Positions 1 through 64,000 of a DNA stretch of 64,000 bases are shown here, piece after piece. The first letter of the stretch is position 1. Each line of letters starts with the position of its first letter. Both the position numbers and the translations under genes were made by a program. The notes beneath the pieces are model-generated. The model was given only the letters and a program-made list of their open reading frames with translations, made no database searches and was not told the origin of the DNA. This DNA is from Spiribacter vilamensis (lineage in GTDB: Bacteria > Pseudomonadota > Gammaproteobacteria > Nitrococcales > Nitrococcaceae), in contig NZ_SHLI01000001.1 in assembly GCF_004217415.1 (NCBI RefSeq), forward strand, positions 682,001 to 746,000. The letters are read 5' to 3'.

Positions 1-1242
1 GAAGCGCACCCGATCCGCGCCATGGGGAGATGGCGCGGCCTCGAGACTGGGCTCGACCACGATGATCAGTTCGGCGCCCGCCATACCCAGCTCGCCGAGG
101 AGCGTGCCGACGCGCTTGCCGAGCGTTTCGGCCGCGGTCTGGCGAGAGGCCGAGAGCTTTTCCGCCGCCGCACGATAGTCCCCGAGCAGTTCGGCCTGTT
201 CCGCCTGCAGGGTAACGAGCCGCTCGTCCGCCGATTCCAGCCGTTCGAGCTCGTAGCGCAAGCGCTCGGTATGCGTTGCAAGATCCTCGGGCTCGATCTG
301 GTGCTTGCGGGCCAGGTCATGGAGCTGGGTCAGCCGATCCTCTACCGCCTGCAGTCGTTGCGGATCCATCTCCATGTGGTCGGCGAACGCCCGCAGCGCC
401 TGGCACGCCTCGTCGATCTGGACCTGGCCCGTGGCAAGCAGCTGCTGGATCTCGGTCATCTGCGCGTCGACGTCGAGATGCGGCTGCAGGTCACGCTCGG
501 CGCTCGCCACCAGCGACTGGGCGCTTATCTCGCCATCGTAGAGCGCCTCGAGGCTGCGCTGGCATGCCGCCATGATGTCGCCGGCACTGGCGAGGCGGCG
601 TTGCTCATGCTCCAGATCGGCAAATTCCTCTGCGCTGGGTGCCGCCTCGTCGAGCTCCTTGAGCTGATAGCGGAGCAGGTCGATGCGATCCTGGTGATCG
701 GCGCTACCCCCGCTGAGCGATTCGATCTCGGCGTTGACGTCGCGCCAGCGTGAATGTAGATCGGCTACGGTCGCCAGGTGTTCGGGATGCACCGCAAAGC
801 CGTCCAGCGTGCGCCGCTGTATATCGGTGCGCATCAACGCCTGGTGGGCGTGCTGGCCGTGGATGCCCATCAGCCGCGCGCCAAGCTGCTCGAGCTGGTA
901 GCGGGTCACGGGGCGGCCGTTGATCCACGCCTGGGAGCGGCCGCTGCGCTGCACGACCCGGCGGATCAGGCAGTCGTCGTCCTCATCGAGGGACTCCTCG
1001 CTCAGCCAGGCGCGCGCCCTGGGCGTGTCGGACACATCGAAGATGCCATGGATCTCGCTGCGCTTTGCCGTCTCCGGGACCATCGAGGTGTCCGCCCGAT
1101 CGCCCAGGCACAGCCCCAGCGCATCGAGCAGGATCGATTTGCCGGCGCCGGTCTCGCCGGTGAGCACGGTCAGTCCGGTCTCGAAGTTGAGGCCGAGGTA
1201 ATCAATAATCGCGAAGTCACGGATTTCGATACGATTCAGCAT
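1..1242 (-). CDS. recN: DNA repair protein RecN (partial, C-terminus beyond left edge)
   Basis: RecN is an SMC-like ATPase that acts in recombinational repair of double-strand breaks. The visible 414 residues start at an ATG at 1242 and read open to base 1. The N-terminus carries a Walker A motif GETGAGKS at residues 29-36, followed by an SMC-type N-terminal ATPase half and a long charged, helix-rich stretch of coiled-coil type. The C-terminal half with Walker B and signature motif lies outside the window. The start overlaps the end of nadK by 7 bp, so the two are translationally coupled in one minus-strand unit. The recN-nadK pair beside the grpE/dnaK locus is a common gammaproteobacterial arrangement. 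Identification is firm; only completeness is unknown. Confidence 0.93.
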   Translation of the reverse strand, partial: MLNRIEIRDFAIIDYLGLNFETGLTVLTGETGAGKSILLDALGLCLGDRADTSMVPETAKRSEIHGIFDVSDTPRARAWLSEESLDEDDDCLIRRVVQRSGRSQAWINGRPVTRYQLEQLGARLMGIHGQHAHQALMRTDIQRRTLDGFAVHPEHLATVADLHSRWRDVNAEIESLSGGSADHQDRIDLLRYQLKELDEAAPSAEEFADLEHEQRRLASAGDIMAACQRSLEALYDGEISAQSLVASAERDLQPHLDVDAQMTEIQQLLATGQVQIDEACQALRAFADHMEMDPQRLQAVEDRLTQLHDLARKHQIEPEDLATHTERLRYELERLESADERLVTLQAEQAELLGDYRAAAEKLSASRQTAAETLGKRVGTLLGELGMAGAELIIVVEPSLEAAPSPHGADRVRF

Positions 1243-2123
1243 GGTGGCGCGCCATCTCCCCAGTGCAGCTTCGCACGAAGGATATCGAAGTAGCGGTGCC
1301 CCGGTGGGTGCACAAGTCGCAGCGCATGCGGATAGGCAACGATATCCAGCCGTCCCTCGCGTGTAAGCGCCAGGTCGGTCTGGCTGTCGCAGCTGACATG
1401 GACATGATCGATGGATGCGTCCTGCACCCGCACTTCGATATGGCTACTGGCACTGATCACCAGCGGTCGATTGCTAAGCGTGTGCGGCGATATCGGGACC
1501 ATCGCCACGGCATTGATGCCGGGGTGCATGATCGGCCCGCCGCCGGACAGGGCATAGGCGGTGGATCCGGTGGGGGTGGAGATGATCAGGCCGTCGGAGC
1601 GGTGACGGTTACAGGGTTCACCGTCGATCCAGGTCTCGAACTCGATCATTCGCGCGGTGTTCCAGCGCTGCAGCACGACCTCGTTGACAGCCGGAGCGCG
1701 GGCCACGATCCGATCGTCGGCAACGACTCGGGCCTCGAGCATGAGCCGCTCTTCGATGTGCATATCACCATCGATTACGCGTCTGATCTCATCGAAGCGA
1801 TCCGGTGAGACATCGACCAGGAACCCCAGCCGGCCGCGGTTTACACCCAGGATCGGAACCTGTTGCGCCGCCACGCGCTTGCCGGCGTGGAGCAGTGTTC
1901 CGTCACCACCGACAACGATCAGCAAATCCAGGTCTGCGGCGACGGATTCCAGGTGCACGATGGGCGGTGAACCGGCAGAGGGGTCAATCGCCTCTCCGAT
2001 GGCGTCGTCGAGGAAAACCTCCAGTCCGCGTCCATCAAGCTCCTCAACGAGCTTTTGAATCGTATCGATAACCGCGTCGTCGCCCGGTTTACCTGTGATT
2101 GCGATACGTTGGAACGGTTGCAT
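1236..2123 (-). CDS. nadK: NAD kinase
   Basis: NAD kinase phosphorylates NAD to NADP in the cytosol. The 295-residue protein has the family GGDGT motif at residues 72-76, the NE pair at 147-148 and TPTGSTAY at 183-190, and its length matches the family (about 290). I chose the ATG at 2123 because the usual N-terminus (FQRIAITGKPG) begins right after it. An upstream extension would run into the hrcA promoter and CIRCE operator. It is transcribed divergently from hrcA and overlaps recN downstream by 7 bp. Confidence 0.95.
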   Translation of the reverse strand: MQPFQRIAITGKPGDDAVIDTIQKLVEELDGRGLEVFLDDAIGEAIDPSAGSPPIVHLESVAADLDLLIVVGGDGTLLHAGKRVAAQQVPILGVNRGRLGFLVDVSPDRFDEIRRVIDGDMHIEERLMLEARVVADDRIVARAPAVNEVVLQRWNTARMIEFETWIDGEPCNRHRSDGLIISTPTGSTAYALSGGGPIMHPGINAVAMVPISPHTLSNRPLVISASSHIEVRVQDASIDHVHVSCDSQTDLALTREGRLDIVAYPHALRLVHPPGHRYFDILRAKLHWGDGAPPC

Positions 2124-2170
2124 GCAGACCCCTCGACAATTCATTTCCAACCTAGCACGGCGGTCGCAAA

Positions 2171-2199
2171 TTGACAGCCATGGGGGCGGTTGATAGCTT
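2171..2199 (+). promoter_or_regulatory. sigma70-type promoter of the hrcA-grpE-dnaK-dnaJ operon
   Basis: A perfect -35 hexamer TTGACA lies at 2171-2176, followed by a 17-nt spacer and a -10-like TAGCTT at 2194-2199. The CIRCE operator begins 4 bp downstream, so it would cover the transcription start. The placement is as expected for a repressor that blocks initiation. The promoter is predicted from sequence only. Confidence 0.7.
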
Positions 2200-2202
2200 G
2201 AA

Positions 2203-2229
2203 TTGGCACTCGGCATTCACGAGTGCCAA
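2203..2229 (+). promoter_or_regulatory. CIRCE operator (HrcA binding site)
   Basis: TTGGCACTC (2203-2211), a 9-nt spacer and GAGTGCCAA (2221-2229) form a perfect inverted repeat. It matches the CIRCE consensus TTAGCACTC-N9-GAGTGCTAA at 8 of 9 bases in each arm. It lies between the predicted promoter and the hrcA start codon at 2245. HrcA is known to bind this element and to repress hrcA and the chaperone genes until heat shock titrates the repressor. Confidence 0.95.
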
Positions 2230-2244
2230 TCCCGGGAGGAAACC

Positions 2245-3300
2245 ATGGCCCAGCGACATCGCGACGAGCCACTCAGCGCTCGTTCGCAGCATCTGTTAAA
2301 GGTGCTGGTCCATCGCTATATCCGCGACGGCCAGCCCGTCGGCTCCCGAGCGTTGACCCGCGAGACCGGGCTCGATCTCAGCGCGGCGTCGATTCGCAAT
2401 GTCATGGCCGATCTGGAAGAGGCGGGCTATATCCGCTCGCCGCACACCTCTGCAGGTCGCATCCCCACGGATCGCGGTTACCGGTTCTTCGTCGATACCC
2501 TGTTGAGCGGTCACCGCGACAGCGGGCTCAATGCCGAAACCCTGCGCATACGGCTCGATGGCGAGGGGAGCACCGATTCACTGGTGGACTCGGCCTCGAA
2601 CATTCTCTCCGGGCTGACCCATCTCGCGGGTGTCGTGACGCTGCCGCGGCGGGATTACGGGGCGATCCGGCATATCGAGTTCCTGCCGCTGTCGCGGCGC
2701 CGGATCCTGGCCATTCTCGTGGTCAATGACGCCGAGGTGCAGAACCGGGTGATCGAGACCGAGCGCGATTACACCGCGGCAGAGCTCCAGCAGGTATCGA
2801 ACTACCTGTCGGCGGAATTCGCGGGCAAGAGCGTGGGTGAGGTCCGCCGCGGCCTGCTAGAGGCGATGCAGGCGGACCAGCACGACGTCAACGCCCTCAT
2901 GAACTCGGCGATCGCGGTGGCACGTGAGCTTTTCGCGGATGACGAGAGCCGGGATGACGATTTCGTCATGGCGGGCGAGACCAATTTGATGACCCTCGCC
3001 GAGCTCTCGAGCGTCGACAAGCTCAAGGAGCTGTTCGAGGCGTTCGATCGCAAACGCGACATTCTCCACCTGCTCGATCGCTGTCTCTCCGCGGACGGTG
3101 TGCAGATTTTTATCGGCCAGGAGTCGGGGTACCAGGCGTTTGACGGGGTCAGCCTGGTGACCTCCACCTACCAGAGCGACGACAACGTTCTGGGCGTGCT
3201 CGGTGTGATCGGACCGACGCGCATGGAATACGATCGCGTGATCCCCATCGTTGATGTAACGGCACGTCTGCTCGGTCATGCCTTGAAACCAACGCATTGA
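2245..3300 (+). CDS. hrcA: Heat-inducible transcription repressor HrcA
   Basis: HrcA represses class I heat-shock genes by binding CIRCE; its folding depends on chaperonins in the species studied. The 351-residue protein has an N-terminal winged-helix region (about residues 10-75), the conserved HTSAGRIPTDRGYRFFVD signature at 67-84, and a GAF-like effector/dimer domain behind it. The ATG at 2245 follows a strong Shine-Dalgarno GGGAGGA at 2234-2240. A longer in-frame reading would start inside the CIRCE site. The operator immediately upstream implies autoregulation, and the following grpE, dnaK and dnaJ genes on the same strand suggest control of the whole chaperone operon. Confidence 0.96.
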   Translation: MAQRHRDEPLSARSQHLLKVLVHRYIRDGQPVGSRALTRETGLDLSAASIRNVMADLEEAGYIRSPHTSAGRIPTDRGYRFFVDTLLSGHRDSGLNAETLRIRLDGEGSTDSLVDSASNILSGLTHLAGVVTLPRRDYGAIRHIEFLPLSRRRILAILVVNDAEVQNRVIETERDYTAAELQQVSNYLSAEFAGKSVGEVRRGLLEAMQADQHDVNALMNSAIAVARELFADDESRDDDFVMAGETNLMTLAELSSVDKLKELFEAFDRKRDILHLLDRCLSADGVQIFIGQESGYQAFDGVSLVTSTYQSDDNVLGVLGVIGPTRMEYDRVIPIVDVTARLLGHALKPTH

Positions 3301-3343
3301 TCCCCACTTCTTCGCGCAGGCGATTCCAACACCGGAGCGAGAC

Positions 3344-3928
3344 ATGAACGAAGACGATAAACAGGCCGCGCAGCCCGACAATCAACAGCCGACCGATACC
3401 GGGGAGACCGTCGAGGCGGAGGGCGAGCAGCGAACGCCCGAGGAGCTCAGTGCGGCACTCGAGGCCGCCGAGGCTCGCGCGCAGGAGAACTGGAGCGAGT
3501 ACCTGCGTGCCCGCGCCGAGATGGAAAACCTGCGCCGGCGGTCCGAGAAGGATGTCGCCGCGGCCCGGCAGCAGTCGCTCGAGAAGCTCGCCGGTGAACT
3601 CCTCGCGGTCAAGGACAGCCTCGAGATGGGGTTGAAGGCCGCGCAGGAAGAGAACGCCGATGCAGCGCGACTGGCCGAAGGCTCGGAGTTGACGCTGCGG
3701 ATGTTCGATCAGGCGCTCGGGAAATTCAGCATCGAGGAGATTGATCCGCAGGGCGAGCGCTTCGATCCGGAACGTCACGAGGCGATGACCGCACAGGAGA
3801 CCGCCGACTACGATCCGAACACCGTGGTGAACGTCATCCAGAAAGGCTATCGGATCGGCGAGCGTCTGCTTCGGCCGGCACGGGTCATCGTGTCGAAAGC
3901 CCCGTCGGATTCCGGCGACGGGGCTTGA
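3344..3928 (+). CDS. grpE: Nucleotide exchange factor GrpE
   Basis: GrpE releases ADP from DnaK and is the third member of the DnaK-DnaJ cycle. The 194-residue protein has an acidic, disordered N-terminus (residues 1-35), a long charged helix or coiled coil containing RARAEMENLRRR near residues 50-65, and the C-terminal beta head ending in LRPARVIVSK. Length is normal (E. coli about 197). A purine-rich GGAGCGAG lies before the ATG. It sits 43 bp after hrcA and 67 bp before dnaK. An 11-bp hairpin overlaps its stop codon. Confidence 0.95.
   Translation: MNEDDKQAAQPDNQQPTDTGETVEAEGEQRTPEELSAALEAAEARAQENWSEYLRARAEMENLRRRSEKDVAAARQQSLEKLAGELLAVKDSLEMGLKAAQEENADAARLAEGSELTLRMFDQALGKFSIEEIDPQGERFDPERHEAMTAQETADYDPNTVVNVIQKGYRIGERLLRPARVIVSKAPSDSGDGA
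3897..3926 (+). other. Stem-loop overlapping the grpE stop codon
   Basis: AAGCCCCGTCG (3897-3907) and CGACGGGGCTT (3916-3926) form a perfect 11-bp stem with an 8-nt loop covering the last grpE codons. No T-run follows, so it is not a standard intrinsic terminator. An mRNA-processing or stability element, or a partial attenuator between grpE and dnaK, is more likely. Confidence 0.6.
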
Positions 3929-3952
3929 AAACCTCGTCAAGCGACACCAACT
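3924..3952 (+). promoter_or_regulatory. Candidate RpoH (sigma32) promoter for dnaK
   Basis: CTTGAA at 3924-3929 is a perfect sigma32 -35 core. CACCAACT at 3945-3952, after a 15-nt spacer, partly matches the sigma32 -10 consensus CCCCATNT (6 of 8, counting N). Initiation here would give a dnaK leader of about 35 nt. The -10 is imperfect and the -35 overlaps the grpE hairpin and stop codon, so this is a tentative call. Confidence 0.4.
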
Positions 3953-3995
3953 CTGCGGATAAGACGAATTCTGGAAGATTGAGGAGCAATCACTG

Positions 3996-5924
<1,929 letters not shown>

Positions 5925-6064
5925 GACCGCTCTGCGGTCTTCCGCTTCGTCGGCAAGGCGCAGCTCATCGAATATCCCGGCCTCCGGCCGGCATTCGGTG
6001 CCTGCGCCTTTGCTGTTAGCGAAGCGGCCGTTAATCTGCAACGACAACGGTTAGAACGGGCACC
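5925..6064 (+). other. dnaK-dnaJ spacer with two hairpins
   Basis: This 140-bp spacer holds no gene. A hairpin AAGACCGC-TCT-GCGGTCTT at 5923-5941 overlaps the dnaK stop codon, and a second, CCGGCC-TCC-GGCCGG, lies at 5977-5991. Neither has a T-run. A weak promoter-like pair (TTTGCT 6009-6014, 16 nt, TTAATC 6031-6036) precedes dnaJ. The hairpins could reduce readthrough or set mRNA stability so that DnaJ is made at lower levels than DnaK; that is inference. Confidence 0.45.
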
Positions 6065-7210
6065 ATGGCAAAACGCGACTATTACGAAATCCTCGAGGTC
6101 TCCAAAAACGCCTCCGAGAGCGATCTGAAAAAGGCCTATCGCCGTCTGGCGATGAAGTACCATCCGGACCGGAACCCGGATGACAACGACGCCGAAGTGC
6201 GGTTCAAGGAAGTCAAAGAGGCCTACGAGGTCCTGAGTGATCCGCAGAAGCGCTCGGCCTATGACCAGTTCGGTCACGCCGGCGTCGATCCCAGTGCCGG
6301 CGGCGGTGGCGCCGGTGGTGGCGGGTTTGGCCGCGGTGGTGGCGACTTCGCCGATATCTTCTCCGACGTCTTCGGTGACATCTTCGGCGGCGGCGGTCGC
6401 GGCGGTGCCCGTGCCTTCCGCGGGGCCGATCTGCGCTATCGCATGGAGATCTCGCTCGAAGAGGCGGTCCAGGGCGTCGAGCAGGATATCCGCATTCCGA
6501 CGCAGGTGACCTGCGATGCCTGTGACGGCAGCGGCGCGGCGCCGGGCAGCCAGCCCGAGACCTGCCCCACCTGTAACGGCCACGGCGATGTCCGGGTGCA
6601 GCAGGGCTTTTTCTCCATCCAGCAGAGCTGCCCGCGCTGTCATGGCACCGGCCAGGTGATCAGCGATCCCTGCCGCAAGTGCCGGGGCAACGGCACGGTA
6701 TCCGACCAGAAGACCCTCAATGTACAGGTGCCGCCGGGCGTTGATACCGGCGATCGTATCCGCCTGAGTGGCGAGGGTGAGCCCGGCGAGCAGGGTGGCC
6801 CGCCCGGTGATCTCTACGTGGAAATGGTGGTTAAACCCCACCCGATCTTCACTCGCGAGGGTGCCGATCTCCGCTGCGACATCCCGCTCGGCGTGACGAC
6901 GGCGGCCCTCGGCGGCGAGATCGAGGTGCCCACGCTGGATGGGCGCGTCACGCTCCGTATCCCTGCGGGCACCCAGTCCGGCAAGGTGTTCCGGGTCCGC
7001 GGCAAGGGCGTCAAGCCCGTGCGTGGCGGCACCCACGGCGATCTGCTCTGCCGCGTGATGGTCGAGACACCGGTCAATCTGACCAGTCGGCAGAAGGAGC
7101 TGCTCGAGGAACTCGCCGAGACGCTGGATCAGGACGGCGAGCACCACAATCCACGGGGCAGTTCCTGGGTGGACTCGGTGAAGTCGTTCTTCGACCGGAT
7201 GAAACTCTGA
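6065..7210 (+). CDS. dnaJ: Co-chaperone DnaJ (Hsp40)
   Basis: DnaJ delivers unfolded clients to DnaK and stimulates its ATPase. The 381-residue protein has a J domain with HPD at residues 33-35, a Gly/Phe-rich linker (about 75-120), and four CxxCxGxG zinc-binding repeats between 150 and 210 ([32 protein letters not shown]). The two C-terminal beta domains follow. It is a complete type I DnaJ of normal length. The stop is followed one base later by the dapB start, so dapB is probably transcribed from the same operon. Confidence 0.98.
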
Positions 7211-7211
7211 G

Positions 7212-8018
7212 ATGACCCGAATCGCGATACTCGGTGCCGCGGGCCGGATGGGGCGAACGCTCATCCGGCTGATCGCCGCCGCTGACGGGCTCGATCTTGT
7301 CGGTGCCACTGCCAGGCCGGGCAGCGACGCAGACGGCCTCGATGCCGGCACGCTTGCCGGATGCGGGGCACTGGATGTGAGGGTCACGGTATCGGTAGCG
7401 GCCGCCATTGAGAGCGCCGATGTGGCGATCGATTTCACCCTGCCGGCAGCACTCATCGGCAATCTGGAGGCCGCGACGGCCGCTGCGTGCCCGATCGTGA
7501 TCGGGACAACCGGGATCGACGCCGACGGTAACGCCGCGATCGATTCGGCGGCGGCCTCGATCCCGATCGTCTATGCGGCGAACTACAGTAGCGGTGTCAC
7601 GCTGCTGCAAAGGCTGGTGCGTACCGCCGCGTCGGCACTCGATAGCGACTACGACGCCGAAATCGTCGAATCGCATCATCGCTACAAGCGTGATGCCCCG
7701 TCGGGGACGGCGCGCGCGCTCGGCCAGTGCGTGGCCGAGGGGCGGGGCGTACGGCTCGACGAGCAGGCGACCTACGCCCGCGAGGGGCTGACCGGCGAGC
7801 GGCCGGCCGGTGCCATCGGGTTCCAGGCCCTGCGCGGCGGTGACATCGTGGGCGAGCATACGGTGATGTTTGCCGGCGATGGTGAGCGTATCGAGCTCAC
7901 CCATCGCGCGGCGAGTCGGGAGACATTCGCGCGCGGTGCCCTGCGCGCTGCTCGATGGTTAACGGGCCAACCCGCGGGCCGCTACGATATGGAAGACGTG
8001 CTGGGCCTGCGGGGCTGA
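7212..8018 (+). CDS. dapB: 4-hydroxy-tetrahydrodipicolinate reductase
   Basis: DapB reduces hydroxy-tetrahydrodipicolinate to tetrahydrodipicolinate with NAD(P)H in the DAP/lysine pathway. The 268-residue protein has the Rossmann motif GAAGRMG at residues 8-14 and the active-site signature SHHRYKRDAPSGT at 154-166, including the catalytic His-His and Lys. It starts one base after dnaJ. In many gammaproteobacteria carA and carB follow dapB; here an unrelated oxidoreductase does. The later DAP steps dapD, dapC and dapE lie nearby on the opposite strand. Confidence 0.97.
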   Translation: MTRIAILGAAGRMGRTLIRLIAAADGLDLVGATARPGSDADGLDAGTLAGCGALDVRVTVSVAAAIESADVAIDFTLPAALIGNLEAATAAACPIVIGTTGIDADGNAAIDSAAASIPIVYAANYSSGVTLLQRLVRTAASALDSDYDAEIVESHHRYKRDAPSGTARALGQCVAEGRGVRLDEQATYAREGLTGERPAGAIGFQALRGGDIVGEHTVMFAGDGERIELTHRAASRETFARGALRAARWLTGQPAGRYDMEDVLGLRG

Positions 8019-8045
8019 GGCGTCAGGGAACGCGGGGAATCGACC

Positions 8046-9041
8046 ATGCGTATCGCCATTATTGGAGCGGGCATTGCCGGGCTCAGTGCGGCCGGCGCGC
8101 TGAGGGCCGCCGGCATCGAGCCGGTGGTTTTCGACAAGGGCCGCGGCCCGGGTGGACGGATCGTCAGTAAACGCACCCCTTACGGCGGCGTTGACCTGGG
8201 CACTCAGTACTTTACCGCTCGCGACGGCGAGTTTCGGGCTGCGGTGGATGACTGGCGGCAGGCCGGGGTGGTCGAGCCCTGGGTGGTGACACCTCTGGTG
8301 CTGCCGGAGCGACAGCCGGCGCGGCCCCAGGAGCGGCTAGTGGCCGTGCCGCGGATGTCGGCCCTCGCGCGTTACATGGCCGATGGTGTGGATCTGCACA
8401 GCGGTGTGCAGGTCAGTGAAATGGTTCGCGAATCGACGGAATGGGCCATCTACGACCGCCACGGGGAATCCCTGGGCCAGTTCGACAGTGTTCTGCTGAC
8501 CGCCCCGGCACCCCAGGCGCAGTCGCTGCTGGCCGAGCCCAGTCCGCGCCTCGCCGCACGGGCGGTGGCTGCGCCGATGCAGCCCTGCTGGTCGGCCGGG
8601 GTGGTCCTCGAGAAACCGCTGGACGTAGACTTCGATGCCGGCTTCCCTAGCAGCGGTCCCCTTGGCTGGGTGGCACGGCTGGGCTCCCGTCCCCAGCGCC
8701 CCGATGACCCGGAGATTTGGACGTTGCATGCGACCGACGCCTGGAGCGAGGCGAATATCGAGTGGTCGCCGGATGCTGCCGGGGAGTTCCTTGCGCGGAG
8801 TTTCGCCGACCTGGTGCGGCGGCGACCGCTGATCCGCGATCAGATCGCCCATCGCTGGCGCTTTGCCCGGGCTCGTACCGCACTCGCCGAGCCCGCCGGG
8901 TATCTCGAGCACGACCATCTCTTGTGTGCCGGTGACTGGATCACCGATGGTCGGGTCGAGGGGGCGTGGCGCAGTGGTCGCGCCGCAGCACGGCGACTGC
9001 TTAGTCTGGCCGCCGAGCAATCCGGGCCAGACGGCGAATAA
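8046..9041 (+). CDS. NAD(P)/FAD-dependent amine-oxidase-like protein (renalase-like)
   Basis: This is a predicted FAD flavoprotein of 331 residues. The N-terminus has the dinucleotide-binding motif GAGIAGLSAAGAL (residues 7-19), an acidic/basic end to the second strand (FDKGRGPGGR) and a DLGTQYF segment typical of bacterial renalase-like or amine-oxidase-like proteins. A C-terminal CAGDW motif near residue 295 is the second FAD contact of the family. Substrate is unknown. It lies 27 bp after dapB, but its last 41 bp overlap the 3' end of the convergent dapE gene. The family is sound; the specific reaction is not established. Confidence 0.8.
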   Translation: MRIAIIGAGIAGLSAAGALRAAGIEPVVFDKGRGPGGRIVSKRTPYGGVDLGTQYFTARDGEFRAAVDDWRQAGVVEPWVVTPLVLPERQPARPQERLVAVPRMSALARYMADGVDLHSGVQVSEMVRESTEWAIYDRHGESLGQFDSVLLTAPAPQAQSLLAEPSPRLAARAVAAPMQPCWSAGVVLEKPLDVDFDAGFPSSGPLGWVARLGSRPQRPDDPEIWTLHATDAWSEANIEWSPDAAGEFLARSFADLVRRRPLIRDQIAHRWRFARARTALAEPAGYLEHDHLLCAGDWITDGRVEGAWRSGRAAARRLLSLAAEQSGPDGE

Positions 9042-10185
9042 TCGCCTCGTAGGCCTCGGTCAGCTGACCGATGGCGTCAATGGCGACGTTTTCATCGATC
9101 TGGTGGATGCTCTGGTTGACCGGTCCGAACTCGACCACCTCCGCCCCTAGCGGCGCGATGAATCGCCCGTCCGATGTCCCGCCGGCGGTGTTGGCGATCG
9201 GTGCGCTGCCGATTCGGTCCTCGATAACGTCGCTGATTGCCTGCCGCAGTGGTCCGGCATCGCTGGCGAACGGCACCGCGGAGTGATGCCAGTGGATGCC
9301 TGCCATTGGCGCATACGTCTCGAGCGTCGTGGTAATCCGTTCTTGCAGCGCTTCGGCGGTGGTGGCCGGGGAATAGCGCAGGTTGAACCGGGCCGAGGCT
9401 CGTCCGGGGATGACGTTGCCCGCATCCGTATCGGTATCGATACCGGTGATCTGTAGCCGCGTCGGCGGGAATTCCTCGGTGCCGCTATCCCACTGCGTGC
9501 CGACCAGGGCGGCGAGGATCGGGGCAAGGCGATGTACCGGATTATCGGCCTGGTCCGGGTAAGCGACATGGCCCTGGCGCCCGGTCACGGAAATCTCGCC
9601 ACTCAGGGAGCCGCGTCGACCGACCCGGATGGTATCGCCGAGGGTTGTCCGACTGCTCGGCTCGCCGACCAGGCACCAGTCGATGGTACCCAGGCGTTCG
9701 GCGAGGATTGGCGCGATCGCCCGCATGCCGTCCTGCGCCGGGCCCTCCTCGTCACTGGTTAACGCAACGGCAATGCGCAGTCCCTCAACGGCCGCCGGGG
9801 TCGCCGCCATGGCCTCGCAGGCTGTGGTGAAGGCGGCGACACTGGTTTTCATGTCGGCACTGCCGCGACCGAACAGGTGGCCATCGCGTCGCGTCGGCTC
9901 GAACGGTGGCGACCGCCAGCCCGCCACCGGTCCCGCCGGCACCACGTCGGTGTGCCCGACGAAGAGTAGTAACGGACCGGATCGACCGCGGGTCGCGAGC
10001 ACATTCGTGACGTCGCCCCGCGGCAGCCACTCGATGTCGAATCCCGCCGCCGTCAGATGCTCCGCGATCAGCGGCTGACAGCCGGCGTCGCTCGGGGTCA
10101 CCGAGGCACGGGCAATCAGCGCCTCGGTGAGTGCGAGGGCCCGGTCAGCGCTGTCGGACGCGTCCATGGAATCGTCGGCCGCCAC
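9001..10185 (-). CDS. dapE: Succinyl-diaminopimelate desuccinylase
   Basis: DapE hydrolyses N-succinyl-LL-DAP to LL-DAP and succinate. It is an M20-family di-zinc hydrolase. Visible are the first metal motif GHTDVVPAG (His about 78, Asp about 80), GRGSADMK near 107-113 and the catalytic SDEEGP near 144-149. With the GTG at 10185, directly abutting the dapD stop, it has 394 residues. An ATG at 10167 (388 residues) is an equally credible start, and neither has a strong ribosome site. It is the distal gene of the minus-strand map-glnD-dapC-dapD-dapE run and overlaps the convergent oxidoreductase by 41 bp. Confidence 0.95.
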   Translation of the reverse strand: MAADDSMDASDSADRALALTEALIARASVTPSDAGCQPLIAEHLTAAGFDIEWLPRGDVTNVLATRGRSGPLLLFVGHTDVVPAGPVAGWRSPPFEPTRRDGHLFGRGSADMKTSVAAFTTACEAMAATPAAVEGLRIAVALTSDEEGPAQDGMRAIAPILAERLGTIDWCLVGEPSSRTTLGDTIRVGRRGSLSGEISVTGRQGHVAYPDQADNPVHRLAPILAALVGTQWDSGTEEFPPTRLQITGIDTDTDAGNVIPGRASARFNLRYSPATTAEALQERITTTLETYAPMAGIHWHHSAVPFASDAGPLRQAISDVIEDRIGSAPIANTAGGTSDGRFIAPLGAEVVEFGPVNQSIHQIDENVAIDAIGQLTEAYEAIIRRLARIARRPD

Positions 10186-11004
10186 TCAGGGCCGCAACAG
10201 CTCGTTGATGCCGACCTTGGCACGGGTCTGGGCATCGACATGCTTGATGATGACCGCGCAGGCAAGGCTGTGGCTGCCATCGGCGGCGGGCAGACTGCCG
10301 GGAACCACAACGGCGCCGGCGGGCACCCGGCCATGAATCACCTCGCCGGTTTCGCGGTTGTAGATCTTGGTGCTCTGGCCAATGAACACGCCCATCGAGA
10401 TGACGGCGCCTTCCTCCACCCGAACACCCTCGACGATCTCGGAGCGCGCGCCGATAAAGCAGTTGTCCTCGACAATGGTGGGGCTGGCCTGCAGCGGCTC
10501 GAGCACACCGCCGATGCCGGCACCGCCGGAGAGGTGGACATTGCGCCCGATCTGCGCGCACGAGCCTACGGTCGCCCAGGTGTCGACCATGGTGCCGCGA
10601 TCGACATAGGCGCCGATATTGACGTAGGAGGGCATCAACACCACGCCCTCGGCGATGTAGGCGCCGCGACGCGCGGCGGCCGGCGGGACAACGCGGACCC
10701 CGTCGGCCTCGAAGTCGGCGCTGTTGTAGTCGGCGTATTTCATCGCCACCTTGTCGAAGTAATCCGTCTCGGCGCCGCGCATGCGCTGGTTGGGAGTGAG
10801 GCGGAACGACAGCAGAACGGCCTTTTTCAACCACTCGTTGACCTGCCATTCGCCGTCGGCCTTCTCGGCAACGCGTGCCTCGCCCCGATCGAGTCGACCC
10901 AGCGCCCGGGCCACGGCATCGTGTAGTTCGGCAGGGGCGTTGGCGGGCGTCAGTGTGTCGCGCCGCTCGAAAGCGGACTCGATCGTTTCCTGGATGGATT
11001 CCAT
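10186..11004 (-). CDS. dapD: 2,3,4,5-tetrahydropyridine-2,6-dicarboxylate N-succinyltransferase
   Basis: DapD transfers succinyl from succinyl-CoA to tetrahydrodipicolinate, committing the pathway to the succinylase branch. The 272-residue protein has the helical N-terminal domain and then a left-handed beta-helix of hexapeptide repeats (about residues 105-230: [20 protein letters not shown] and similar). It ends in [10 protein letters not shown] like the E. coli enzyme (274 residues). It lies between dapC (17 bp gap) and dapE (0 bp), so all three form a transcription unit. Confidence 0.97.
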
Positions 11005-11021
11005 TGAATGCTCTCCGTGGG

Positions 11022-12248
11022 TCAGTACGTCTGTTCGATGAATTGGCGGATCCGCCGCATCGCATCCTCGCAGACGGCGGTGTCGGCCACCAGTGCCATG
11101 CGCACGTGGCCGGCACCGGGGTCGCCGTCGGCGGTGGGGCGCGACAGATAGCGGCCCGGTAGAACGGTGATGCCGGTGGCGGCATAGAGCGCCCGGGTGA
11201 ACGCCTCGTCATCCCCTCCGGGAACCGGCAGCCAGATGTAGAAACCGGCCTCGGGCTCGCGATAGGGGGCGACGTCGGCGAGAATCGCCCGTGCCCGGCG
11301 GAATTTCTCGCGATAGGCGTCGCGATTGGCGCGAACGTGGGTTTCGTCCGACCAGGCGGCCACGCTGGCCTTTTGCACGTGCAGTGGCAGCGCGCAGCCC
11401 TGGTAGGTGCGATAGGCCCGGAACGCCTGAATGAGACGCGCATCACCGGCGATGAATCCGGATCGCAGCCCCGGTACGTTCGAGCGTTTCGACAGGCTGT
11501 GGAAGACCAGGCAGCCCTCGAAGCCGTGACGGCCCTCGGCGGCGCAGGCCTGCAAAAGCCCGAGGGGTGGGTGCGATTCGTCGCGGTAGAGTTCGCTATA
11601 GCACTCGTCTGCGGCGATCACGAAGCCGTGACGCGCCTGTAGCCGAAACAGCCGCTGCCAGAACGCCTGCGGGATGATCCGGCCGGTGGGGTTGCCCGGA
11701 CTGCACAGATAGATCAGACCGCAGCGCGCCCAGTCGGCGTCGCTTACCGCTTCGATCACCGGCAGTCCACTGTCGGCATCGGTATTGAGCATGCGCGGCC
11801 GGCCGCCGGCGAGTAACGCGGCGCCCTCGTAGATCTGGTAGAACGGGTTGGGCATGAACACATCGGGGCGGTCGGCCGGGTCGAGCAGGGCCTGGGTGAC
11901 GGCGAAGAGCGCCTCCCGCGTACCCGCCGCCGGCAGGATGTGTCGGTCCGGATCGACCGCCGTGTCGTCGAGCCGGAAGCGCTGGCCGAGCCAGCCCGCG
12001 ATCGCCTCACGCAGTTCGGGCAGGCCGGCGCTGGCGGGATACCGGCCCAGGCTCTCGGCCACACCGTCTTTGAGCGCACTGGCGATCGATGCCGGTACGG
12101 GATGTTTCGGCTCGCCGATGGATAGCGGCACCGGTGCCGGTTCCGAGGGTGGCTCGATGCCGGCCAGCAGTGCGCGCAGGCGCTCGAAGGGATAGGGCTG
12201 CAGGCGTGCCAGTCCGGGTTGACCGGGTGCCTGCCGGTCAGACGCCAT
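11022..12248 (-). CDS. dapC: Succinyldiaminopimelate aminotransferase
   Basis: DapC is a class I/II PLP aminotransferase making N-succinyl-LL-DAP. The 408-residue protein shows NPTG at residues 186-189, ADE at 213-215 and the PLP-binding lysine in [11 protein letters not shown] (Lys about 254). The fold alone cannot fix the substrate, but its position between glnD and dapD supports DapC. I chose the ATG at 12248, which overlaps the glnD stop by 11 bp; the longer in-frame start at 12275 would overlap glnD further. The proteobacterial gene order glnD-dapC-dapD-dapE is conserved. Confidence 0.93.
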
Positions 12249-14913
12249 CACCCCTCCGCATAATATCCGAATCATCGTCGAACGCGCTCAGCAGCTCGCT
12301 GCGCAGCCGCTGGCGGGTAGCACTGTCGAGCGGGCCATTGGCGTCGTCGGTGATGAAAAAAACGTCCTCCGCGCGCTCGCCGAGGGTGGCGATCTTGGCA
12401 TTTTGTACCCGCACGCCATAGCGCGCGAGGGTATAGCTGACCTGGGCGAGCAGCCCGGGCTGATCGCCCGCGATCAGCTCCATGGCGGTGCGCTCGTTGC
12501 GGGTGTCATCACTGAAATCGACCTGGGTCATGGTGTTGAAATGCCGCAGCCGCCGGGGGGTGGTGCCGGTGGCCGGCTCGGGCAGGGTCTGCGGATCCTC
12601 GAGATAGGCAAGCAGCGTCTCGCGGATGGTCGCCGCCGAGTCTGCCGGATCGTCGCCGCCGGCGGGGGGATGGACCAGAAAACTGTCCAGGGTGTAACCA
12701 TTGTCGGTTGTGATGATGCGTGCATCGAGGATATCGAGGCTCAGCTGGTCCAGCGCCGAGACCGCCAGCGCGAAGATATTGCCGCGGTCGCGGGTATAGA
12801 TGAACACCTCGATACCTCCGCGTGCGGCTTCCGGTTCCACCAGCACCAGCGGTGCATGGGCGGCATCGCCGGCGGCGTGGATCGCCTCCGTGTGCCACGC
12901 CACCTCGGCCGCTGTGTAGCGCAGGAAATAATCCGGCGTGAAATGCCGCCAGATCGAGCGCACGGTCATATGATGCAGCCCCTTGTGCCGCAGCAGCTCG
13001 CGGGCGCGGTGCTGCGCCTCGGCAACCAGCTCGTCCTGGTCGATGGGCTGGCCGAGCCCGCGCCGAAGCGCCTGGGTGGTGCGGCGGTAGAGCTCCTGGA
13101 GCAGTGACTTGCGCCAGTTATTCCAGAGCTTGGCGTCGGTGGCGCGTATGTCCGCCACGGTGAGCAGGTAGAGATAGTCGAGGTGCTTGCGATCGCCAAC
13201 CTCGCCGGCGAATTCGTTGATCACGCCGGGATCACTGATATCGCGACGCTGCGCGGTCATGGACATGAGCAGGTGCTTGCGCACGAGCCAGGCGACGAAT
13301 CGGCAATCGTAGCGCGACAGCCCGTGCTGCAGGCAGAACGCGTAGGCATCTTCGGCACCGAGCTCGGAATGATCGCCGCCGCGTCCCTTGGCGATGTCGT
13401 GGAAAAGGGCCGCCAGGTAGAGGAGCTCGGGCTTTGGCAGGCGCGAGTGGATCTCGCTCAAGAGCGGGAATTCGTCGCGATGCTCCGGCACGCTCAGTCG
13501 TCGCAGGTTACTGACCACCATCAGCGTGTGTGTATCGACCGTGTAGACGTGGAACAGGTCGTACTGCATGCGACCGGTGATCGCCGCGAATGCCGGGATA
13601 TAGCGGCCGAGGATGCCGTGACTGTGCATGCGCCGCAGGGCGTGGGTGATCCCCGCCGGCTGGCGGAAGATCTCCATGAACAGGCTGCGGGCGCGCAGAT
13701 CGCGGCGGAAGGCGTTATTGATCAGGCCGCGGTGCTCACGGAGGAGGCGGATCGTTGCCGCGCGGATGCCGCGGATCTCCGGGTGCTGCTGCATGAGCAG
13801 GAAAAGCTCCAGCATGGCGAAGGGATAGCGCTGGAAGACGTTACGGTGGGTGACCTCGATAAAGCCGCGCTTGATCTGGAAGCGCTTGTTGAGGAGCTGC
13901 GGTTTCTCGTCGAGCTCGGTATAGAGGATGGTTTCCTGGTAGAGCTGCAGCAGCATCTCATTAAGTCGCGATAACCGCTTGATCATGCGGTAATACCGTT
14001 GCATGAACTGCTCGACGGCGAGGGTGTGCTCGGTGTCCTTGTAGCCGAACTGGCGGGCGAGGTCGGCCTGGTAGTCGAACAGCAGGCGATCCTCGCGTCG
14101 ACCGGCGAGGCCGTGCAGGGCAAAACGGATATCCCAGAGGAAGTGCTGGCCCTGGATCAGTTCCTCGTACTCGCTCTCGCTGAGAAACCCCAGGTCGACG
14201 AGGTCGCTGAGCGCGCCGGCATTGAAATGGCGCTTGGCCACCCAGCCGATCATGTGGATATCGCGCAACCCGCCGGGGCTTTCCTTGAGGTTGGGCTCGA
14301 GGTTGTAGGCGGTATCGTGGTAGCGCTCGTGGCGCTTTTGCTGCTCTGCCCACTTGGCCTCGAAAAAATCCGGCCCGGACCACAGCTGGTAGGGGCTTGT
14401 CGCCTCTTCCATGGCGTGGAACAGCGACGCATTGCCCGCCAGTCGCCGCGACTCCATCAGGTTGGTGGCGACGGTGATATCCCGTTTCGCCTGAAAGACG
14501 CAGTCATCGACGCTGCGTACGCTGTGACCGACCTCGATGCCGATATCCCAGAGGCGGGTCACGAGGTCGCTCAACCGCGCCTCGAGCGCCTCCGGCAGCG
14601 GCGTGGGGATGATGATCATCAGATCGGTGTCCGAACCCGGGTGCAGCTCGCCGCGGCCATACCCCCCGACCGCCGCCAGGCAGGCACTGTCCGCGAACTC
14701 CCCGAGGCAGATCGCCCAGGCGCGGGTGACGACGGCGTCCATGACCGCGGCGCGCAGCGGTACGAGCTTGAACGCCGGTTCGCCATCGAGAAACCGGGCA
14801 CTGAGCGTATCGTCCGCCTCGCGCAGGGCGCGCTGGAGGATGGGGGTGACGTTGGCGGTGTCGGTGAGCTCGTGGTCGAGCGCGTCGAGATCGAGGAGCT
14901 GTCGATCGATCAT
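12238..14913 (-). CDS. glnD: Bifunctional PII uridylyltransferase/uridylyl-removing enzyme
   Basis: GlnD senses glutamine and uridylylates or deuridylylates PII proteins, controlling nitrogen assimilation. The 891-residue protein has the nucleotidyltransferase motif GGYGRGEL (residues 83-90) with DTD at 95-97. An HD hydrolase domain around residue 500 has LFHDIAKGRGGDHSELG. Two C-terminal ACT domains follow (about 705-790 and 815-885). Length equals the E. coli enzyme. I prefer the ATG at 14913, one base after the map stop; a GTG at 14928 overlapping map is the alternative. Overlap with dapC downstream is 11 bp. Confidence 0.96.
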   Translation of the reverse strand: MIDRQLLDLDALDHELTDTANVTPILQRALREADDTLSARFLDGEPAFKLVPLRAAVMDAVVTRAWAICLGEFADSACLAAVGGYGRGELHPGSDTDLMIIIPTPLPEALEARLSDLVTRLWDIGIEVGHSVRSVDDCVFQAKRDITVATNLMESRRLAGNASLFHAMEEATSPYQLWSGPDFFEAKWAEQQKRHERYHDTAYNLEPNLKESPGGLRDIHMIGWVAKRHFNAGALSDLVDLGFLSESEYEELIQGQHFLWDIRFALHGLAGRREDRLLFDYQADLARQFGYKDTEHTLAVEQFMQRYYRMIKRLSRLNEMLLQLYQETILYTELDEKPQLLNKRFQIKRGFIEVTHRNVFQRYPFAMLELFLLMQQHPEIRGIRAATIRLLREHRGLINNAFRRDLRARSLFMEIFRQPAGITHALRRMHSHGILGRYIPAFAAITGRMQYDLFHVYTVDTHTLMVVSNLRRLSVPEHRDEFPLLSEIHSRLPKPELLYLAALFHDIAKGRGGDHSELGAEDAYAFCLQHGLSRYDCRFVAWLVRKHLLMSMTAQRRDISDPGVINEFAGEVGDRKHLDYLYLLTVADIRATDAKLWNNWRKSLLQELYRRTTQALRRGLGQPIDQDELVAEAQHRARELLRHKGLHHMTVRSIWRHFTPDYFLRYTAAEVAWHTEAIHAAGDAAHAPLVLVEPEAARGGIEVFIYTRDRGNIFALAVSALDQLSLDILDARIITTDNGYTLDSFLVHPPAGGDDPADSAATIRETLLAYLEDPQTLPEPATGTTPRRLRHFNTMTQVDFSDDTRNERTAMELIAGDQPGLLAQVSYTLARYGVRVQNAKIATLGERAEDVFFITDDANGPLDSATRQRLRSELLSAFDDDSDIMRRGDGV

Positions 14914-14914
14914 C

Positions 14915-15673
14915 TCAGTCGTCGCCACTGAGGGTCAGGATTTCGACTCCCTCATCGGTGACGGCGACCGTGTGCTCCCATTGTGCCGAGAGGCTGTGAT
15001 CCTTGGTCACCACGGTCCACTGATCACCAAGCAGCCGGGTCTCGGCGCGGCCGGCGTTGATCATCGGTTCGATGGTAAAAGTCATGCCCGGCTCGAGGGT
15101 CTCGCCGGTGCCGGGCTGACCGTGATGCAGGACCTGTGGATCTTCGTGGAATCCCCGGCCGATGCCGTGACCGCAGTACTCGCGGACGACCGAGCAGCCT
15201 TCGCCCTCGGCGAAGGACTGGACGGCATGTCCGACATCCCCCAGCCGTGCGCCGGGTCTGACCACATCGATGCCGGCGTAGAGCGCGTCGTGGGCGACGC
15301 GGCTGACACGCTGCGCCTGAACTCCGGGTTCGCCGGCGAAGTACATGCGGCTGGTGTCACCGTGCCAGCCGTCATGGATGACGGTGACGTCGATGTTGAG
15401 GATGTCGCCGCGCTTGAGTTTCTTGTCGCCGGGAATGCCGTGGCAGATCACGTGGTTGACCGAGATACAGGTCGCTTTCGGAAAGCCGCGGTAGTTGAGA
15501 GGCGCGGGGATGTCGCCCATCGCCTCGATTTTCTCGTGGCAGAGTCGATCGAGTTCGCCGGTAGTGACGCCGGGACGGACATGCTCGCCGATCATGTCGA
15601 GCACGGCGGCGGCACGAGCGCCGGCCTCGCGCATCTTTTCGATCTCGGCGGGTGACTTGGTTGATATCGTCAT
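14915..15673 (-). CDS. map: Type I methionine aminopeptidase
   Basis: Map removes the initiator methionine from nascent proteins and is essential. The 252-residue protein has the pita-bread metalloprotease fold: CHGIPGDK with the substrate-binding His, NIDVTV and GDTSRMYF with the two metal-binding aspartates, GHGIGRGFHEDP with the metal His, and TIEPM with a metal Glu. I chose the ATG at 15673 because MTISTKSPAEIEKMREAG is the usual N-terminus; another ATG four codons upstream is possible. It is divergent from rpsB, and the 167 bp between them hold the rpsB promoter and leader. Confidence 0.97.
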   Translation of the reverse strand: MTISTKSPAEIEKMREAGARAAAVLDMIGEHVRPGVTTGELDRLCHEKIEAMGDIPAPLNYRGFPKATCISVNHVICHGIPGDKKLKRGDILNIDVTVIHDGWHGDTSRMYFAGEPGVQAQRVSRVAHDALYAGIDVVRPGARLGDVGHAVQSFAEGEGCSVVREYCGHGIGRGFHEDPQVLHHGQPGTGETLEPGMTFTIEPMINAGRAETRLLGDQWTVVTKDHSLSAQWEHTVAVTDEGVEILTLSGDD

Positions 15674-15686
15674 GAGGGCTTTCAAA

Positions 15687-15715
15687 TTGTCGCTGTTAGC
15701 CGCCTATGGTATAAA
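15687..15715 (+). promoter_or_regulatory. Promoter of rpsB-tsf (extended -10)
   Basis: TTGTCG at 15687-15692, a 17-nt spacer and TATAAA at 15710-15715, with TG at 15707-15708 giving an extended -10. This is the best promoter match in the map-rpsB gap. Initiation near 15722 would leave a leader of about 120 nt before rpsB. Confidence 0.75.
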
Positions 15716-15721
15716 TGCAGC

Positions 15722-15840
15722 GCCTTCTGGGCAATTCAATCAAAAAACCACACATGGTCCGACACGGCTGGCGGGGTGCCCTTAGAGGTTGTCAGCTGCG
15801 GGTCCATGGAGGCTCAACCCGATCAAAAGGAGTTTCAGAC
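15722..15840 (+). promoter_or_regulatory. Structured rpsB 5' leader (candidate S2 autoregulatory region)
   Basis: CATGGTCC (15753-15760) can pair with GGTCCATG (15801-15808) apart from one mismatch. It encloses a GC-rich interior where GACA (15761-15764) and TGTC (15790-15793) can also pair. A strong Shine-Dalgarno AAAAGGAG follows at 15825-15832. Gammaproteobacterial rpsB leaders are known to bind S2 for feedback control. The match here is by position and pairing only. Confidence 0.35.
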
Positions 15841-16635
15841 ATGGCGAAAGTGACCATGCGTCAGATGCTGGAGGCCGGCGTTCATTTCGGCCACCAGACC
15901 CGTTACTGGGATCCGAAGATGGCACCGTACATCTTCGGCCACCGCAACAAGATCCACATCGTCAACCTCGAGAAGAGCCTGCCGCTCTACGAGGATGCCG
16001 TTAACTATGCCGGCAAGCTTGCCGCCAACGGCGGCCGGATCCTGTTCGTCGGGACCAAGCGCGCGGCTCAGGACGCCGTCCGCGAAGAGGCCGATCGCTG
16101 TGGTATGCCCTATGTCAATCACCGCTGGCTGGGCGGCATGCTGACCAACTTCCGCACCGTCAAGCACTCGATCCGCCGGTACAAAGAGCTCCAGCAGCAG
16201 AAGACCGACGGCACGTTCGAGAAGCTGGGCAAGCGCGAGGTCCTCTCGCTGCAGCGTGAGATGGACAAGCTCGAGCGCTCCTTCGGCGGTATCGTCAATA
16301 TGGAGTCGCTGCCGGACGCACTGTTCGTGATCGACGTCGGCTACGAGAAGATCGCGATCCAGGAGGCGAAAAAGCTGGGCATTCCGGTGGTTGCCGTTGT
16401 TGATACCAACAACAGCCCGCGCGAGGTCGACTACGTCGTGCCGGGCAACGACGATGCGATCCGCGCCATCCGTCTCTACCTGCGGGGCATCTCCGATGCC
16501 ATCCTCGATGCGCGTATGAGTACGGCGCAGACGCCGGCAGGCGATGACGAGTTCGTCGAACTGCCGGGCGAGGCCGCGCAGGCCGAGGTCGCCGAGCCGG
16601 CGACCGGCGACGAGAAGGCCGCTGGCGGCGAGTAG
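15841..16635 (+). CDS. rpsB: 30S ribosomal protein S2
   Basis: S2 is a late-assembling protein of the 30S subunit. The 264-residue protein starts [20 protein letters not shown] and contains WLGGMLTNF and [11 protein letters not shown] typical of the family. It ends in an acidic, alanine-rich extension (about residues 225-264). The ATG at 15841 is set by AAAAGGAG at 15825-15832; the longer open frame upstream runs back into the promoter. tsf follows after 38 bp, the universal rpsB-tsf arrangement. Confidence 0.98.
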
Positions 16636-16673
16636 ACCGCCCGCTAACGAATACCGAACAAAGGGAATAACCG

Positions 16674-17558
16674 ATGGCAATTAGCGCACAACAGGTCAAG
16701 GATCTGCGCGAGCGCACCGGCGCCGGCATGATGGAGTGCAAGAAGGCCCTGGTGGAAACCGACGGCGATATGGAGTCGGCGGTCGAGCACATGCGCAAGC
16801 GCGGCCTCGCCAAGGCGGACAAGAAGGCCGGCCGGGTCGCGGCGGATGGCGCCGTGATCGCTAAAGTGGCCGATGATGGTCGCAGCGGCGCGATCGTCGA
16901 GATCAACAGCGAGACGGATTTCGTCGCCAACGGCGATGACTTCCAGGCCTTCGCCGGCAAGGTGATGGAGCGCATCCTCAACGACGACCCGGCCGATCTG
17001 GAGGCGCTGCTGGCGCTGCCGCTCGAAACCGGTGGCGATTCGGTCGAGCTCGCGCAGAAAGAGTTGATTGCGAAGATCGGCGAGAATATCCAGATCCGTC
17101 GCTTCCAGCGCTACGGTAGCGAGTCCGGCCAGGTCCAGTACTACCTTCACGGCAGCCGGATCGGTGTTCTTGTCGAGATCGAGGGCGGTGACGAGGCCCT
17201 CGGCCGTGATCTGTGCATGCATATCGCCGCGAGTCGCCCGGTCTGCGTGGGCGTCGACGACGTACCCGAAGAGCGTGCCGCAAGCGAGCGCGAGGTGCTG
17301 GTGGCGCAGGCACAGGCCTCCGGCAAGCCGCCGGAGATCATCGACAAGATGGTCGAGGGCCGGCTTCGCAAGTGGCTTGCCGAGATTACCCTGCTCGGAC
17401 AGCCGTTCGTGAAGGATCCCGATCAGACCGTCGAGGACCTGCTCAAGGCCAGAGGAGCTCGGGTGATCGACTTCACGCGGCTCGAGGTCGGTGAGGGAAT
17501 CGAGAAGAAGGAAGAGAACTTCGCCGAAGAGGTGGCCGCGACGATTCAGGGCAGCTGA
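16674..17558 (+). CDS. tsf: Elongation factor Ts
   Basis: EF-Ts recycles EF-Tu by exchanging GDP for GTP. The 294-residue protein has the N-terminal UBA-like domain with [16 protein letters not shown] (residues 10-25), the TDFVAN motif near residue 82 and the core and coiled-coil regions behind. It is slightly longer than E. coli EF-Ts (283). AAAGGG lies before the ATG. It is cotranscribed with rpsB, and pyrH begins 10 bp after its stop. Confidence 0.98.
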
Positions 17559-17568
17559 GGGTCGTTCG

Positions 17569-18288
17569 ATGGCGGATCCAGTCTACCGGCGAATTCTTTT
17601 AAAGCTCAGCGGCGAGGCACTGCTTGGCGAGGCCGATTACGGTATCGATCCCAAGGTGCTTCGGCGCCTCGCGGCCGAGGTTCATGCGCTGATCGATCGG
17701 GGGGTCGAAGTGGCCCTGGTTATCGGTGGCGGCAATATTTTTCGGGGCGCGGGCCTCGCGGCTTCCGGCATGGATCGGGTCAGTGCCGATCACATGGGCA
17801 TGCTCGCCACGGTGATGAACGGACTGGCCATGCAGGACGCCCTCGAGCACGAGGGCGTCTTTACCCGGGTCATGTCCGCCGTGAAGATCAACCAGGTCTG
17901 CGAGGACTACATTCGGCGACGCGCCATTCGGCATCTGGAAAAGGGGCGGGTGGTCATACTCGCTGCGGGCACCGGTAATCCGTTCTTTACAACCGACTCG
18001 GCGGCCAGCCTGCGGTCGGTCGAGATCGGGGCGGACGTAATGCTCAAGGCCACCAAGGTCGATGGCGTCTATTCGGCCGATCCGGTGACCGATGACTCGG
18101 CATTCCGTTACGAGCGCCTGACTTATGACCGCGTTCTCGATGAACGGCTGTCCGTGATGGACGCGACGGCGATTGTCATGTGCCGGGACCAGAACATGCC
18201 GATCATCGTATTCGATATTAACCGACCCGGGGCACTGGCAAGCATCGTCGAAGGCGAGAATGTCGGGACACGGGTCGAGCTGGGGTGA
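17569..18288 (+). CDS. pyrH: UMP kinase
   Basis: PyrH phosphorylates UMP to UDP for pyrimidine nucleotide synthesis and is of the bacterial amino-acid-kinase type. The 239-residue protein has [12 protein letters not shown] near the N-terminus, [10 protein letters not shown] near residue 60 and [13 protein letters not shown] near 138. The ATG at 17569 gives the standard N-terminus; the open frame continues upstream inside tsf. It is placed between tsf and frr as in most proteobacteria. Confidence 0.97.
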
Positions 18289-18292
18289 CTCA

Positions 18293-18850
18293 ATGATCGA
18301 CGATATCGCCAAAGACGCGGACCAACGCATGGACAAGAGCGTTGAGAGCCTGCGTCAGGATCTCCAGAAAATCCGTACCGGCCGGGCCAACACCAGCCTG
18401 CTTGACCAGGTGACGGTCAGCTACTACGGCACCGAGGTGCCGCTGCACCAGGCGGCATCGGTCGCGGTGGGTGACGCCCGGACGCTGATGGTCACGCCGT
18501 TCGAGAAAAGCATGGTGTCGCCCATCGAAAAGGCGATCATGGAATCGAACCTGGGTCTGATGCCGAACTCCGCCGGCCAGACCATCCGGATTCCGCTACC
18601 ACCGCTGACCGAGGAACGCCGCAAGGACCTGGTCAAGGTGGTTCGCAGCGAGGGCGAGCAGGCCAAGGTGGCGGTGCGCAACATCCGTCGCGACGCGAAT
18701 GGCGACTTCAAGCAGCTTCTCAAGGACAAGGAAATCACCGAGGACGACCAGAAGCAGGGCGAGGATCGCATCCAGAAGCTCACGGATCGCCACGTCAAGA
18801 TCATTGACGAGATGCTCTCCGCGAAGGAAGAAGAGTTGATGGCCATCTGA
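18293..18850 (+). CDS. frr: Ribosome recycling factor
   Basis: RRF splits the post-termination ribosome together with EF-G. The 185-residue protein has the canonical [20 protein letters not shown] start (from residue 13) and [13 protein letters not shown] near residue 105, and its length is identical to E. coli RRF. The ATG at 18293 lies 4 bp after the pyrH stop and begins MIDDIAKDA; the frame open upstream lies in pyrH. Confidence 0.98.
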
Positions 18851-18863
18851 GGTCATTCGACCT

Positions 18864-19625
18864 ATGACGACCGAACAGACTGCTTCCCCGGATGCCGTTC
18901 CCCGGCATGTCGCGGTCATCATGGACGGCAACGGCCGTTGGGCTGCCGAACGGGGAAAACCCCGCCACCACGGGCATCGGGCCGGCGCCGAAGCGGTCCG
19001 GCGCACGGTCGAGTACTGTGCCCGGGCCGGTGTCGAGGCGCTGACCCTGTTCGCGTTCAGCAGCGAGAACTGGCAGCGGCCGACGGCCGAGGTCAGCATG
19101 CTGATGGCGCTGTTCATGCGGGTGCTCGACCGCGAGGCCGAACGCCTCCGGCAAAACGGTATCCGTCTGCGGATCATCGGCGATCGCGAACGGCTGTCGC
19201 GGCGGCTGCAAGATCGTTGCGCCTCGGCCGAGGCGCTAACCGCCGACGAGACCCGGATGCAACTCAATATCGCCGCCAGCTACGGCGGACGCTGGGATAT
19301 CGCCGCTGCGGCGCGCCGCCTTGCAGAACAGGTGGCGGCGGGGGAGCGATCATCGGCGTCCATCGATTGTGACACGCTCGGCGACGAGATCTGTCTGCAT
19401 GCACTTCCGGCGCCGGATCTGTTCATTCGTACGGGCGGCGAGCAGCGGATCAGCAACTTCCTGCTCTGGCAGATGGCGTACACGGAGCTCTATTTCACGC
19501 CGGTCCTCTGGCCGGACTTCGATGATGACGAGATGGCCCGGGCGCTGGACTGGTTCAGTGGTCGTGAACGGCGATTCGGTCGGGTCAACGCGGTGCCCGG
19601 GCAACGGGGACCGAGCAATGCTTAG
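18864..19625 (+). CDS. uppS: Undecaprenyl diphosphate synthase
   Basis: UppS condenses eight isopentenyl diphosphates onto farnesyl diphosphate to make the C55 lipid carrier for peptidoglycan and O-antigen. The 253-residue protein has the cis-prenyltransferase signature HVAVIMDGNGRWA (residues 15-27), FAFSSENW near 70 and the C-terminal DLFIRTGGEQRISNFLLWQ. Its stop overlaps the cdsA start by 8 bp, so the two are coupled. Confidence 0.97.
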   Translation: MTTEQTASPDAVPRHVAVIMDGNGRWAAERGKPRHHGHRAGAEAVRRTVEYCARAGVEALTLFAFSSENWQRPTAEVSMLMALFMRVLDREAERLRQNGIRLRIIGDRERLSRRLQDRCASAEALTADETRMQLNIAASYGGRWDIAAAARRLAEQVAAGERSSASIDCDTLGDEICLHALPAPDLFIRTGGEQRISNFLLWQMAYTELYFTPVLWPDFDDDEMARALDWFSGRERRFGRVNAVPGQRGPSNA

Positions 19626-20439
19626 GCAGCGGATCCTCACTGCCGTGCCGCTGGCGCTCGGGGTGCTTGCCCTCATCTGGCAGGCGCCGGCGGCCTGGGT
19701 GCAGATCGTGATGGCGGCGGCAATGCTCGTGGGCGCCGGGGAATGGGCGGACCTGTCGGGGTATCGACGGCCCTCCCTCAAACTGGCCTACGCGGGTGTC
19801 GTGGCGGCACTGCTCGGCCTCGCGGCCCTGGTCGATCTCCCGGCCCAGGCGGGTTGGCGGGTACCCGGGGTGCTGTGGTGGCTCGCGATCGGTGTCTGGC
19901 TGATCTACCAGGCACGTCGATCTGCGCCGGCCCCTCTGCCCGGCTGGCTGCGCGGTGGTGCGGGGCTGATCACGCTCACCCTCGCCTGGGTGAGCGTCGC
20001 GGCGATTCACGGCCAGCCCGAGGTCGGCCCGCTCTGGTTAACCGTGCTGGTGGTGCTGGTGTGGGGAGCGGATATCGGCGGCTATTTCGCCGGGCGGCGC
20101 TACGGCCGCCACAAACTTGCGCCGTCCATCAGCCCCGGCAAGACCTGGGAGGGTGTGGTCGGTGGCCTGGCGCTGGCAATGGCCCTGGTGATTTCCCTGC
20201 GGGCCATCACTGGCGGTGTCTATGCCGGCCTGCCGGGCTACGGCTGGCTGATCGCGGTCGCTGTCATGGTGGTGTTGTTCTCGGTGGTGGGTGACCTGTC
20301 CGAGAGCGTGCTCAAGCGCCAGGCCGGGCGCAAGGACAGTGGGCGTCTGCTACCCGGTCACGGTGGATTGCTCGATCGCATCGATGCGCTCCTTGCGGCA
20401 GCCCCGGTGTTGGCGGCGGCGCTTGTGAGCGTTCCGTGA
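19618..20439 (+). CDS. cdsA: Phosphatidate cytidylyltransferase
   Basis: CdsA makes CDP-diacylglycerol from CTP and phosphatidic acid at the inner membrane, the branch point of phospholipid synthesis. The 273-residue protein is highly hydrophobic with multiple predicted membrane helices. It ends with the family signature [18 protein letters not shown] and [11 protein letters not shown] near residues 222-256. The ATG at 19618 overlaps the uppS stop; translation of the upstream open frame would lie inside uppS. Its stop overlaps the dxr GTG start. Confidence 0.96.
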
Positions 20440-21635
20440 CCGGGTCGCCGTATCCAACCGGCGTTGCCGTGCTGGGGGCGACCGGCTCCATTGGCGCCAG
20501 CACGCTGGATGTTATTGCCCGCCATCCGGAGCAATACCGGGTAAGCGCGCTGTCGGCCAACCGCGATGTCGATGGCATGGCCGCGCTGTGCCGACGCTTC
20601 CGGCCCGCGCTCGTCACCATGGCCGATCCGCAGGCGGCCGCCGCGCTGCGGGACCGGCTCGATGATCTGACCGGAATCCGGGTCAGTGACGGTCCGGCCG
20701 GCCAGATCGAGGCCGCCACTCACTCCGATGCGGACACAGTGGTCGCGGGTATCGTTGGCGCGGCCGGGCTTGCGCCCTGCCTCGCAGCGGTCGAGACGGG
20801 CAAGCGGGTGCTTATCGCCAACAAGGAAGCGCTGGTGGTGGCGGGGTCGCTGATCATGGCCGCGGCGCAGACCAGCGGGGCCATGCTGCTGCCCATCGAC
20901 AGCGAGCACAACGGTATTTTCCAGTGCCTGCCCGATCGGCCCGGCCAAGCGATTGCGTTGACGGGTGTCGAGCGACTGATCCTGACGGCGTCGGGCGGAC
21001 CGTTCCGTGATCGCGACCCGGCAACGCTCGCCGCGGTCACCGTCGAGGAGGCCTGCGCCCATCCCAACTGGTCGATGGGTCGCAAGATCTCGGTCGACTC
21101 GGCAACCATGATGAACAAGGGCCTGGAACTCATTGAGGCGTGTCGTTTTTTCGGTATGCCCGCCGAGCAGGTCGATATCGTCGTGCATCCGCAGAGCCTG
21201 ATCCATGCGCTCGTTCAGTACCGGGACGGTACGACCCTCGCGCAGATGGGCAATCCCGACATGCGAACGCCCATCGCCAACGCACTGGCATGGCCCGAGC
21301 GGATCGACGCGGGCGTGAACCGGCTGGATCTTGTCAGGGCGGGGCGGCTCGATTTCGCCGCGCCGGACGATCAGCGCTTTCCATGCCTCGGGCTGGCACG
21401 GGCCGCGCTCGACGCCGGCAGCGGTGCGACCGCCGCCCTCAATGGTGCCAACGAGGTGGCGGTCGCGGAATTTCTCGACGGGGGACTGCGATATGACCGG
21501 ATTGCTGCGGTCATAGAAGACACGCTCGCCGCCTTACCGGCGGCGCCTGATGAAACCCTCGAGGCATTGATTGCCCATGAACAGTGGGCGAGGCGGCAGG
21601 CCGCCGACTCGCTCCGCCGCTGGAGGCACCGTTGA
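20436..21635 (+). CDS. dxr: 1-deoxy-D-xylulose 5-phosphate reductoisomerase
   Basis: Dxr (IspC) converts DXP to MEP, the committed step of the non-mevalonate isoprenoid pathway. ispD and ispF, two later enzymes, are also in this window. The 399-residue protein has the NADPH motif [10 protein letters not shown] (residues 14-23), DSEHNGIFQ with metal-binding Asp/Glu near 152 and [13 protein letters not shown] near 218. It starts with GTG inside the cdsA stop (GTGA overlap). Confidence 0.97.
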
Positions 21636-22996
21636 GCTGGCTCATCAACATTATCGGTTTTCTGCTTGTTATCGGCGTCCTTGTGGCCGTCCACGAGTTC
21701 GGCCATTTCTGGGTCGCCCGGCGGGTGGGTGTGCGTGTACTGCGCTTTTCCATCGGCTTCGGTAAACCGCTGCTGCAGCGCACGGGTGCCGACGGCACGG
21801 TCTATGTGCTGGCCGCGATACCGCTCGGTGGCTATGTCCAGATGCTCGACGAGCGTGAGGGCTCGGTGGACGAGTCGGAGCGTCACCGGGCTTTCAATCG
21901 CAAGCCGCTGTGGGCGCGCAACGCGGTGATCAGCGCCGGTCCGATCTTTAATTTCGCGCTGGCGATCCTCGCCTACTGGCTGGTTTTCGTGATCGGCGCG
22001 ACCGAGGTCCGCCCGGTGATCGGCCCGGTCACCGAGGGGTCGCCGGCCGCGGAGGCGGGGCTCGCCAGCGGCGATGAGTTCCTGCGCATCGATGGTAAAG
22101 ACGTCCAGGCGTGGGACGGCACGGTCATGACCCTGATCGGCTCTGCCGACGGTGGGGCGTTCCCCGTTGAAGTCGAGCGCGAGAGCGGTGCACGGGCCGA
22201 GCTGACACTCGACCTGACGGGGGTCCGGCTGCTCGATGAACAGGGCGAGGTCCTGCAACGGATCGGCCTGCAGCCGATGCAGCCCCGGATCGATCCCGTG
22301 ATCAACGAGGTGGTGCCGGAGAGTAGCGCGGCTCGGGGCGGGATCGAGCCGGGTGACCGGATCCGGCGGATCGACGGCGAGCCGGTGGATTCGTGGCAGG
22401 CACTGGTGATGGCGATTCGCGAGCGACCCGAAGCGGAAGTCACGCTGACCATCGAGCGCGGGGGCGCGTCACTGACACGCTCATTCACCCTCGACAGCCG
22501 TGGGACGGGAGACCAGCGCACGGGCGTCCTCGGCGTCACCCCACAGGTCCCCGACGGGGTATTCTCCGATCTTCGTCATGAAGTCCGTTACGGGCCGGTG
22601 GCGGCGATGGGCGAGGCGGTCGGCTCGAGCTGGCAGGCGGCAACGCTGACCGTCGACGTGCTATTTAAAATGGTCACCGGCGAGGCGTCGGTCAAAAACC
22701 TGAGCGGACCGATCAATATCGCCCAGTACGCCGGCGATTCGGTATCGCTCGGCCTGATCCCGTTCCTCAAGTTCCTTGCGATCGTCAGTATCAGTCTTGG
22801 TATCCTGAATCTCATGCCGGTGCCGGTCCTCGATGGCGGGCATCTGCTGTATAACGCAATCGAGTGGGTGCGGGGGCGACCCCTCTCCGAGGCCGCCCAG
22901 GGGATGGGTCAACAGATCGGTATCGTGTTGCTTTTCATGCTCATGGCCCTGGCCTTCTACAACGATCTCAACCGGATATTCGGCGCCGGGGGCTAA
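21632..22996 (+). CDS. rseP: Site-2 intramembrane protease RseP
   Basis: RseP cleaves anti-sigma factor RseA within the membrane to release sigma E, and clears signal peptides. The 454-residue protein has the zinc motif HEFGH in the first membrane helix (about residues 22-26), two periplasmic PDZ domains (about 115-290), and the C-terminal metal motif [14 protein letters not shown] near 393. I place the start at TTG 21632, overlapping the dxr stop (TTGA), because GGAGG precedes it by six bases and the membrane helix begins at once. Its neighbours bamA and skp are envelope-stress functions. Confidence 0.95.
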
Positions 22997-23007
22997 GTAA
23001 AGAGCGA

Positions 23008-25302
23008 ATGATGCGATTAAGACTGGCTGCGTTTTTTCTGATGCTGACCGCTGTCAGCGCTGCACAGGCATTTACGATTGAAGAGATCCGCATTCGTGGT
23101 CTGGACCGTATCGCCGAGGGGACGGTGCTCAACTACCTGCCGCTGGAGGCTGGCGACGAGCTGGATTCGCAGCGCAGCTCCGATGCGGTGGAGGCACTGT
23201 TCGACACGGGCTTTTTCGATGACGTCGTACTGTTTCGTGATGGGGGCACACTTATCGTCGAAGTGGATGAGCGCCCGGCCATCGCGCGGATCGAATTCAT
23301 CGGCAACAGCCAGATCGACAACGAGCGTCTCCGCGAAGGGTTGTCCGGCGCCGGACTGGGTGAGGGACAGAGTTTCGACCGACCGCTCCTGGCGCGGATC
23401 GAGCGCGAACTCGAACAGCAGTACTTTTCCCTCGGCTACTACGATGTCGATATCGAGAGCACGGTTTCACCGTTGCCGCGAAACCGCGTCAGCCTCCGCG
23501 TCGACGTTGAAGAGGGCGAGCCGGCCTCGGTGCAGGAGATCCGTTTCATCGGCAACCGCGATTTCGACGTCGACCGGCTGCGGGATGTCTTCGAGATGGG
23601 GCCGAAGGCCTGGTGGGCGGTTCTGTCGCAGCGGGACAAGTACTCGCGCCAGCGGCTCTCCGGTGATCTCCAGCGGCTGCGGGCGTTCTACCGCGACCGC
23701 GGCTATGCCGACTTCAGTATCGACTCCACACAGGTCACGATCAGTCCGGATCGTCAGCGCATCAACATCACCGTGAACCTCGATGAGGGTCAGCAATATA
23801 CGGTGGGCGACATCGAGCTGGCCGGAGATCTGATCTACAGCGAAGAGACGCTGCGCGATCTGATCGAGGTCGATACCGGCGCGATCTATAACCAGCGCAA
23901 TATCACCCGCACGGTCGAGGCGATCCAGGACAAGCTCGGCGAGCGCGGCTATGCGTTTGCCCGCGTCAATCCAGTGCCCGATCTGCAGGCGGCCGAGCGT
24001 ATCGTCGATCTGACCCTGTTCGTGGATCCGGCCGAGCGGGTATACGTCCGACGCATTCGCATCAGCGGCAATGAAACGACCCGCGACGACGTCATCCGCG
24101 GCGAGCTTCGGCAGTACGAGGGGACATGGCTCTCTACCAGTGACCTCCGCAACTCGGAGTCACGCCTGGGCCGGCTCGGCTTTTTCAGCGATGTCAGCAT
24201 CGACACGCCGCGCGTCCCCGGCACAACCGATCAGGTGGATGTCGAGGTGGATACCACCGAGCGGCTCTCCGGGAGTCTTCGCGCCGGGGTTGGCTTTGGC
24301 AGTGACCAGGGGCTGCTGCTCAACCTCGGCGTCCAGCAGGACAATGTCTTCGGAACCGGGGACCGCGCGGAGTTCGTGGCCAACAGTGATGATGCCGACA
24401 CCGTTTATCGGCTGTCCTATCTCGAGCGCAACCACACCATGAGCGGCATTGATCGCCGCTACGCCCTGTCGTTCCGGGATCGCGACGCGGACGAGGCGGA
24501 TCTTGCCGACTACGGGGTTAAGACCGCGCGCGCCTCCTACGGCTATCGGATCCCGGTCAGTGACACGGATCGCCTCGGGGCGGACGTGACCTTCGAGGAC
24601 GTGTCCCTCGATTTTTCCAACCCCACCGCGTTTCAACGGGATTTCGAGACCCGCAACGGGAAGTCCAACCGTGCCGTCCTCACCGATCTGTCCTGGACGC
24701 GGGACTCACGCGATACCGCGATATTCCCGACGAGCGGTGCCCGGCAACGACTCAGCCTGGCGGTCGCCCTGCCACGGATTTCGGACATCGAGTACTACCG
24801 TTTCAGCTACGAGCAGTCGCGCTACTTCGCGCTGAGTGAGCGGTTCACCCTCGTGCTGGATGGCACGCTCTCCTATGGCAACGCCTACGGCGAGGGCGAG
24901 CGCCTGCCGTTCTACGAGAACTTCTTCGCCGGTGGCATTCGAACCGTGCGCGGCTTCGAGGCGAACTCGCTGGGACCGCGGGACGAGAACGACGATCCCA
25001 CGGGGGGTAACCTGCGCGCACTGGGTCGGGCCGAAATCCGCTTCCCGCTTGCCCGGGACGAGGATGGCAACAATCTGCGCCTCGCCACCTTCGTCGATGC
25101 CGGCCAGGTCTGGGACCGCGAGCGCGACAGCCTCGACTACAAGTCGGATATTGCGTTCTCGGGCCTGCGTTTCTCGGCAGGGCTCGGTCTGGTCTACTAT
25201 TCGCCGATCGGCCCGTTCACCGTCAGCGTTGCCGAACCCCTCAACGAAGGGGACCGGGATAACACCCAGCGCTTCCAGTTCACCATTGGAGCCAGCTTCT
25301 GA
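23008..25302 (+). CDS. bamA: Outer membrane protein assembly factor BamA
   Basis: BamA is the central pore of the machine that folds beta-barrel proteins into the outer membrane. The 764-residue precursor has a signal peptide (MMRLRLAAFFLMLTAVSAAQ, cleaved near residue 20), five POTRA domains (about 22-420) and a C-terminal 16-strand barrel. The loop-6 motif VRGFE lies near 647 and the terminal strand ends in Phe (GASF). An adjacent ATG one codon later is possible. It lies 11 bp after rseP and abuts skp, forming an outer-membrane biogenesis cassette. Confidence 0.97.
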   Translation: MMRLRLAAFFLMLTAVSAAQAFTIEEIRIRGLDRIAEGTVLNYLPLEAGDELDSQRSSDAVEALFDTGFFDDVVLFRDGGTLIVEVDERPAIARIEFIGNSQIDNERLREGLSGAGLGEGQSFDRPLLARIERELEQQYFSLGYYDVDIESTVSPLPRNRVSLRVDVEEGEPASVQEIRFIGNRDFDVDRLRDVFEMGPKAWWAVLSQRDKYSRQRLSGDLQRLRAFYRDRGYADFSIDSTQVTISPDRQRINITVNLDEGQQYTVGDIELAGDLIYSEETLRDLIEVDTGAIYNQRNITRTVEAIQDKLGERGYAFARVNPVPDLQAAERIVDLTLFVDPAERVYVRRIRISGNETTRDDVIRGELRQYEGTWLSTSDLRNSESRLGRLGFFSDVSIDTPRVPGTTDQVDVEVDTTERLSGSLRAGVGFGSDQGLLLNLGVQQDNVFGTGDRAEFVANSDDADTVYRLSYLERNHTMSGIDRRYALSFRDRDADEADLADYGVKTARASYGYRIPVSDTDRLGADVTFEDVSLDFSNPTAFQRDFETRNGKSNRAVLTDLSWTRDSRDTAIFPTSGARQRLSLAVALPRISDIEYYRFSYEQSRYFALSERFTLVLDGTLSYGNAYGEGERLPFYENFFAGGIRTVRGFEANSLGPRDENDDPTGGNLRALGRAEIRFPLARDEDGNNLRLATFVDAGQVWDRERDSLDYKSDIAFSGLRFSAGLGLVYYSPIGPFTVSVAEPLNEGDRDNTQRFQFTIGASF

Positions 25303-25833
25303 ATGAATGCCCGCGCGATCGTAACCGCCTTACTGATGCTGGTCGCGCCGATGGCGTCGGCGCAGGTAAATACCGATATGGCCATCGGCTATGTCAATCC
25401 GGGGCGGGTCTCCGATGAAGCCCCGCAGGCCGATGCCGCCCGCCAGCGCCTCCAGGAGGAATTCGCGCCCCGCGACGAGGAGATCATCGCGCTGCAGGAG
25501 TCGCTGCGGGAACTGGAGGATCGCCTCGCCAGCGAGCGCATGAACCTCGATAGCGAGGCCGAGAAGGAGCTGCGGCGCCGCATCGTCAATCAGCGTCGGC
25601 AGATTCAGCGCCAGCAGGAGATCTTCCGCGAAGACTTCAACCTCCGGCGCAATGAAGCGCTGGGTGATCTCCAGCAACGCATTCTGCGGGTTGTCGAGCG
25701 TTTCGCCGAGGAACAGGGCTATGATCTGGTGGTGAGCGATGGCGTTGTCTTTGCGAGCGAGGCGGTGAATATCACCGATCGCATCATCGAGCGCCTCGAG
25801 CGTCAGTATGAGCAGGGTAATGATGGTGAGTGA
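25303..25833 (+). CDS. skp: Periplasmic chaperone Skp/OmpH
   Basis: Skp is a trimeric periplasmic chaperone that carries unfolded outer-membrane proteins to BamA. The 176-residue precursor has a signal peptide (to about residue 20, APMASA-Q), the N-terminal strand IGYVNPGRVSDEAPQ, and a long charged coiled-coil hairpin (about 45-130). The C-terminal strand includes YDLVVSDGVVFAS. The ATG follows the bamA stop with no gap. Length is close to E. coli Skp (161 residues). Confidence 0.92.
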   Translation: MNARAIVTALLMLVAPMASAQVNTDMAIGYVNPGRVSDEAPQADAARQRLQEEFAPRDEEIIALQESLRELEDRLASERMNLDSEAEKELRRRIVNQRRQIQRQQEIFREDFNLRRNEALGDLQQRILRVVERFAEEQGYDLVVSDGVVFASEAVNITDRIIERLERQYEQGNDGE

Positions 25834-26897
25834 TGGAGGGGGAGCCGGTGGCTGGCACGCGGTACACGCTCGGTGAGCTGGCGAGGCTGACCGGCGCCGA
25901 GCTGGAAGGATCGGATAATGGTCTGATCACCGGTGTGGCGTCGCTCGATACGGCCGGGCCGAGGGATGTCAGCTTTCTGGCCAACCGTCGCTATCGTCGC
26001 CAGCTCGCGGATACCCGTGCCGCCGCCGTGATCCTGCCGCGCCAGGAATCCAGCGAGGGTTACGGATTCGCCGTGCTGCGGGCGGACAATCCCTACCTTG
26101 TCTTTGCGCGGATTGCCGGATTGCTCAATCCTCGGCCGTCACCGGTACCCGGCATCCACCCCGACGCCTCGGTGTCGACGACGGCGAGGGTGGATGCCAG
26201 CGCCATGATCGGGCCGCGGGCCGTGATCGAGGCCGATGCGCGAATTGGTGCGGATTGCCGTATTGGCCCGGGCGCCGTTATCGGTGCCGGCGTTCATCTC
26301 GGCGTGGCATGCCGGATCGATGCCAACGCGTCGGTACTTGGCGGCAGCCGACTCGGTGATCGGGTCGAGGTGATGTCGGGCGCGGTGATTGGCAGCGCCG
26401 GGTTCGGTTTCGCCGACGCCGGCGATCACTGGGAAGCGGTTCCGCAGCTGGGCCGGGTATGGATTGGCGATGATGTCTCGATCGGCGCCAACACCACCGT
26501 GGACCGGGGGTCCCAGGGCGACACTCGAATCGATACCGGTTGCAAGATCGACAACCTCGTGCAGATCGCGCACAACGTCCGGATTGGTGCGCATACCGTG
26601 ATCGCGGCGAATGCCGGCATCTCGGGGAGCACGAGCATCGGTCGATACTGTAGGATTGCGGGCGGTGTCGGTTTTGTCGGGCATATCGAAATCGCCGACG
26701 GCTCGACGTTCACCGGGATGAGCATGATTACCGGCAGTATCAATGATCCGGGCGTGTATTCCTCTGGCGTCCCGCTAATGCCGACGCGCGAATGGCGACG
26801 TAGCGCGGTGCGATTCCGGCAGCTCGATGACATGGCCCGCCGGCTGGAGAAACTGGAGAGGATGATGGAAACCGCAAAGGATCGTGATGGGCGCTGA
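25833..26897 (+). CDS. lpxD: UDP-3-O-acylglucosamine N-acyltransferase
   Basis: LpxD adds the second 3-hydroxyacyl chain to UDP-acylglucosamine in lipid A synthesis. The 354-residue protein has an N-terminal uridine-binding domain (YTLGELARLTGAELEG, VSFLANRRYR), a left-handed beta-helix of hexapeptide repeats (about 110-290) with the catalytic His in QIAHNVRIG near residue 248, and a C-terminal helix. I use the ATG at 25833, overlapping the skp stop (TGATG); a GTG directly before it is also possible. Confidence 0.96.
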   Translation: MEGEPVAGTRYTLGELARLTGAELEGSDNGLITGVASLDTAGPRDVSFLANRRYRRQLADTRAAAVILPRQESSEGYGFAVLRADNPYLVFARIAGLLNPRPSPVPGIHPDASVSTTARVDASAMIGPRAVIEADARIGADCRIGPGAVIGAGVHLGVACRIDANASVLGGSRLGDRVEVMSGAVIGSAGFGFADAGDHWEAVPQLGRVWIGDDVSIGANTTVDRGSQGDTRIDTGCKIDNLVQIAHNVRIGAHTVIAANAGISGSTSIGRYCRIAGGVGFVGHIEIADGSTFTGMSMITGSINDPGVYSSGVPLMPTREWRRSAVRFRQLDDMARRLEKLERMMETAKDRDGR

Positions 26898-27375
26898 GCC
26901 GAAGGATGGCGCAACCGACCGTCAGATGGGGCCCGAGGCAATCCGGCAGCGCCTGCCGCATCGATACCCCTTCCTGATGATCGATCGGGTGCTCGATTAC
27001 ACACCGGGGGAATCCCTGACCGCCGCCAAGGGCGTGAGCGCTACCGAATTCTGGGTGCCGGGGCATTTCCCGGATAAGACCATCATGCCGGGAGTGCTCC
27101 TGGTCGAGTCGATGGCCCAGGCCTGCGGCCTTCTCGCTTATGTGACCCGCGAGGCCGATGCGGGGGCGGAAATGCCGGCAACACCGCCGCTGTTCTACCT
27201 TGTGGGTGTCGACGAGGCGCGCTTCAAGCAGCCGGTCGTGCCCGGCGATCGGCCACTGATTACCGCCACGCTTGATCGGGTGGTCCGCGGCATCTGGCTC
27301 TTCAAGGCCCGGATCGAGCTCGATGACCGCCTCGTGACCAGCGCCGGGATCCGCTGCACGATGGAGGGGGCGTGA
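26887..27375 (+). CDS. fabZ: 3-hydroxyacyl-ACP dehydratase FabZ
   Basis: FabZ dehydrates 3-hydroxyacyl-ACP in fatty-acid elongation and competes with LpxA/LpxD for the same substrate, which is why it sits among them. The 162-residue hot-dog protein has LPHRYPFLMIDRV (residues 23-35) and the active-site GHFPDKTIMPG with catalytic His, followed by ESMAQACG with catalytic Glu. The ATG at 26887 has AAAGGA five bases upstream and overlaps lpxD by 11 bp. An internal ATG at 26926 would give 149 residues, nearer E. coli FabZ. Confidence 0.95.
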   Translation: MGAEPKDGATDRQMGPEAIRQRLPHRYPFLMIDRVLDYTPGESLTAAKGVSATEFWVPGHFPDKTIMPGVLLVESMAQACGLLAYVTREADAGAEMPATPPLFYLVGVDEARFKQPVVPGDRPLITATLDRVVRGIWLFKARIELDDRLVTSAGIRCTMEGA

Positions 27376-28148
27376 CGGCTATCCACCCCTCCGCGATCAT
27401 CGATCCGGCCGCTGACATCGCGCCGGATACCGCAGTCGGTCCCTACGCGGTGATCGGGCCGGGCGTGGTGATCGAGTCCGGCTGCACCATCGGTCCCCAT
27501 GCGGTTATCAACGGCCCGACCCGTATCGGCGGCGGCACCCGTATCTTCCAGTTCGCCTCGGTGGGCGAGCAGCCACAGGACAAGAAGTTCGAGGGCGAGG
27601 ACAGCCGGCTGGAAATCGGTCGTGACAACACCATCCGCGAGTTCGTGACGATCAATCGCGGCACGCAGGACGGCGGGGGTGTGACATCCATCGGTGACGG
27701 CAACTGGATCATGGCCTACGTCCACATCGCCCACGACTGCCAGGTCGGACAGGGGGTAGTGTTCGCCAACGGTGCCTCACTCGCCGGCCACGTCAGTGTC
27801 GGTGACCGGGCGACGCTGGGCGGGTTTACCCTGGTGCACCAGTTCTGCCGGCTTGGTGAGGGCTGTTTTACCTCGATGGGCAGCTGTATCCGGCGTGATG
27901 TGCCGCCGTGGGTCATGGTCGCCGGCGACCCGGCGACGCCGCATGGCATGAACAGTGAAGGTATGCGCCGCCGCGGCTTCGATGCCGATGGCCAGCGTCG
28001 CCTGCGATCCGCCTATCGGACGCTCTACAAACGTGGCCTGCGCCTCCAGGAGGCGATCGAGTCCATTGGCGCACAGGCGGCGGACGACCCGGCACTGCAG
28101 CGGTTCGTGGCGTTTCTGAAGGCCTCTCCCCGCGGCATCGTCCGCTAG
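27372..28148 (+). CDS. lpxA: UDP-N-acetylglucosamine acyltransferase
   Basis: LpxA catalyses the first step of lipid A synthesis, transferring 3-hydroxyacyl from ACP to UDP-GlcNAc. The 258-residue protein is a hexapeptide-repeat beta-helix (residues 4-185) with the catalytic His in HIAHDCQVG near 119-127 and a helical C-terminus. It starts at GTG overlapping the fabZ stop (GTGA), with GGAGGGGG just upstream. Confidence 0.97.
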   Translation: MTAIHPSAIIDPAADIAPDTAVGPYAVIGPGVVIESGCTIGPHAVINGPTRIGGGTRIFQFASVGEQPQDKKFEGEDSRLEIGRDNTIREFVTINRGTQDGGGVTSIGDGNWIMAYVHIAHDCQVGQGVVFANGASLAGHVSVGDRATLGGFTLVHQFCRLGEGCFTSMGSCIRRDVPPWVMVAGDPATPHGMNSEGMRRRGFDADGQRRLRSAYRTLYKRGLRLQEAIESIGAQAADDPALQRFVAFLKASPRGIVR

Positions 28149-28160
28149 AACCCCGGCGCC

Positions 28161-29309
28161 ATGCGTATCGCGCTGGTCGCAGGTGAGCTCTCCGGCGATT
28201 TCCTCGCGGCCGGGCTGATCCGGTCATTGGCGAAACGCTACCCGACAGCGCGTTTCGAGGGGATTGGCGGGCCGGCCATGCAGGCGGCCGGGCTGCACAG
28301 CTATCACCCGCAGGAAGCGCTCTCGGTCATGGGCTTTGTCGAGGTGCTGGCGCATCTGCCGCGTATTCTCGGCATCCGCCGGGACCTGCGCCGGCGCTGG
28401 ATCGACGACCCGCCGGATGTCTTCATCGGCATCGATGCGCCGGACTTCAACCTGGGGCTCGAGCGCTCGCTACGGGCCGTCGGCATTCCTACCCTGCAGT
28501 ATGTCAGCCCCACGGTCTGGGCCTGGCGCGGCGGGCGGATCGGGCTGATTCGCGAGGCCGTTGACCGCATGCTCTGTATTTTCCCGTTCGAGGAGCGGTT
28601 CCTGACGGACCAGGGGGTGGATGCCCGCTTCGTCGGCCATCCACTGGCCGACGCCATCGAGCCGCTGGCCGATGCCGGACCGGCGCGACGGCAGCTGAAT
28701 CTCGGGGTGGGGGACACCGCGATCGCGATCCTGCCGGGCAGCCGTGGCAGCGAGGTGAAAGCCCTGCTGCCGTTATTCCTGACGGTCGCGGCGCGTATCG
28801 TCGAGCGCTTCCCCGATGTCCGATTTTTCGTGCCGGCCGCGACACCGGCGCTGCGGGCACGGATCCAGGCGGCTATCGATGCACGTGCCGATCGGTTGCC
28901 GATCGAGGTCATCGACGGCGAGGCGCGAACGATCCTGGCGGCCGCCGACGCGGGGTTGATCGCCTCCGGGACGGCCACGCTCGAGGCCATGCTGCTGCGC
29001 TGCCCCTCGGTGATGGCCTACCGCGTCAATCGCCTGACTGCGATGCTGGCGCGACGCAGCCTGCGTATTCCCTACTTCGCCATGCCCAACCTGCTGGCCG
29101 GCGAAATGCTGATGCCGGAATTCGTCCAGGACGAGGCCGAGCCCGGCAACCTTACCGCTGCACTCACGACACTGCTCGAGACACCCGGAGAGCGGGATGC
29201 CATTGCGACGCGCTTCGCCGCCCTCCACGACAGTCTTCGCCGAGATGCCAGCGAAGGGGCGGCCAACGGCGTCGCAGACCTGCTGGCCGAGCGGGGGGTC
29301 CATCCATGA
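28161..29309 (+). CDS. lpxB: Lipid-A-disaccharide synthase
   Basis: LpxB is the peripheral GT-B glycosyltransferase that joins lipid X and UDP-diacylglucosamine. The 382-residue protein has [14 protein letters not shown] (residues 7-20), [14 protein letters not shown] near 57, [13 protein letters not shown] near 114 and [20 protein letters not shown] near 270. All four are family hallmarks. Its stop overlaps the rnhB start (ATGA). Confidence 0.97.
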
Positions 29310-29914
29310 CGCGGGATGATATCGACCCCGCAGTAGCCGGTGTCGATGAGGTCGGGCGGGGGCCACTGGCCGGTCCGGTGGTCGCGGCGGCGGTGATCCT
29401 CGACCCCTCGGTGGACTGGTCAGGGCTTCGCGACTCCAAACGCCTGTCGGCGAAACGCCGTGAACAGCTGGATGCGCGGATTCGGGCATCGGCGCTCGGC
29501 TGGGAGATCGCGATCGCGGGTGTCGAGGAGATCGATCGCCTGAACATCCGCCAGGCCAGCCTGCTCGCCATGCAGCGGGCGGTGGAAGCGCTCGATCCGA
29601 GGCCGTCAGCGATCCGGGTCGATGGCCGCGACTGCCCGGCCGTGGCCTGTCCGGCGATGGCGGTGATCGGGGGGGATGATCGGGTACCCGCGATCGCCGC
29701 GGCCTCGATCATCGCCAAGGTCTACCGCGATCGGTGCGCGCTCGAGCTGCATGCCCGGTTCCCCGAGTACGGCTTCGACCGTCACCGCGGCTATCCCACC
29801 GCGCTGCATCGCGAACGACTCCGGCGCCATGGCCCCTGTGCGGCGCATCGACGAAGCTTTGCACCAGTGCGCGCGGCGACGGGCACCTATCATCCGGAAC
29901 GCCCTGAGCGGTAG
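29306..29914 (+). CDS. rnhB: Ribonuclease HII
   Basis: RNase HII removes ribonucleotides from DNA and RNA from RNA-DNA hybrids. The 202-residue protein has the catalytic Asp-Glu in [15 protein letters not shown] (residues 11-25), [11 protein letters not shown] near 43 and the third acidic residue in IRVDGRDCP near 103. Length matches E. coli (198). It is coupled to lpxB by an ATGA overlap. Confidence 0.96.
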
Positions 29915-29951
29915 CATAAGGATCTCTCTCCGCACGGGTCCGGATCAGGTC

Positions 29952-32900
29952 ATGGCATCAGGTTTCGTTCATCTCCATCTGCACACGGAATTCTCCCTGA
30001 TCGACGGTACGGTGCGGGTCAAACCGCTGGTCGAGGCGGCGGCCCGCCAGGGTATGCCCGCCGTCGCCGTCACCGATCAGGGCAATCTTTTCGGCATGGT
30101 GAAGTTCTATACGGCGGCGGTGGCGGCCGGGGTCAAGCCCCTGATCGGTGCCGATCTGCGCATTGCCGACGGTGAGCGCGACGATCATCACACGATGACG
30201 TTCCTTTGCATGAACGATGCCGGTTACGCCAACCTCACCCGCCTGATCACCGCGAGCTACCTCCAGGGGCAGGCGCAGGGTCTGCCCCTGGTCGACCGGC
30301 AGTGGTTCGATGACTGGAGCGAGGGCTTGATCGTTCTCTCCGGCGGGGCACGTGGCGACGTCGGTGAAGCGCTTGTCGCCGGTAACGGCGATCTCGCCCG
30401 GCGTCGGCTGGCGTTCTGGCAGGCCCGTTTCGGTGATCGCTACTACCTCGAGCTCCAGCGTACCGGCCGGCCCGGCGATGATGCCCATGTCCACGCCGCC
30501 GTGGCCCTGGCGGGCGAGGCCGAGGTGCCGGTGGTGGCCACGAATGACGTGCGGTTTCTGGCGGCCGACGATTTCGAGGCCCACGAGGCCCGCGTGTGCA
30601 TTCACGACGGCCGGGCCCTGCAGGATGACAACCGCCCGCGCCACTACAGCGATTCGCAGTTCCTGCGCAGTCCCGATGAGATGATGGCGCGGTTCGCCGA
30701 CCTGCCCGAGGCGCTCGACAATACACTCGCCATCGCCCGCCGCTGCAATCTCTCCCTGACGCTCGACCAGAACGTGCTGCCGGATTTCCCGGTACCGGCG
30801 AACCAGGGTATCGACGACTACCTGCGTGACCAGGCCCGTGCCGGCCTTGATCAGCGCATTCAGCGGCTGGGCACACCGGGCGGGAGCGAGGCCGATTACC
30901 GCGAACGGCTCGAGCACGAGCTGGGTGTCATCATCGAGATGGGGTTTCCCGGCTATTTCCTTATCGTCGCCGACTTCATCCGCTGGGCGAAGTCGCAGGA
31001 CATCCCGGTGGGTCCGGGACGGGGTTCGGGCGCCGGCTCGCTGGTTGCCTATGCGCTCGATATCACCGATCTGGATCCGCTGCGCTACGACCTGCTCTTC
31101 GAGCGTTTCCTCAACCCCGAACGCGTCTCCATGCCCGATTTCGACGTCGACTTCTGCATGGAAAAGCGCGACCGGGTGATCGACTACGTCGCTGAGCGCT
31201 ACGGCCGCGAAAAGGTCTCGCAGATCGCAACCCACGGCACCATGGCCGCCCGCGCGGTCGTTCGTGACGTGGGGCGGGTGCTCGGACACGCCTACGGCTA
31301 TGTCGACCGGATCGCCAAGCTGATCCCCTTCGAGGTCGGCATGACCCTCGACAAGGCGCTGGGCCATGAGGCCGATCTACGCCAGCTCCGTGAGCAGGAC
31401 GACGATGTGCGCTTCCTGCTGGATCTGGCTCAACGGCTCGAGGGGCTGTCACGCAATGTCGGCAAGCACGCCGGTGGCGTCGTGATCGCGCCCAGCGATC
31501 TGACCGACTTCTCGCCGCTTTTCTGCGAGCCGGGCGGCGGCGGGCTCGCCACCCAGCTAGACAAGGACGACGTCGAGGCCGTCGGGCTCGTTAAATTCGA
31601 CTTCCTCGGGCTGCGGACCCTGACCATCATCGACTGGACGGTGCGCGCGGTGAATGCGCTGCGTGGGCAGCAGGGGGAGACGGCGCTCGATATCGCGACC
31701 ATCCCCCTCGACGATCCGCGCACGTTCGACCGGCTCAAGGAATGCCAGACCACGGCGGTGTTCCAGCTCGAGTCGCGGGGCATGAAAGACCTGATTCGCC
31801 GCCTGCGCCCGGACAGCTTCGAGGACATCATCGCACTGGTGGCGCTGTTCCGGCCCGGGCCGTTGCAGTCGGGCATGGTCGAGGATTTCATCGATCGAAA
31901 GCATGGCCGCAAGCCGGTGGCCTATCCCACACCGGAGCTGCACCACGCCGACCTCAAGCCGATTCTCGAGCCCACCTACGGCGTGATCCTCTACCAGGAG
32001 CAGGTCATGCAGATCGCCCAGACGGTGGGCGGTTACAGCCTCGGCGAGGCCGATCTGCTGCGCCGGGCGATGGGCAAGAAAAAGGCCTCGGAGATGGCCA
32101 AGCAGCGGGATATCTTCCTCGCCGGTGCGAGGCGGCAGGGCCTGCCCCCGGCGCAGGCCGAGGGGCTGTTCGACCTGATGGAGAAATTCGCGGGTTACGG
32201 CTTCAACAAGTCACACTCGGCCGCCTATGCGCTGCTCTCCTATCAGACCGCCTGGCTGAAGGTGCATTACCCGGCCGCCTTCATGGCGGCGGTGCTGTCC
32301 TCCGATATGGACAACACCGACAAGGTGGTCACGCTGATCGACGAATGCCGGGCGATGTCGCTGGAGGTGGCGCCACCGGACGTCAACCGCTCCGACTGGA
32401 TGTTCCAGGCACCGGACCACGGCGGAGTCGTGTACGGGCTCGGCGCAGTCAAGGGCGTCGGTCATGCCGCCGTCGAGGCGATCATCGAGGCACGACGGGC
32501 CGGCGGCGCATTCACCGATCTCCATGACCTGTGCCGGCGGATCGATCTGCGCCGCGTCAACCGCCGCGTGCTCGAGGCACTGATCCGCTCCGGCAGTCTC
32601 GATGCGCTCAGTCCCAACCGCGCGTCGGCCATGGCGACGCTGCCAGCGGCGCTGCAGGCGGCGGAGCAGCAGAGCCGCAACGCCGAGATCGGTCAGAACG
32701 ATCTGTTCGGCCTGGGCTCGTCGCGGGATGCGACACCGAGTGGTGACGAGTCCGTGCGGCACCGACCGGAATGGGCGGAGCGGGATCGCCTGACCGCCGA
32801 AAAGGAGACGCTGGGTCTCTACCTCACCGGGCATCCCATCGAGGAGCACGAGGCGGAGCTGTCGGGTTTTGTCACCTGCCGACTCAACCAGGCGACGGCC

Positions 32901-33449
32901 GGGCTCGAGCGGGGGAGCGGCCGGGGCGACAGCGAGCCGCGCGTTGTCCTTGCCGGCCTGGTGGTCGCTGTGCGCAGCCGGGTGACCCAGAGCGGCCGTC
33001 GGCTCGGGTTCGTGACCCTCGACGACCGGACCGCGCGGATGGAGGTGATCCTCTTCGGCGATGTCTATCAGCGTTTCCGTCACCTGCTCGAGAAGGATCA
33101 GCTGATCGTCGTCGAGGGTGATCTCGGTTATGACGAGTTCAGCGATGGCTATCGCGTGTCGGCCGAACGGGTTCACGACCTGGCCGGTGCGCGGCTGCAG
33201 TTCGCGCGTCGGCTTGTATTGCGCGTGGCGGCCGCCGAGGCCGGCAACGGTTTCGTGCCGGCACTGCAACAGACGCTCACTCCCTATCAGCAGGGTGAGT
33301 GCCGGGTCTGTATCGATTACGAGGCCGACGGGGCGCTGGCCCGGCTGCGCCTGGGTGATGAGTGGCGGGTCCGGCCCGAGCCGGAGCTGATCGACGCGCT
33401 GACACGCCTCCTGGCGAGCGATCGGGTGGCCGTCGACTACCGCCGCTAG
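29952..33449 (+). CDS. dnaE: DNA polymerase III subunit alpha
   Basis: DnaE is the replicative polymerase subunit. The 1165-residue protein has the N-terminal PHP domain (FVHLHLHTEFSLIDG, residues 5-19), the polymerase active-site GRGSGAGSLVAYAL near 358 and PDFDVDFC near 395 with two catalytic aspartates. Tandem helix-hairpin-helix and OB regions lie in the last third. I start at the ATG 29952 because the PHP motif begins there; the open frame upstream lies in rnhB. E. coli DnaE has 1160 residues. The PHP motif TDQGNLFG has Gln where nuclease-active forms have His. Confidence 0.98.
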   Translation: MASGFVHLHLHTEFSLIDGTVRVKPLVEAAARQGMPAVAVTDQGNLFGMVKFYTAAVAAGVKPLIGADLRIADGERDDHHTMTFLCMNDAGYANLTRLITASYLQGQAQGLPLVDRQWFDDWSEGLIVLSGGARGDVGEALVAGNGDLARRRLAFWQARFGDRYYLELQRTGRPGDDAHVHAAVALAGEAEVPVVATNDVRFLAADDFEAHEARVCIHDGRALQDDNRPRHYSDSQFLRSPDEMMARFADLPEALDNTLAIARRCNLSLTLDQNVLPDFPVPANQGIDDYLRDQARAGLDQRIQRLGTPGGSEADYRERLEHELGVIIEMGFPGYFLIVADFIRWAKSQDIPVGPGRGSGAGSLVAYALDITDLDPLRYDLLFERFLNPERVSMPDFDVDFCMEKRDRVIDYVAERYGREKVSQIATHGTMAARAVVRDVGRVLGHAYGYVDRIAKLIPFEVGMTLDKALGHEADLRQLREQDDDVRFLLDLAQRLEGLSRNVGKHAGGVVIAPSDLTDFSPLFCEPGGGGLATQLDKDDVEAVGLVKFDFLGLRTLTIIDWTVRAVNALRGQQGETALDIATIPLDDPRTFDRLKECQTTAVFQLESRGMKDLIRRLRPDSFEDIIALVALFRPGPLQSGMVEDFIDRKHGRKPVAYPTPELHHADLKPILEPTYGVILYQEQVMQIAQTVGGYSLGEADLLRRAMGKKKASEMAKQRDIFLAGARRQGLPPAQAEGLFDLMEKFAGYGFNKSHSAAYALLSYQTAWLKVHYPAAFMAAVLSSDMDNTDKVVTLIDECRAMSLEVAPPDVNRSDWMFQAPDHGGVVYGLGAVKGVGHAAVEAIIEARRAGGAFTDLHDLCRRIDLRRVNRRVLEALIRSGSLDALSPNRASAMATLPAALQAAEQQSRNAEIGQNDLFGLGSSRDATPSGDESVRHRPEWAERDRLTAEKETLGLYLTGHPIEEHEAELSGFVTCRLNQATAGLERGSGRGDSEPRVVLAGLVVAVRSRVTQSGRRLGFVTLDDRTARMEVILFGDVYQRFRHLLEKDQLIVVEGDLGYDEFSDGYRVSAERVHDLAGARLQFARRLVLRVAAAEAGNGFVPALQQTLTPYQQGECRVCIDYEADGALARLRLGDEWRVRPEPELIDALTRLLASDRVAVDYRR

Positions 33450-33454
33450 GCGCG

Positions 33455-33463
33455 TGCTAACAT
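33455..33463 (+). promoter_or_regulatory. Candidate extended -10 promoter for accA
   Basis: TGCTAACAT at 33455-33463 is an extended -10 (TG, one base, TAACAT) in the 44-bp dnaE-accA gap. No clear -35 is present at the expected distance. Initiation near 33470 would leave a leader of about 25 nt. Confidence 0.4.
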
Positions 33464-33493
33464 CAGGTTTCTTTTGGGCAGGGGAGTGCGGCA

Positions 33494-34459
33494 TTGGCGG
33501 CAAGTAATCTGAATTTCCTCGAGTTCGAGCGTCCCATCGCCGAGCTCGAGGCAAAGATCGAGGAGCTGCACTACGTCAATGATGACGCCGAGATCAATAT
33601 CAGTGACGAGCTGGTGCGGCTACGCCAGAAAAGCCGACAGCTCACCGAGCAGATCTTCCGCAACCTGACGCCCTGGCAGGTCTCGCAACTTGCGCGCCAC
33701 CCGTACCGGCCCTATGCGCTGGATTACATCGAGGCGATATTCACCGATTTCGAGGAGCTCCACGGCGATCGGGCATTCGCCGATGATGCCGCGATTGTCG
33801 GTGGCCTCGCCCGGCTCGATGGCGCTCCGGTCATGGTCATCGGCGAGCAGAAGGGGCGCGACACCCGGGAGAAGATCGCGCGGAATTTCGGCATGCCTCG
33901 GCCGGAAGGCTATCGCAAGGCCAAGCGGCTCATGGAGATGGCGGAGCGCTTTTCCCTGCCGGTATTCACGTTTATCGACACGCCCGGTGCCTACCCGGGA
34001 GTGGAGGCGGAAAAGCGCGGGCAGAGCGAGGCGATCGCCCACAATCTCTTCGCGATGTCGGGCCTGAAGACGCCGGTCATCTGCACGGTGATTGGCGAGG
34101 GGGGCTCCGGCGGGGCCCTGGCGATTGGTGTGGGTGACCGGCTGCTGATGCTCCAGTACAGCACCTACTCGGTGATCTCGCCGGAGGGTTGCGCGTCGAT
34201 TCTCTGGAAAAGCGCCGACAAGGCCGCCGACGCCGCCGAGGCCATGGGGATTACGGCGACGCGTCTCGCGGAACTGGGGCTGACCGACGAGGTGATCGAG
34301 GAACCCCTCGGCGGCGCCCACCGGGACTGGGCGGACATGGCGCAGCGCCTGGGCGAGGCGCTCGGACGGCACTGGTCAGAGTTGGCCTCGCTGGACATCC
34401 GGACCCTGTGCGCCGAGCGTTACGAGCGACTGATGGCGCTGGGTGACTTCAAGGGCTGA
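33494..34459 (+). CDS. accA: Acetyl-CoA carboxylase carboxyltransferase subunit alpha
   Basis: AccA with AccD transfers the carboxyl group from carboxybiotin to acetyl-CoA, making malonyl-CoA for fatty acids. The 321-residue protein starts with [20 protein letters not shown] (from residue 6) and contains [14 protein letters not shown] near 91, [20 protein letters not shown] near 160 and [15 protein letters not shown] near 202. The start is TTG at 33494, with AGGGGAG seven bases upstream. E. coli AccA has 319 residues. Its end overlaps the tilS start by 17 bp. Confidence 0.97.
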
Positions 34460-35798
34460 TCCGCCCGCGGCGGATGCGCTGAACGCCGGCGTCATCGAGG
34501 CGGCACTGCCGGCAAACGCCGCCGGGCTGGTCGTTGCCTTCAGCGGCGGGGTCGATTCCACCGTGCTACTCCATCTCGCTGCGCAGGTCGAAAGGCCCGT
34601 TCGAGCGGTGCACGTGCATCATGGTCTGCATGAACAGGCCGACCACTGGGCGGCACATTGCCGGCGAACGGGTGAGCGGCTGGGGATTACCGTTGACACG
34701 CGGACGATCAGCATCGATCGGCGTGGCGACGGGATCGAGGCGGCCGCCCGGGCCGACCGCTATCGCGTGCTCGGCGAGGCGCTGCAGGCCGATGAGTGCC
34801 TGCTCACCGCCCACCACGCCGATGATCAGCTCGAAACCCTGCTCTATCGGCTGCTGAGAGGCACGGGGCCGGCGGGCCTGGCCGGCATCCAGCCGGCGAT
34901 GCCGCTCGGGCCCGGCTGGTTGATCCGTCCCCTGCTGGCGGTATCACGCGCGCAGCTCGAGGCGCATGCGCGTCGGCATGGCCTGAGCTGGATCGACGAT
35001 CCGGGCAACGCCTCGCTCGATCATGATCGAAACTACCTCCGCCACCGCGTTATCCCTGCGATCGAGGCGCGCTGGCCCCGGGCGAATGCGGCGGCCGTTC
35101 GCCTGGCGACCCATGCGCGGGAGCAGGGCCGGCTGACCGATCGGCTGCTCCGCGATCGTCGCCAGTGCGGTTCAACCGCCGGCGATGGACCGCTCGCCGT
35201 GACCGATTGCGCCTCGGGCGATGACGTGCTCGATCGGGCCATGCTCAGGGCCTGGATCCGGGATGGTGGACAACGCCCCCCGGGCGCGCGTCGTCTGGCA
35301 GCCGGACAGGCGGCACTGGTGAGCGCCGCGCAGGATCGCGATCCGGTCCTGGCCTGGTCCGCCTTTGCGGTGCGACGCCACCGGGGATGGCTGTTTCGCC
35401 TGCCACGACCGCTCCCCGCCGTGCCCACGCCGAGCCAAGTACCGCCGGGGCGGGCCCGGGAGGCCTGGGGTGATCTTGGCGAGGTATTCTGGTCACCGGC
35501 TCTGGCCGAGCCGCTCTGGCTGCGTGTGCCCCATGCCGGGGAGAGGATTGCCCTGTCGGGGCGGCGGCGCGGGTCGATTCGCGAGCTCCAGCGCGAGCGT
35601 GGCGTCCCCCCGTGGTGGCGCGATCGACTGCCGGCCCTGGTCGACGAGCATGATCGATGCCTGGCGGTAGCAGGACTCGGCACAACGCGCATCGGCGCCG
35701 AGCGTGCGGGGGATGCCACCGGCATCGGGCTCGACTTCGCGCCCCGGCCGCTCGCCAACGGTCCCGACTGGCAACGGCTTTTCGCACCGGCGGCGTGA
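34443..35798 (+). CDS. tilS: tRNA(Ile)-lysidine synthetase TilS
   Basis: TilS converts the wobble C of the AUA-reading tRNA-Ile to lysidine and is essential. The 451-residue protein has the PP-loop [15 protein letters not shown] (residues 31-45), [13 protein letters not shown] near 57, the [20 protein letters not shown] signature near 120 and a C-terminal TilS substrate-binding domain. The only in-frame start candidate near the domain is GTG at 34443, inside the end of accA. The accA-tilS-pyrG-kdsA-eno order is conserved in gammaproteobacteria. Confidence 0.95.
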
Positions 35799-35818
35799 AT
35801 CTCTTCGCGGGCCCCAGA

Positions 35819-39691
<3,873 letters not shown>

Positions 39692-39699
39692 ACCCGGCC

Positions 39700-39978
39700 A
39701 TGCGCTTGATCGCGACAGGCCTGGCGCTGTTGATCCTGGTGCTGCAGTTCCGCCTGTGGGTCGGGGAGGGCAGCATCCCGGCCATGCGCCGGATGCAGGC
39801 CGCCGTCGCCGAGCAACGTGCCGAGAACGAGCGTCTCGACGAGCGTAATGCGGCCCTGGCCGCCGATGTGGCGGACCTGCGCAGCGGGCTGCAGAGCGTC
39901 GAGGAGCGCGCACGTCGCGACATGGGCATGATCGGCGCCGACGAACAGTTCTACCGGGTCATTATTCCGCGTGACTGA
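39700..39978 (+). CDS. ftsB: Cell division protein FtsB
   Basis: FtsB is a small bitopic septum protein that forms the FtsQBL complex activating septal peptidoglycan synthesis. The 92-residue protein has a short cytoplasmic N-terminus, one membrane helix (LIATGLALLILVLQFRLWV, about residues 3-21), a periplasmic coiled coil (about 28-72) and the C-terminal globular part. The eno-ftsB-ispD-ispF order is the standard one. It overlaps ispD by 8 bp. Confidence 0.93.
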   Translation: MRLIATGLALLILVLQFRLWVGEGSIPAMRRMQAAVAEQRAENERLDERNAALAADVADLRSGLQSVEERARRDMGMIGADEQFYRVIIPRD

Positions 39979-40681
39979 GTATCGGCTCTGGGGGGTGATT
40001 GTGGCGGCCGGGACCAGTCGACGCATGGGTTCGGTCCGTCCCAAGCAGTATCATGCGATCGCCGGGCGCCCGGTGCTGGCCTGGTCGGTGGATGCGCTGC
40101 TCGGCATCCCCGCAATCGCCGGCGTCATGATCGTGCGCAGTGCCGATGACACATGCCTCGAGGCGGTAATGCCCCGTGGCGACCCGCGGTGGCGCGACTG
40201 TATCGGCGGTGGCGAACGACAGGCCTCCGTCCAGGCGGGGCTCGCGGCGCTGCGCGACTGGGGCGCCGATGCCACCGACCGTGTCCTCGTTCATGACGCG
40301 GCCCGCCCGGCGGTAACACAGGGCGATATCCGTCGACTCATTGACCACGTCGGCGACGACCCCGATGGCGGGCTGCTGGCTGCGCCGGTCCGCGACACGC
40401 TCAAGCGCGCGGACGACGAGGGGCGGGTCGCATCCACGCCCTCACGGGACGGCCTCTGGCAGGCGATGACGCCGCAGCTCTTCCCCCTCGGCCGGCTCGA
40501 GTCCGCCCTTGCGATGGCATCGGGCGCAGTGGTGACGGACGAGGCCCAGGCCATGGAACGACTCGGCGCAAGGCCCCGGCTGGTGGCGGGTGATCCGGGC
40601 AACATCAAATACACCTATCCGGATGATGCGCGCTGGCTTGCCTGGGCGCTCGACCGACAGCGTGCGGGAGACGAGGCATGA
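39971..40681 (+). CDS. ispD: 2-C-methyl-D-erythritol 4-phosphate cytidylyltransferase
   Basis: IspD makes CDP-methylerythritol from MEP and CTP. The 236-residue protein has the nucleotide-binding VIVAAGTSRRMG (residues 9-20) with PKQY at 25-28, and VHDAARPAVTQGDI near 100. The start is GTG at 39971 within ftsB. Coupling with ispF by an ATGA overlap is usual for this pair. Confidence 0.96.
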   Translation: MTEYRLWGVIVAAGTSRRMGSVRPKQYHAIAGRPVLAWSVDALLGIPAIAGVMIVRSADDTCLEAVMPRGDPRWRDCIGGGERQASVQAGLAALRDWGADATDRVLVHDAARPAVTQGDIRRLIDHVGDDPDGGLLAAPVRDTLKRADDEGRVASTPSRDGLWQAMTPQLFPLGRLESALAMASGAVVTDEAQAMERLGARPRLVAGDPGNIKYTYPDDARWLAWALDRQRAGDEA

Positions 40682-41154
40682 TGCGAATCGGACAGGGGGT
40701 CGATGCCCATCGACTGGTCAGCGACCGGCCGCTCGTTCTGGGTGGCATCGAGGTCGAGTTCGACTTCGGACTCGCCGCCCATTCCGACGGCGATGTGCTC
40801 TTGCACGCGATTTGTGATGCGCTGCTCGGCGCCGGCGGCCTGGGCGATATCGGCCATCATTTCCCGGATACCGACGCCGCTTACGCGGGTATCGACAGTC
40901 GACTGCTGCTGCGGCAGGTGCACTCAACGCTCGCCGAACGGGGCTGGAGCGTCGGCAATGTCGACGCGACGATCATCGCCCAGCGCCCCAGGCTCGCGAG
41001 TCACTTGCCAGCGATGATCGAATGCATCGCGGCGGATCTGCAGGTGGATCCGACGGCGATCAACCTCAAGGCGACAACGCTCGAGTGGATGGGGTTTACC
41101 GGTCGGGGAGAGGGCATCGCCGCGACCGCCGTGGCGATGATCGAGTGCCCTTGA
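40678..41154 (+). CDS. ispF: 2-C-methyl-D-erythritol 2,4-cyclodiphosphate synthase
   Basis: IspF cyclises CDP-ME 2-phosphate with loss of CMP. The 158-residue trimeric zinc enzyme has GQGVDAHRL (residues 5-13) with the Asp-x-His zinc ligands, HSDGDVLLHAICDALLG near 35-51 with the zinc His, and FPDTDAAYAGIDSR near 62. The C-terminal TTLEWMGFTGRGEGIAA is also conserved. The start may be 40678 or the next ATG at 40681. Confidence 0.97.
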   Translation: MMRIGQGVDAHRLVSDRPLVLGGIEVEFDFGLAAHSDGDVLLHAICDALLGAGGLGDIGHHFPDTDAAYAGIDSRLLLRQVHSTLAERGWSVGNVDATIIAQRPRLASHLPAMIECIAADLQVDPTAINLKATTLEWMGFTGRGEGIAATAVAMIECP

Positions 41155-42203
41155 GCGCCATCGACTCACTGCCGTTTGCCTGGGGCCCGCCGCCGGGGCG
41201 GGCAACGATCGCCGCGATCCCGGAGGATTTCCAGGTCGATGAGCGGCTCGGGTTTACGGCCGAGGGCGCCGGTCCGCATCTCCTTGTGCGTATTCGCAAG
41301 CGTGGTCTGACGACGATGCGTGCCATCCAGATCATCGCCGATCACTGGCAGGTGGACCGCCGGGGCATCGGCTATGCCGGCCGCAAGGACCGGGTTGCCG
41401 TCACTACTCAGTGGCTCTCCGTGCCCTGGCATGTGAATGCGGCCTGCCCGGCGGGTGGCATGGTGCTCGCTGATGAGACGGCATCGCTCGAGATCCTCGA
41501 GATCGATCGGCATCGGCGCAAGCTGCCGGTGGGTGCGCTCAGCGGCAATGAGTTCACGCTCACCCTGCGCGATGTCGAGGCCTCGCCCGGGGCGATGGCG
41601 CGGCGCGTGGTTACCCTGGCCCGGCATGGCGTCCCCAATTACTTCGGTCGCCAGCGGTTCGGGCGTGACGACAATAATCTCGTCCGGGCCCGTGACTGGT
41701 TCGCCGGAACCGGCCGACCGCGCTCGCGCAACGACCGCAGCATGCTGATCTCAGCGGCGCGTTCGGCGATGTTCAACGCCGTCCTGGCGCAGCGGGTCCG
41801 GGACGGTGACTGGCGCTGGCCGCGGCCCGGCGATCTGCTGACCCTTGATGGTCGTGGCAGCCTGTTTACCGCCGAGACGGAGGAGGCCCTTTTCAATCGC
41901 CGCCGGGCGGCCGGGCTGCGGATCCATCCCACCGGCCCCATGCCGGGGGCGGAAAACCGCGGGCAGGCGCTCTCTGAAACGCTTGCGGAACGCGAGGCGG
42001 GCGTACTGGCAGAGTGGTCACCCTGGATCGAGTCGCTGGCGTCGCAGCGGGTGGTCGCCGATCGCCGCGCACTGCGGCTCAGCGTTCACGGGCTTGCCGC
42101 GCTGCAGCTGGATCCGGCTACCTGGCAGCTTCGGTTCTGGTTGACACGCGGGGCGTATGCCACCGTCGTGCTGCGTGAGCTGGTGGCGGAAGCCGAGTGC
42201 TGA
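41145..42203 (+). CDS. truD: tRNA pseudouridine(13) synthase TruD
   Basis: TruD makes pseudouridine 13 in tRNA-Glu. The 352-residue protein has PEDFQVDERLGF near residue 24, the catalytic Asp in GYAGRKDRVAVTTQW near 69-83 and GVPNYFGRQRFG near 162, and is the length of E. coli TruD (349). The start is GTG 41145 or TTG 41151 (the latter overlapping the ispF stop as TTGA); I list the GTG. The ispF-truD-surE-pcm neighbourhood is conserved, though here an Smr gene is inserted convergently after truD. Confidence 0.94.
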   Translation: MPLSAIDSLPFAWGPPPGRATIAAIPEDFQVDERLGFTAEGAGPHLLVRIRKRGLTTMRAIQIIADHWQVDRRGIGYAGRKDRVAVTTQWLSVPWHVNAACPAGGMVLADETASLEILEIDRHRRKLPVGALSGNEFTLTLRDVEASPGAMARRVVTLARHGVPNYFGRQRFGRDDNNLVRARDWFAGTGRPRSRNDRSMLISAARSAMFNAVLAQRVRDGDWRWPRPGDLLTLDGRGSLFTAETEEALFNRRRAAGLRIHPTGPMPGAENRGQALSETLAEREAGVLAEWSPWIESLASQRVVADRRALRLSVHGLAALQLDPATWQLRFWLTRGAYATVVLRELVAEAEC

Positions 42204-42740
42204 TCAGCGCCGCAGCAGGACGTAGAGCGCCCCGGTGCCGCCGTCCACGGGTCGCGCGGAGCAGAAGGCGAGGACATCGTCACGCTGCCTCAGCCAGCGA
42301 TCGACCTGGCCCTTGAGTACCGGGCCCGCGTTCGACGAGCGGCGTCCCTTGCCATGGATGACGCGAACGCAACCCATATGACGGCGATGGCACTCATTGA
42401 GGAAGTCGTGCATCAGCCGCCGCGCGGAGTCGGCGGTGTGGCCGTGCAGGTCGAGCTCGGCCATGACGCTGAACTCGCCGCGCCGCAGCCGGCGCAGGGT
42501 CTTGCGATGCAGTCCCGCACGCGACCAGGCGAGTGCCTCGCCGAGTTCGGCGCCGAGCTCCGAGCCATCGCGCTCGCCCTCGGCGAGCTCGCGCAGGACG
42601 GCCCGATCATCGGCCCGTCGCTGCCCCGGAACCGGTGGTGGGCGGCGACGGCGGAGATCCGCCGCATCACCCTGCTCGAGTGGATTGACATCCTCCATGG
42701 CCGCCCGGAACAGCGCCGTATCTGAATCATGATCTTCCAT
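42204..42740 (-). CDS. Smr domain protein (SmrA/YdaL-like)
   Basis: This is a small predicted nuclease-family protein of 178 residues. Its C-terminal Smr domain (about residues 92-178) has the signature ELDLHGHT and VIHGKGRRSSNAGPVLK, with a basic linker before it. Smr domains cleave nucleic acids or act in ribosome-collision rescue (SmrB); which applies here cannot be told. I chose the ATG at 42740 (MEDHDSDTALF); in-frame starts at 42779 and 42785 are alternatives. Its stop codon directly abuts the convergent truD stop, giving TGATCA. Confidence 0.85.
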   Translation of the reverse strand: MEDHDSDTALFRAAMEDVNPLEQGDAADLRRRRPPPVPGQRRADDRAVLRELAEGERDGSELGAELGEALAWSRAGLHRKTLRRLRRGEFSVMAELDLHGHTADSARRLMHDFLNECHRRHMGCVRVIHGKGRRSSNAGPVLKGQVDRWLRQRDDVLAFCSARPVDGGTGALYVLLRR

Positions 42741-42810
42741 GGCCGACTCCCGCAGCGCCTGTTGATCGGTATAGTACATGGGCAAAAGCCCAGCGAGAAA
42801 AGGACCTTAC

Positions 42811-43560
42811 ATGAGAATTCTGGTGAGTAATGACGATGGCTACGAGTCGACCGGCATCCGCACCCTGGCCGCCGAACTGGCGGAGCAGGGCACGGTGACG
42901 GTGGTTGCACCGGTACGCGATCGAAGCGGTGCGAGCAACTCGCTGACACTGGATCAGCCGATACGGGTCGAGGAGATCCGTAACGGGGTGTTCCGGGTCG
43001 ACGGTACGCCCACCGACTGCGTCCACCTCGCGACCACGGGCCTGCTCGAGGCGCTGCCCGACATGGTGATTTCCGGGATCAACGCCGGCGGCAACCTGGG
43101 CGACGACGTGCTCTACAGTGGTACCGTCGCCGCCGCCATGGAGGGGCGTACGCTGGGGCTGCCCGCGATTGCGATCTCGCTGGTGGGTGATGCGCCCGAG
43201 CATTACGAAACGGCGGCCACTCTTGCCCGTCGACTGATGGAGCAGCTCCACCGCGATCCCTTGCCGGCGGATACCATCCTCAACGTCAACATCCCCGATG
43301 TGCCCTGGGATGCCGTCACCGGTATCGAGGCGACGCGTCTCGGCAGCCGGCATCGGGCCGAGGCGGCGATTCGCGACAAGGACCCGAAGGGGCGAACGAT
43401 CTACTGGATCGGTCCCCCGGGAGCGCGGCAGGATGCCGGGCCCGGGACCGATTTCGATGCCATCGAGCGCAACGCCATCTCCATCACCCCGATGCAGGTG
43501 GATCTGACCCGGTATACGGCACTCGACTCGGTGGCCGGGTGGATCGAGGGGCTGCGTTGA
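42811..43560 (+). CDS. surE: 5'-nucleotidase SurE
   Basis: SurE dephosphorylates nucleoside 5'- and 3'-monophosphates under stress and stationary phase. The 249-residue protein has the metal motif [10 protein letters not shown] (residues 4-13), [11 protein letters not shown] near 36 and [20 protein letters not shown] near 87. The ATG at 42811 has AAAAGGA upstream. It overlaps pcm as TGATG, the usual surE-pcm coupling. Confidence 0.97.
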
Positions 43561-44222
43561 TGGACGCGCGGCGGATGCAGGGAATTGGTATGACCTCCCG
43601 CCGCACCCGCGAGCGACTCGTGGCGCGGCTCGAGAGGGCGGGTATCGAGGATCGACGGGTGCTCGACGTCATCTGCCGTATCCCGCGCCACCTGTTTGTC
43701 GACGAGGCGCTGGCATCACGAGCGTACGAGGACACGGCACTGCCGATCGGTCACGGGCAGACGATTTCCCAACCCTTCGTGGTGGCTCGAATGACCGAGA
43801 TCCTGATTCGCGACGGTATCCCGGCGCATATCCTCGAGATCGGCACGGGGTCGGGTTACCAGGCGGCGGTGCTTGCCGAACTCGGGGCCCGCGTTCACAC
43901 CATCGAGCGGGTCGGCGCGCTTCATGAGCGCAGTCGGCGGCTGTTCCGCCAGCTGGGGACCAACAATATCCGCCAGCGGCTGGGCGATGGCTACGCGGGG
44001 TGGAGTGCCGCCGGCCCGTTTGATGCGATCGTCCTTACCGCCGCCCCCGAGGCGGTGCCGGCCGCGCTGTTCGAGCAGCTTGCGGAGGATGGCCGGTTGA
44101 TCGCGCCGGTGGGAGGCGGTGCGGCGCAGGAACTGCGTATCTGGCATCGCCGGGACGGGGACCTCGTCGAGGAGGCGATCGAGGCGGTGAGTTTCGTGCC
44201 AATGCGCGGGGGCGTCGAGTAA
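43560..44222 (+). CDS. pcm: Protein-L-isoaspartate O-methyltransferase
   Basis: Pcm methylates L-isoaspartyl residues so that damaged proteins can be repaired. The 220-residue protein has a TRERLVARL start (after about 16 residues), PIGHGQTISQPFVVA near 63 and the SAM-binding ILEIGTGSGYQAAVLAEL near 91. I use the ATG at 43560 overlapping the surE stop; the longer frame starting at 43539 lies within surE. Length fits the family (208-220). Confidence 0.96.
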   Translation: MDARRMQGIGMTSRRTRERLVARLERAGIEDRRVLDVICRIPRHLFVDEALASRAYEDTALPIGHGQTISQPFVVARMTEILIRDGIPAHILEIGTGSGYQAAVLAELGARVHTIERVGALHERSRRLFRQLGTNNIRQRLGDGYAGWSAAGPFDAIVLTAAPEAVPAALFEQLAEDGRLIAPVGGGAAQELRIWHRRDGDLVEEAIEAVSFVPMRGGVE

Positions 44223-44800
44223 TGGCCCTCTTCACCGCGCTCTATGACCGGGTGCTCGGGTGGTCGCGGCATCGACGGGCGCCATGGATGCTCGCCGGGC
44301 TGAGCTTTGCCGAGAGTTCATTCTTTCCCGTTCCCCCCGATGTCATGCTCGCGCCGATGTGCATGGCCCGACCGAAGCGTGCGCTGCGACTCGCCGCACT
44401 GACGACGGGCGCTTCGGTCGCCGGGGGCGTTCTCGGCTACCTGATCGGTCTGCTTGGCCTCGAGGTCGTGTTACCGCTTATCCAGGATGCCGGCTATGAA
44501 GCGGCCTACGAGCAGGCGCGGCGCTGGTTCCTGGACTGGGGGTTCTGGGTGGTACTGGTCGCCGGTTTCTCGCCCATCCCCTACAAGGTCTTCACGATCG
44601 CCGCCGGTGCGATGGCGGTGGCCTGGCTGCCCTTCGTCCTGGCGTCGCTGCTCGGTCGCGGTGCACGGTTTTTCCTCGTCGCCGGTGTCATCAGCTGGGG
44701 CGGGCCGCGGGCTGAACCGTGGCTGCGACGTTACATGGAGCGGATCGGTTGGTGCAGTGTCATTGTGCTGCTCGGGATCGCCGCCTACCTGTCGTTTTAA
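44222..44800 (+). CDS. yqaA: YqaA-family membrane protein (VTT/DedA-like)
   Basis: This is an inner-membrane protein of 192 residues with a VTT (SNARE-associated/DedA-like) fold. Visible are an amphipathic entry with LSFAESSFFPVPPDVMLAPM (residues 27-46), a glycine-rich helix (ASVAGGVLGYLIGLLGLEVV), and the conserved GFSPIPYKVFTIAAG near 114. Another two or three helices follow. The VTT superfamily includes lipid-scrambling and transport proteins; no function is fixed for YqaA. It lies between pcm and nlpD, a frequent place in gammaproteobacteria. Confidence 0.87.
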   Translation: MALFTALYDRVLGWSRHRRAPWMLAGLSFAESSFFPVPPDVMLAPMCMARPKRALRLAALTTGASVAGGVLGYLIGLLGLEVVLPLIQDAGYEAAYEQARRWFLDWGFWVVLVAGFSPIPYKVFTIAAGAMAVAWLPFVLASLLGRGARFFLVAGVISWGGPRAEPWLRRYMERIGWCSVIVLLGIAAYLSF

Positions 44801-45531
44801 GGCGGCTGCTGGCGGGGTGGGGACTGCTGTTACTCGCACTCGCCGGTTGCGCCGAGTTCGACTATGCCGCCGACCGCGCCTCGCGCGAGTTGGGCGTGAG
44901 TGCCGGTACGCCTGCCACCTACACCGTTCGCGAGGGCGATACGCTCTACCAGATCGCGTTCGCGGCCGGGCTCGATTTCCGCGAGGTCGCCCGCTGGAAC
45001 GGCATCGATGCGCCGTATGTAATCTATCCCGGCCAGCGCCTGCGGCTGCGTCCGCCGAGCGGGCAGAGCCGACGCAGTCGCACCGCGGCGGCCGATCCGC
45101 AAAGCAGGCCGGATTCAGAACCCGCCCCGGCATCCGAGCGCGCGCCAACGCCGGATCGCGACGACCCGGATCGCTGGCAGTGGCCGCTTGAAGGGCGAGT
45201 CGTGCGCCAGTATGACGCCAATGCGGCCGGCAAACAGGGCATCGGGATTGCCGCCGAGCCGGGCAGCCCGGTCAGCGCATCGGCGAGCGGGAATATCGTC
45301 TACAGCGGCAGCGGCCTGCCCGGCTACGGCAACCTCGTGATCATCAAGCACAACGAGCGCTTTCTGACCGCCTACGGCTATAATCGCGAACTGCTGGTGG
45401 AGGAGGGTGACAGTGTGAATCGCGGCGAGACCATCGCCCGCGTCGGGGCCAGTGACGAGCACCCGGGGGAGTTACACTTCGAGTTGCGCGAGCGCGGCCA
45501 GCCGGTGGATCCGACCGCTTATCTGCCCTGA
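44752..45531 (+). CDS. nlpD: NlpD-like lipoprotein (LysM + degenerate M23 domain)
   Basis: NlpD activates the periplasmic amidase AmiC at the septum. The protein has a lipobox LLALAGC, a LysM domain (TYTVREGDTLYQIAFAAGLD on), a Pro/Arg/Ala linker, and a C-terminal M23/LytM domain. The usual HxGxD, HYGH and HLHFE zinc ligands are missing: GKQGIGIAAEPG, TAYGYN and ELHFE stand there. It is therefore probably a non-catalytic activator, as in E. coli NlpD. The start is uncertain. No ATG lies between the yqaA stop and the signal peptide; GTG 44752 or TTG 44749 within yqaA, or a CTG just after yqaA, are the options. rpoS does not follow. Confidence 0.82.
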   Translation: MQCHCAARDRRLPVVLRRLLAGWGLLLLALAGCAEFDYAADRASRELGVSAGTPATYTVREGDTLYQIAFAAGLDFREVARWNGIDAPYVIYPGQRLRLRPPSGQSRRSRTAAADPQSRPDSEPAPASERAPTPDRDDPDRWQWPLEGRVVRQYDANAAGKQGIGIAAEPGSPVSASASGNIVYSGSGLPGYGNLVIIKHNERFLTAYGYNRELLVEEGDSVNRGETIARVGASDEHPGELHFELRERGQPVDPTAYLP

Positions 45532-45899
45532 TCGATGACCAGCGCCGCCACCACCCGCCGGCCCTCGGACATGAGGACATTGTAGGTGCGGCAGGCCGAG
45601 GCCGTATCCATGACCTCGAGGCCGATACCACTTTCGAGCAGGCCGAGCATGAGTTCGCGACCGGGAAAGATCTGTCGGGTACCGGTGCCAAGTAGCACAA
45701 CCTCGGGGTCTAGCTCGTGCACCGGCTTGAAGTCGGTGTGACCGATCGCCTCCAGCGAGCCGGGACCCCACTCCGTAATGAGCGTGTCGGGGGCCACGAG
45801 CAGACTCTCGCGATAACGGACATCGTTGATGCGGATTTCGCCGTCGGCGTATCCCTGAATGCGGTAAGTGCCATCGGCACCGTCGAGACTCATCTTCAT
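45519..45899 (-). CDS. Mth938-like (DUF498/Xcc1710-type) domain protein
   Basis: This is a 126-residue single-domain protein of the Mth938/NDUFAF3-like family. It shows the typical YADGEIRINDVRYRESLLVA (residues 17-36), ITEWGPGS, VVLLGTGTRQIFP near 68 and GIGLEVMDTASACRTYNVLM near 91. Bacterial members have no assigned reaction; the mitochondrial relative helps assemble complex I. Its 3' end overlaps nlpD by 13 bp in convergent orientation. Start may be two codons downstream at 45893. Confidence 0.82.
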   Translation of the reverse strand: MKMSLDGADGTYRIQGYADGEIRINDVRYRESLLVAPDTLITEWGPGSLEAIGHTDFKPVHELDPEVVLLGTGTRQIFPGRELMLGLLESGIGLEVMDTASACRTYNVLMSEGRRVVAALVIDQGR

Positions 45900-45915
45900 G
45901 CGCTAACGATAGCGT

Positions 45916-45944
45916 TTGACAGTCCCGGGAGGCAATTTTAGCGT
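45916..45944 (+). promoter_or_regulatory. Possible promoter for alaC
   Basis: TTGACA at 45916-45921 is a perfect -35 in the 117-bp divergent gap. The best -10 at 17 nt is only TAGCGT (45939-45944); TATCAT at 45953-45958 is a better hexamer but too far. Listed as weak. Confidence 0.3.
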
Positions 45945-46016
45945 TCACGCGTTATCATTGCGGCTTTCGGGAATCGATCCCGATCGTGATCAAACGAACG
46001 GCCCGAGGGGACCGCC

Positions 46017-47207
46017 TTGAACGAGGAATTCCAGCGCATCAAGCGCCTGCCGCCCTATGTATTCAACATCGTCAATGACCTCAAGGCGCAGGCGCGAGCG
46101 CGCGACGAGGACATCGTCGATTTCGGCATGGGCAATCCGGATCAGCCGACACCGCGACACATCGTCGACAAGCTGGCGGAAGCCGCGCAACGGCCGGACA
46201 CCCATCGCTATTCGGTCTCGCGCGGCATCCCGCGCCTGCGGCGGGCGATCGCGCGGTGGTACGAGACCCGCTACAGCGTCCCGATCGATCCGGAGACCGA
46301 GGCCATCGTCACCATCGGTTCCAAGGAGGGTCTGGCGCACCTGGCGCTGGCGACGCTGGGCCCGGGGGATGCAGTACTGGTTCCCAACCCTGCGTACCCG
46401 ATCCATCCCTACGGCGTGGTAATTGCCGGGGCGGATATCCGCCATGTGCCGCTGATCGAGGACGGTGACTTCTTCACCGAGCTCGAGAAAGCGATCAAGG
46501 ACACCTTTCCAAAGCCGAAAATGCTGATCCTCAACTTCCCCGCCAACCCGACGGCGCAGTGTGTGGATCTGGCCTTTTTCGAACGGGTGGTGGAGATCTG
46601 CCGCGAACATCGGATCTGGATCGTTCACGATCTCGCCTACGCCGACCTTGTCTACGACGGCTACCGCGCGCCGTCCATCCTCGAGGTGCCCGGTGCACGC
46701 GAGGTGGCGGTGGAGTCGTTCTCGCTCTCCAAGAGCTACAACATGCCCGGCTGGCGGGTCGGTTTCATGTGCGGCAACGACAAGCTGATCGCCGCGCTGG
46801 CGCGCATGAAGTCCTACCTCGATTACGGCATGTTCACCCCCATCCAGGTCGCCGCCATCCACGCGCTCGAGGGGCCGCAGGACTGCGTGGCCGAAATCCG
46901 CGACACCTACCAGGGCCGGCGCGACGTTCTCTGCGACGGGCTCGAGGCGGCTGGCTGGCCGATTAACCGGCCCCAGGCGACGATGTTCGCCTGGGCGCGC
47001 ATCCCCGAGCCCTACCAGGCAATGGGCTCGCTGGAATTCGCCAAAAAGCTGATCAGCGACGCCGGTGTGGCGGTATCTCCGGGCGTCGGCTTCGGGGAAT
47101 ACGGCGATACGCATGTCCGCTTCGGGCTTATCGAGAATCAGCACAGGACACGACAGGCCGTGCGGGGTATCAAGCAGATGTTCCGACGGGATGGCTATGG
47201 GCAGTAA
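46017..47207 (+). CDS. alaC: Alanine transaminase (AlaC-type aminotransferase)
   Basis: This PLP-dependent class I aminotransferase, 396 residues, matches the AlaC type: [20 protein letters not shown] (residues 8-27), [12 protein letters not shown] near 36, FPANPTAQC near 168 and the PLP lysine in [17 protein letters not shown] near 233-249. AlaC makes alanine from pyruvate and glutamate. The only suitable start is TTG at 46017, with GAGGGG upstream. A position just ahead of hom is common in this lineage. Exact substrate range is inferred. Confidence 0.88.
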
Positions 47208-47226
47208 CGACAGGGGAGAAGGCGAC

Positions 47227-48537
47227 TTGGAGCCGGTAAAGGTCGGAGTACTCGGGCTGGGCACGGTTGGCGGCGGTACCGTCAATCTGCTGGAGCGCAA
47301 TCGTGACGAGATCACGCGACGGGCCGGGCGTCCGGTCGACGTGATCCGGGCCGCGGCGAGGCATCCCGATCGCCCGCGAACCTGCAGCACGGAGGGGATC
47401 CAGCTCGATTACGACGCCCAGGCGGTGGTTGACGATCCGCAGATCCAGATCATTGTCGAGCTGATCGGCGGTGACACGCTGGCCAAGGAGCTGATCCTGC
47501 GTGCCATTGATAATGGCAAGCACGTGGTGACCGCGAACAAGGCGCTGATCGCTCTGCACGGTAACGAGATCTTCGCCCGCGCCCGGGCCAACGGCGTCAC
47601 GGTGGGGTTCGAGGCGGCCGTGGCCGGCGGGATTCCGATCATCAAGGCGGTTCGCGAGGGACTGGTCGGCAACCGTATCGAGTGGCTTGCGGGCATCATC
47701 AACGGCACCGGCAATTTCATTCTCACCGAGATGTGTTATGCCGGTCGCGCCTTCGGGGATGTGCTCGCCGAGGCCCAGCGGCTCGGCTACGCCGAAGCCG
47801 ATCCGACTTTCGATGTCGACGGGATCGATGCCGCGCACAAGCTCACGATCCTCGCCTCCATCGCCTTCGGGATTCCGCTGCAGTTCGACAAGGTCTATAC
47901 CGAGGGTATCGGCCAGATCAGCACCGATGATGTTGCCTATGCGGCTGAACTCGGTTTCCGGATCAAGCACCTCGGCATCTGCCGCCGCGAGGGCGAGGGT
48001 ATCGTGCTGCGCGTCCACCCGACCCTGCTCCCCGAGCGCCAGCTGCTCGCCAACGTGGACGGCGTCATGAATGCCGTGATGGTCAACGCCGACCCGCTCG
48101 GACCGACGCTCTACTACGGGGCCGGCGCCGGCGCCGAGCCCACCGCATCGGCGGTGGTGGCCGACCTGGTGGATGTGGTCCGCGAATTCACGCTCGAGCC
48201 CGAGAATCGGGTGCCGTACCTGGCCTTCCAGTCGCATTCCCTCTCCGACGAGCCGGTGGTCGGGATGCAATCGGTAGAGACCGCGTACTACCTTCGCGTC
48301 GAGGCGCGGGATCAGCCGGGGGTGCTGGCCGATATCACCGGCATTCTCAGTCATGCGGGTATCAGCATCGAGGCGATCACGCAGAAGCAGCCGGCTCCTT
48401 CTGCCGAGACAGTCCCGGTCATCCTCCTGACCCATCAGGTCCAGGAGATGCGTATGGACGAGGCCTGCGAGCGAATCGAGGCCATGGAAGCAATCCAGGG
48501 CCATGTGACACGGATCCGCGTGGAGGCGCTACGCTAA
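47227..48537 (+). CDS. hom: Homoserine dehydrogenase
   Basis: Hom reduces aspartate semialdehyde to homoserine for threonine, methionine and isoleucine. The 436-residue monofunctional protein has the NAD(P) motif VGVLGLGTVGGGT (residues 5-17), FEAAVAGGIPIIK near 127, GIINGTGNFIL near 157 and a C-terminal ACT domain (about 355-430) that probably senses threonine. I choose TTG at 47227 because AGGGGAGAAGG lies just before it and the fold starts at once. ATGs at 47191 and 47197 would overlap alaC. thrC overlaps its stop. Confidence 0.95.
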   Translation: MEPVKVGVLGLGTVGGGTVNLLERNRDEITRRAGRPVDVIRAAARHPDRPRTCSTEGIQLDYDAQAVVDDPQIQIIVELIGGDTLAKELILRAIDNGKHVVTANKALIALHGNEIFARARANGVTVGFEAAVAGGIPIIKAVREGLVGNRIEWLAGIINGTGNFILTEMCYAGRAFGDVLAEAQRLGYAEADPTFDVDGIDAAHKLTILASIAFGIPLQFDKVYTEGIGQISTDDVAYAAELGFRIKHLGICRREGEGIVLRVHPTLLPERQLLANVDGVMNAVMVNADPLGPTLYYGAGAGAEPTASAVVADLVDVVREFTLEPENRVPYLAFQSHSLSDEPVVGMQSVETAYYLRVEARDQPGVLADITGILSHAGISIEAITQKQPAPSAETVPVILLTHQVQEMRMDEACERIEAMEAIQGHVTRIRVEALR

Positions 48538-49673
48538 TGGAAGGCAATCGCTATACCGGGCTTATCGGTGCGTACGGGGCGAGGCTGCCGCTGAAGGCGG
48601 GTGCCCGCCCGATCAGTCTGGGAGAGGGCAACACCCCGCTAATCCGGCTTCATAACCTGCCGCTGGCGCGGGAGCGGGACATCGAGCTGTACGTCAAGTA
48701 CGAGGGGCTCAACCCCACCGCCTCGTTCAAGGATCGGGGCATGACCGTTGCGGTCACCCAGGCAGTCGCCGAGGGCAGCGAGGCGATTATCTGCGCATCG
48801 ACAGGCAACACCTCGGCCTCGGCAGCGGCCTACGCCGCCCGTGCCGGCATCAAGGCGTTCGTACTGATCCCCGACGGGAAGATCGCCATGGGCAAGCTCG
48901 CCCAGGCGATCATGCATGGGGCCGAGGTCCTGCAGATCCGCGGCAACTTCGACGACGGCATGCGGATCGTCAAGGAAATGGTGGATCAGGCGCCGGTCAG
49001 CCTGGTGAATTCGGTCAACCCCTTTCGCCTCCAGGGCCAGAAGACCGCGGCCTTCGAGATCTGCGAGGCACTGGGAAAGGCACCGGACTATCACTGCCTG
49101 CCGGTGGGTAATGCCGGCAACATCACCGCCTACTGGATGGGCTACAGCGAAATGGCGCTCGCTCCCGGCCATCCGGGGACCAGGGCCTGCAGTTTCTGTG
49201 GGGGCGACTGCGCTTTCCATGAAAACCTGGTCCGCAACCGACCGACGATGCTGGGCTACCAGGCCAGCGGCTCGGCGCCGTTCCTGCGCGGCGGACCGGT
49301 CAGCCATCCGGAGACCCTGGCGACGGCGATTCGCATCGGCGCGCCGCAGAGCTGGGAGTATGCCCGTACCGCCTCGAGCGAATCCGGCGGATGGTTCGAC
49401 GAGTTTACCGACGAGGCGATCCTCGACGCCCAGTTCCAGCTGGCAAGCCACGAGGGTATCTTCTGCGAACCGGCCTCGATCGTCTCGCTCGCCGGCGCGA
49501 TGCGGGATATTGAAAAGGGCAATATACCGCCGGGGAGCCAGGTGGTGTGCACACTCACCGGTCATGGCCTGAAAGACACCGATGTCGCCCAGCGCCATGC
49601 CGAAGCCGCCGTGACCACCGTGGATGCAGACGGGTCGGCGGTTCGCGAGGCGATTCTCGGCAAGATGGGCTGA
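48537..49673 (+). CDS. thrC: Threonine synthase
   Basis: ThrC converts phosphohomoserine to threonine with PLP. The 378-residue protein is the short, plant/Bacillus-like type: GEGNTPLIRLHNL near residue 29, the PLP lysine in NPTASFKDRGM near 58 and ASTGNTSASAAAYAARAG near 82. The internal CSFCGGDCAFH near residue 218 has three cysteines. TAATG overlap with hom shows coupling. No thrB (homoserine kinase) is in this window. Confidence 0.96.
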   Translation: MEGNRYTGLIGAYGARLPLKAGARPISLGEGNTPLIRLHNLPLARERDIELYVKYEGLNPTASFKDRGMTVAVTQAVAEGSEAIICASTGNTSASAAAYAARAGIKAFVLIPDGKIAMGKLAQAIMHGAEVLQIRGNFDDGMRIVKEMVDQAPVSLVNSVNPFRLQGQKTAAFEICEALGKAPDYHCLPVGNAGNITAYWMGYSEMALAPGHPGTRACSFCGGDCAFHENLVRNRPTMLGYQASGSAPFLRGGPVSHPETLATAIRIGAPQSWEYARTASSESGGWFDEFTDEAILDAQFQLASHEGIFCEPASIVSLAGAMRDIEKGNIPPGSQVVCTLTGHGLKDTDVAQRHAEAAVTTVDADGSAVREAILGKMG

Positions 49674-49677
49674 GCCC

Positions 49678-50694
49678 GTGGCATCGCGCACCCCCATCCG
49701 CTGTCTTGCGCCGGCCCTGCTGGGGCCCGTGCCCGAAACCCTCGCCGAGGCGACCGGTTCGGCGGGACCGTTTCCGGCGCTCGAGTACGTGCTCGGCAAA
49801 TCGCGGCGCGAGGTGGCGGAAACGGCCGACGGCGAGGCGCTGATCTGTGCGATCGCCGGCGGTGATGCGGCCCCCGGCGCTTTGCTGGCGCGCGGGTTCG
49901 GGATTGGCCCGGGACGGATCGGCTACCGGGCGGCTCCCGTGCACCTGCGACCGGATCGCGATCGGCTCCTGCTGTTTGCCGGCGATGACGCCCGTCCGAG
50001 CGCCGACGAGGCCGCGTCGATACGTGACGATTTCAACCGCGCCTTTGCCGCCGACGGGATCGAGCTCCAGACCCGGGATGGCGAATGGCTGCTGGTCGCC
50101 GATACCGCCCCGGGCCCGGACCTGCCTTCGCTCTCCCGCGTGGCGGGTCGCTACCTCGACATGGTCATCCCGGATGATGCCGCGACACGCCCGTGGCGAA
50201 AACTGCTCAACGAAGCGCAGATGTTCCTCTACGATCATCCGGTCAATGTTGCCCGCTCGTCACGGGGCGAACTGCCCGTCAACGGCTTCTGGTTCTGGGG
50301 TGGCGGCGAGATGACGACGGAAGCGATCTCGGGTAACGGGACATGGATTGTCAGCGACGATCCGCTCGCCATGGGGGTGGGTCGGGCACTGGATGCCCGG
50401 GTGAGTCAGCCCGGCGATGTCGATCCGGCGACACTCGCCGGTGCCGATGCGATCGTGATTGCCTGGACCGACGCCGAGCGGGCGCTCCTCGGGGGCGACG
50501 TCGAGGGCTGGCTCGCGGCCCTGCAGCGCTTCGAGGCGAGCTGGGCGCCGATCCTGCGTGACCTCGCACTCGAGTCCGGTCGGGAAATCGATCTGCAGGT
50601 CGGTGGCGGTGCGTGTTTTACCCTTGGGCCGGGGGCGCGGCGGCGATTCTGGCAGCGCATTCGGCCATTGACGGACTGGATCCAGCGCGAATGA
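49678..50694 (+). CDS. RpfE/COG4255-type protein (phosphoglycerate-mutase-like)
   Basis: This 338-residue cytosolic protein is of unknown function. It has ALEYVLGKSRREV near residue 40, RADPVHLRPDRDRLL-like text (APVHLRPDRDRLLLF) near 84, NEAQMFLYDHPVN near 181 and GELPVNGFWFWGGGEM near 200. This pattern is that of proteins usually labelled RpfE regulatory protein or independent phosphoglycerate mutase and found next to recJ. I see no metal or Ser-based mutase active site, so the enzyme label is doubtful. GTG 49678 lies 4 bp after thrC, and recJ overlaps its stop (ATGA). Confidence 0.7.
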   Translation: MASRTPIRCLAPALLGPVPETLAEATGSAGPFPALEYVLGKSRREVAETADGEALICAIAGGDAAPGALLARGFGIGPGRIGYRAAPVHLRPDRDRLLLFAGDDARPSADEAASIRDDFNRAFAADGIELQTRDGEWLLVADTAPGPDLPSLSRVAGRYLDMVIPDDAATRPWRKLLNEAQMFLYDHPVNVARSSRGELPVNGFWFWGGGEMTTEAISGNGTWIVSDDPLAMGVGRALDARVSQPGDVDPATLAGADAIVIAWTDAERALLGGDVEGWLAALQRFEASWAPILRDLALESGREIDLQVGGGACFTLGPGARRRFWQRIRPLTDWIQRE

Positions 50695-52436
50695 CCGATG
50701 CCTCCGGGCCACGAATCCGGCAACGCCAACCGGCGGACGCCGCTGATCACCTGCCGGAGTCCCTGCCGGCGATTCTCCGCGATCTGTACCGCGCCCGGGG
50801 TGTCACTTCGGCACAGGCGCTCGAGTACGGGCTCGGCTCGATGCCGTCTCCGGGCGCACTCGCCGGCATTGACGAGGCGGCGCGAACACTGGCCACGGCG
50901 ATCATGGCCGGCCATCGGCTGCTGGTCGTTGGCGATTTCGATGCCGATGGCGCCACCAGCACGGCGCTGGCGGTCAAGGGTCTTCGGTCGATGGGCGCCG
51001 GGCCGGTCGATTATCTCGTCCCCAACCGGTTCGAATTCGGTTACGGGCTCTCGCCCGAGCTTGTCGCCGTTGCCCGCGAGCGTCGGCCCGATCTGATCCT
51101 CACCGTTGATAACGGTATCAGTGCCAACGAGGGGGTCGAGGCCGCCGGGGCGGCCGGCATCGATGTGGTGGTGACCGATCATCACCTGCCGGGAGAGACA
51201 CTTCCGTCGGCGCTGGCCATCGTCAATCCACAGGTCGCCTCGAACACCTTCGAGGGCCGGCATCTCGCCGGTGTCGGGGTCTGTTTCTACGTGCTCCTCG
51301 CCACCCGGGCACGGCTCAGGGCGGAGGCGTGGTTCGACGACCAGCGCCCCGAACCCAACCTGGCCGAGCACCTGGATCTGGTGGCCCTGGGGACCGTGGC
51401 TGATGTCGTCCCGCTGGATCGCGTCAATCGGTTACTGGTGGAGCAGGGGCTGCGGCGGATACGCTCGGGACGGGCGACGCCCGGCATCCAGGCGTTACTC
51501 GATGCCGCGGGCCGGGAGCCGGCCCGGGTCAATGCCACGGATCTGGGATTCGGTGCGGCACCGAGGCTGAATGCGGCAGGACGGCTGGATGACATGAGCC
51601 TCGGCATCGAAACGCTCCTCGCCGCCGATACCGCCACGGCCCAGCAGTGTGCCGGACGTCTCGAGCGCCTCAATCGCGAGCGTCGCCACCTCGAGCGTGA
51701 AATGCGCGACGCGGCGGTCGCCGATGTCGAGGCCGAGTCGCTGGAAACGCAGGGCGATGTCCCGCCGATCCTGTGTCTGTTCGATCCGCGCTGGCACCAG
51801 GGCGTCGTCGGTATCGTGGCGTCGCGGCTAAAGGATCGCTTTCGCCGGCCGGTTGTCGCGTTCGCGCCGGGCGAGGCCGGCGAGATCAAGGGATCGGCCC
51901 GGTCCGTCCCGGGGCTGCACATGCGGGATCTGCTGGACGCCGTCAACACGCGAAGCGGGGGGCGGATTGTGCAGCGTTTCGGCGGCCACGCAATGGCCGC
52001 GGGACTGACCCTGCAAGGTGATCAGTTTCAGGCCTTCAAGGCGTTACTCGTCGAGTGCGCCCGGGAGCGGCTGGGAGACGAGCCGGATGGCGAGGTGTTC
52101 TGGACCGATGGTGTGCTGCCCGCCGACGCCTACACGCTCGAGACAGCGTCGCTGCTCCGCTACGCGGGCCCTTGGGGCGCGGAATTCCCGGAACCCCGCT
52201 TTCACGACCGGTTCCGTGTCCAGAATCAGCGGGTTGTCGGCGAACACCATCTCAAGCTTTCGCTGAGCCCATGGGAGGCACCGTCGACCGTAATCGACGC
52301 GATCGCCTTCAATGCCGCCGCCGACGTCGAGATCGGCAGGGGGCAGGTGGTCGATGCGATTTTCCGGCTCGAGATCAACCGGTACCGCGGCGTTGATAGT
52401 CCCCAGCTAATCGTCGATCACCTCGCCCCGGCCTGA
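50691..52436 (+). CDS. recJ: Single-stranded-DNA-specific exonuclease RecJ
   Basis: RecJ is a 5'-3' single-strand exonuclease in recombination and mismatch repair. The 581-residue protein has the DHH-family motifs VVGDFDADGATSTALA (residues 81-96), LTVDNGISANEG near 139, VVVTDHHLPGE near 159 and the DHHA1 GRIVQRFGGHAMAAGL near 424, with a C-terminal OB fold. The ATG at 50691 overlaps the upstream stop. Length matches E. coli (577). Confidence 0.96.
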   Translation: MTDASGPRIRQRQPADAADHLPESLPAILRDLYRARGVTSAQALEYGLGSMPSPGALAGIDEAARTLATAIMAGHRLLVVGDFDADGATSTALAVKGLRSMGAGPVDYLVPNRFEFGYGLSPELVAVARERRPDLILTVDNGISANEGVEAAGAAGIDVVVTDHHLPGETLPSALAIVNPQVASNTFEGRHLAGVGVCFYVLLATRARLRAEAWFDDQRPEPNLAEHLDLVALGTVADVVPLDRVNRLLVEQGLRRIRSGRATPGIQALLDAAGREPARVNATDLGFGAAPRLNAAGRLDDMSLGIETLLAADTATAQQCAGRLERLNRERRHLEREMRDAAVADVEAESLETQGDVPPILCLFDPRWHQGVVGIVASRLKDRFRRPVVAFAPGEAGEIKGSARSVPGLHMRDLLDAVNTRSGGRIVQRFGGHAMAAGLTLQGDQFQAFKALLVECARERLGDEPDGEVFWTDGVLPADAYTLETASLLRYAGPWGAEFPEPRFHDRFRVQNQRVVGEHHLKLSLSPWEAPSTVIDAIAFNAAADVEIGRGQVVDAIFRLEINRYRGVDSPQLIVDHLAPA

Positions 52437-52445
52437 AGCCGGGGC
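52425..52445 (+). other. GC-rich stem-loop at the recJ stop codon
   Basis: GCCCCGGC (52425-52432) and GCCGGGGC (52438-52445) form a perfect 8-bp stem whose 5-nt loop holds the recJ stop codon. It sits between convergent recJ and prc (14-bp gap). No T-run follows on either strand. It may block convergent readthrough or stabilise 3' ends. Confidence 0.45.
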
Positions 52446-52450
52446 CCGCC

Positions 52451-54520
52451 CTATCGTCCGGCGATGCGGGCGCCCTCATCCGCCCGCAGCTCGGCGAGAT
52501 CCGCGATCACCTCGGCGCTTTCATCGAGCAGCACATCCGGCATCGTATCGGAGGACAGGGCCGACAGGTCATCGATCGGTGACAGTCCGTAGGCCGAGCG
52601 CTGCGAATTGATGGCGGCCAGGCGCTCTTCGGCGTCTGCATCCATCGATGCCTGCCGATCCGCTTCATTGAGCGACACCGTGGTCTGCTCACGCGACTCC
52701 CGCAGGCGGCTGGCCTCGTCGGAAATCGCGACCAGCGCCGGGTCCTGCCGGAGCCGACGCTCGTGGCGCTGCCGCAACTCACCCATCAGTCCGTTCAGCC
52801 GATCCAGCTGGCGGTAGTCAGCGGTCTGAATGGTGTCCCAGGGCAGGGCGTTATCGGCAGACCGCTCGCTCATGGCGTCATTGCCATGGGGATAGGGCAT
52901 TTCGAGATCGGGTGTCACCCCCTGTAACTGGGTACTGTTGCCATTGATCCGGTAGAACTTGGCGATGGTCAGCTTGAGTCGGCCGCTCGGATTGTCTTCG
53001 CTGCCCACACCGAACCGATCCAGGTTGATGAGCGTCTGTACCGTGCCTTTACCAAAGGTCTGGTCACCCATCACCACTCCGCGGCCGTAATCCTGCATGG
53101 CGGCGGCAAAGATCTCCGATGCCGAGGCGCTGCGCCCATCCACGAGCACACCGAGGGGGCCGTCGTAGACGGCGTCTTCCGCGGCCTGATCATTGAGGAC
53201 ACGACGCTCACCGTTACGCCGGTGGACCTGCACAATCGGCCCCTTGTCGATGAAAAGCCCGCTCAGCTGGACGGCCTCGTCGAGCGCGCCACCGGCGTTG
53301 CCACGCAGGTCGATGATGAGCCCGTCGATCCCCTCGAGCTTATCGCTCTCGATGAGCTCGCGAACATCCCGGGTGGTGCTGCGATAGTCGGAGTCCCCCG
53401 CGTTGGCGGCCTCGATGTCGGCATAGAACGTCGGGATATCGATCACGCCGATACGCCGGTTGTTCTCGTCGCGCTTGACCTCGCGGATCTCGGCCTTGGC
53501 CGCCTGCTCCTCGAGCTCGATGGTGTTGCGCGTCAGGGCCACGGTGTCCTGGCTACTGTCGCCGGACCCGCTCGGGGGCAGGACCTGGAGGTAGACTTCC
53601 GAGCCCTTGGGGCCACGGATCAGGTCGACGACATCGGCGAGTCGCCGGCCCACCACATCCTCGATTTCATCGGGCGACTGGCCGACGCCGACAATCCGAT
53701 CGCCTGCGCCGAGTTCGCCGCTACCCTCGGCCGGACCACCGGGGATGAGCTCGACGATTTCGACGAAATCCCCCTCGCTACCCAGCAATGCGCCGATGCC
53801 CTCGAGCGAGAGGCGCATATTGATATCGAAATTCTCCGACCGGCGCGGCGACATGTAGCTGCTGTGCGGGTCGTACTCACCGGCCCAGGCGCTCATGAAA
53901 GTCTGGAAGACATCCTCGGGCTCGTATTGGGCCAACGTCCCCGGGAGCCGCTCGTACCGCTCGGTGAGGGATTCCTCGATGGCGGCGATATCGCGACCGC
54001 TCAGTTTTTGCTTGAGGGCATCGTTGGTGACGCGTTTACGCCAGATCGCGTCGAGTTCCGACATCGATCCCGCCCACTCGGCATCGGTGCGGTCGGCGTC
54101 GAAGCGCATGTCGCCATCGAAGGACAGCCCGTTGTCGAGGATCTCCAGGGCATAGTCACTGCGCTCGCGTACGCGCTGTCGATAACGCTCGAAGATCGCA
54201 TAAGCGGTATCGAGCTTGCCGTTCTCGACCTCGTCGTCGAGCTCGCGTCGCCGATCGGCGAAGGCGCGGATGTCGTCGCGAGTGAAGTAGTAACGCTGCG
54301 GGTCAAGGGCGTCGAAGTAGGCATCGTAGACAGCGCGCGAGAGCGTATCGCCGGCCGCTCGATCGTTGTAGTGATAGCGCGACAGCAGCTCGCCGACCAC
54401 CGGTGCGGACTCCTTCTGGATCGCCTCCGGCTTGATCGCCTCCGACGCAGAGACGCCAGATGCGCCTGCGAGCAGCAGCAGTCCGCAGATAACCCGAGTA
54501 ATTCGATTGGCTTGTTTCAA
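52451..54520 (-). CDS. prc: Carboxy-terminal (tail-specific) protease Prc
   Basis: Prc is a periplasmic serine protease that trims C-termini, for example of PBP3 precursor, and controls peptidoglycan hydrolases in E. coli. The 689-residue precursor has a signal peptide (to about residue 25), a helical N-domain, a PDZ domain (about 235-320), the S41 catalytic domain with Ser in DGRSASASEIFA and Lys in GDQTFGKGTVQ (about 440-475), and a C-terminal helical domain. The start is TTG at 54520, preceded by AAGGTGGA. E. coli Prc has 682 residues. It is transcribed away from the hydrolase at 54631. Confidence 0.95.
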   Translation of the reverse strand: MKQANRITRVICGLLLLAGASGVSASEAIKPEAIQKESAPVVGELLSRYHYNDRAAGDTLSRAVYDAYFDALDPQRYYFTRDDIRAFADRRRELDDEVENGKLDTAYAIFERYRQRVRERSDYALEILDNGLSFDGDMRFDADRTDAEWAGSMSELDAIWRKRVTNDALKQKLSGRDIAAIEESLTERYERLPGTLAQYEPEDVFQTFMSAWAGEYDPHSSYMSPRRSENFDINMRLSLEGIGALLGSEGDFVEIVELIPGGPAEGSGELGAGDRIVGVGQSPDEIEDVVGRRLADVVDLIRGPKGSEVYLQVLPPSGSGDSSQDTVALTRNTIELEEQAAKAEIREVKRDENNRRIGVIDIPTFYADIEAANAGDSDYRSTTRDVRELIESDKLEGIDGLIIDLRGNAGGALDEAVQLSGLFIDKGPIVQVHRRNGERRVLNDQAAEDAVYDGPLGVLVDGRSASASEIFAAAMQDYGRGVVMGDQTFGKGTVQTLINLDRFGVGSEDNPSGRLKLTIAKFYRINGNSTQLQGVTPDLEMPYPHGNDAMSERSADNALPWDTIQTADYRQLDRLNGLMGELRQRHERRLRQDPALVAISDEASRLRESREQTTVSLNEADRQASMDADAEERLAAINSQRSAYGLSPIDDLSALSSDTMPDVLLDESAEVIADLAELRADEGARIAGR

Positions 54521-54630
54521 TGTTCCACCTTGATCCGATCTTGAACGCTAAACCATCAGACAGGTCGCGTAGCGGGAAAATCCATCGCGCATTCTGGTAG
54601 CGTATCCGCTCCACGAAACAGGGGGAACCA

Positions 54631-55482
54631 ATGTTTGCCGATTTCCACTGGCCGAACTGGGAGCAAACCAGTGATCCGGCGCTCCAGATCCTCGCCTCCC
54701 AACCCTCAACGGGCGCGGCGGCGCGTCAGACACCGATCGTGTTCATCCACGGGGCGTTCATGGGTGCCTGGTCCTGGCAGCCGAATTTCCTCGATTATTT
54801 CGCCGGTCAGGGTTTTCACGCGATTGCCCCGAGCCTGCGCGGGCACGGTGACAGCGAGGGCTTCGATCGACTCGACAGTGCCAGTATCAACGACTACGTC
54901 AACGATCTGTCGACGGTCGTCGGGCAACTGGAGGGGCCGCCGCCCATCCTCGTTGGCCATTCGATGGGGGCGCTGGTGGTGCAGCGTTACATGGAGCGGG
55001 CATCGGTCTCGGCGGCCGTTCTGATGGCGCCGGTCCCGCCGCACGGGCTCATGCCATCGACGCTTCGCATGATGATCGGGGATCCGTTGCTCTACCTGCA
55101 GTTCGGGATGATGCAGTTCTTTGGTGCAGGCACGGTCGACAGTAGCGTCGCCCAGCGCGCGGTGTTCTCCGAGTCGACGGCGCAGGAAGACCTCGAGGAC
55201 TATGCCGAGCTCGTCCAGCGCGAATCCCAGCGCGCCCTGTGGGACATGAACGTCCACGCCCGCGGCCGTCCCCGGCTGACCCGCGGCGATATCCCCGTGC
55301 ATGTGATCGCCGGTGCCGAGGACGCGCTTTTCAATGCCCGGGAAACGAAGGCCGTCGCCGATCTCTGGGATGCTACGTGGGAGGAAGTCCCCGGGCTTGC
55401 CCATGCAATGATGATCGAACCCGGGTGGGAGCGGTCCGCGCAGGCGATTGTCGACTGGCTCGATTCGAGGGCCATCCCCTGA
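54631..55482 (+). CDS. Alpha/beta hydrolase
   Basis: This is a 283-residue alpha/beta-hydrolase-fold enzyme. Visible are the oxyanion HGAFMGAWSW near residue 40, the nucleophile elbow VGHSMGALV (Ser about 112), a catalytic Asp in IAGAEDALF near 229 and His in GLAHAMM near 253. There is no signal peptide, so it should be cytosolic. Substrate is unknown; the fold covers lipases, esterases and others. AGGGGG precedes the ATG. It lies between divergent prc and a convergent small gene. Confidence 0.85.
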   Translation: MFADFHWPNWEQTSDPALQILASQPSTGAAARQTPIVFIHGAFMGAWSWQPNFLDYFAGQGFHAIAPSLRGHGDSEGFDRLDSASINDYVNDLSTVVGQLEGPPPILVGHSMGALVVQRYMERASVSAAVLMAPVPPHGLMPSTLRMMIGDPLLYLQFGMMQFFGAGTVDSSVAQRAVFSESTAQEDLEDYAELVQRESQRALWDMNVHARGRPRLTRGDIPVHVIAGAEDALFNARETKAVADLWDATWEEVPGLAHAMMIEPGWERSAQAIVDWLDSRAIP

Positions 55483-55485
55483 GCC

Positions 55486-55968
55486 CTACCAGCGGTATCG
55501 GTCCCAAAGCGCCGGGTTGGCCCAGTGACGGGCATTGAGCCAATCCGGCGTGACCTTGTAATCGGCCAGACTGAATTCGTACCAGCGCCGGCGGCTGTCG
55601 CCTTCGCCGGTGGTGTCCCAGCGGCGGAATCCCAGCCCGACCAACTGCTGACGTCCGAGCACGGCACCGGACCGTGGCGCGCCGATAACCAGGACCCGGC
55701 TCGCACAGACATCACGCAGTCGGCTGACGAGCTGAACCGCCGCGGCCTCATCGGCAAAGCCCGCCGCGGCATCCACCACGGCCAGCTCGACGCTCGGCAG
55801 CGCATCCAGGCGCGCCTGCGCATCAGGGGCGTCGACAATGGTCGGATTGTGCGCCGACAGAGTATCGGCAAGCGCCGTGTCGTCGGTAATGACGAGTACG
55901 CCGTTGTCCCGCGCCGCCGCCACGGCCTCGCCGAGTCGCTCGAGGGTGCTCACGGTATCGTCGCTCAT
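55486..55968 (-). CDS. Uncharacterised protein coupled to an orphan ParA
   Basis: I do not assign a function to this 160-residue acidic protein. The N-terminal two thirds (GVLVITDDTALADTLSAH, VELAVVDAA, ASRVLVIGAPRSGAVL) look like an alternating alpha/beta domain resembling a Rossmann-like or receiver-like fold, without a recognisable SAM or nucleotide motif. The C-terminus is rich in Trp/Tyr/Arg (WYEFSLADYKVTPDWLNARH, ending LWDRYRW). It may belong to a DUF seen in other gammaproteobacteria (possibly DUF6231; unverified). Its ATG overlaps the stop of the parA-like gene by 4 bp, so the two are translated together. Confidence 0.7.
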   Translation of the reverse strand: MSDDTVSTLERLGEAVAAARDNGVLVITDDTALADTLSAHNPTIVDAPDAQARLDALPSVELAVVDAAAGFADEAAAVQLVSRLRDVCASRVLVIGAPRSGAVLGRQQLVGLGFRRWDTTGEGDSRRRWYEFSLADYKVTPDWLNARHWANPALWDRYRW

Positions 55969-56732
55969 TTCGCCTCCAGATAGTCATGGAGCTCGATGAA
56001 GGCCGCCGTGAGCTTGTGACGGGGTGCCAGATCGATTAACGGGCGCGCCACCTGGTGGGACTCGCGCACCTTGACCGACGACGGCAGGTACGGCTCGGCG
56101 ACCGGCCGTCCCTGCTCCCGTAACCTGTCAACGAGCTCGCCGGGGAGCCGCGCCCGAGACTGGAACTGATTGATGATGATCGCCTCGATCACGAGCTCGG
56201 GGTTGTGGTCGATCTTCAGTTCATCCACCGCGGCGATCAGCTCGTCGAGCGCCTGTTGCGCGAAGGCGTCGCAGTCGAAAGGTACCAGGCAGCGGTTGGC
56301 GGCGATCAGCGCCGAGCGGGTGTAGAAGTTGAGTGCAGGGGGCGTGTCGATATAGATCCGGTCGTAGCCCTCAAGTGCATTCAGTGACTCACGAAGCTTG
56401 TAGATCTTGTAGCGCGATTCGAGCCGTCCCTGCAGCGTTTCCAGTGCCGGATGGGCGGCAACAACGGCCAGGTTGTCGTAGCCGGTTGGTCGTGCAATAG
56501 CATGAATATCACGGGGATAGATGCGAAAGCTCAGTGTATCTTCAAAGTAGCCGGCGATGGTATCCGCCGCCTCGCGAGGCTGCTCGCCGAGCAGGTACTG
56601 GGTGGCATTCGCCTGGGTGTCCAGATCGATAACCAGGGTTCGGAGTCCGCGCCGGGCCGCGACGGCGGCCAGGTTGCAGGTGATTGTCGATTTCCCGACA
56701 CCGCCTTTCTGGTTGAAGATGACCCGAAGCAC
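55965..56732 (-). CDS. Orphan ParA/MinD-type ATPase
   Basis: This 255-residue deviant Walker A ATPase has NQKGGVGKSTITCN (residues 7-20, signature lysine in KGGVGKST), LVIDLDTQANATQYLL near 33-48 and IYIDTPPALNFY near 131. ParA ATPases position DNA, plasmids or protein complexes by dynamic binding. No parB or parS-like array is nearby, so it is not obviously the chromosomal segregation ParA and could position another cargo. The start is GTG at 56732 with AGGAGA six bases upstream. It shares the divergent gap with pyrD and overlaps the unknown gene downstream. Confidence 0.88.
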   Translation of the reverse strand: MLRVIFNQKGGVGKSTITCNLAAVAARRGLRTLVIDLDTQANATQYLLGEQPREAADTIAGYFEDTLSFRIYPRDIHAIARPTGYDNLAVVAAHPALETLQGRLESRYKIYKLRESLNALEGYDRIYIDTPPALNFYTRSALIAANRCLVPFDCDAFAQQALDELIAAVDELKIDHNPELVIEAIIINQFQSRARLPGELVDRLREQGRPVAEPYLPSSVKVRESHQVARPLIDLAPRHKLTAAFIELHDYLEAK

Positions 56733-56743
56733 ACGCGATCTCC

Positions 56744-56752
56744 TGCTATAAT
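56744..56752 (+). promoter_or_regulatory. Extended -10 promoter for pyrD
   Basis: TGCTATAAT at 56744-56752 is a perfect extended -10 (TG-C-TATAAT). No good -35 lies at 17 nt, which is usual for extended -10 promoters. Initiation near 56759 leaves a leader of about 46 nt before the pyrD ATG. The AT-rich stretch may also serve the divergent parA-like gene, whose start is only 15 bp away. Confidence 0.65.
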
Positions 56753-56804
56753 TCGTGCATTGATATCAGTCTAGGCATGTCCACCATCCGGGTCGAGGGT
56801 TCCT

Positions 56805-57830
56805 ATGTTCAGTGCCGCCAGGCGCCTGCTTTTCATGCTGCCGCCCGAGCGGGCGCATGATGTCACGTTCGGTTCACTCGACTGGCTGGTCAGTGCCGGC
56901 GGCGGGCGGTTATTGCCCCGACGTGTCGAGGCGCCGCGCGACGTGCTGGGGCTTCGCTTTCCCAACGCCGTGGGGTTGTCGGCCGGTCTCGACAAGAACG
57001 GCGATCATATCCGCAGCCTCGCAGCCCTCGGGTTCGGGTTTCTCGAACTGGGAACCGTCACACCGGTTGGCCAGCCGGGTAACCCGGCGCCGCGCCTGTT
57101 CCGATTGCCGGCGCATCAGGCCCTGATCAACCGGCTCGGCTTCAACAACGAGGGGGTGGGTCACCTTTGCAACGCCGTGCAGCGGGCGGCACCGCGCGTT
57201 GATATCCCTATCGGCGTGAACATCGGCAAGAATCGCGATACGCCGCTTGAACGAGCGGCCGACGACTATCGGGCCTGCCTCGAGGCGGTTCACGGCGTTG
57301 CCGACTATGTCGTTGTCAATCTGTCCTCGCCCAACACGCCCGGGCTGCGCTCGCTTCAGGCGGGGAGAGAACTGACGGATCTGGTCGGCAGCCTGCGCGA
57401 GCGCTCTGACCAGCTGCAGGCCGAAACCGGTCGTAGCGTGCCGCTGGTAGTCAAGATTGCCCCGGATCTCGACGACGATGCCCTCCGCTGGTTGGTCGAT
57501 GCCCTGCAGGAGGCCGGAATCGACGGCATCACCGCGACCAATACCACGATCGATCACAGCGCCGTCGAGGGTGCGCGTCATGCCGATGAGGCCGGCGGCC
57601 TCAGCGGTCGTCCGCTTCGCGACCGGGCCACGGATGTCGTTGCCCGGGTGAGGGAACAGGCGGGGCGCGATCTGCCAATCATTGCGGCGGGCGGCATCAT
57701 GAGTGGCGATGATGCCGTGGAGAAGATCCAGGCGGGTGCTGACCTTGTGCAGATCTACACGGGGCTGATCTACGAAGGCCCCGCGCTCGTCCGCCATGCC
57801 GCCCGATCCATCCGCGATCAGTGCGATTGA
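56805..57830 (+). CDS. pyrD: Dihydroorotate dehydrogenase (quinone), class 2
   Basis: PyrD oxidises dihydroorotate to orotate, passing electrons to membrane quinones. The 341-residue protein has an N-terminal membrane-associating helix (RRLLFMLPPERAHDV), LSAGLDKNGDHI near residue 58, the LINRLGFNNEG and VNLSSPNTPGL motifs with the catalytic Ser near 175, and IAAGGIMSGDDAVEKIQAGA near 295 for FMN binding. Length and N-terminus mark it as class 2 (E. coli 336 residues). Confidence 0.97.
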   Translation: MFSAARRLLFMLPPERAHDVTFGSLDWLVSAGGGRLLPRRVEAPRDVLGLRFPNAVGLSAGLDKNGDHIRSLAALGFGFLELGTVTPVGQPGNPAPRLFRLPAHQALINRLGFNNEGVGHLCNAVQRAAPRVDIPIGVNIGKNRDTPLERAADDYRACLEAVHGVADYVVVNLSSPNTPGLRSLQAGRELTDLVGSLRERSDQLQAETGRSVPLVVKIAPDLDDDALRWLVDALQEAGIDGITATNTTIDHSAVEGARHADEAGGLSGRPLRDRATDVVARVREQAGRDLPIIAAGGIMSGDDAVEKIQAGADLVQIYTGLIYEGPALVRHAARSIRDQCD

Positions 57831-57878
57831 CGATAAGGCTTGCTCTGACCGTTAACCGAATGGACAATCCCCGTCACC

Positions 57879-57968
57879 GGAGAGGTGGCAGAGTGGTCGA
57901 TTGCGGCGGACTTGAAATCCGCTGAGTCCGAAAGGGCTCCGGGGGTTCGAATCCCTCCCTCTCCGCCA
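57879..57968 (+). tRNA. tRNA-Ser (anticodon UGA)
   Basis: A 90-nt tRNA with encoded CCA (57966-57968). Acceptor GGAGAGG (57879-57885) pairs with CCTCTCC (57958-57964). The anticodon stem GCGGA/TCCGC (57906-57910/57918-57922) holds loop CTTGAAA with anticodon TGA at 57913-57915. A long class II variable arm (about 57923-57940) and the T-loop TTCGAAT follow. The long arm and UGA anticodon identify serine, reading UCA and UCG. Confidence 0.97.
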
Positions 57969-58036
57969 GACATAAAACAGGGGCCGCAGGCCCCTTTTTT
58001 ATGTCTGATGCAGCGCGGGGTTCGAACCCCCGGAGC
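57936..58036. repeat. Imperfect 100-bp palindrome: inverted copy of the tRNA-Ser tail around its terminator
   Basis: GCTCCGGGGGTTCGAA at 57936-57951 (tRNA variable/T-arm) recurs exactly inverted at 58021-58036. CAGACATAAAACAGGGGCC at 57967-57985 recurs inverted at 57989-58007 with one mismatch, and the axis is GCA at 57986-57988. Only the 13-15 nt between the two blocks differ between arms. On the minus strand this looks like a second tRNA 3' end followed by the same terminator. Confidence 0.85.
57980..58000 (+). terminator. Intrinsic terminator of tRNA-Ser
   Basis: GGGGCC-GCA-GGCCCC (57980-57994) is followed by six T (57995-58000). An outer pairing AGACATAAAA/TTTTATGTCT (57968-57977/57997-58006) would extend the stem. 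It lies 11 bp after the tRNA CCA. Confidence 0.9.
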
Positions 58037-58318
58037 AGATAAACGGGGTTCGACCAATCGCGCGAGCGATTGGGACGCGTCGCGCAGCGATGCGCCCGAA
58101 GGGTGAGGCCGCAGGGTGAGGGTGAGGCCGAAGGCCGAATCAATTCTTCCCGGCTCTTCCGTTGTTGGTTCTTCCCGACCCTTTGCACATGCCTTATACA
58201 CATCGAGGAGTGTGTATAGGGCGTGTGCAAGCGGTGAGGAAAAGGCAACAGCAGTCTGCCTCGGTTCAATTAACCGGAGTTCAGGGGCTGAACGGCCCGC
58301 TCCAGATCCAGCGGCAAC
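58037..58318. other. Non-coding structured region downstream of tRNA-Ser
   Basis: About 280 bp without a credible gene; open frames here are tRNA-antisense artefacts or lack family features. It contains a hairpin CCAATCGC-GCGA-GCGATTGG (58054-58073, GNRA-type loop). A second, GCGTCGC-GCA-GCGATGC (58077-58093), has one G-U pair. A direct repeat GGGTGAGGCCG lies at 58101-58111 and 58120-58130, a 20-bp stem-loop at 58183-58230, and a small GTTCA-GGGGC-TGAAC hairpin near 58279-58293. It may encode a small RNA or be an extragenic repeat block. Confidence 0.6.
58183..58230. other. 20-bp stem-loop
   Basis: The left arm 58183-58202 (TTGCACATGCCTTATACACA) pairs with 58211-58230 over 20 bp; as plus-strand RNA two of the pairs are G-U wobbles. 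The 8-nt loop is TCGAGGAG. No T-run follows, so it is not an intrinsic terminator. Compensatory wobble changes suggest an RNA structure, perhaps a small RNA, rather than a DNA palindrome. Confidence 0.75.
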
Positions 58319-58882
58319 CTAGAACCGGTATTCGAGCCCTGCCGAGACGCTCGGTTTATACCTGAAGCTCTCGAACGTGCTTCCTAGACCCGAGTCATCG
58401 GTTAACGCGGCACCGGATCCGGTCTCGGCCCCGTCCGCATCAGGGATACTCTCGAACGAGAGCCCCATATCCAGCGACAGCCCCAGTCGGCCGTCGCGGC
58501 TGATGTTGTTGTCCCATCCCACGCCTACGTAAGTCTGGATATTGTCGCGTTTGATCGCGGAGGGGCTCCACGACTCGGCGTTTTCCGGTATATCGCCGTA
58601 GCGTGCGCCACCGCGCATCCGCAACCCGTTGTCACTGAATGACCAGTCGATGAGGGCGGAGAATGCAAGCTCGTCGCCCATGAGATCGAAGGCCGAGTGC
58701 GACAGATCATTTCGCCGAACCGGGCGATCCGAGACACCGAAGCGGATATCCAGACGATCGTTGAGACGGGCGGTAAGCTCGGGCTCCAGTGCGCCATTCG
58801 ACTGCCAATCGACTGGCTGGGCATGGACGCTCGCCGACATCGCAATCGTTGCTGCCGATATCAGTAATAACTGCCTTGTCAT
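58319..58882 (-). CDS. Putative small outer-membrane beta-barrel protein
   Basis: This 187-residue secreted protein has a clear signal peptide (MTRQLLLISAATIAMSASVHA-Q). The mature part is built of short alternating strands: ELTARLNDRLDIRFGVSD, ELAFSALIDWSFSDNGLRMR, GLSLDMGLSFES, and the end SVSAGLEYRF. The terminal Phe after alternating hydrophobics is the signature recognised by BamA. It resembles small OmpW/Omp-like barrels but I recognise no named family. I start at the ATG 58882; longer in-frame starts (58897, 58945) would extend the n-region. It is divergent from the L,D-transpeptidase gene at 59019. Confidence 0.72.
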   Translation of the reverse strand: MTRQLLLISAATIAMSASVHAQPVDWQSNGALEPELTARLNDRLDIRFGVSDRPVRRNDLSHSAFDLMGDELAFSALIDWSFSDNGLRMRGGARYGDIPENAESWSPSAIKRDNIQTYVGVGWDNNISRDGRLGLSLDMGLSFESIPDADGAETGSGAALTDDSGLGSTFESFRYKPSVSAGLEYRF

Positions 58883-59018
58883 GCCTTTACCCTTCATAGG
58901 TTCATTATTCCGCAAACCCACTGGAAAGCGAAGCCCCGTGACCAAAAAACCTGCGGTAGACTCTCATCACCGACATTTCGGGACGAGTCGATTAATCGCC
59001 AATAGCAGGGTTGCAGGA

Positions 59019-60005
59019 ATGGTTGCGGGAAGAGGGTGCTCAATCATCAGAATCGGTTGGCTCATCGGGTGGCTATTGCTCTCGCCCGCCGTCGCCGCAT
59101 TGAGTTTTCCGCTTCCGCCGGCAGGCGTGGATGTGGTCGGCGAGATAAAGCAGGTGAAAGCCGATCGTGACGATACGCTGCTCGGGCTCGGACGCAGATA
59201 CGGAATCGGCTACGAAGAGATGCGCCGCGCCAATCCGTCAGTCGATGTCTGGCTGCCGGGTGCAGGCACCGAAATCGTGATACCGAGCCGCTACGTCCTC
59301 CCCGATGCCCCGCGCGAGGGAATCGTGGTCAATATCGCGGAGATGCGGCTGTATTATTATCCCGAAACCGAAGACGGCGATACGCCGCAGGTGGAGACCT
59401 ATCCGATCAGCGTCGGCCGGATGGACTGGAATACCCCGCTCGGCCAGTCACGTATCACCGAGAAGACCGAGGACCCTTACTGGTTTCCGCCCGAGTCGAT
59501 CCTGACCGAGCGCGCCGAACAGGGGCGGCCGCTCCCGGATGCAGTCCCGCCCGGGCCGGAAAACCCCCTCGGCCGGCACAAGATGCGTCTGGACATTCCC
59601 GGAGGCGCCTATCTCATTCACGGCACCAACGAGCCACGGGGCATCGGCATGCGCGTCACTCATGGCTGTATCCGCATGTTTCCGGAGGACGTCGAATCGC
59701 TTTTCAACCGGGTGTCCTCGGGAGCCAGCGTGCGTATTGTCAATCAGCCCGTGAAAGCGGGATGGGCGATCGGCGAGCTGCTGATCGAGGCACATCCGGT
59801 TTTGCCCCCCGAAGCCGAAAACGCCTACGACCCGATGAAATCCCCACCGATGCGCAATGCCGTCGAGGCGATCTCCGCGGTGATCGATCGCGGTGCGGCT
59901 CGGGTGGATCATCAGCGGCTGGTGCGCGTCATGGACGCCGCAAGCGGGATGCCCGCCGCGATATCGCGGCGTAACGAGGTGAGCTCCATCGCCCGGGAGC
60001 GGTAG
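59019..60005 (+). CDS. L,D-transpeptidase with LysM (ErfK/YbiS/YcfS type)
   Basis: Periplasmic L,D-transpeptidases of this type attach Braun lipoprotein to, or make 3-3 crosslinks in, peptidoglycan. The 328-residue precursor has a signal peptide (IIRIGWLIGWLLLSPAVAA, about residues 9-27), a LysM-like domain (DDTLLGLGRRYGIGYEEMRR to IVIPSRYVLP, about 50-95) and a YkuD domain. The YkuD domain shows HGTNEPRGIGMRVTHGCIRM with catalytic His and Cys near residues 203-222. Domain order equals E. coli ErfK/YbiS. Its 3' end faces the Lpp-like gene at 60066, a plausible substrate. The ATG at 59019 is preferred because the signal peptide follows. Confidence 0.9.
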   Translation: MVAGRGCSIIRIGWLIGWLLLSPAVAALSFPLPPAGVDVVGEIKQVKADRDDTLLGLGRRYGIGYEEMRRANPSVDVWLPGAGTEIVIPSRYVLPDAPREGIVVNIAEMRLYYYPETEDGDTPQVETYPISVGRMDWNTPLGQSRITEKTEDPYWFPPESILTERAEQGRPLPDAVPPGPENPLGRHKMRLDIPGGAYLIHGTNEPRGIGMRVTHGCIRMFPEDVESLFNRVSSGASVRIVNQPVKAGWAIGELLIEAHPVLPPEAENAYDPMKSPPMRNAVEAISAVIDRGAARVDHQRLVRVMDAASGMPAAISRRNEVSSIARER

Positions 60006-60020
60006 CCGTCCAGACATAAA

Positions 60021-60042
60021 AAACCCCGCTAATGCGGGGTTT
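60021..60042 (-). terminator. Bidirectional terminator between L,D-transpeptidase and lpp
   Basis: AAACCCCGC-TAAT-GCGGGGTTT (9-bp stem, 60021-60042). Read on the minus strand it is followed by a six-T run and ATGTCTG (60023-60011), making it a strong terminator for the Lpp-like gene ending at 60066. On the plus strand only three T follow, so it is weaker for the transpeptidase gene. Confidence 0.88.
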
Positions 60043-60065
60043 GGGTCAGACTTTTTGACAAGGTC

Positions 60066-60335
60066 TTACTTGTACATCGACTCTTCGAACATGCGATCAA
60101 TCTTCTCGCTGTTCTCGTCAGCCTTGCGGTTGGCGTTGGCAGCGGAGGTCTCCGCTCCCTCGGCGGTCATCATGGCGGTGCTCGCCTCATCCATCGCGGA
60201 ATCGGCAAGCCCACGGACATCGTCGATCTCGGCCTGCAGGTCCTGCATCGAGGTCTGCGAGGCGCAACCAACCAGCAGGCCGACGGAGGCGGCTGCGGCA
60301 CTGAGTTTGAGCATGGTTTTAAGTGTCTGGCTCAT
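60066..60335 (-). CDS. Murein lipoprotein (Lpp/OprI-like)
   Basis: This is an 89-residue outer-membrane lipoprotein. A signal sequence ends in the lipobox LLVGC (Cys about 24), followed by a short SQTSMQ linker and an alanine-rich heptad helix (about residues 30-83) of the alanine-zipper kind seen in Lpp and Pseudomonas OprI. The last residues are MYK, with the terminal Lys that would be joined to peptidoglycan. AAGGAGA stands before the ATG at 60335. L,D-transpeptidases, the enzymes that make that bond, are encoded on both sides. A strong terminator suggests high expression as a single gene. Confidence 0.87.
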   Translation of the reverse strand: MSQTLKTMLKLSAAAASVGLLVGCASQTSMQDLQAEIDDVRGLADSAMDEASTAMMTAEGAETSAANANRKADENSEKIDRMFEESMYK

Positions 60336-60380
60336 AGTAAATCTCCTTGATTCTTGTATGACGTCTATTCCTGACATGAC

Positions 60381-60411
60381 ATTATCAGCGGTTAAACGCC
60401 ATGAATGTCCA
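60381..60411 (-). promoter_or_regulatory. Possible promoter for the Lpp-like gene
   Basis: On the minus strand GATAAT (60386-60381) resembles a -10, with GGACAT (60410-60405) 18 nt upstream as a weak -35. Initiation near 60374 leaves a leader of about 39 nt. Confidence 0.3.
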
Positions 60412-60454
60412 TCGCATGATTACGCGCTACCCGCCGTAGTTCAACCCCCGCCCG

Positions 60455-61036
60455 CTATTCAATCACCACGGGTGTACCCACATCGACCAGGGATTGCAGC
60501 GTTTCGATCTGCTCATTGGTCATCGCGATACAGCCCTTGGTCCAGTGGAATGCCTGGTGGATATCGGGATCACCGTCACCGATGCCATGGAACCCGATGT
60601 GCCCACCGAGGACTCCGTCCTGGGGGAAGCGGCCGTCTCGCAGTCCCTTCTCCAGTGTCATACGGTATCGGCGGTCCGACAGGTCACCCCGTCGTCGCGC
60701 CCGATCGAGATGATCGAGGGTGGGATAGTTGATGCCGATGAATCGATGAAAGCGGCTCTGCGGGTTGAAGTGGGTAATCCGGTACTCACCGCGTGGCGTG
60801 GTCTGGTCGCCCCTGAGGTGCAGATCCGAGATGCCGCCGCGCCCGAATGCGATGTCGTCGAGCTCCAGCAATCGCTCATTGCCCCGCCAGACTTCCGTCA
60901 CCGCGGTTTCGGTGTCCACCCGGACCCAGATATCGCCGCGCGGTGCCGATGCGGCCGGTGCCATTGTCATGGCTGCCACGCAGAGCACCGCGATGACAAC
61001 GCAGAAAAGGCGGATACCTGGGCGCGCACGCGTCAC
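60455..61036 (-). CDS. L,D-transpeptidase (YkuD domain, no LysM)
   Basis: This is a second YkuD-family enzyme, 193 residues. It has a signal peptide or anchor (IRLFCVVIAVLCVAAMTMAP-ASA), a short YkuD domain with TPRGEYRI, IGFHGIGDGD near the conserved His, and HWTKGCIAM holding the catalytic Cys near residue 168. It lacks LysM, resembling compact YafK/YkuD proteins. The start is GTG at 61036, overlapping the stop of the glutaredoxin-like gene (GTGA), so the two are coupled. It is upstream of the Lpp-like gene on the same strand, with a 119-bp gap. Confidence 0.85.
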   Translation of the reverse strand: MTRARPGIRLFCVVIAVLCVAAMTMAPAASAPRGDIWVRVDTETAVTEVWRGNERLLELDDIAFGRGGISDLHLRGDQTTPRGEYRITHFNPQSRFHRFIGINYPTLDHLDRARRRGDLSDRRYRMTLEKGLRDGRFPQDGVLGGHIGFHGIGDGDPDIHQAFHWTKGCIAMTNEQIETLQSLVDVGTPVVIE

Positions 61037-61269
61037 GGCAGATACCGGTAGAGCGACGCGGTATCGAATGGCCAGCGCAGGACATCGGCGCGGGCGTCGC
61101 AGTCGATGACCGGGATCGATTCGGCGTAGGTCGCCTCTGCCTGCGGATCGTCCATGATATCGACGCATTCGATATCGACTCCGCGCCGGCGGGCAACCGG
61201 TACGAGCAGGGCATACGCCTCATCACAGAGACGACAGCCGGAAGTGGTGTAAAATCGCACCAATGACAT
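61033..61269 (-). CDS. Glutaredoxin-like thiol protein (DUF836 type)
   Basis: This 78-residue thioredoxin-fold protein begins MSLVRFYTTSGCRLCDEAYA with an active-site CxxC (CRLC, residues 12-15) and has the cis-Pro in ESIPVIDC near 51-58. Length and the short second half match the DUF836/glutaredoxin-like group. No signal peptide is present. It is coupled to the L,D-transpeptidase gene downstream, although the two should act in different compartments. Its start lies close to the divergent dusA start. Confidence 0.85.
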   Translation of the reverse strand: MSLVRFYTTSGCRLCDEAYALLVPVARRRGVDIECVDIMDDPQAEATYAESIPVIDCDARADVLRWPFDTASLYRYLP

Positions 61270-61322
61270 CAGATACCCGATTGAATGAACCTCGCGCAGA
61301 GGATAGCGCGATTGCGACCCGC

Positions 61323-62333
61323 ATGAGTATGGCGCAACACCGCCGTCTGAGCGTCGCCCCGATGATGGACTGGACTGATCCTGCGTGCCGGTACCTGCTA
61401 CGCCTGATCAGCCGCCACACGCAGCTCTATACGGAAATGGTCCCGGCGCAGGCCCTGTGGCACGGTCACCCCGAACGCTTCCTCAAAGGGCATCCCGCCG
61501 AGACGCCCGTGACGGTGCAGCTCGGTGGCAGCGATCCGCTACAGCTCGCCCGTGGCGCGGAGCTGGCCGAGGCCTGGGGCTATGATGAGATCAATCTCAA
61601 TGTCGGCTGTCCCAGTGATCGCGTCCAGTCGGGGCGATTCGGCGCCTGCCTGATGCGCGAGCCGGCGCTTGTCGGCGAGCTCGTCGCGGCGATGCGATCG
61701 GCAACGCGGCTGCCGGTCACGGTTAAATCGCGTATCGGCGTCGACGATTACGATTCCTACGACGCACTGTGCTTATTCACGCAGGCCGTCATCGATGGCG
61801 GTGCCGATGCGCTGATCGTGCATGCCCGCAAGGCCTGGTTGCAGGGGCTCTCACCGAAACAGAACCGCGATGTGCCACCGCTGCGCTACGATCGCGTGGC
61901 AGCCCTCAAGGGCGACTTTCCCGCTTTGCCGATCATGCTGAACGGCGGAATCCGCGATCTCGATACCGCGCTGGCCTGGCTCGATACGCTCGACGGCGTC
62001 ATGATCGGACGCGAGGCCTACCACAACCCGTGGCTACTGGCCGAGGCCGATCGCCGTATTTTCGGCGATCTCTCGTGCGCGGCGCCTGCCCGGGACGACG
62101 TTGTTCGGGCCTACCGCGATTACGTGGCCGAGCACTGGCAGCCGAGCATGCCGATCACGCGGTTTACGCGGCATCTCTCGGGGCTCTTCCAGGGCCTGCC
62201 CGGGGCCCGCATCTGGCGTCGGGCGCTGAGCGAGCAGGGCGCGGTTCGCGGCGCCGGCCCCGAGGTGATTGATCAGGCGCTCGAGGCCCGCCAGGCAGCG
62301 CTGGAAACGCCAGCCACGCCCTCCACCGCATAG
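61323..62333 (+). CDS. dusA: tRNA-dihydrouridine(20/20a) synthase DusA
   Basis: DusA reduces uridines 20 and 20a in the D-loop of tRNA using FMN. The protein has the N-terminal SVAPMMDWTDPACRYLLRL, INLNVGCPSDRVQSGRFGAC with the catalytic Cys, IVHARKAWLQGLSPKQNR for tRNA and FMN contacts, and NGGIRDL and GVMIGREAYHNPW, in the order of E. coli DusA. I list the ATG at 61323 (336 residues). An ATG at 61263 adds 20 residues but would overlap the divergent glutaredoxin-like gene start by 7 bp. Neither has a clear ribosome site. Confidence 0.95.
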   Translation: MSMAQHRRLSVAPMMDWTDPACRYLLRLISRHTQLYTEMVPAQALWHGHPERFLKGHPAETPVTVQLGGSDPLQLARGAELAEAWGYDEINLNVGCPSDRVQSGRFGACLMREPALVGELVAAMRSATRLPVTVKSRIGVDDYDSYDALCLFTQAVIDGGADALIVHARKAWLQGLSPKQNRDVPPLRYDRVAALKGDFPALPIMLNGGIRDLDTALAWLDTLDGVMIGREAYHNPWLLAEADRRIFGDLSCAAPARDDVVRAYRDYVAEHWQPSMPITRFTRHLSGLFQGLPGARIWRRALSEQGAVRGAGPEVIDQALEARQAALETPATPSTA

Positions 62334-62346
62334 CGAGGGCGCTGCC

Positions 62347-63147
62347 TTACCCGGGCAGCCGGAAAAAGCGGCGGCTTGTTGCCGCGGTGGATGCGACCAG
62401 GTGGCTGGCCGATTCGTCGCGAAGCGCAGCAACGGCCTCGAGGACATGGGGCAGGAAACCCGGCTCGTTACGCCGTTTTGCCGGCGGTTCCGGCAGGTTG
62501 CGAGGCAACAGGAACGGGGCGTCGGTCTCGATCATCAGCCGGTCGAGCGGGATGTCGGGCACACAGCGCCGCAGCTCGGCGCCGCGCCGGTCATCCGCTA
62601 CCCAGCCGGTAATGCCGATGTGGACATCGAGTGCGAGACACGCCTCGAGGAGTGTCCGGTCCCCAGTGAAGCAGTGCAGGACCACGGCGGGCAGGGCCGC
62701 GCGATGCTCGCGCAGAATGGCAAGGAAGTCGGCCTCGGCATCGCGCTGATGCAGGAAGACCGGCAACTGGCTGGCGGCGGCAATCTCGAGCTGGGCGGCA
62801 AAGGCTGCCCGCTGGTCCGAACGCGGTGAGAAGTCGCGGTTGTAATCGAGCCCCGTCTCACCAACGGCCACCACGGAAGGCCGCTCGATCAATGCCTGTA
62901 GTGATCGGGCCGCGGGGCTCGACCACTGATCGGCGTGATGCGGGTGAACGCCGGCCGTGGCGTGCATGAGGGCCGGCCGCGTCTCTGCGAGCGTCACGGC
63001 GGATTCCGACTCCGCGAGGTTGACGCCGGTGAGGATCATGCCGGTGACACCGGCGGCCGTTGCCCGCTCGATCACCGCATCGCGATCGGCATTGAAGCGC
63101 GCATGGGTGAGGTTGACGCCGATATCGATGAGGTCGTTGTACTGCAT
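62347..63147 (-). CDS. tatD: TatD-family metal-dependent nuclease
   Basis: TatD is a TIM-barrel metallohydrolase with 3'-5' exonuclease/DNase activity. The 266-residue protein starts like E. coli TatD (DLIDIGVNLTHARF), then TAGVHPHHADQW near residue 63, AVGETGLDYNRDFSPRSDQ near 93, FLHQRDAEADF near 128, HCFTGD near 154 and the MIETDAPFLLPRN motif near 205. The last three carry metal ligands. It ends 13 bp from dusA in convergent orientation. Confidence 0.93.
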   Translation of the reverse strand: MQYNDLIDIGVNLTHARFNADRDAVIERATAAGVTGMILTGVNLAESESAVTLAETRPALMHATAGVHPHHADQWSSPAARSLQALIERPSVVAVGETGLDYNRDFSPRSDQRAAFAAQLEIAAASQLPVFLHQRDAEADFLAILREHRAALPAVVLHCFTGDRTLLEACLALDVHIGITGWVADDRRGAELRRCVPDIPLDRLMIETDAPFLLPRNLPEPPAKRRNEPGFLPHVLEAVAALRDESASHLVASTAATSRRFFRLPG

Positions 63148-63183
63148 GCGAATATTCTGCTGGAATTCCGAGGGATGATGAAC

Positions 63184-64000
63184 ATGGATTCAACCGGGGA
63201 TCAGCGCCCGATGAACTGGGTCGGTGACTGGAGCGGTCGCCGACGGACCCTCACGCCGACGCGAACGGCGCTGGTCGATCCGGCGACGGACCAGCGGCTG
63301 ACCTACCGTGAGCTGGATGACCGTGCGCGACGCTGGGCGCACTGGATGGTCGATGAAGCCGGGCTGACCCCGGGGCAGGTCGTCGCGCTCATTACCCGCA
63401 ATCGGCTGGAGGCGATCGAGCTCTTCCTCGCGGCGGGGAAGACCGGGGTAGTGATCGCACCGGTCAGCCATCGGCTGACATCCAGCGAGGCGGGTGAGCT
63501 TATCCAGCGGCTCGCGCCGGCATGGCTGGTATTCGACGACGCGCTGGATGATTTCGTCGATGCGCTCGGGGTCGATGACGCCGCTCTGGCACGACTGCGC
63601 TTCGGTGCGCCCGGGAGTCCGGCCGAGCAGGCGCTCGCGCGCCAGACAACGGCGCCGATCAACCGCGCGCTCGCCCTGGCAGACCCTTGTCTGCTGGTGC
63701 ATACCGGCGGTAGTACCGGTCTGCCCAAGATCTGCCGTATCAGCCACCGCCAGATGCTCTGGAATGCGATCGAGCTCCTGCTCGCCGCTGACGGTGCACT
63801 GGCGAAGCGCCGCGAGCTCGTGCTGTTCCCGCTCTTCCACATCGGTGGCTGGAACACGCTCATTCCTATCCTCTATGCAGGGGGGTGCGCGGTCGTTCCG
63901 CCGGCATTCGATCCGGACGCCGTCCTGAGCGCGATCGATGCCTACGGCATTAACCACCTGGGGGCGGTGGAGGCGATGCTGCAGGCGCTTGCCGCGCGTC
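63184..64000 (+). CDS. AMP-dependent acyl-CoA synthetase/ligase (partial, cut by right edge)
   Basis: The first 272 residues of an ANL-superfamily enzyme are visible and read open to the end of the window. They show TYRELDDRARRWAHWMVDE near residue 41, PGQVVALITRNRLEAIELFL near 64, the AMP-binding P-loop VHTGGSTGLPK near 178 and FPLFHIGGWNTLIPILYAGG near 220. These fit medium- or long-chain fatty acyl-CoA ligases and related enzymes; substrate cannot be set without the C-terminus. GAGGG lies before three nearby in-frame ATGs (63175, 63178, 63184). It is divergent from tatD. Confidence 0.88.
   Translation, partial: MDSTGDQRPMNWVGDWSGRRRTLTPTRTALVDPATDQRLTYRELDDRARRWAHWMVDEAGLTPGQVVALITRNRLEAIELFLAAGKTGVVIAPVSHRLTSSEAGELIQRLAPAWLVFDDALDDFVDALGVDDAALARLRFGAPGSPAEQALARQTTAPINRALALADPCLLVHTGGSTGLPKICRISHRQMLWNAIELLLAADGALAKRRELVLFPLFHIGGWNTLIPILYAGGCAVVPPAFDPDAVLSAIDAYGINHLGAVEAMLQALAAR

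Follow-up and report, generated by a model that had tools for sequence, protein, structure and literature searches.

The window, a stretch of 64,000 nucleotides of the Spiribacter vilamensis genome, carries on its plus strand a tRNA-Ser(TGA) gene with an encoded CCA (57879-57968), which was recognized by ARAGORN and by the Rfam tRNA model with 59 bits. Weak Rfam matches over the same gene (sX4, Plastid-psbl-rps4) stayed under the cut-off and were dismissed. Elsewhere in the window, an Rfam t44 RNA was detected over the cut-off on the plus strand (15731-15818, 62.6 bits).

The end of the tRNA-Ser gene runs into a terminator palindrome, CAGACATAAAA...TTTTATGTCTG (57967-58007), whose outer stem begins with the CA of the tRNA CCA. 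The original prediction spoke of a 19-nt block inverted across the terminator axis, and such blocks do flank the intrinsic terminator: 57967-57985 and 57989-58007 are complementary in 18 of 19 pairs. From locus to locus the sequence of this outer stem changes on its two sides in register. An exact inversion of 16 bases had also been claimed, and it was confirmed. The source arm GCTCCGGGGGTTCGAA (57936-57951, plus strand), consisting of the 3′ strand of the variable arm, the 5′ strand of the T-stem and part of the T-loop, is the exact reverse complement of 58021-58036. The latter positions belong to a mirrored variable-arm/T-arm segment on the minus strand (58017-58036), which has one mismatch in 20 nt and is exact over the last 16. 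With mismatches allowed, the arms reach from 57936-57960 to 58012-58036 and are 88% complementary. In the whole window this is the single exact 16-nt inverted pair with arms no more than 120 nt apart; when the window was shuffled 20 times by a first-order (Markov) procedure, no such pair arose.

How much of a tRNA does the mirrored segment represent? It had been proposed that the minus strand reads like a second tRNA 3′ end. This is correct for the 3′ strand of the variable arm, the T-stem and the T-loop, but not for the acceptor strand and CCA part, of which the window holds no mirror copy (58008-58016). In a Sulfuriflexus relative the mirrored tail is full-length, with the CCA included.

The T-arm palindrome and the terminator palindrome have a common axis near 57986. 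Such a geometry could be produced by chance or by a local template switch around the terminator, and the shared axis is what speaks for this origin. However, behind each of the four tRNA-Ser genes of the genome (TGA, CGA, GCT, GGA) stands a terminator palindrome, together with the variable-arm/T-arm segment of that gene in inverted orientation. The block recurs at these four loci and in many genera, where GGTTCGA and usually a longer insert come after it. This recurrence refutes chance or template switching as the full explanation, to which we attach next to no probability, although template switching may have been the first origin of each mirror copy. The recurrence also bears on the suggestion of a relic of an inverted tRNA-Ser fragment. 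It is apt insofar as the window copy is decayed, but the arrangement is not a one-off.

Each of the genome's 43 tRNA genes was given a score for how well its own tail recurs in inverted orientation no more than 120 nt away. The four tRNA-Ser genes and tRNA-Arg(ACG) had the top scores (12-17), followed by tRNA-Gln(CTG) with 11 and tRNA-Val(TAC) with 10, the latter owing to a second tRNA gene at that place; the remainder scored 4-7. The tRNA-Arg(ACG) locus has kept the inverted and direct tails, and its insert is deleted. At tRNA-Gln(CTG) an eroded remnant has kept the inverted copy and GGTTCGAC (these two loci are L268 and L276). The insert model found three copies in this genome, every one at tRNA-Ser genes.

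Downstream of the inverted arm, the window copy continues on the plus strand. A hairpin, P2, is proposed from the sequence between TCGAACCCC (58022-58030) and GGGGTTCGA (58045-58053), and the GGTTCGA of its second side is preserved in nearly all related units. Then comes the insert (58047-58141), with GGTTCGAC, hairpins, CCCGAAGGGTGAG and GAATC. Hairpin A, CCAATCGC-GCGA-GCGATTGG (58054-58073), was located from the sequence and by comparison with related units. Hairpin B (58077-58094) was placed by the covariance model R1 described below and by covariation in its training set. Hairpin C, CCCGAAGGG (58095-58103), is the best-conserved stem of the insert, as judged by comparison and covariation. 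A direct copy of the tRNA 3′ tail follows in decayed form (58138-58160), reading AATCAATTCTTCCCGGCTCTTCC where relatives have AATCAATCCCTCCCTCTCCGCCA. Within the decayed unit there is a 16-nt direct duplication, AGGGTGAGGCCGCAGG / AGGGTGAGGCCGAAGG (58100-58134). The window contains one unit and no tandem, whereas relatives have tandem arrays. Given the ruined direct tail and the duplication, the window copy is probably a vestige. Further downstream lies a strong hairpin, TTTGCACATGCCTTATACACAT...GTGTGTATAGGGCGTGTGCAA (58185-58239), and a similar one was observed past the unit of a tRNA-Ser GCT gene at another locus (L011).

Intact units of about 180 bp, often in tandem, are present in genomes of the same genus. 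After the tRNA end they consist, in this order, of the terminator palindrome, a spacer, the inverted copy of the variable arm and T-arm, then GGTTCGAC, a set of hairpins with CCCGAAGGGTGAG, GAATC and finally the last 19 nt of the unit's own tRNA (A58-A76). GGTTCGA(C) together with the direct tail makes up the T-arm and 3′ half of the tRNA, split by the insert after A58 in the T-loop, and the mirror image of this sequence precedes it. Through the 19-nt tail the units repeat in tandem. We extracted 82 units at tRNA-Ser, tRNA-Tyr and tRNA-Gln genes over all loci; the exact 19-nt tail of the own tRNA is present in 54 of them, and most of them are 170-186 nt long. Other copies were sought both in the own genome and in relatives and are present in both, the opposite of the absence that the original prediction had named as evidence against itself. 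Its proposal of an extragenic repeat with a tRNA tail came near the mark, since what was found is an RtT-like trailer repeat that accompanies each of the four tRNA-Ser genes and occurs throughout the genus.

Several loci deviate from this plan. In genome G160 (locus L228, G160:C1:490800-492300), three tandem 213-bp tRNA-Gln bodies with an RtT-like insert in the T-loop are followed by an intact tRNA-Gln. In the same genome, seven near-identical RtT-like inserts are dispersed as part of a longer intergenic repeat, and a tRNA gene was not detected in their vicinity (L181, L187, L190, L223-L226). In genome G017 (L165), a complete RtT-like unit has inverted and direct tails, and no tRNA gene was detected within 1.5 kb. 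Four pattern matches in Cellulomonas, Zoogloea, Frankia and Acidobacteria, all without an adjacent tRNA, were dropped as chance.

The position in the T-loop, the direct repeats of the tRNA tail and the inverted symmetry are features that an attachment site of a tyrosine recombinase at a tRNA gene could have, and such a site had been among the original suggestions. The neighbourhood speaks against it: six tested ORFs (dihydroorotate dehydrogenase, two L,D-transpeptidases, a ParA-type ATPase and two without a family) have no integrase domain, and only about 180 bp lie between the tails. As these ORFs lack an integrase domain and the element is present at each tRNA-Ser gene of the genome, this reading was rejected; we regard it as very improbable.

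Does each copy follow the tRNA gene behind which it lies? In Spiribacter the inverted block matched its own tRNA with a mean score of 16.3, compared with 12.7 when the tRNAs were reassigned; outside Spiribacter the values were 14.5 and 10.6, and in both sets 0 of 2000 permutations reached the observed match. When the test was confined to one isoacceptor, the better match persisted outside Spiribacter for tga, cga and gga (0/2000 for each) and did not persist for gct with its five loci (905/2000). In Spiribacter, where the isoacceptors hardly vary, the test has little power for cga (88/2000) and gct (138/2000), and tga and gga were uninformative. The insert cores behave differently. Their mean identity is 90% between tRNA-Ser genes of one genome versus 83% for the same isoacceptor across genomes, and the within-genome value was reached by none of 1000 label shuffles. 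The higher identity within genomes means that the inserts are homogenised there, while the tails stay with their own tRNA. The inserts evolve in concert, and the mirror and direct tails track the host tRNA. The exact identity of the tail to the own tRNA is not needed for folding, and recombination alone may be its cause.

These observations can be read as the record of a self-perpetuating DNA repeat without RNA function, which would expand and contract through its 19-nt tails, with conversion spreading the inserts between tRNA-Ser loci and the tRNA overwriting the tail copies. The near-identity of tandem units, the homogenised inserts and the existence of decayed copies agree with it, as do deletions that fuse tRNA and unit. 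The G160 tRNA-Gln array is one example. Another comes from genome G001, a single contig, where the one tRNA-Ser(GGA)-like gene that was found has the end of a unit in place of its T-arm (L048, G001:C1:1210392-1210600); this replacement may be recombination damage or an assembly error. Against the DNA-repeat reading stand the hairpin covariation held over long distances, the retention of the core in many genera, the annotation of E. coli RttR as an RNA and the northern signals for RtT RNAs in Actinobacillus (PMC4986893). We consider it a possible explanation, though the less probable one when set beside the RNA reading given below. In the strand test of RNA against DNA action, the hairpin mispairs were 8 G-T versus 6 A-C.

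The covariation comes from the training set of model R1, which was built from eleven inserts at tRNA-Tyr and tRNA-Gln only, with the tRNA tails excluded. The hairpins of this training set covary, with 18 cells changed on both sides versus 5.8 in shuffles (0/500). RNAalifold did not recover hairpin A, whose variable length is the probable cause. In the window R1 matched 58047-58141 with 41.8 bits (E 1.5e-8), the next match having an E of 0.059, and on the fetched tRNA-Ser-type loci it found 43 places at E < 1e-4. Over a phylum-wide draw it was detected in 64 of 299 genomes at E <= 0.001, many of them from one family outside the class of the window. R1 loci were located beside genes for tRNA-Tyr, -Gln, -Ser, -Arg, -Lys and -Pro; some matches are close to tRNA-Asp, and a few stand apart from any tRNA.

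We favour, with fair though incomplete confidence, the view that the inverted block belongs, as one of its arms, to an RtT-like trailer unit attached to tRNA-Ser, whose read-through RNA would fold and could be trimmed at the CCA. A polymerase reading past the terminator would transcribe the unit. The inverted block would then fold on GGTTCGA to form P2 (58022-58030 with 58045-58053) and, in complete units, also on the direct tail to form a second stem, P1. By analogy with the annotated E. coli RttR, the 3′ end of which coincides with the direct-tail CCA, the P1/P2 fold could give a mimic of a tRNA 3′ end that is trimmed at the CCA. In the window copy the loss of the direct tail makes P1 impossible; this loss and the low score of the window copy with the Rfam RtT model, given below, count against the view. 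As for its role, the unit may serve as an RNA domain when transcription runs on from the tRNA, or it may be a trailer repeat that perpetuates itself.

The inverted block might also act in cis on the tRNA itself: in the read-through RNA it would pair with that tRNA's variable arm and T-arm and keep it from folding. As computed for seven tRNA-Ser transcripts, pairing of block and tRNA makes the whole fold 9.5-19.7 kcal/mol more stable than separate folds of tRNA and trailer, and the block tracks its own tRNA even in 5 nt of the variable arm that are superfluous to P1 and P2. Canonical Tyr/Gln units, however, gain just 1.6-7.4 kcal/mol, and the terminator stands between tRNA and block. Moreover, the tRNA, being transcribed ahead of the block, would fold during transcription, and GGTTCGA is a competing partner of the block in P2; these two circumstances disfavour block-tRNA pairing as the main state, and we hold such an anti-tRNA trailer to be improbable. 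More broadly, and rather speculatively, RtT-like units could be a widespread class of elements inserted in the T-loop after A58. They would be moved or copied between the tRNA genes of a genome and adopt the tail of each host, giving either a tRNA-3′-end mimic or a trailer that co-evolves with its own tRNA and is able to unfold it. We think this generalization unlikely.

The presence of the RtT architecture behind tRNA-Ser in Spiribacter and at other tRNAs in the phylum provides comparative material on what RtT does. It also carries a warning that recombination with such units may damage their tRNA genes.

RtT is known from enterobacteria (Bosl and Kersten 1991, as cited in PMC2965389 and PMC4986893), and its structure is backed by covariation (PMC8250186, PMC7657543). 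The Rfam model RtT (RF00391), which pairs the inverted with the direct tail, gave 13.2 bits on the window copy and did not reach its cut-off of 45. At a tRNA-Ser unit of a genome from the same order (L082) it was above the cut-off with 51.1 bits, as it was in 18 of 274 genomes of a class-wide draw, where the fetched loci lie at tRNA-Tyr, -Gln and -Ser. The window copy shares with RtT the position directly behind a tRNA gene (tRNA-Ser end at 57968) and, through R1, the homology of the insert without the tail. It has neither the intact 19-nt direct tail nor tandem arrangement, and the terminal stem P1 is missing since the direct tail is decayed and the mirrored part shifted to the T-arm. Because of the score under the Rfam cut-off and the state of its tail, we name it an RtT-like variant and not a member of RtT. 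In our search of the open-access literature, neither RtT at tRNA-Ser or tRNA-Gln nor the split-T-loop anatomy turned up. Judged from sequence, the element appears to be the tRNA-Ser form of an RtT-like repeat, RtT itself being already known.

The repeat of E. coli K-12 tyrTV has the order tail AATCCTTCCCCCACCACCA, inverted GGGGAAGGAT, AAGGTTCGAC, hairpins, CCCGAAGGGCGA and tail. Like it, the units described here are tandem (about 178 bp in E. coli) and lie right behind the tRNA, with a 19-nt direct tail A58-A76, an inverted tail strand, GGTTCGA and GC-rich hairpins with CCCGAAGGG. They differ in the host gene, which is tRNA-Ser here and tRNA-Tyr in E. coli, and in the intrinsic terminator at the start of the tRNA-Ser units, unlike E. 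coli RtT. The mirrored part comprises the variable arm, T-stem and T-loop (TTCGAAC) here, and the 3′ strand of the T-stem plus the acceptor (GGATGAGAA) in E. coli. The window copy further differs from E. coli RtT in its lack of an intact direct tail and its score under the Rfam cut-off. Arrc20 and Arrc21 of Pasteurellaceae (PMC4986893) have been assigned to the Rfam RtT family, are tied to tRNA genes (Asn, Lys) and were detected as RNA by northern; in contrast, they are placed upstream of their tRNAs and occur in another lineage. REP/BIME elements, within which rtT-like sequences have been noted (PMC2965389), are also short palindromic intergenic repeats, but they form a high-copy dispersed set, whereas the three insert copies in this genome all lie at tRNA-Ser genes.
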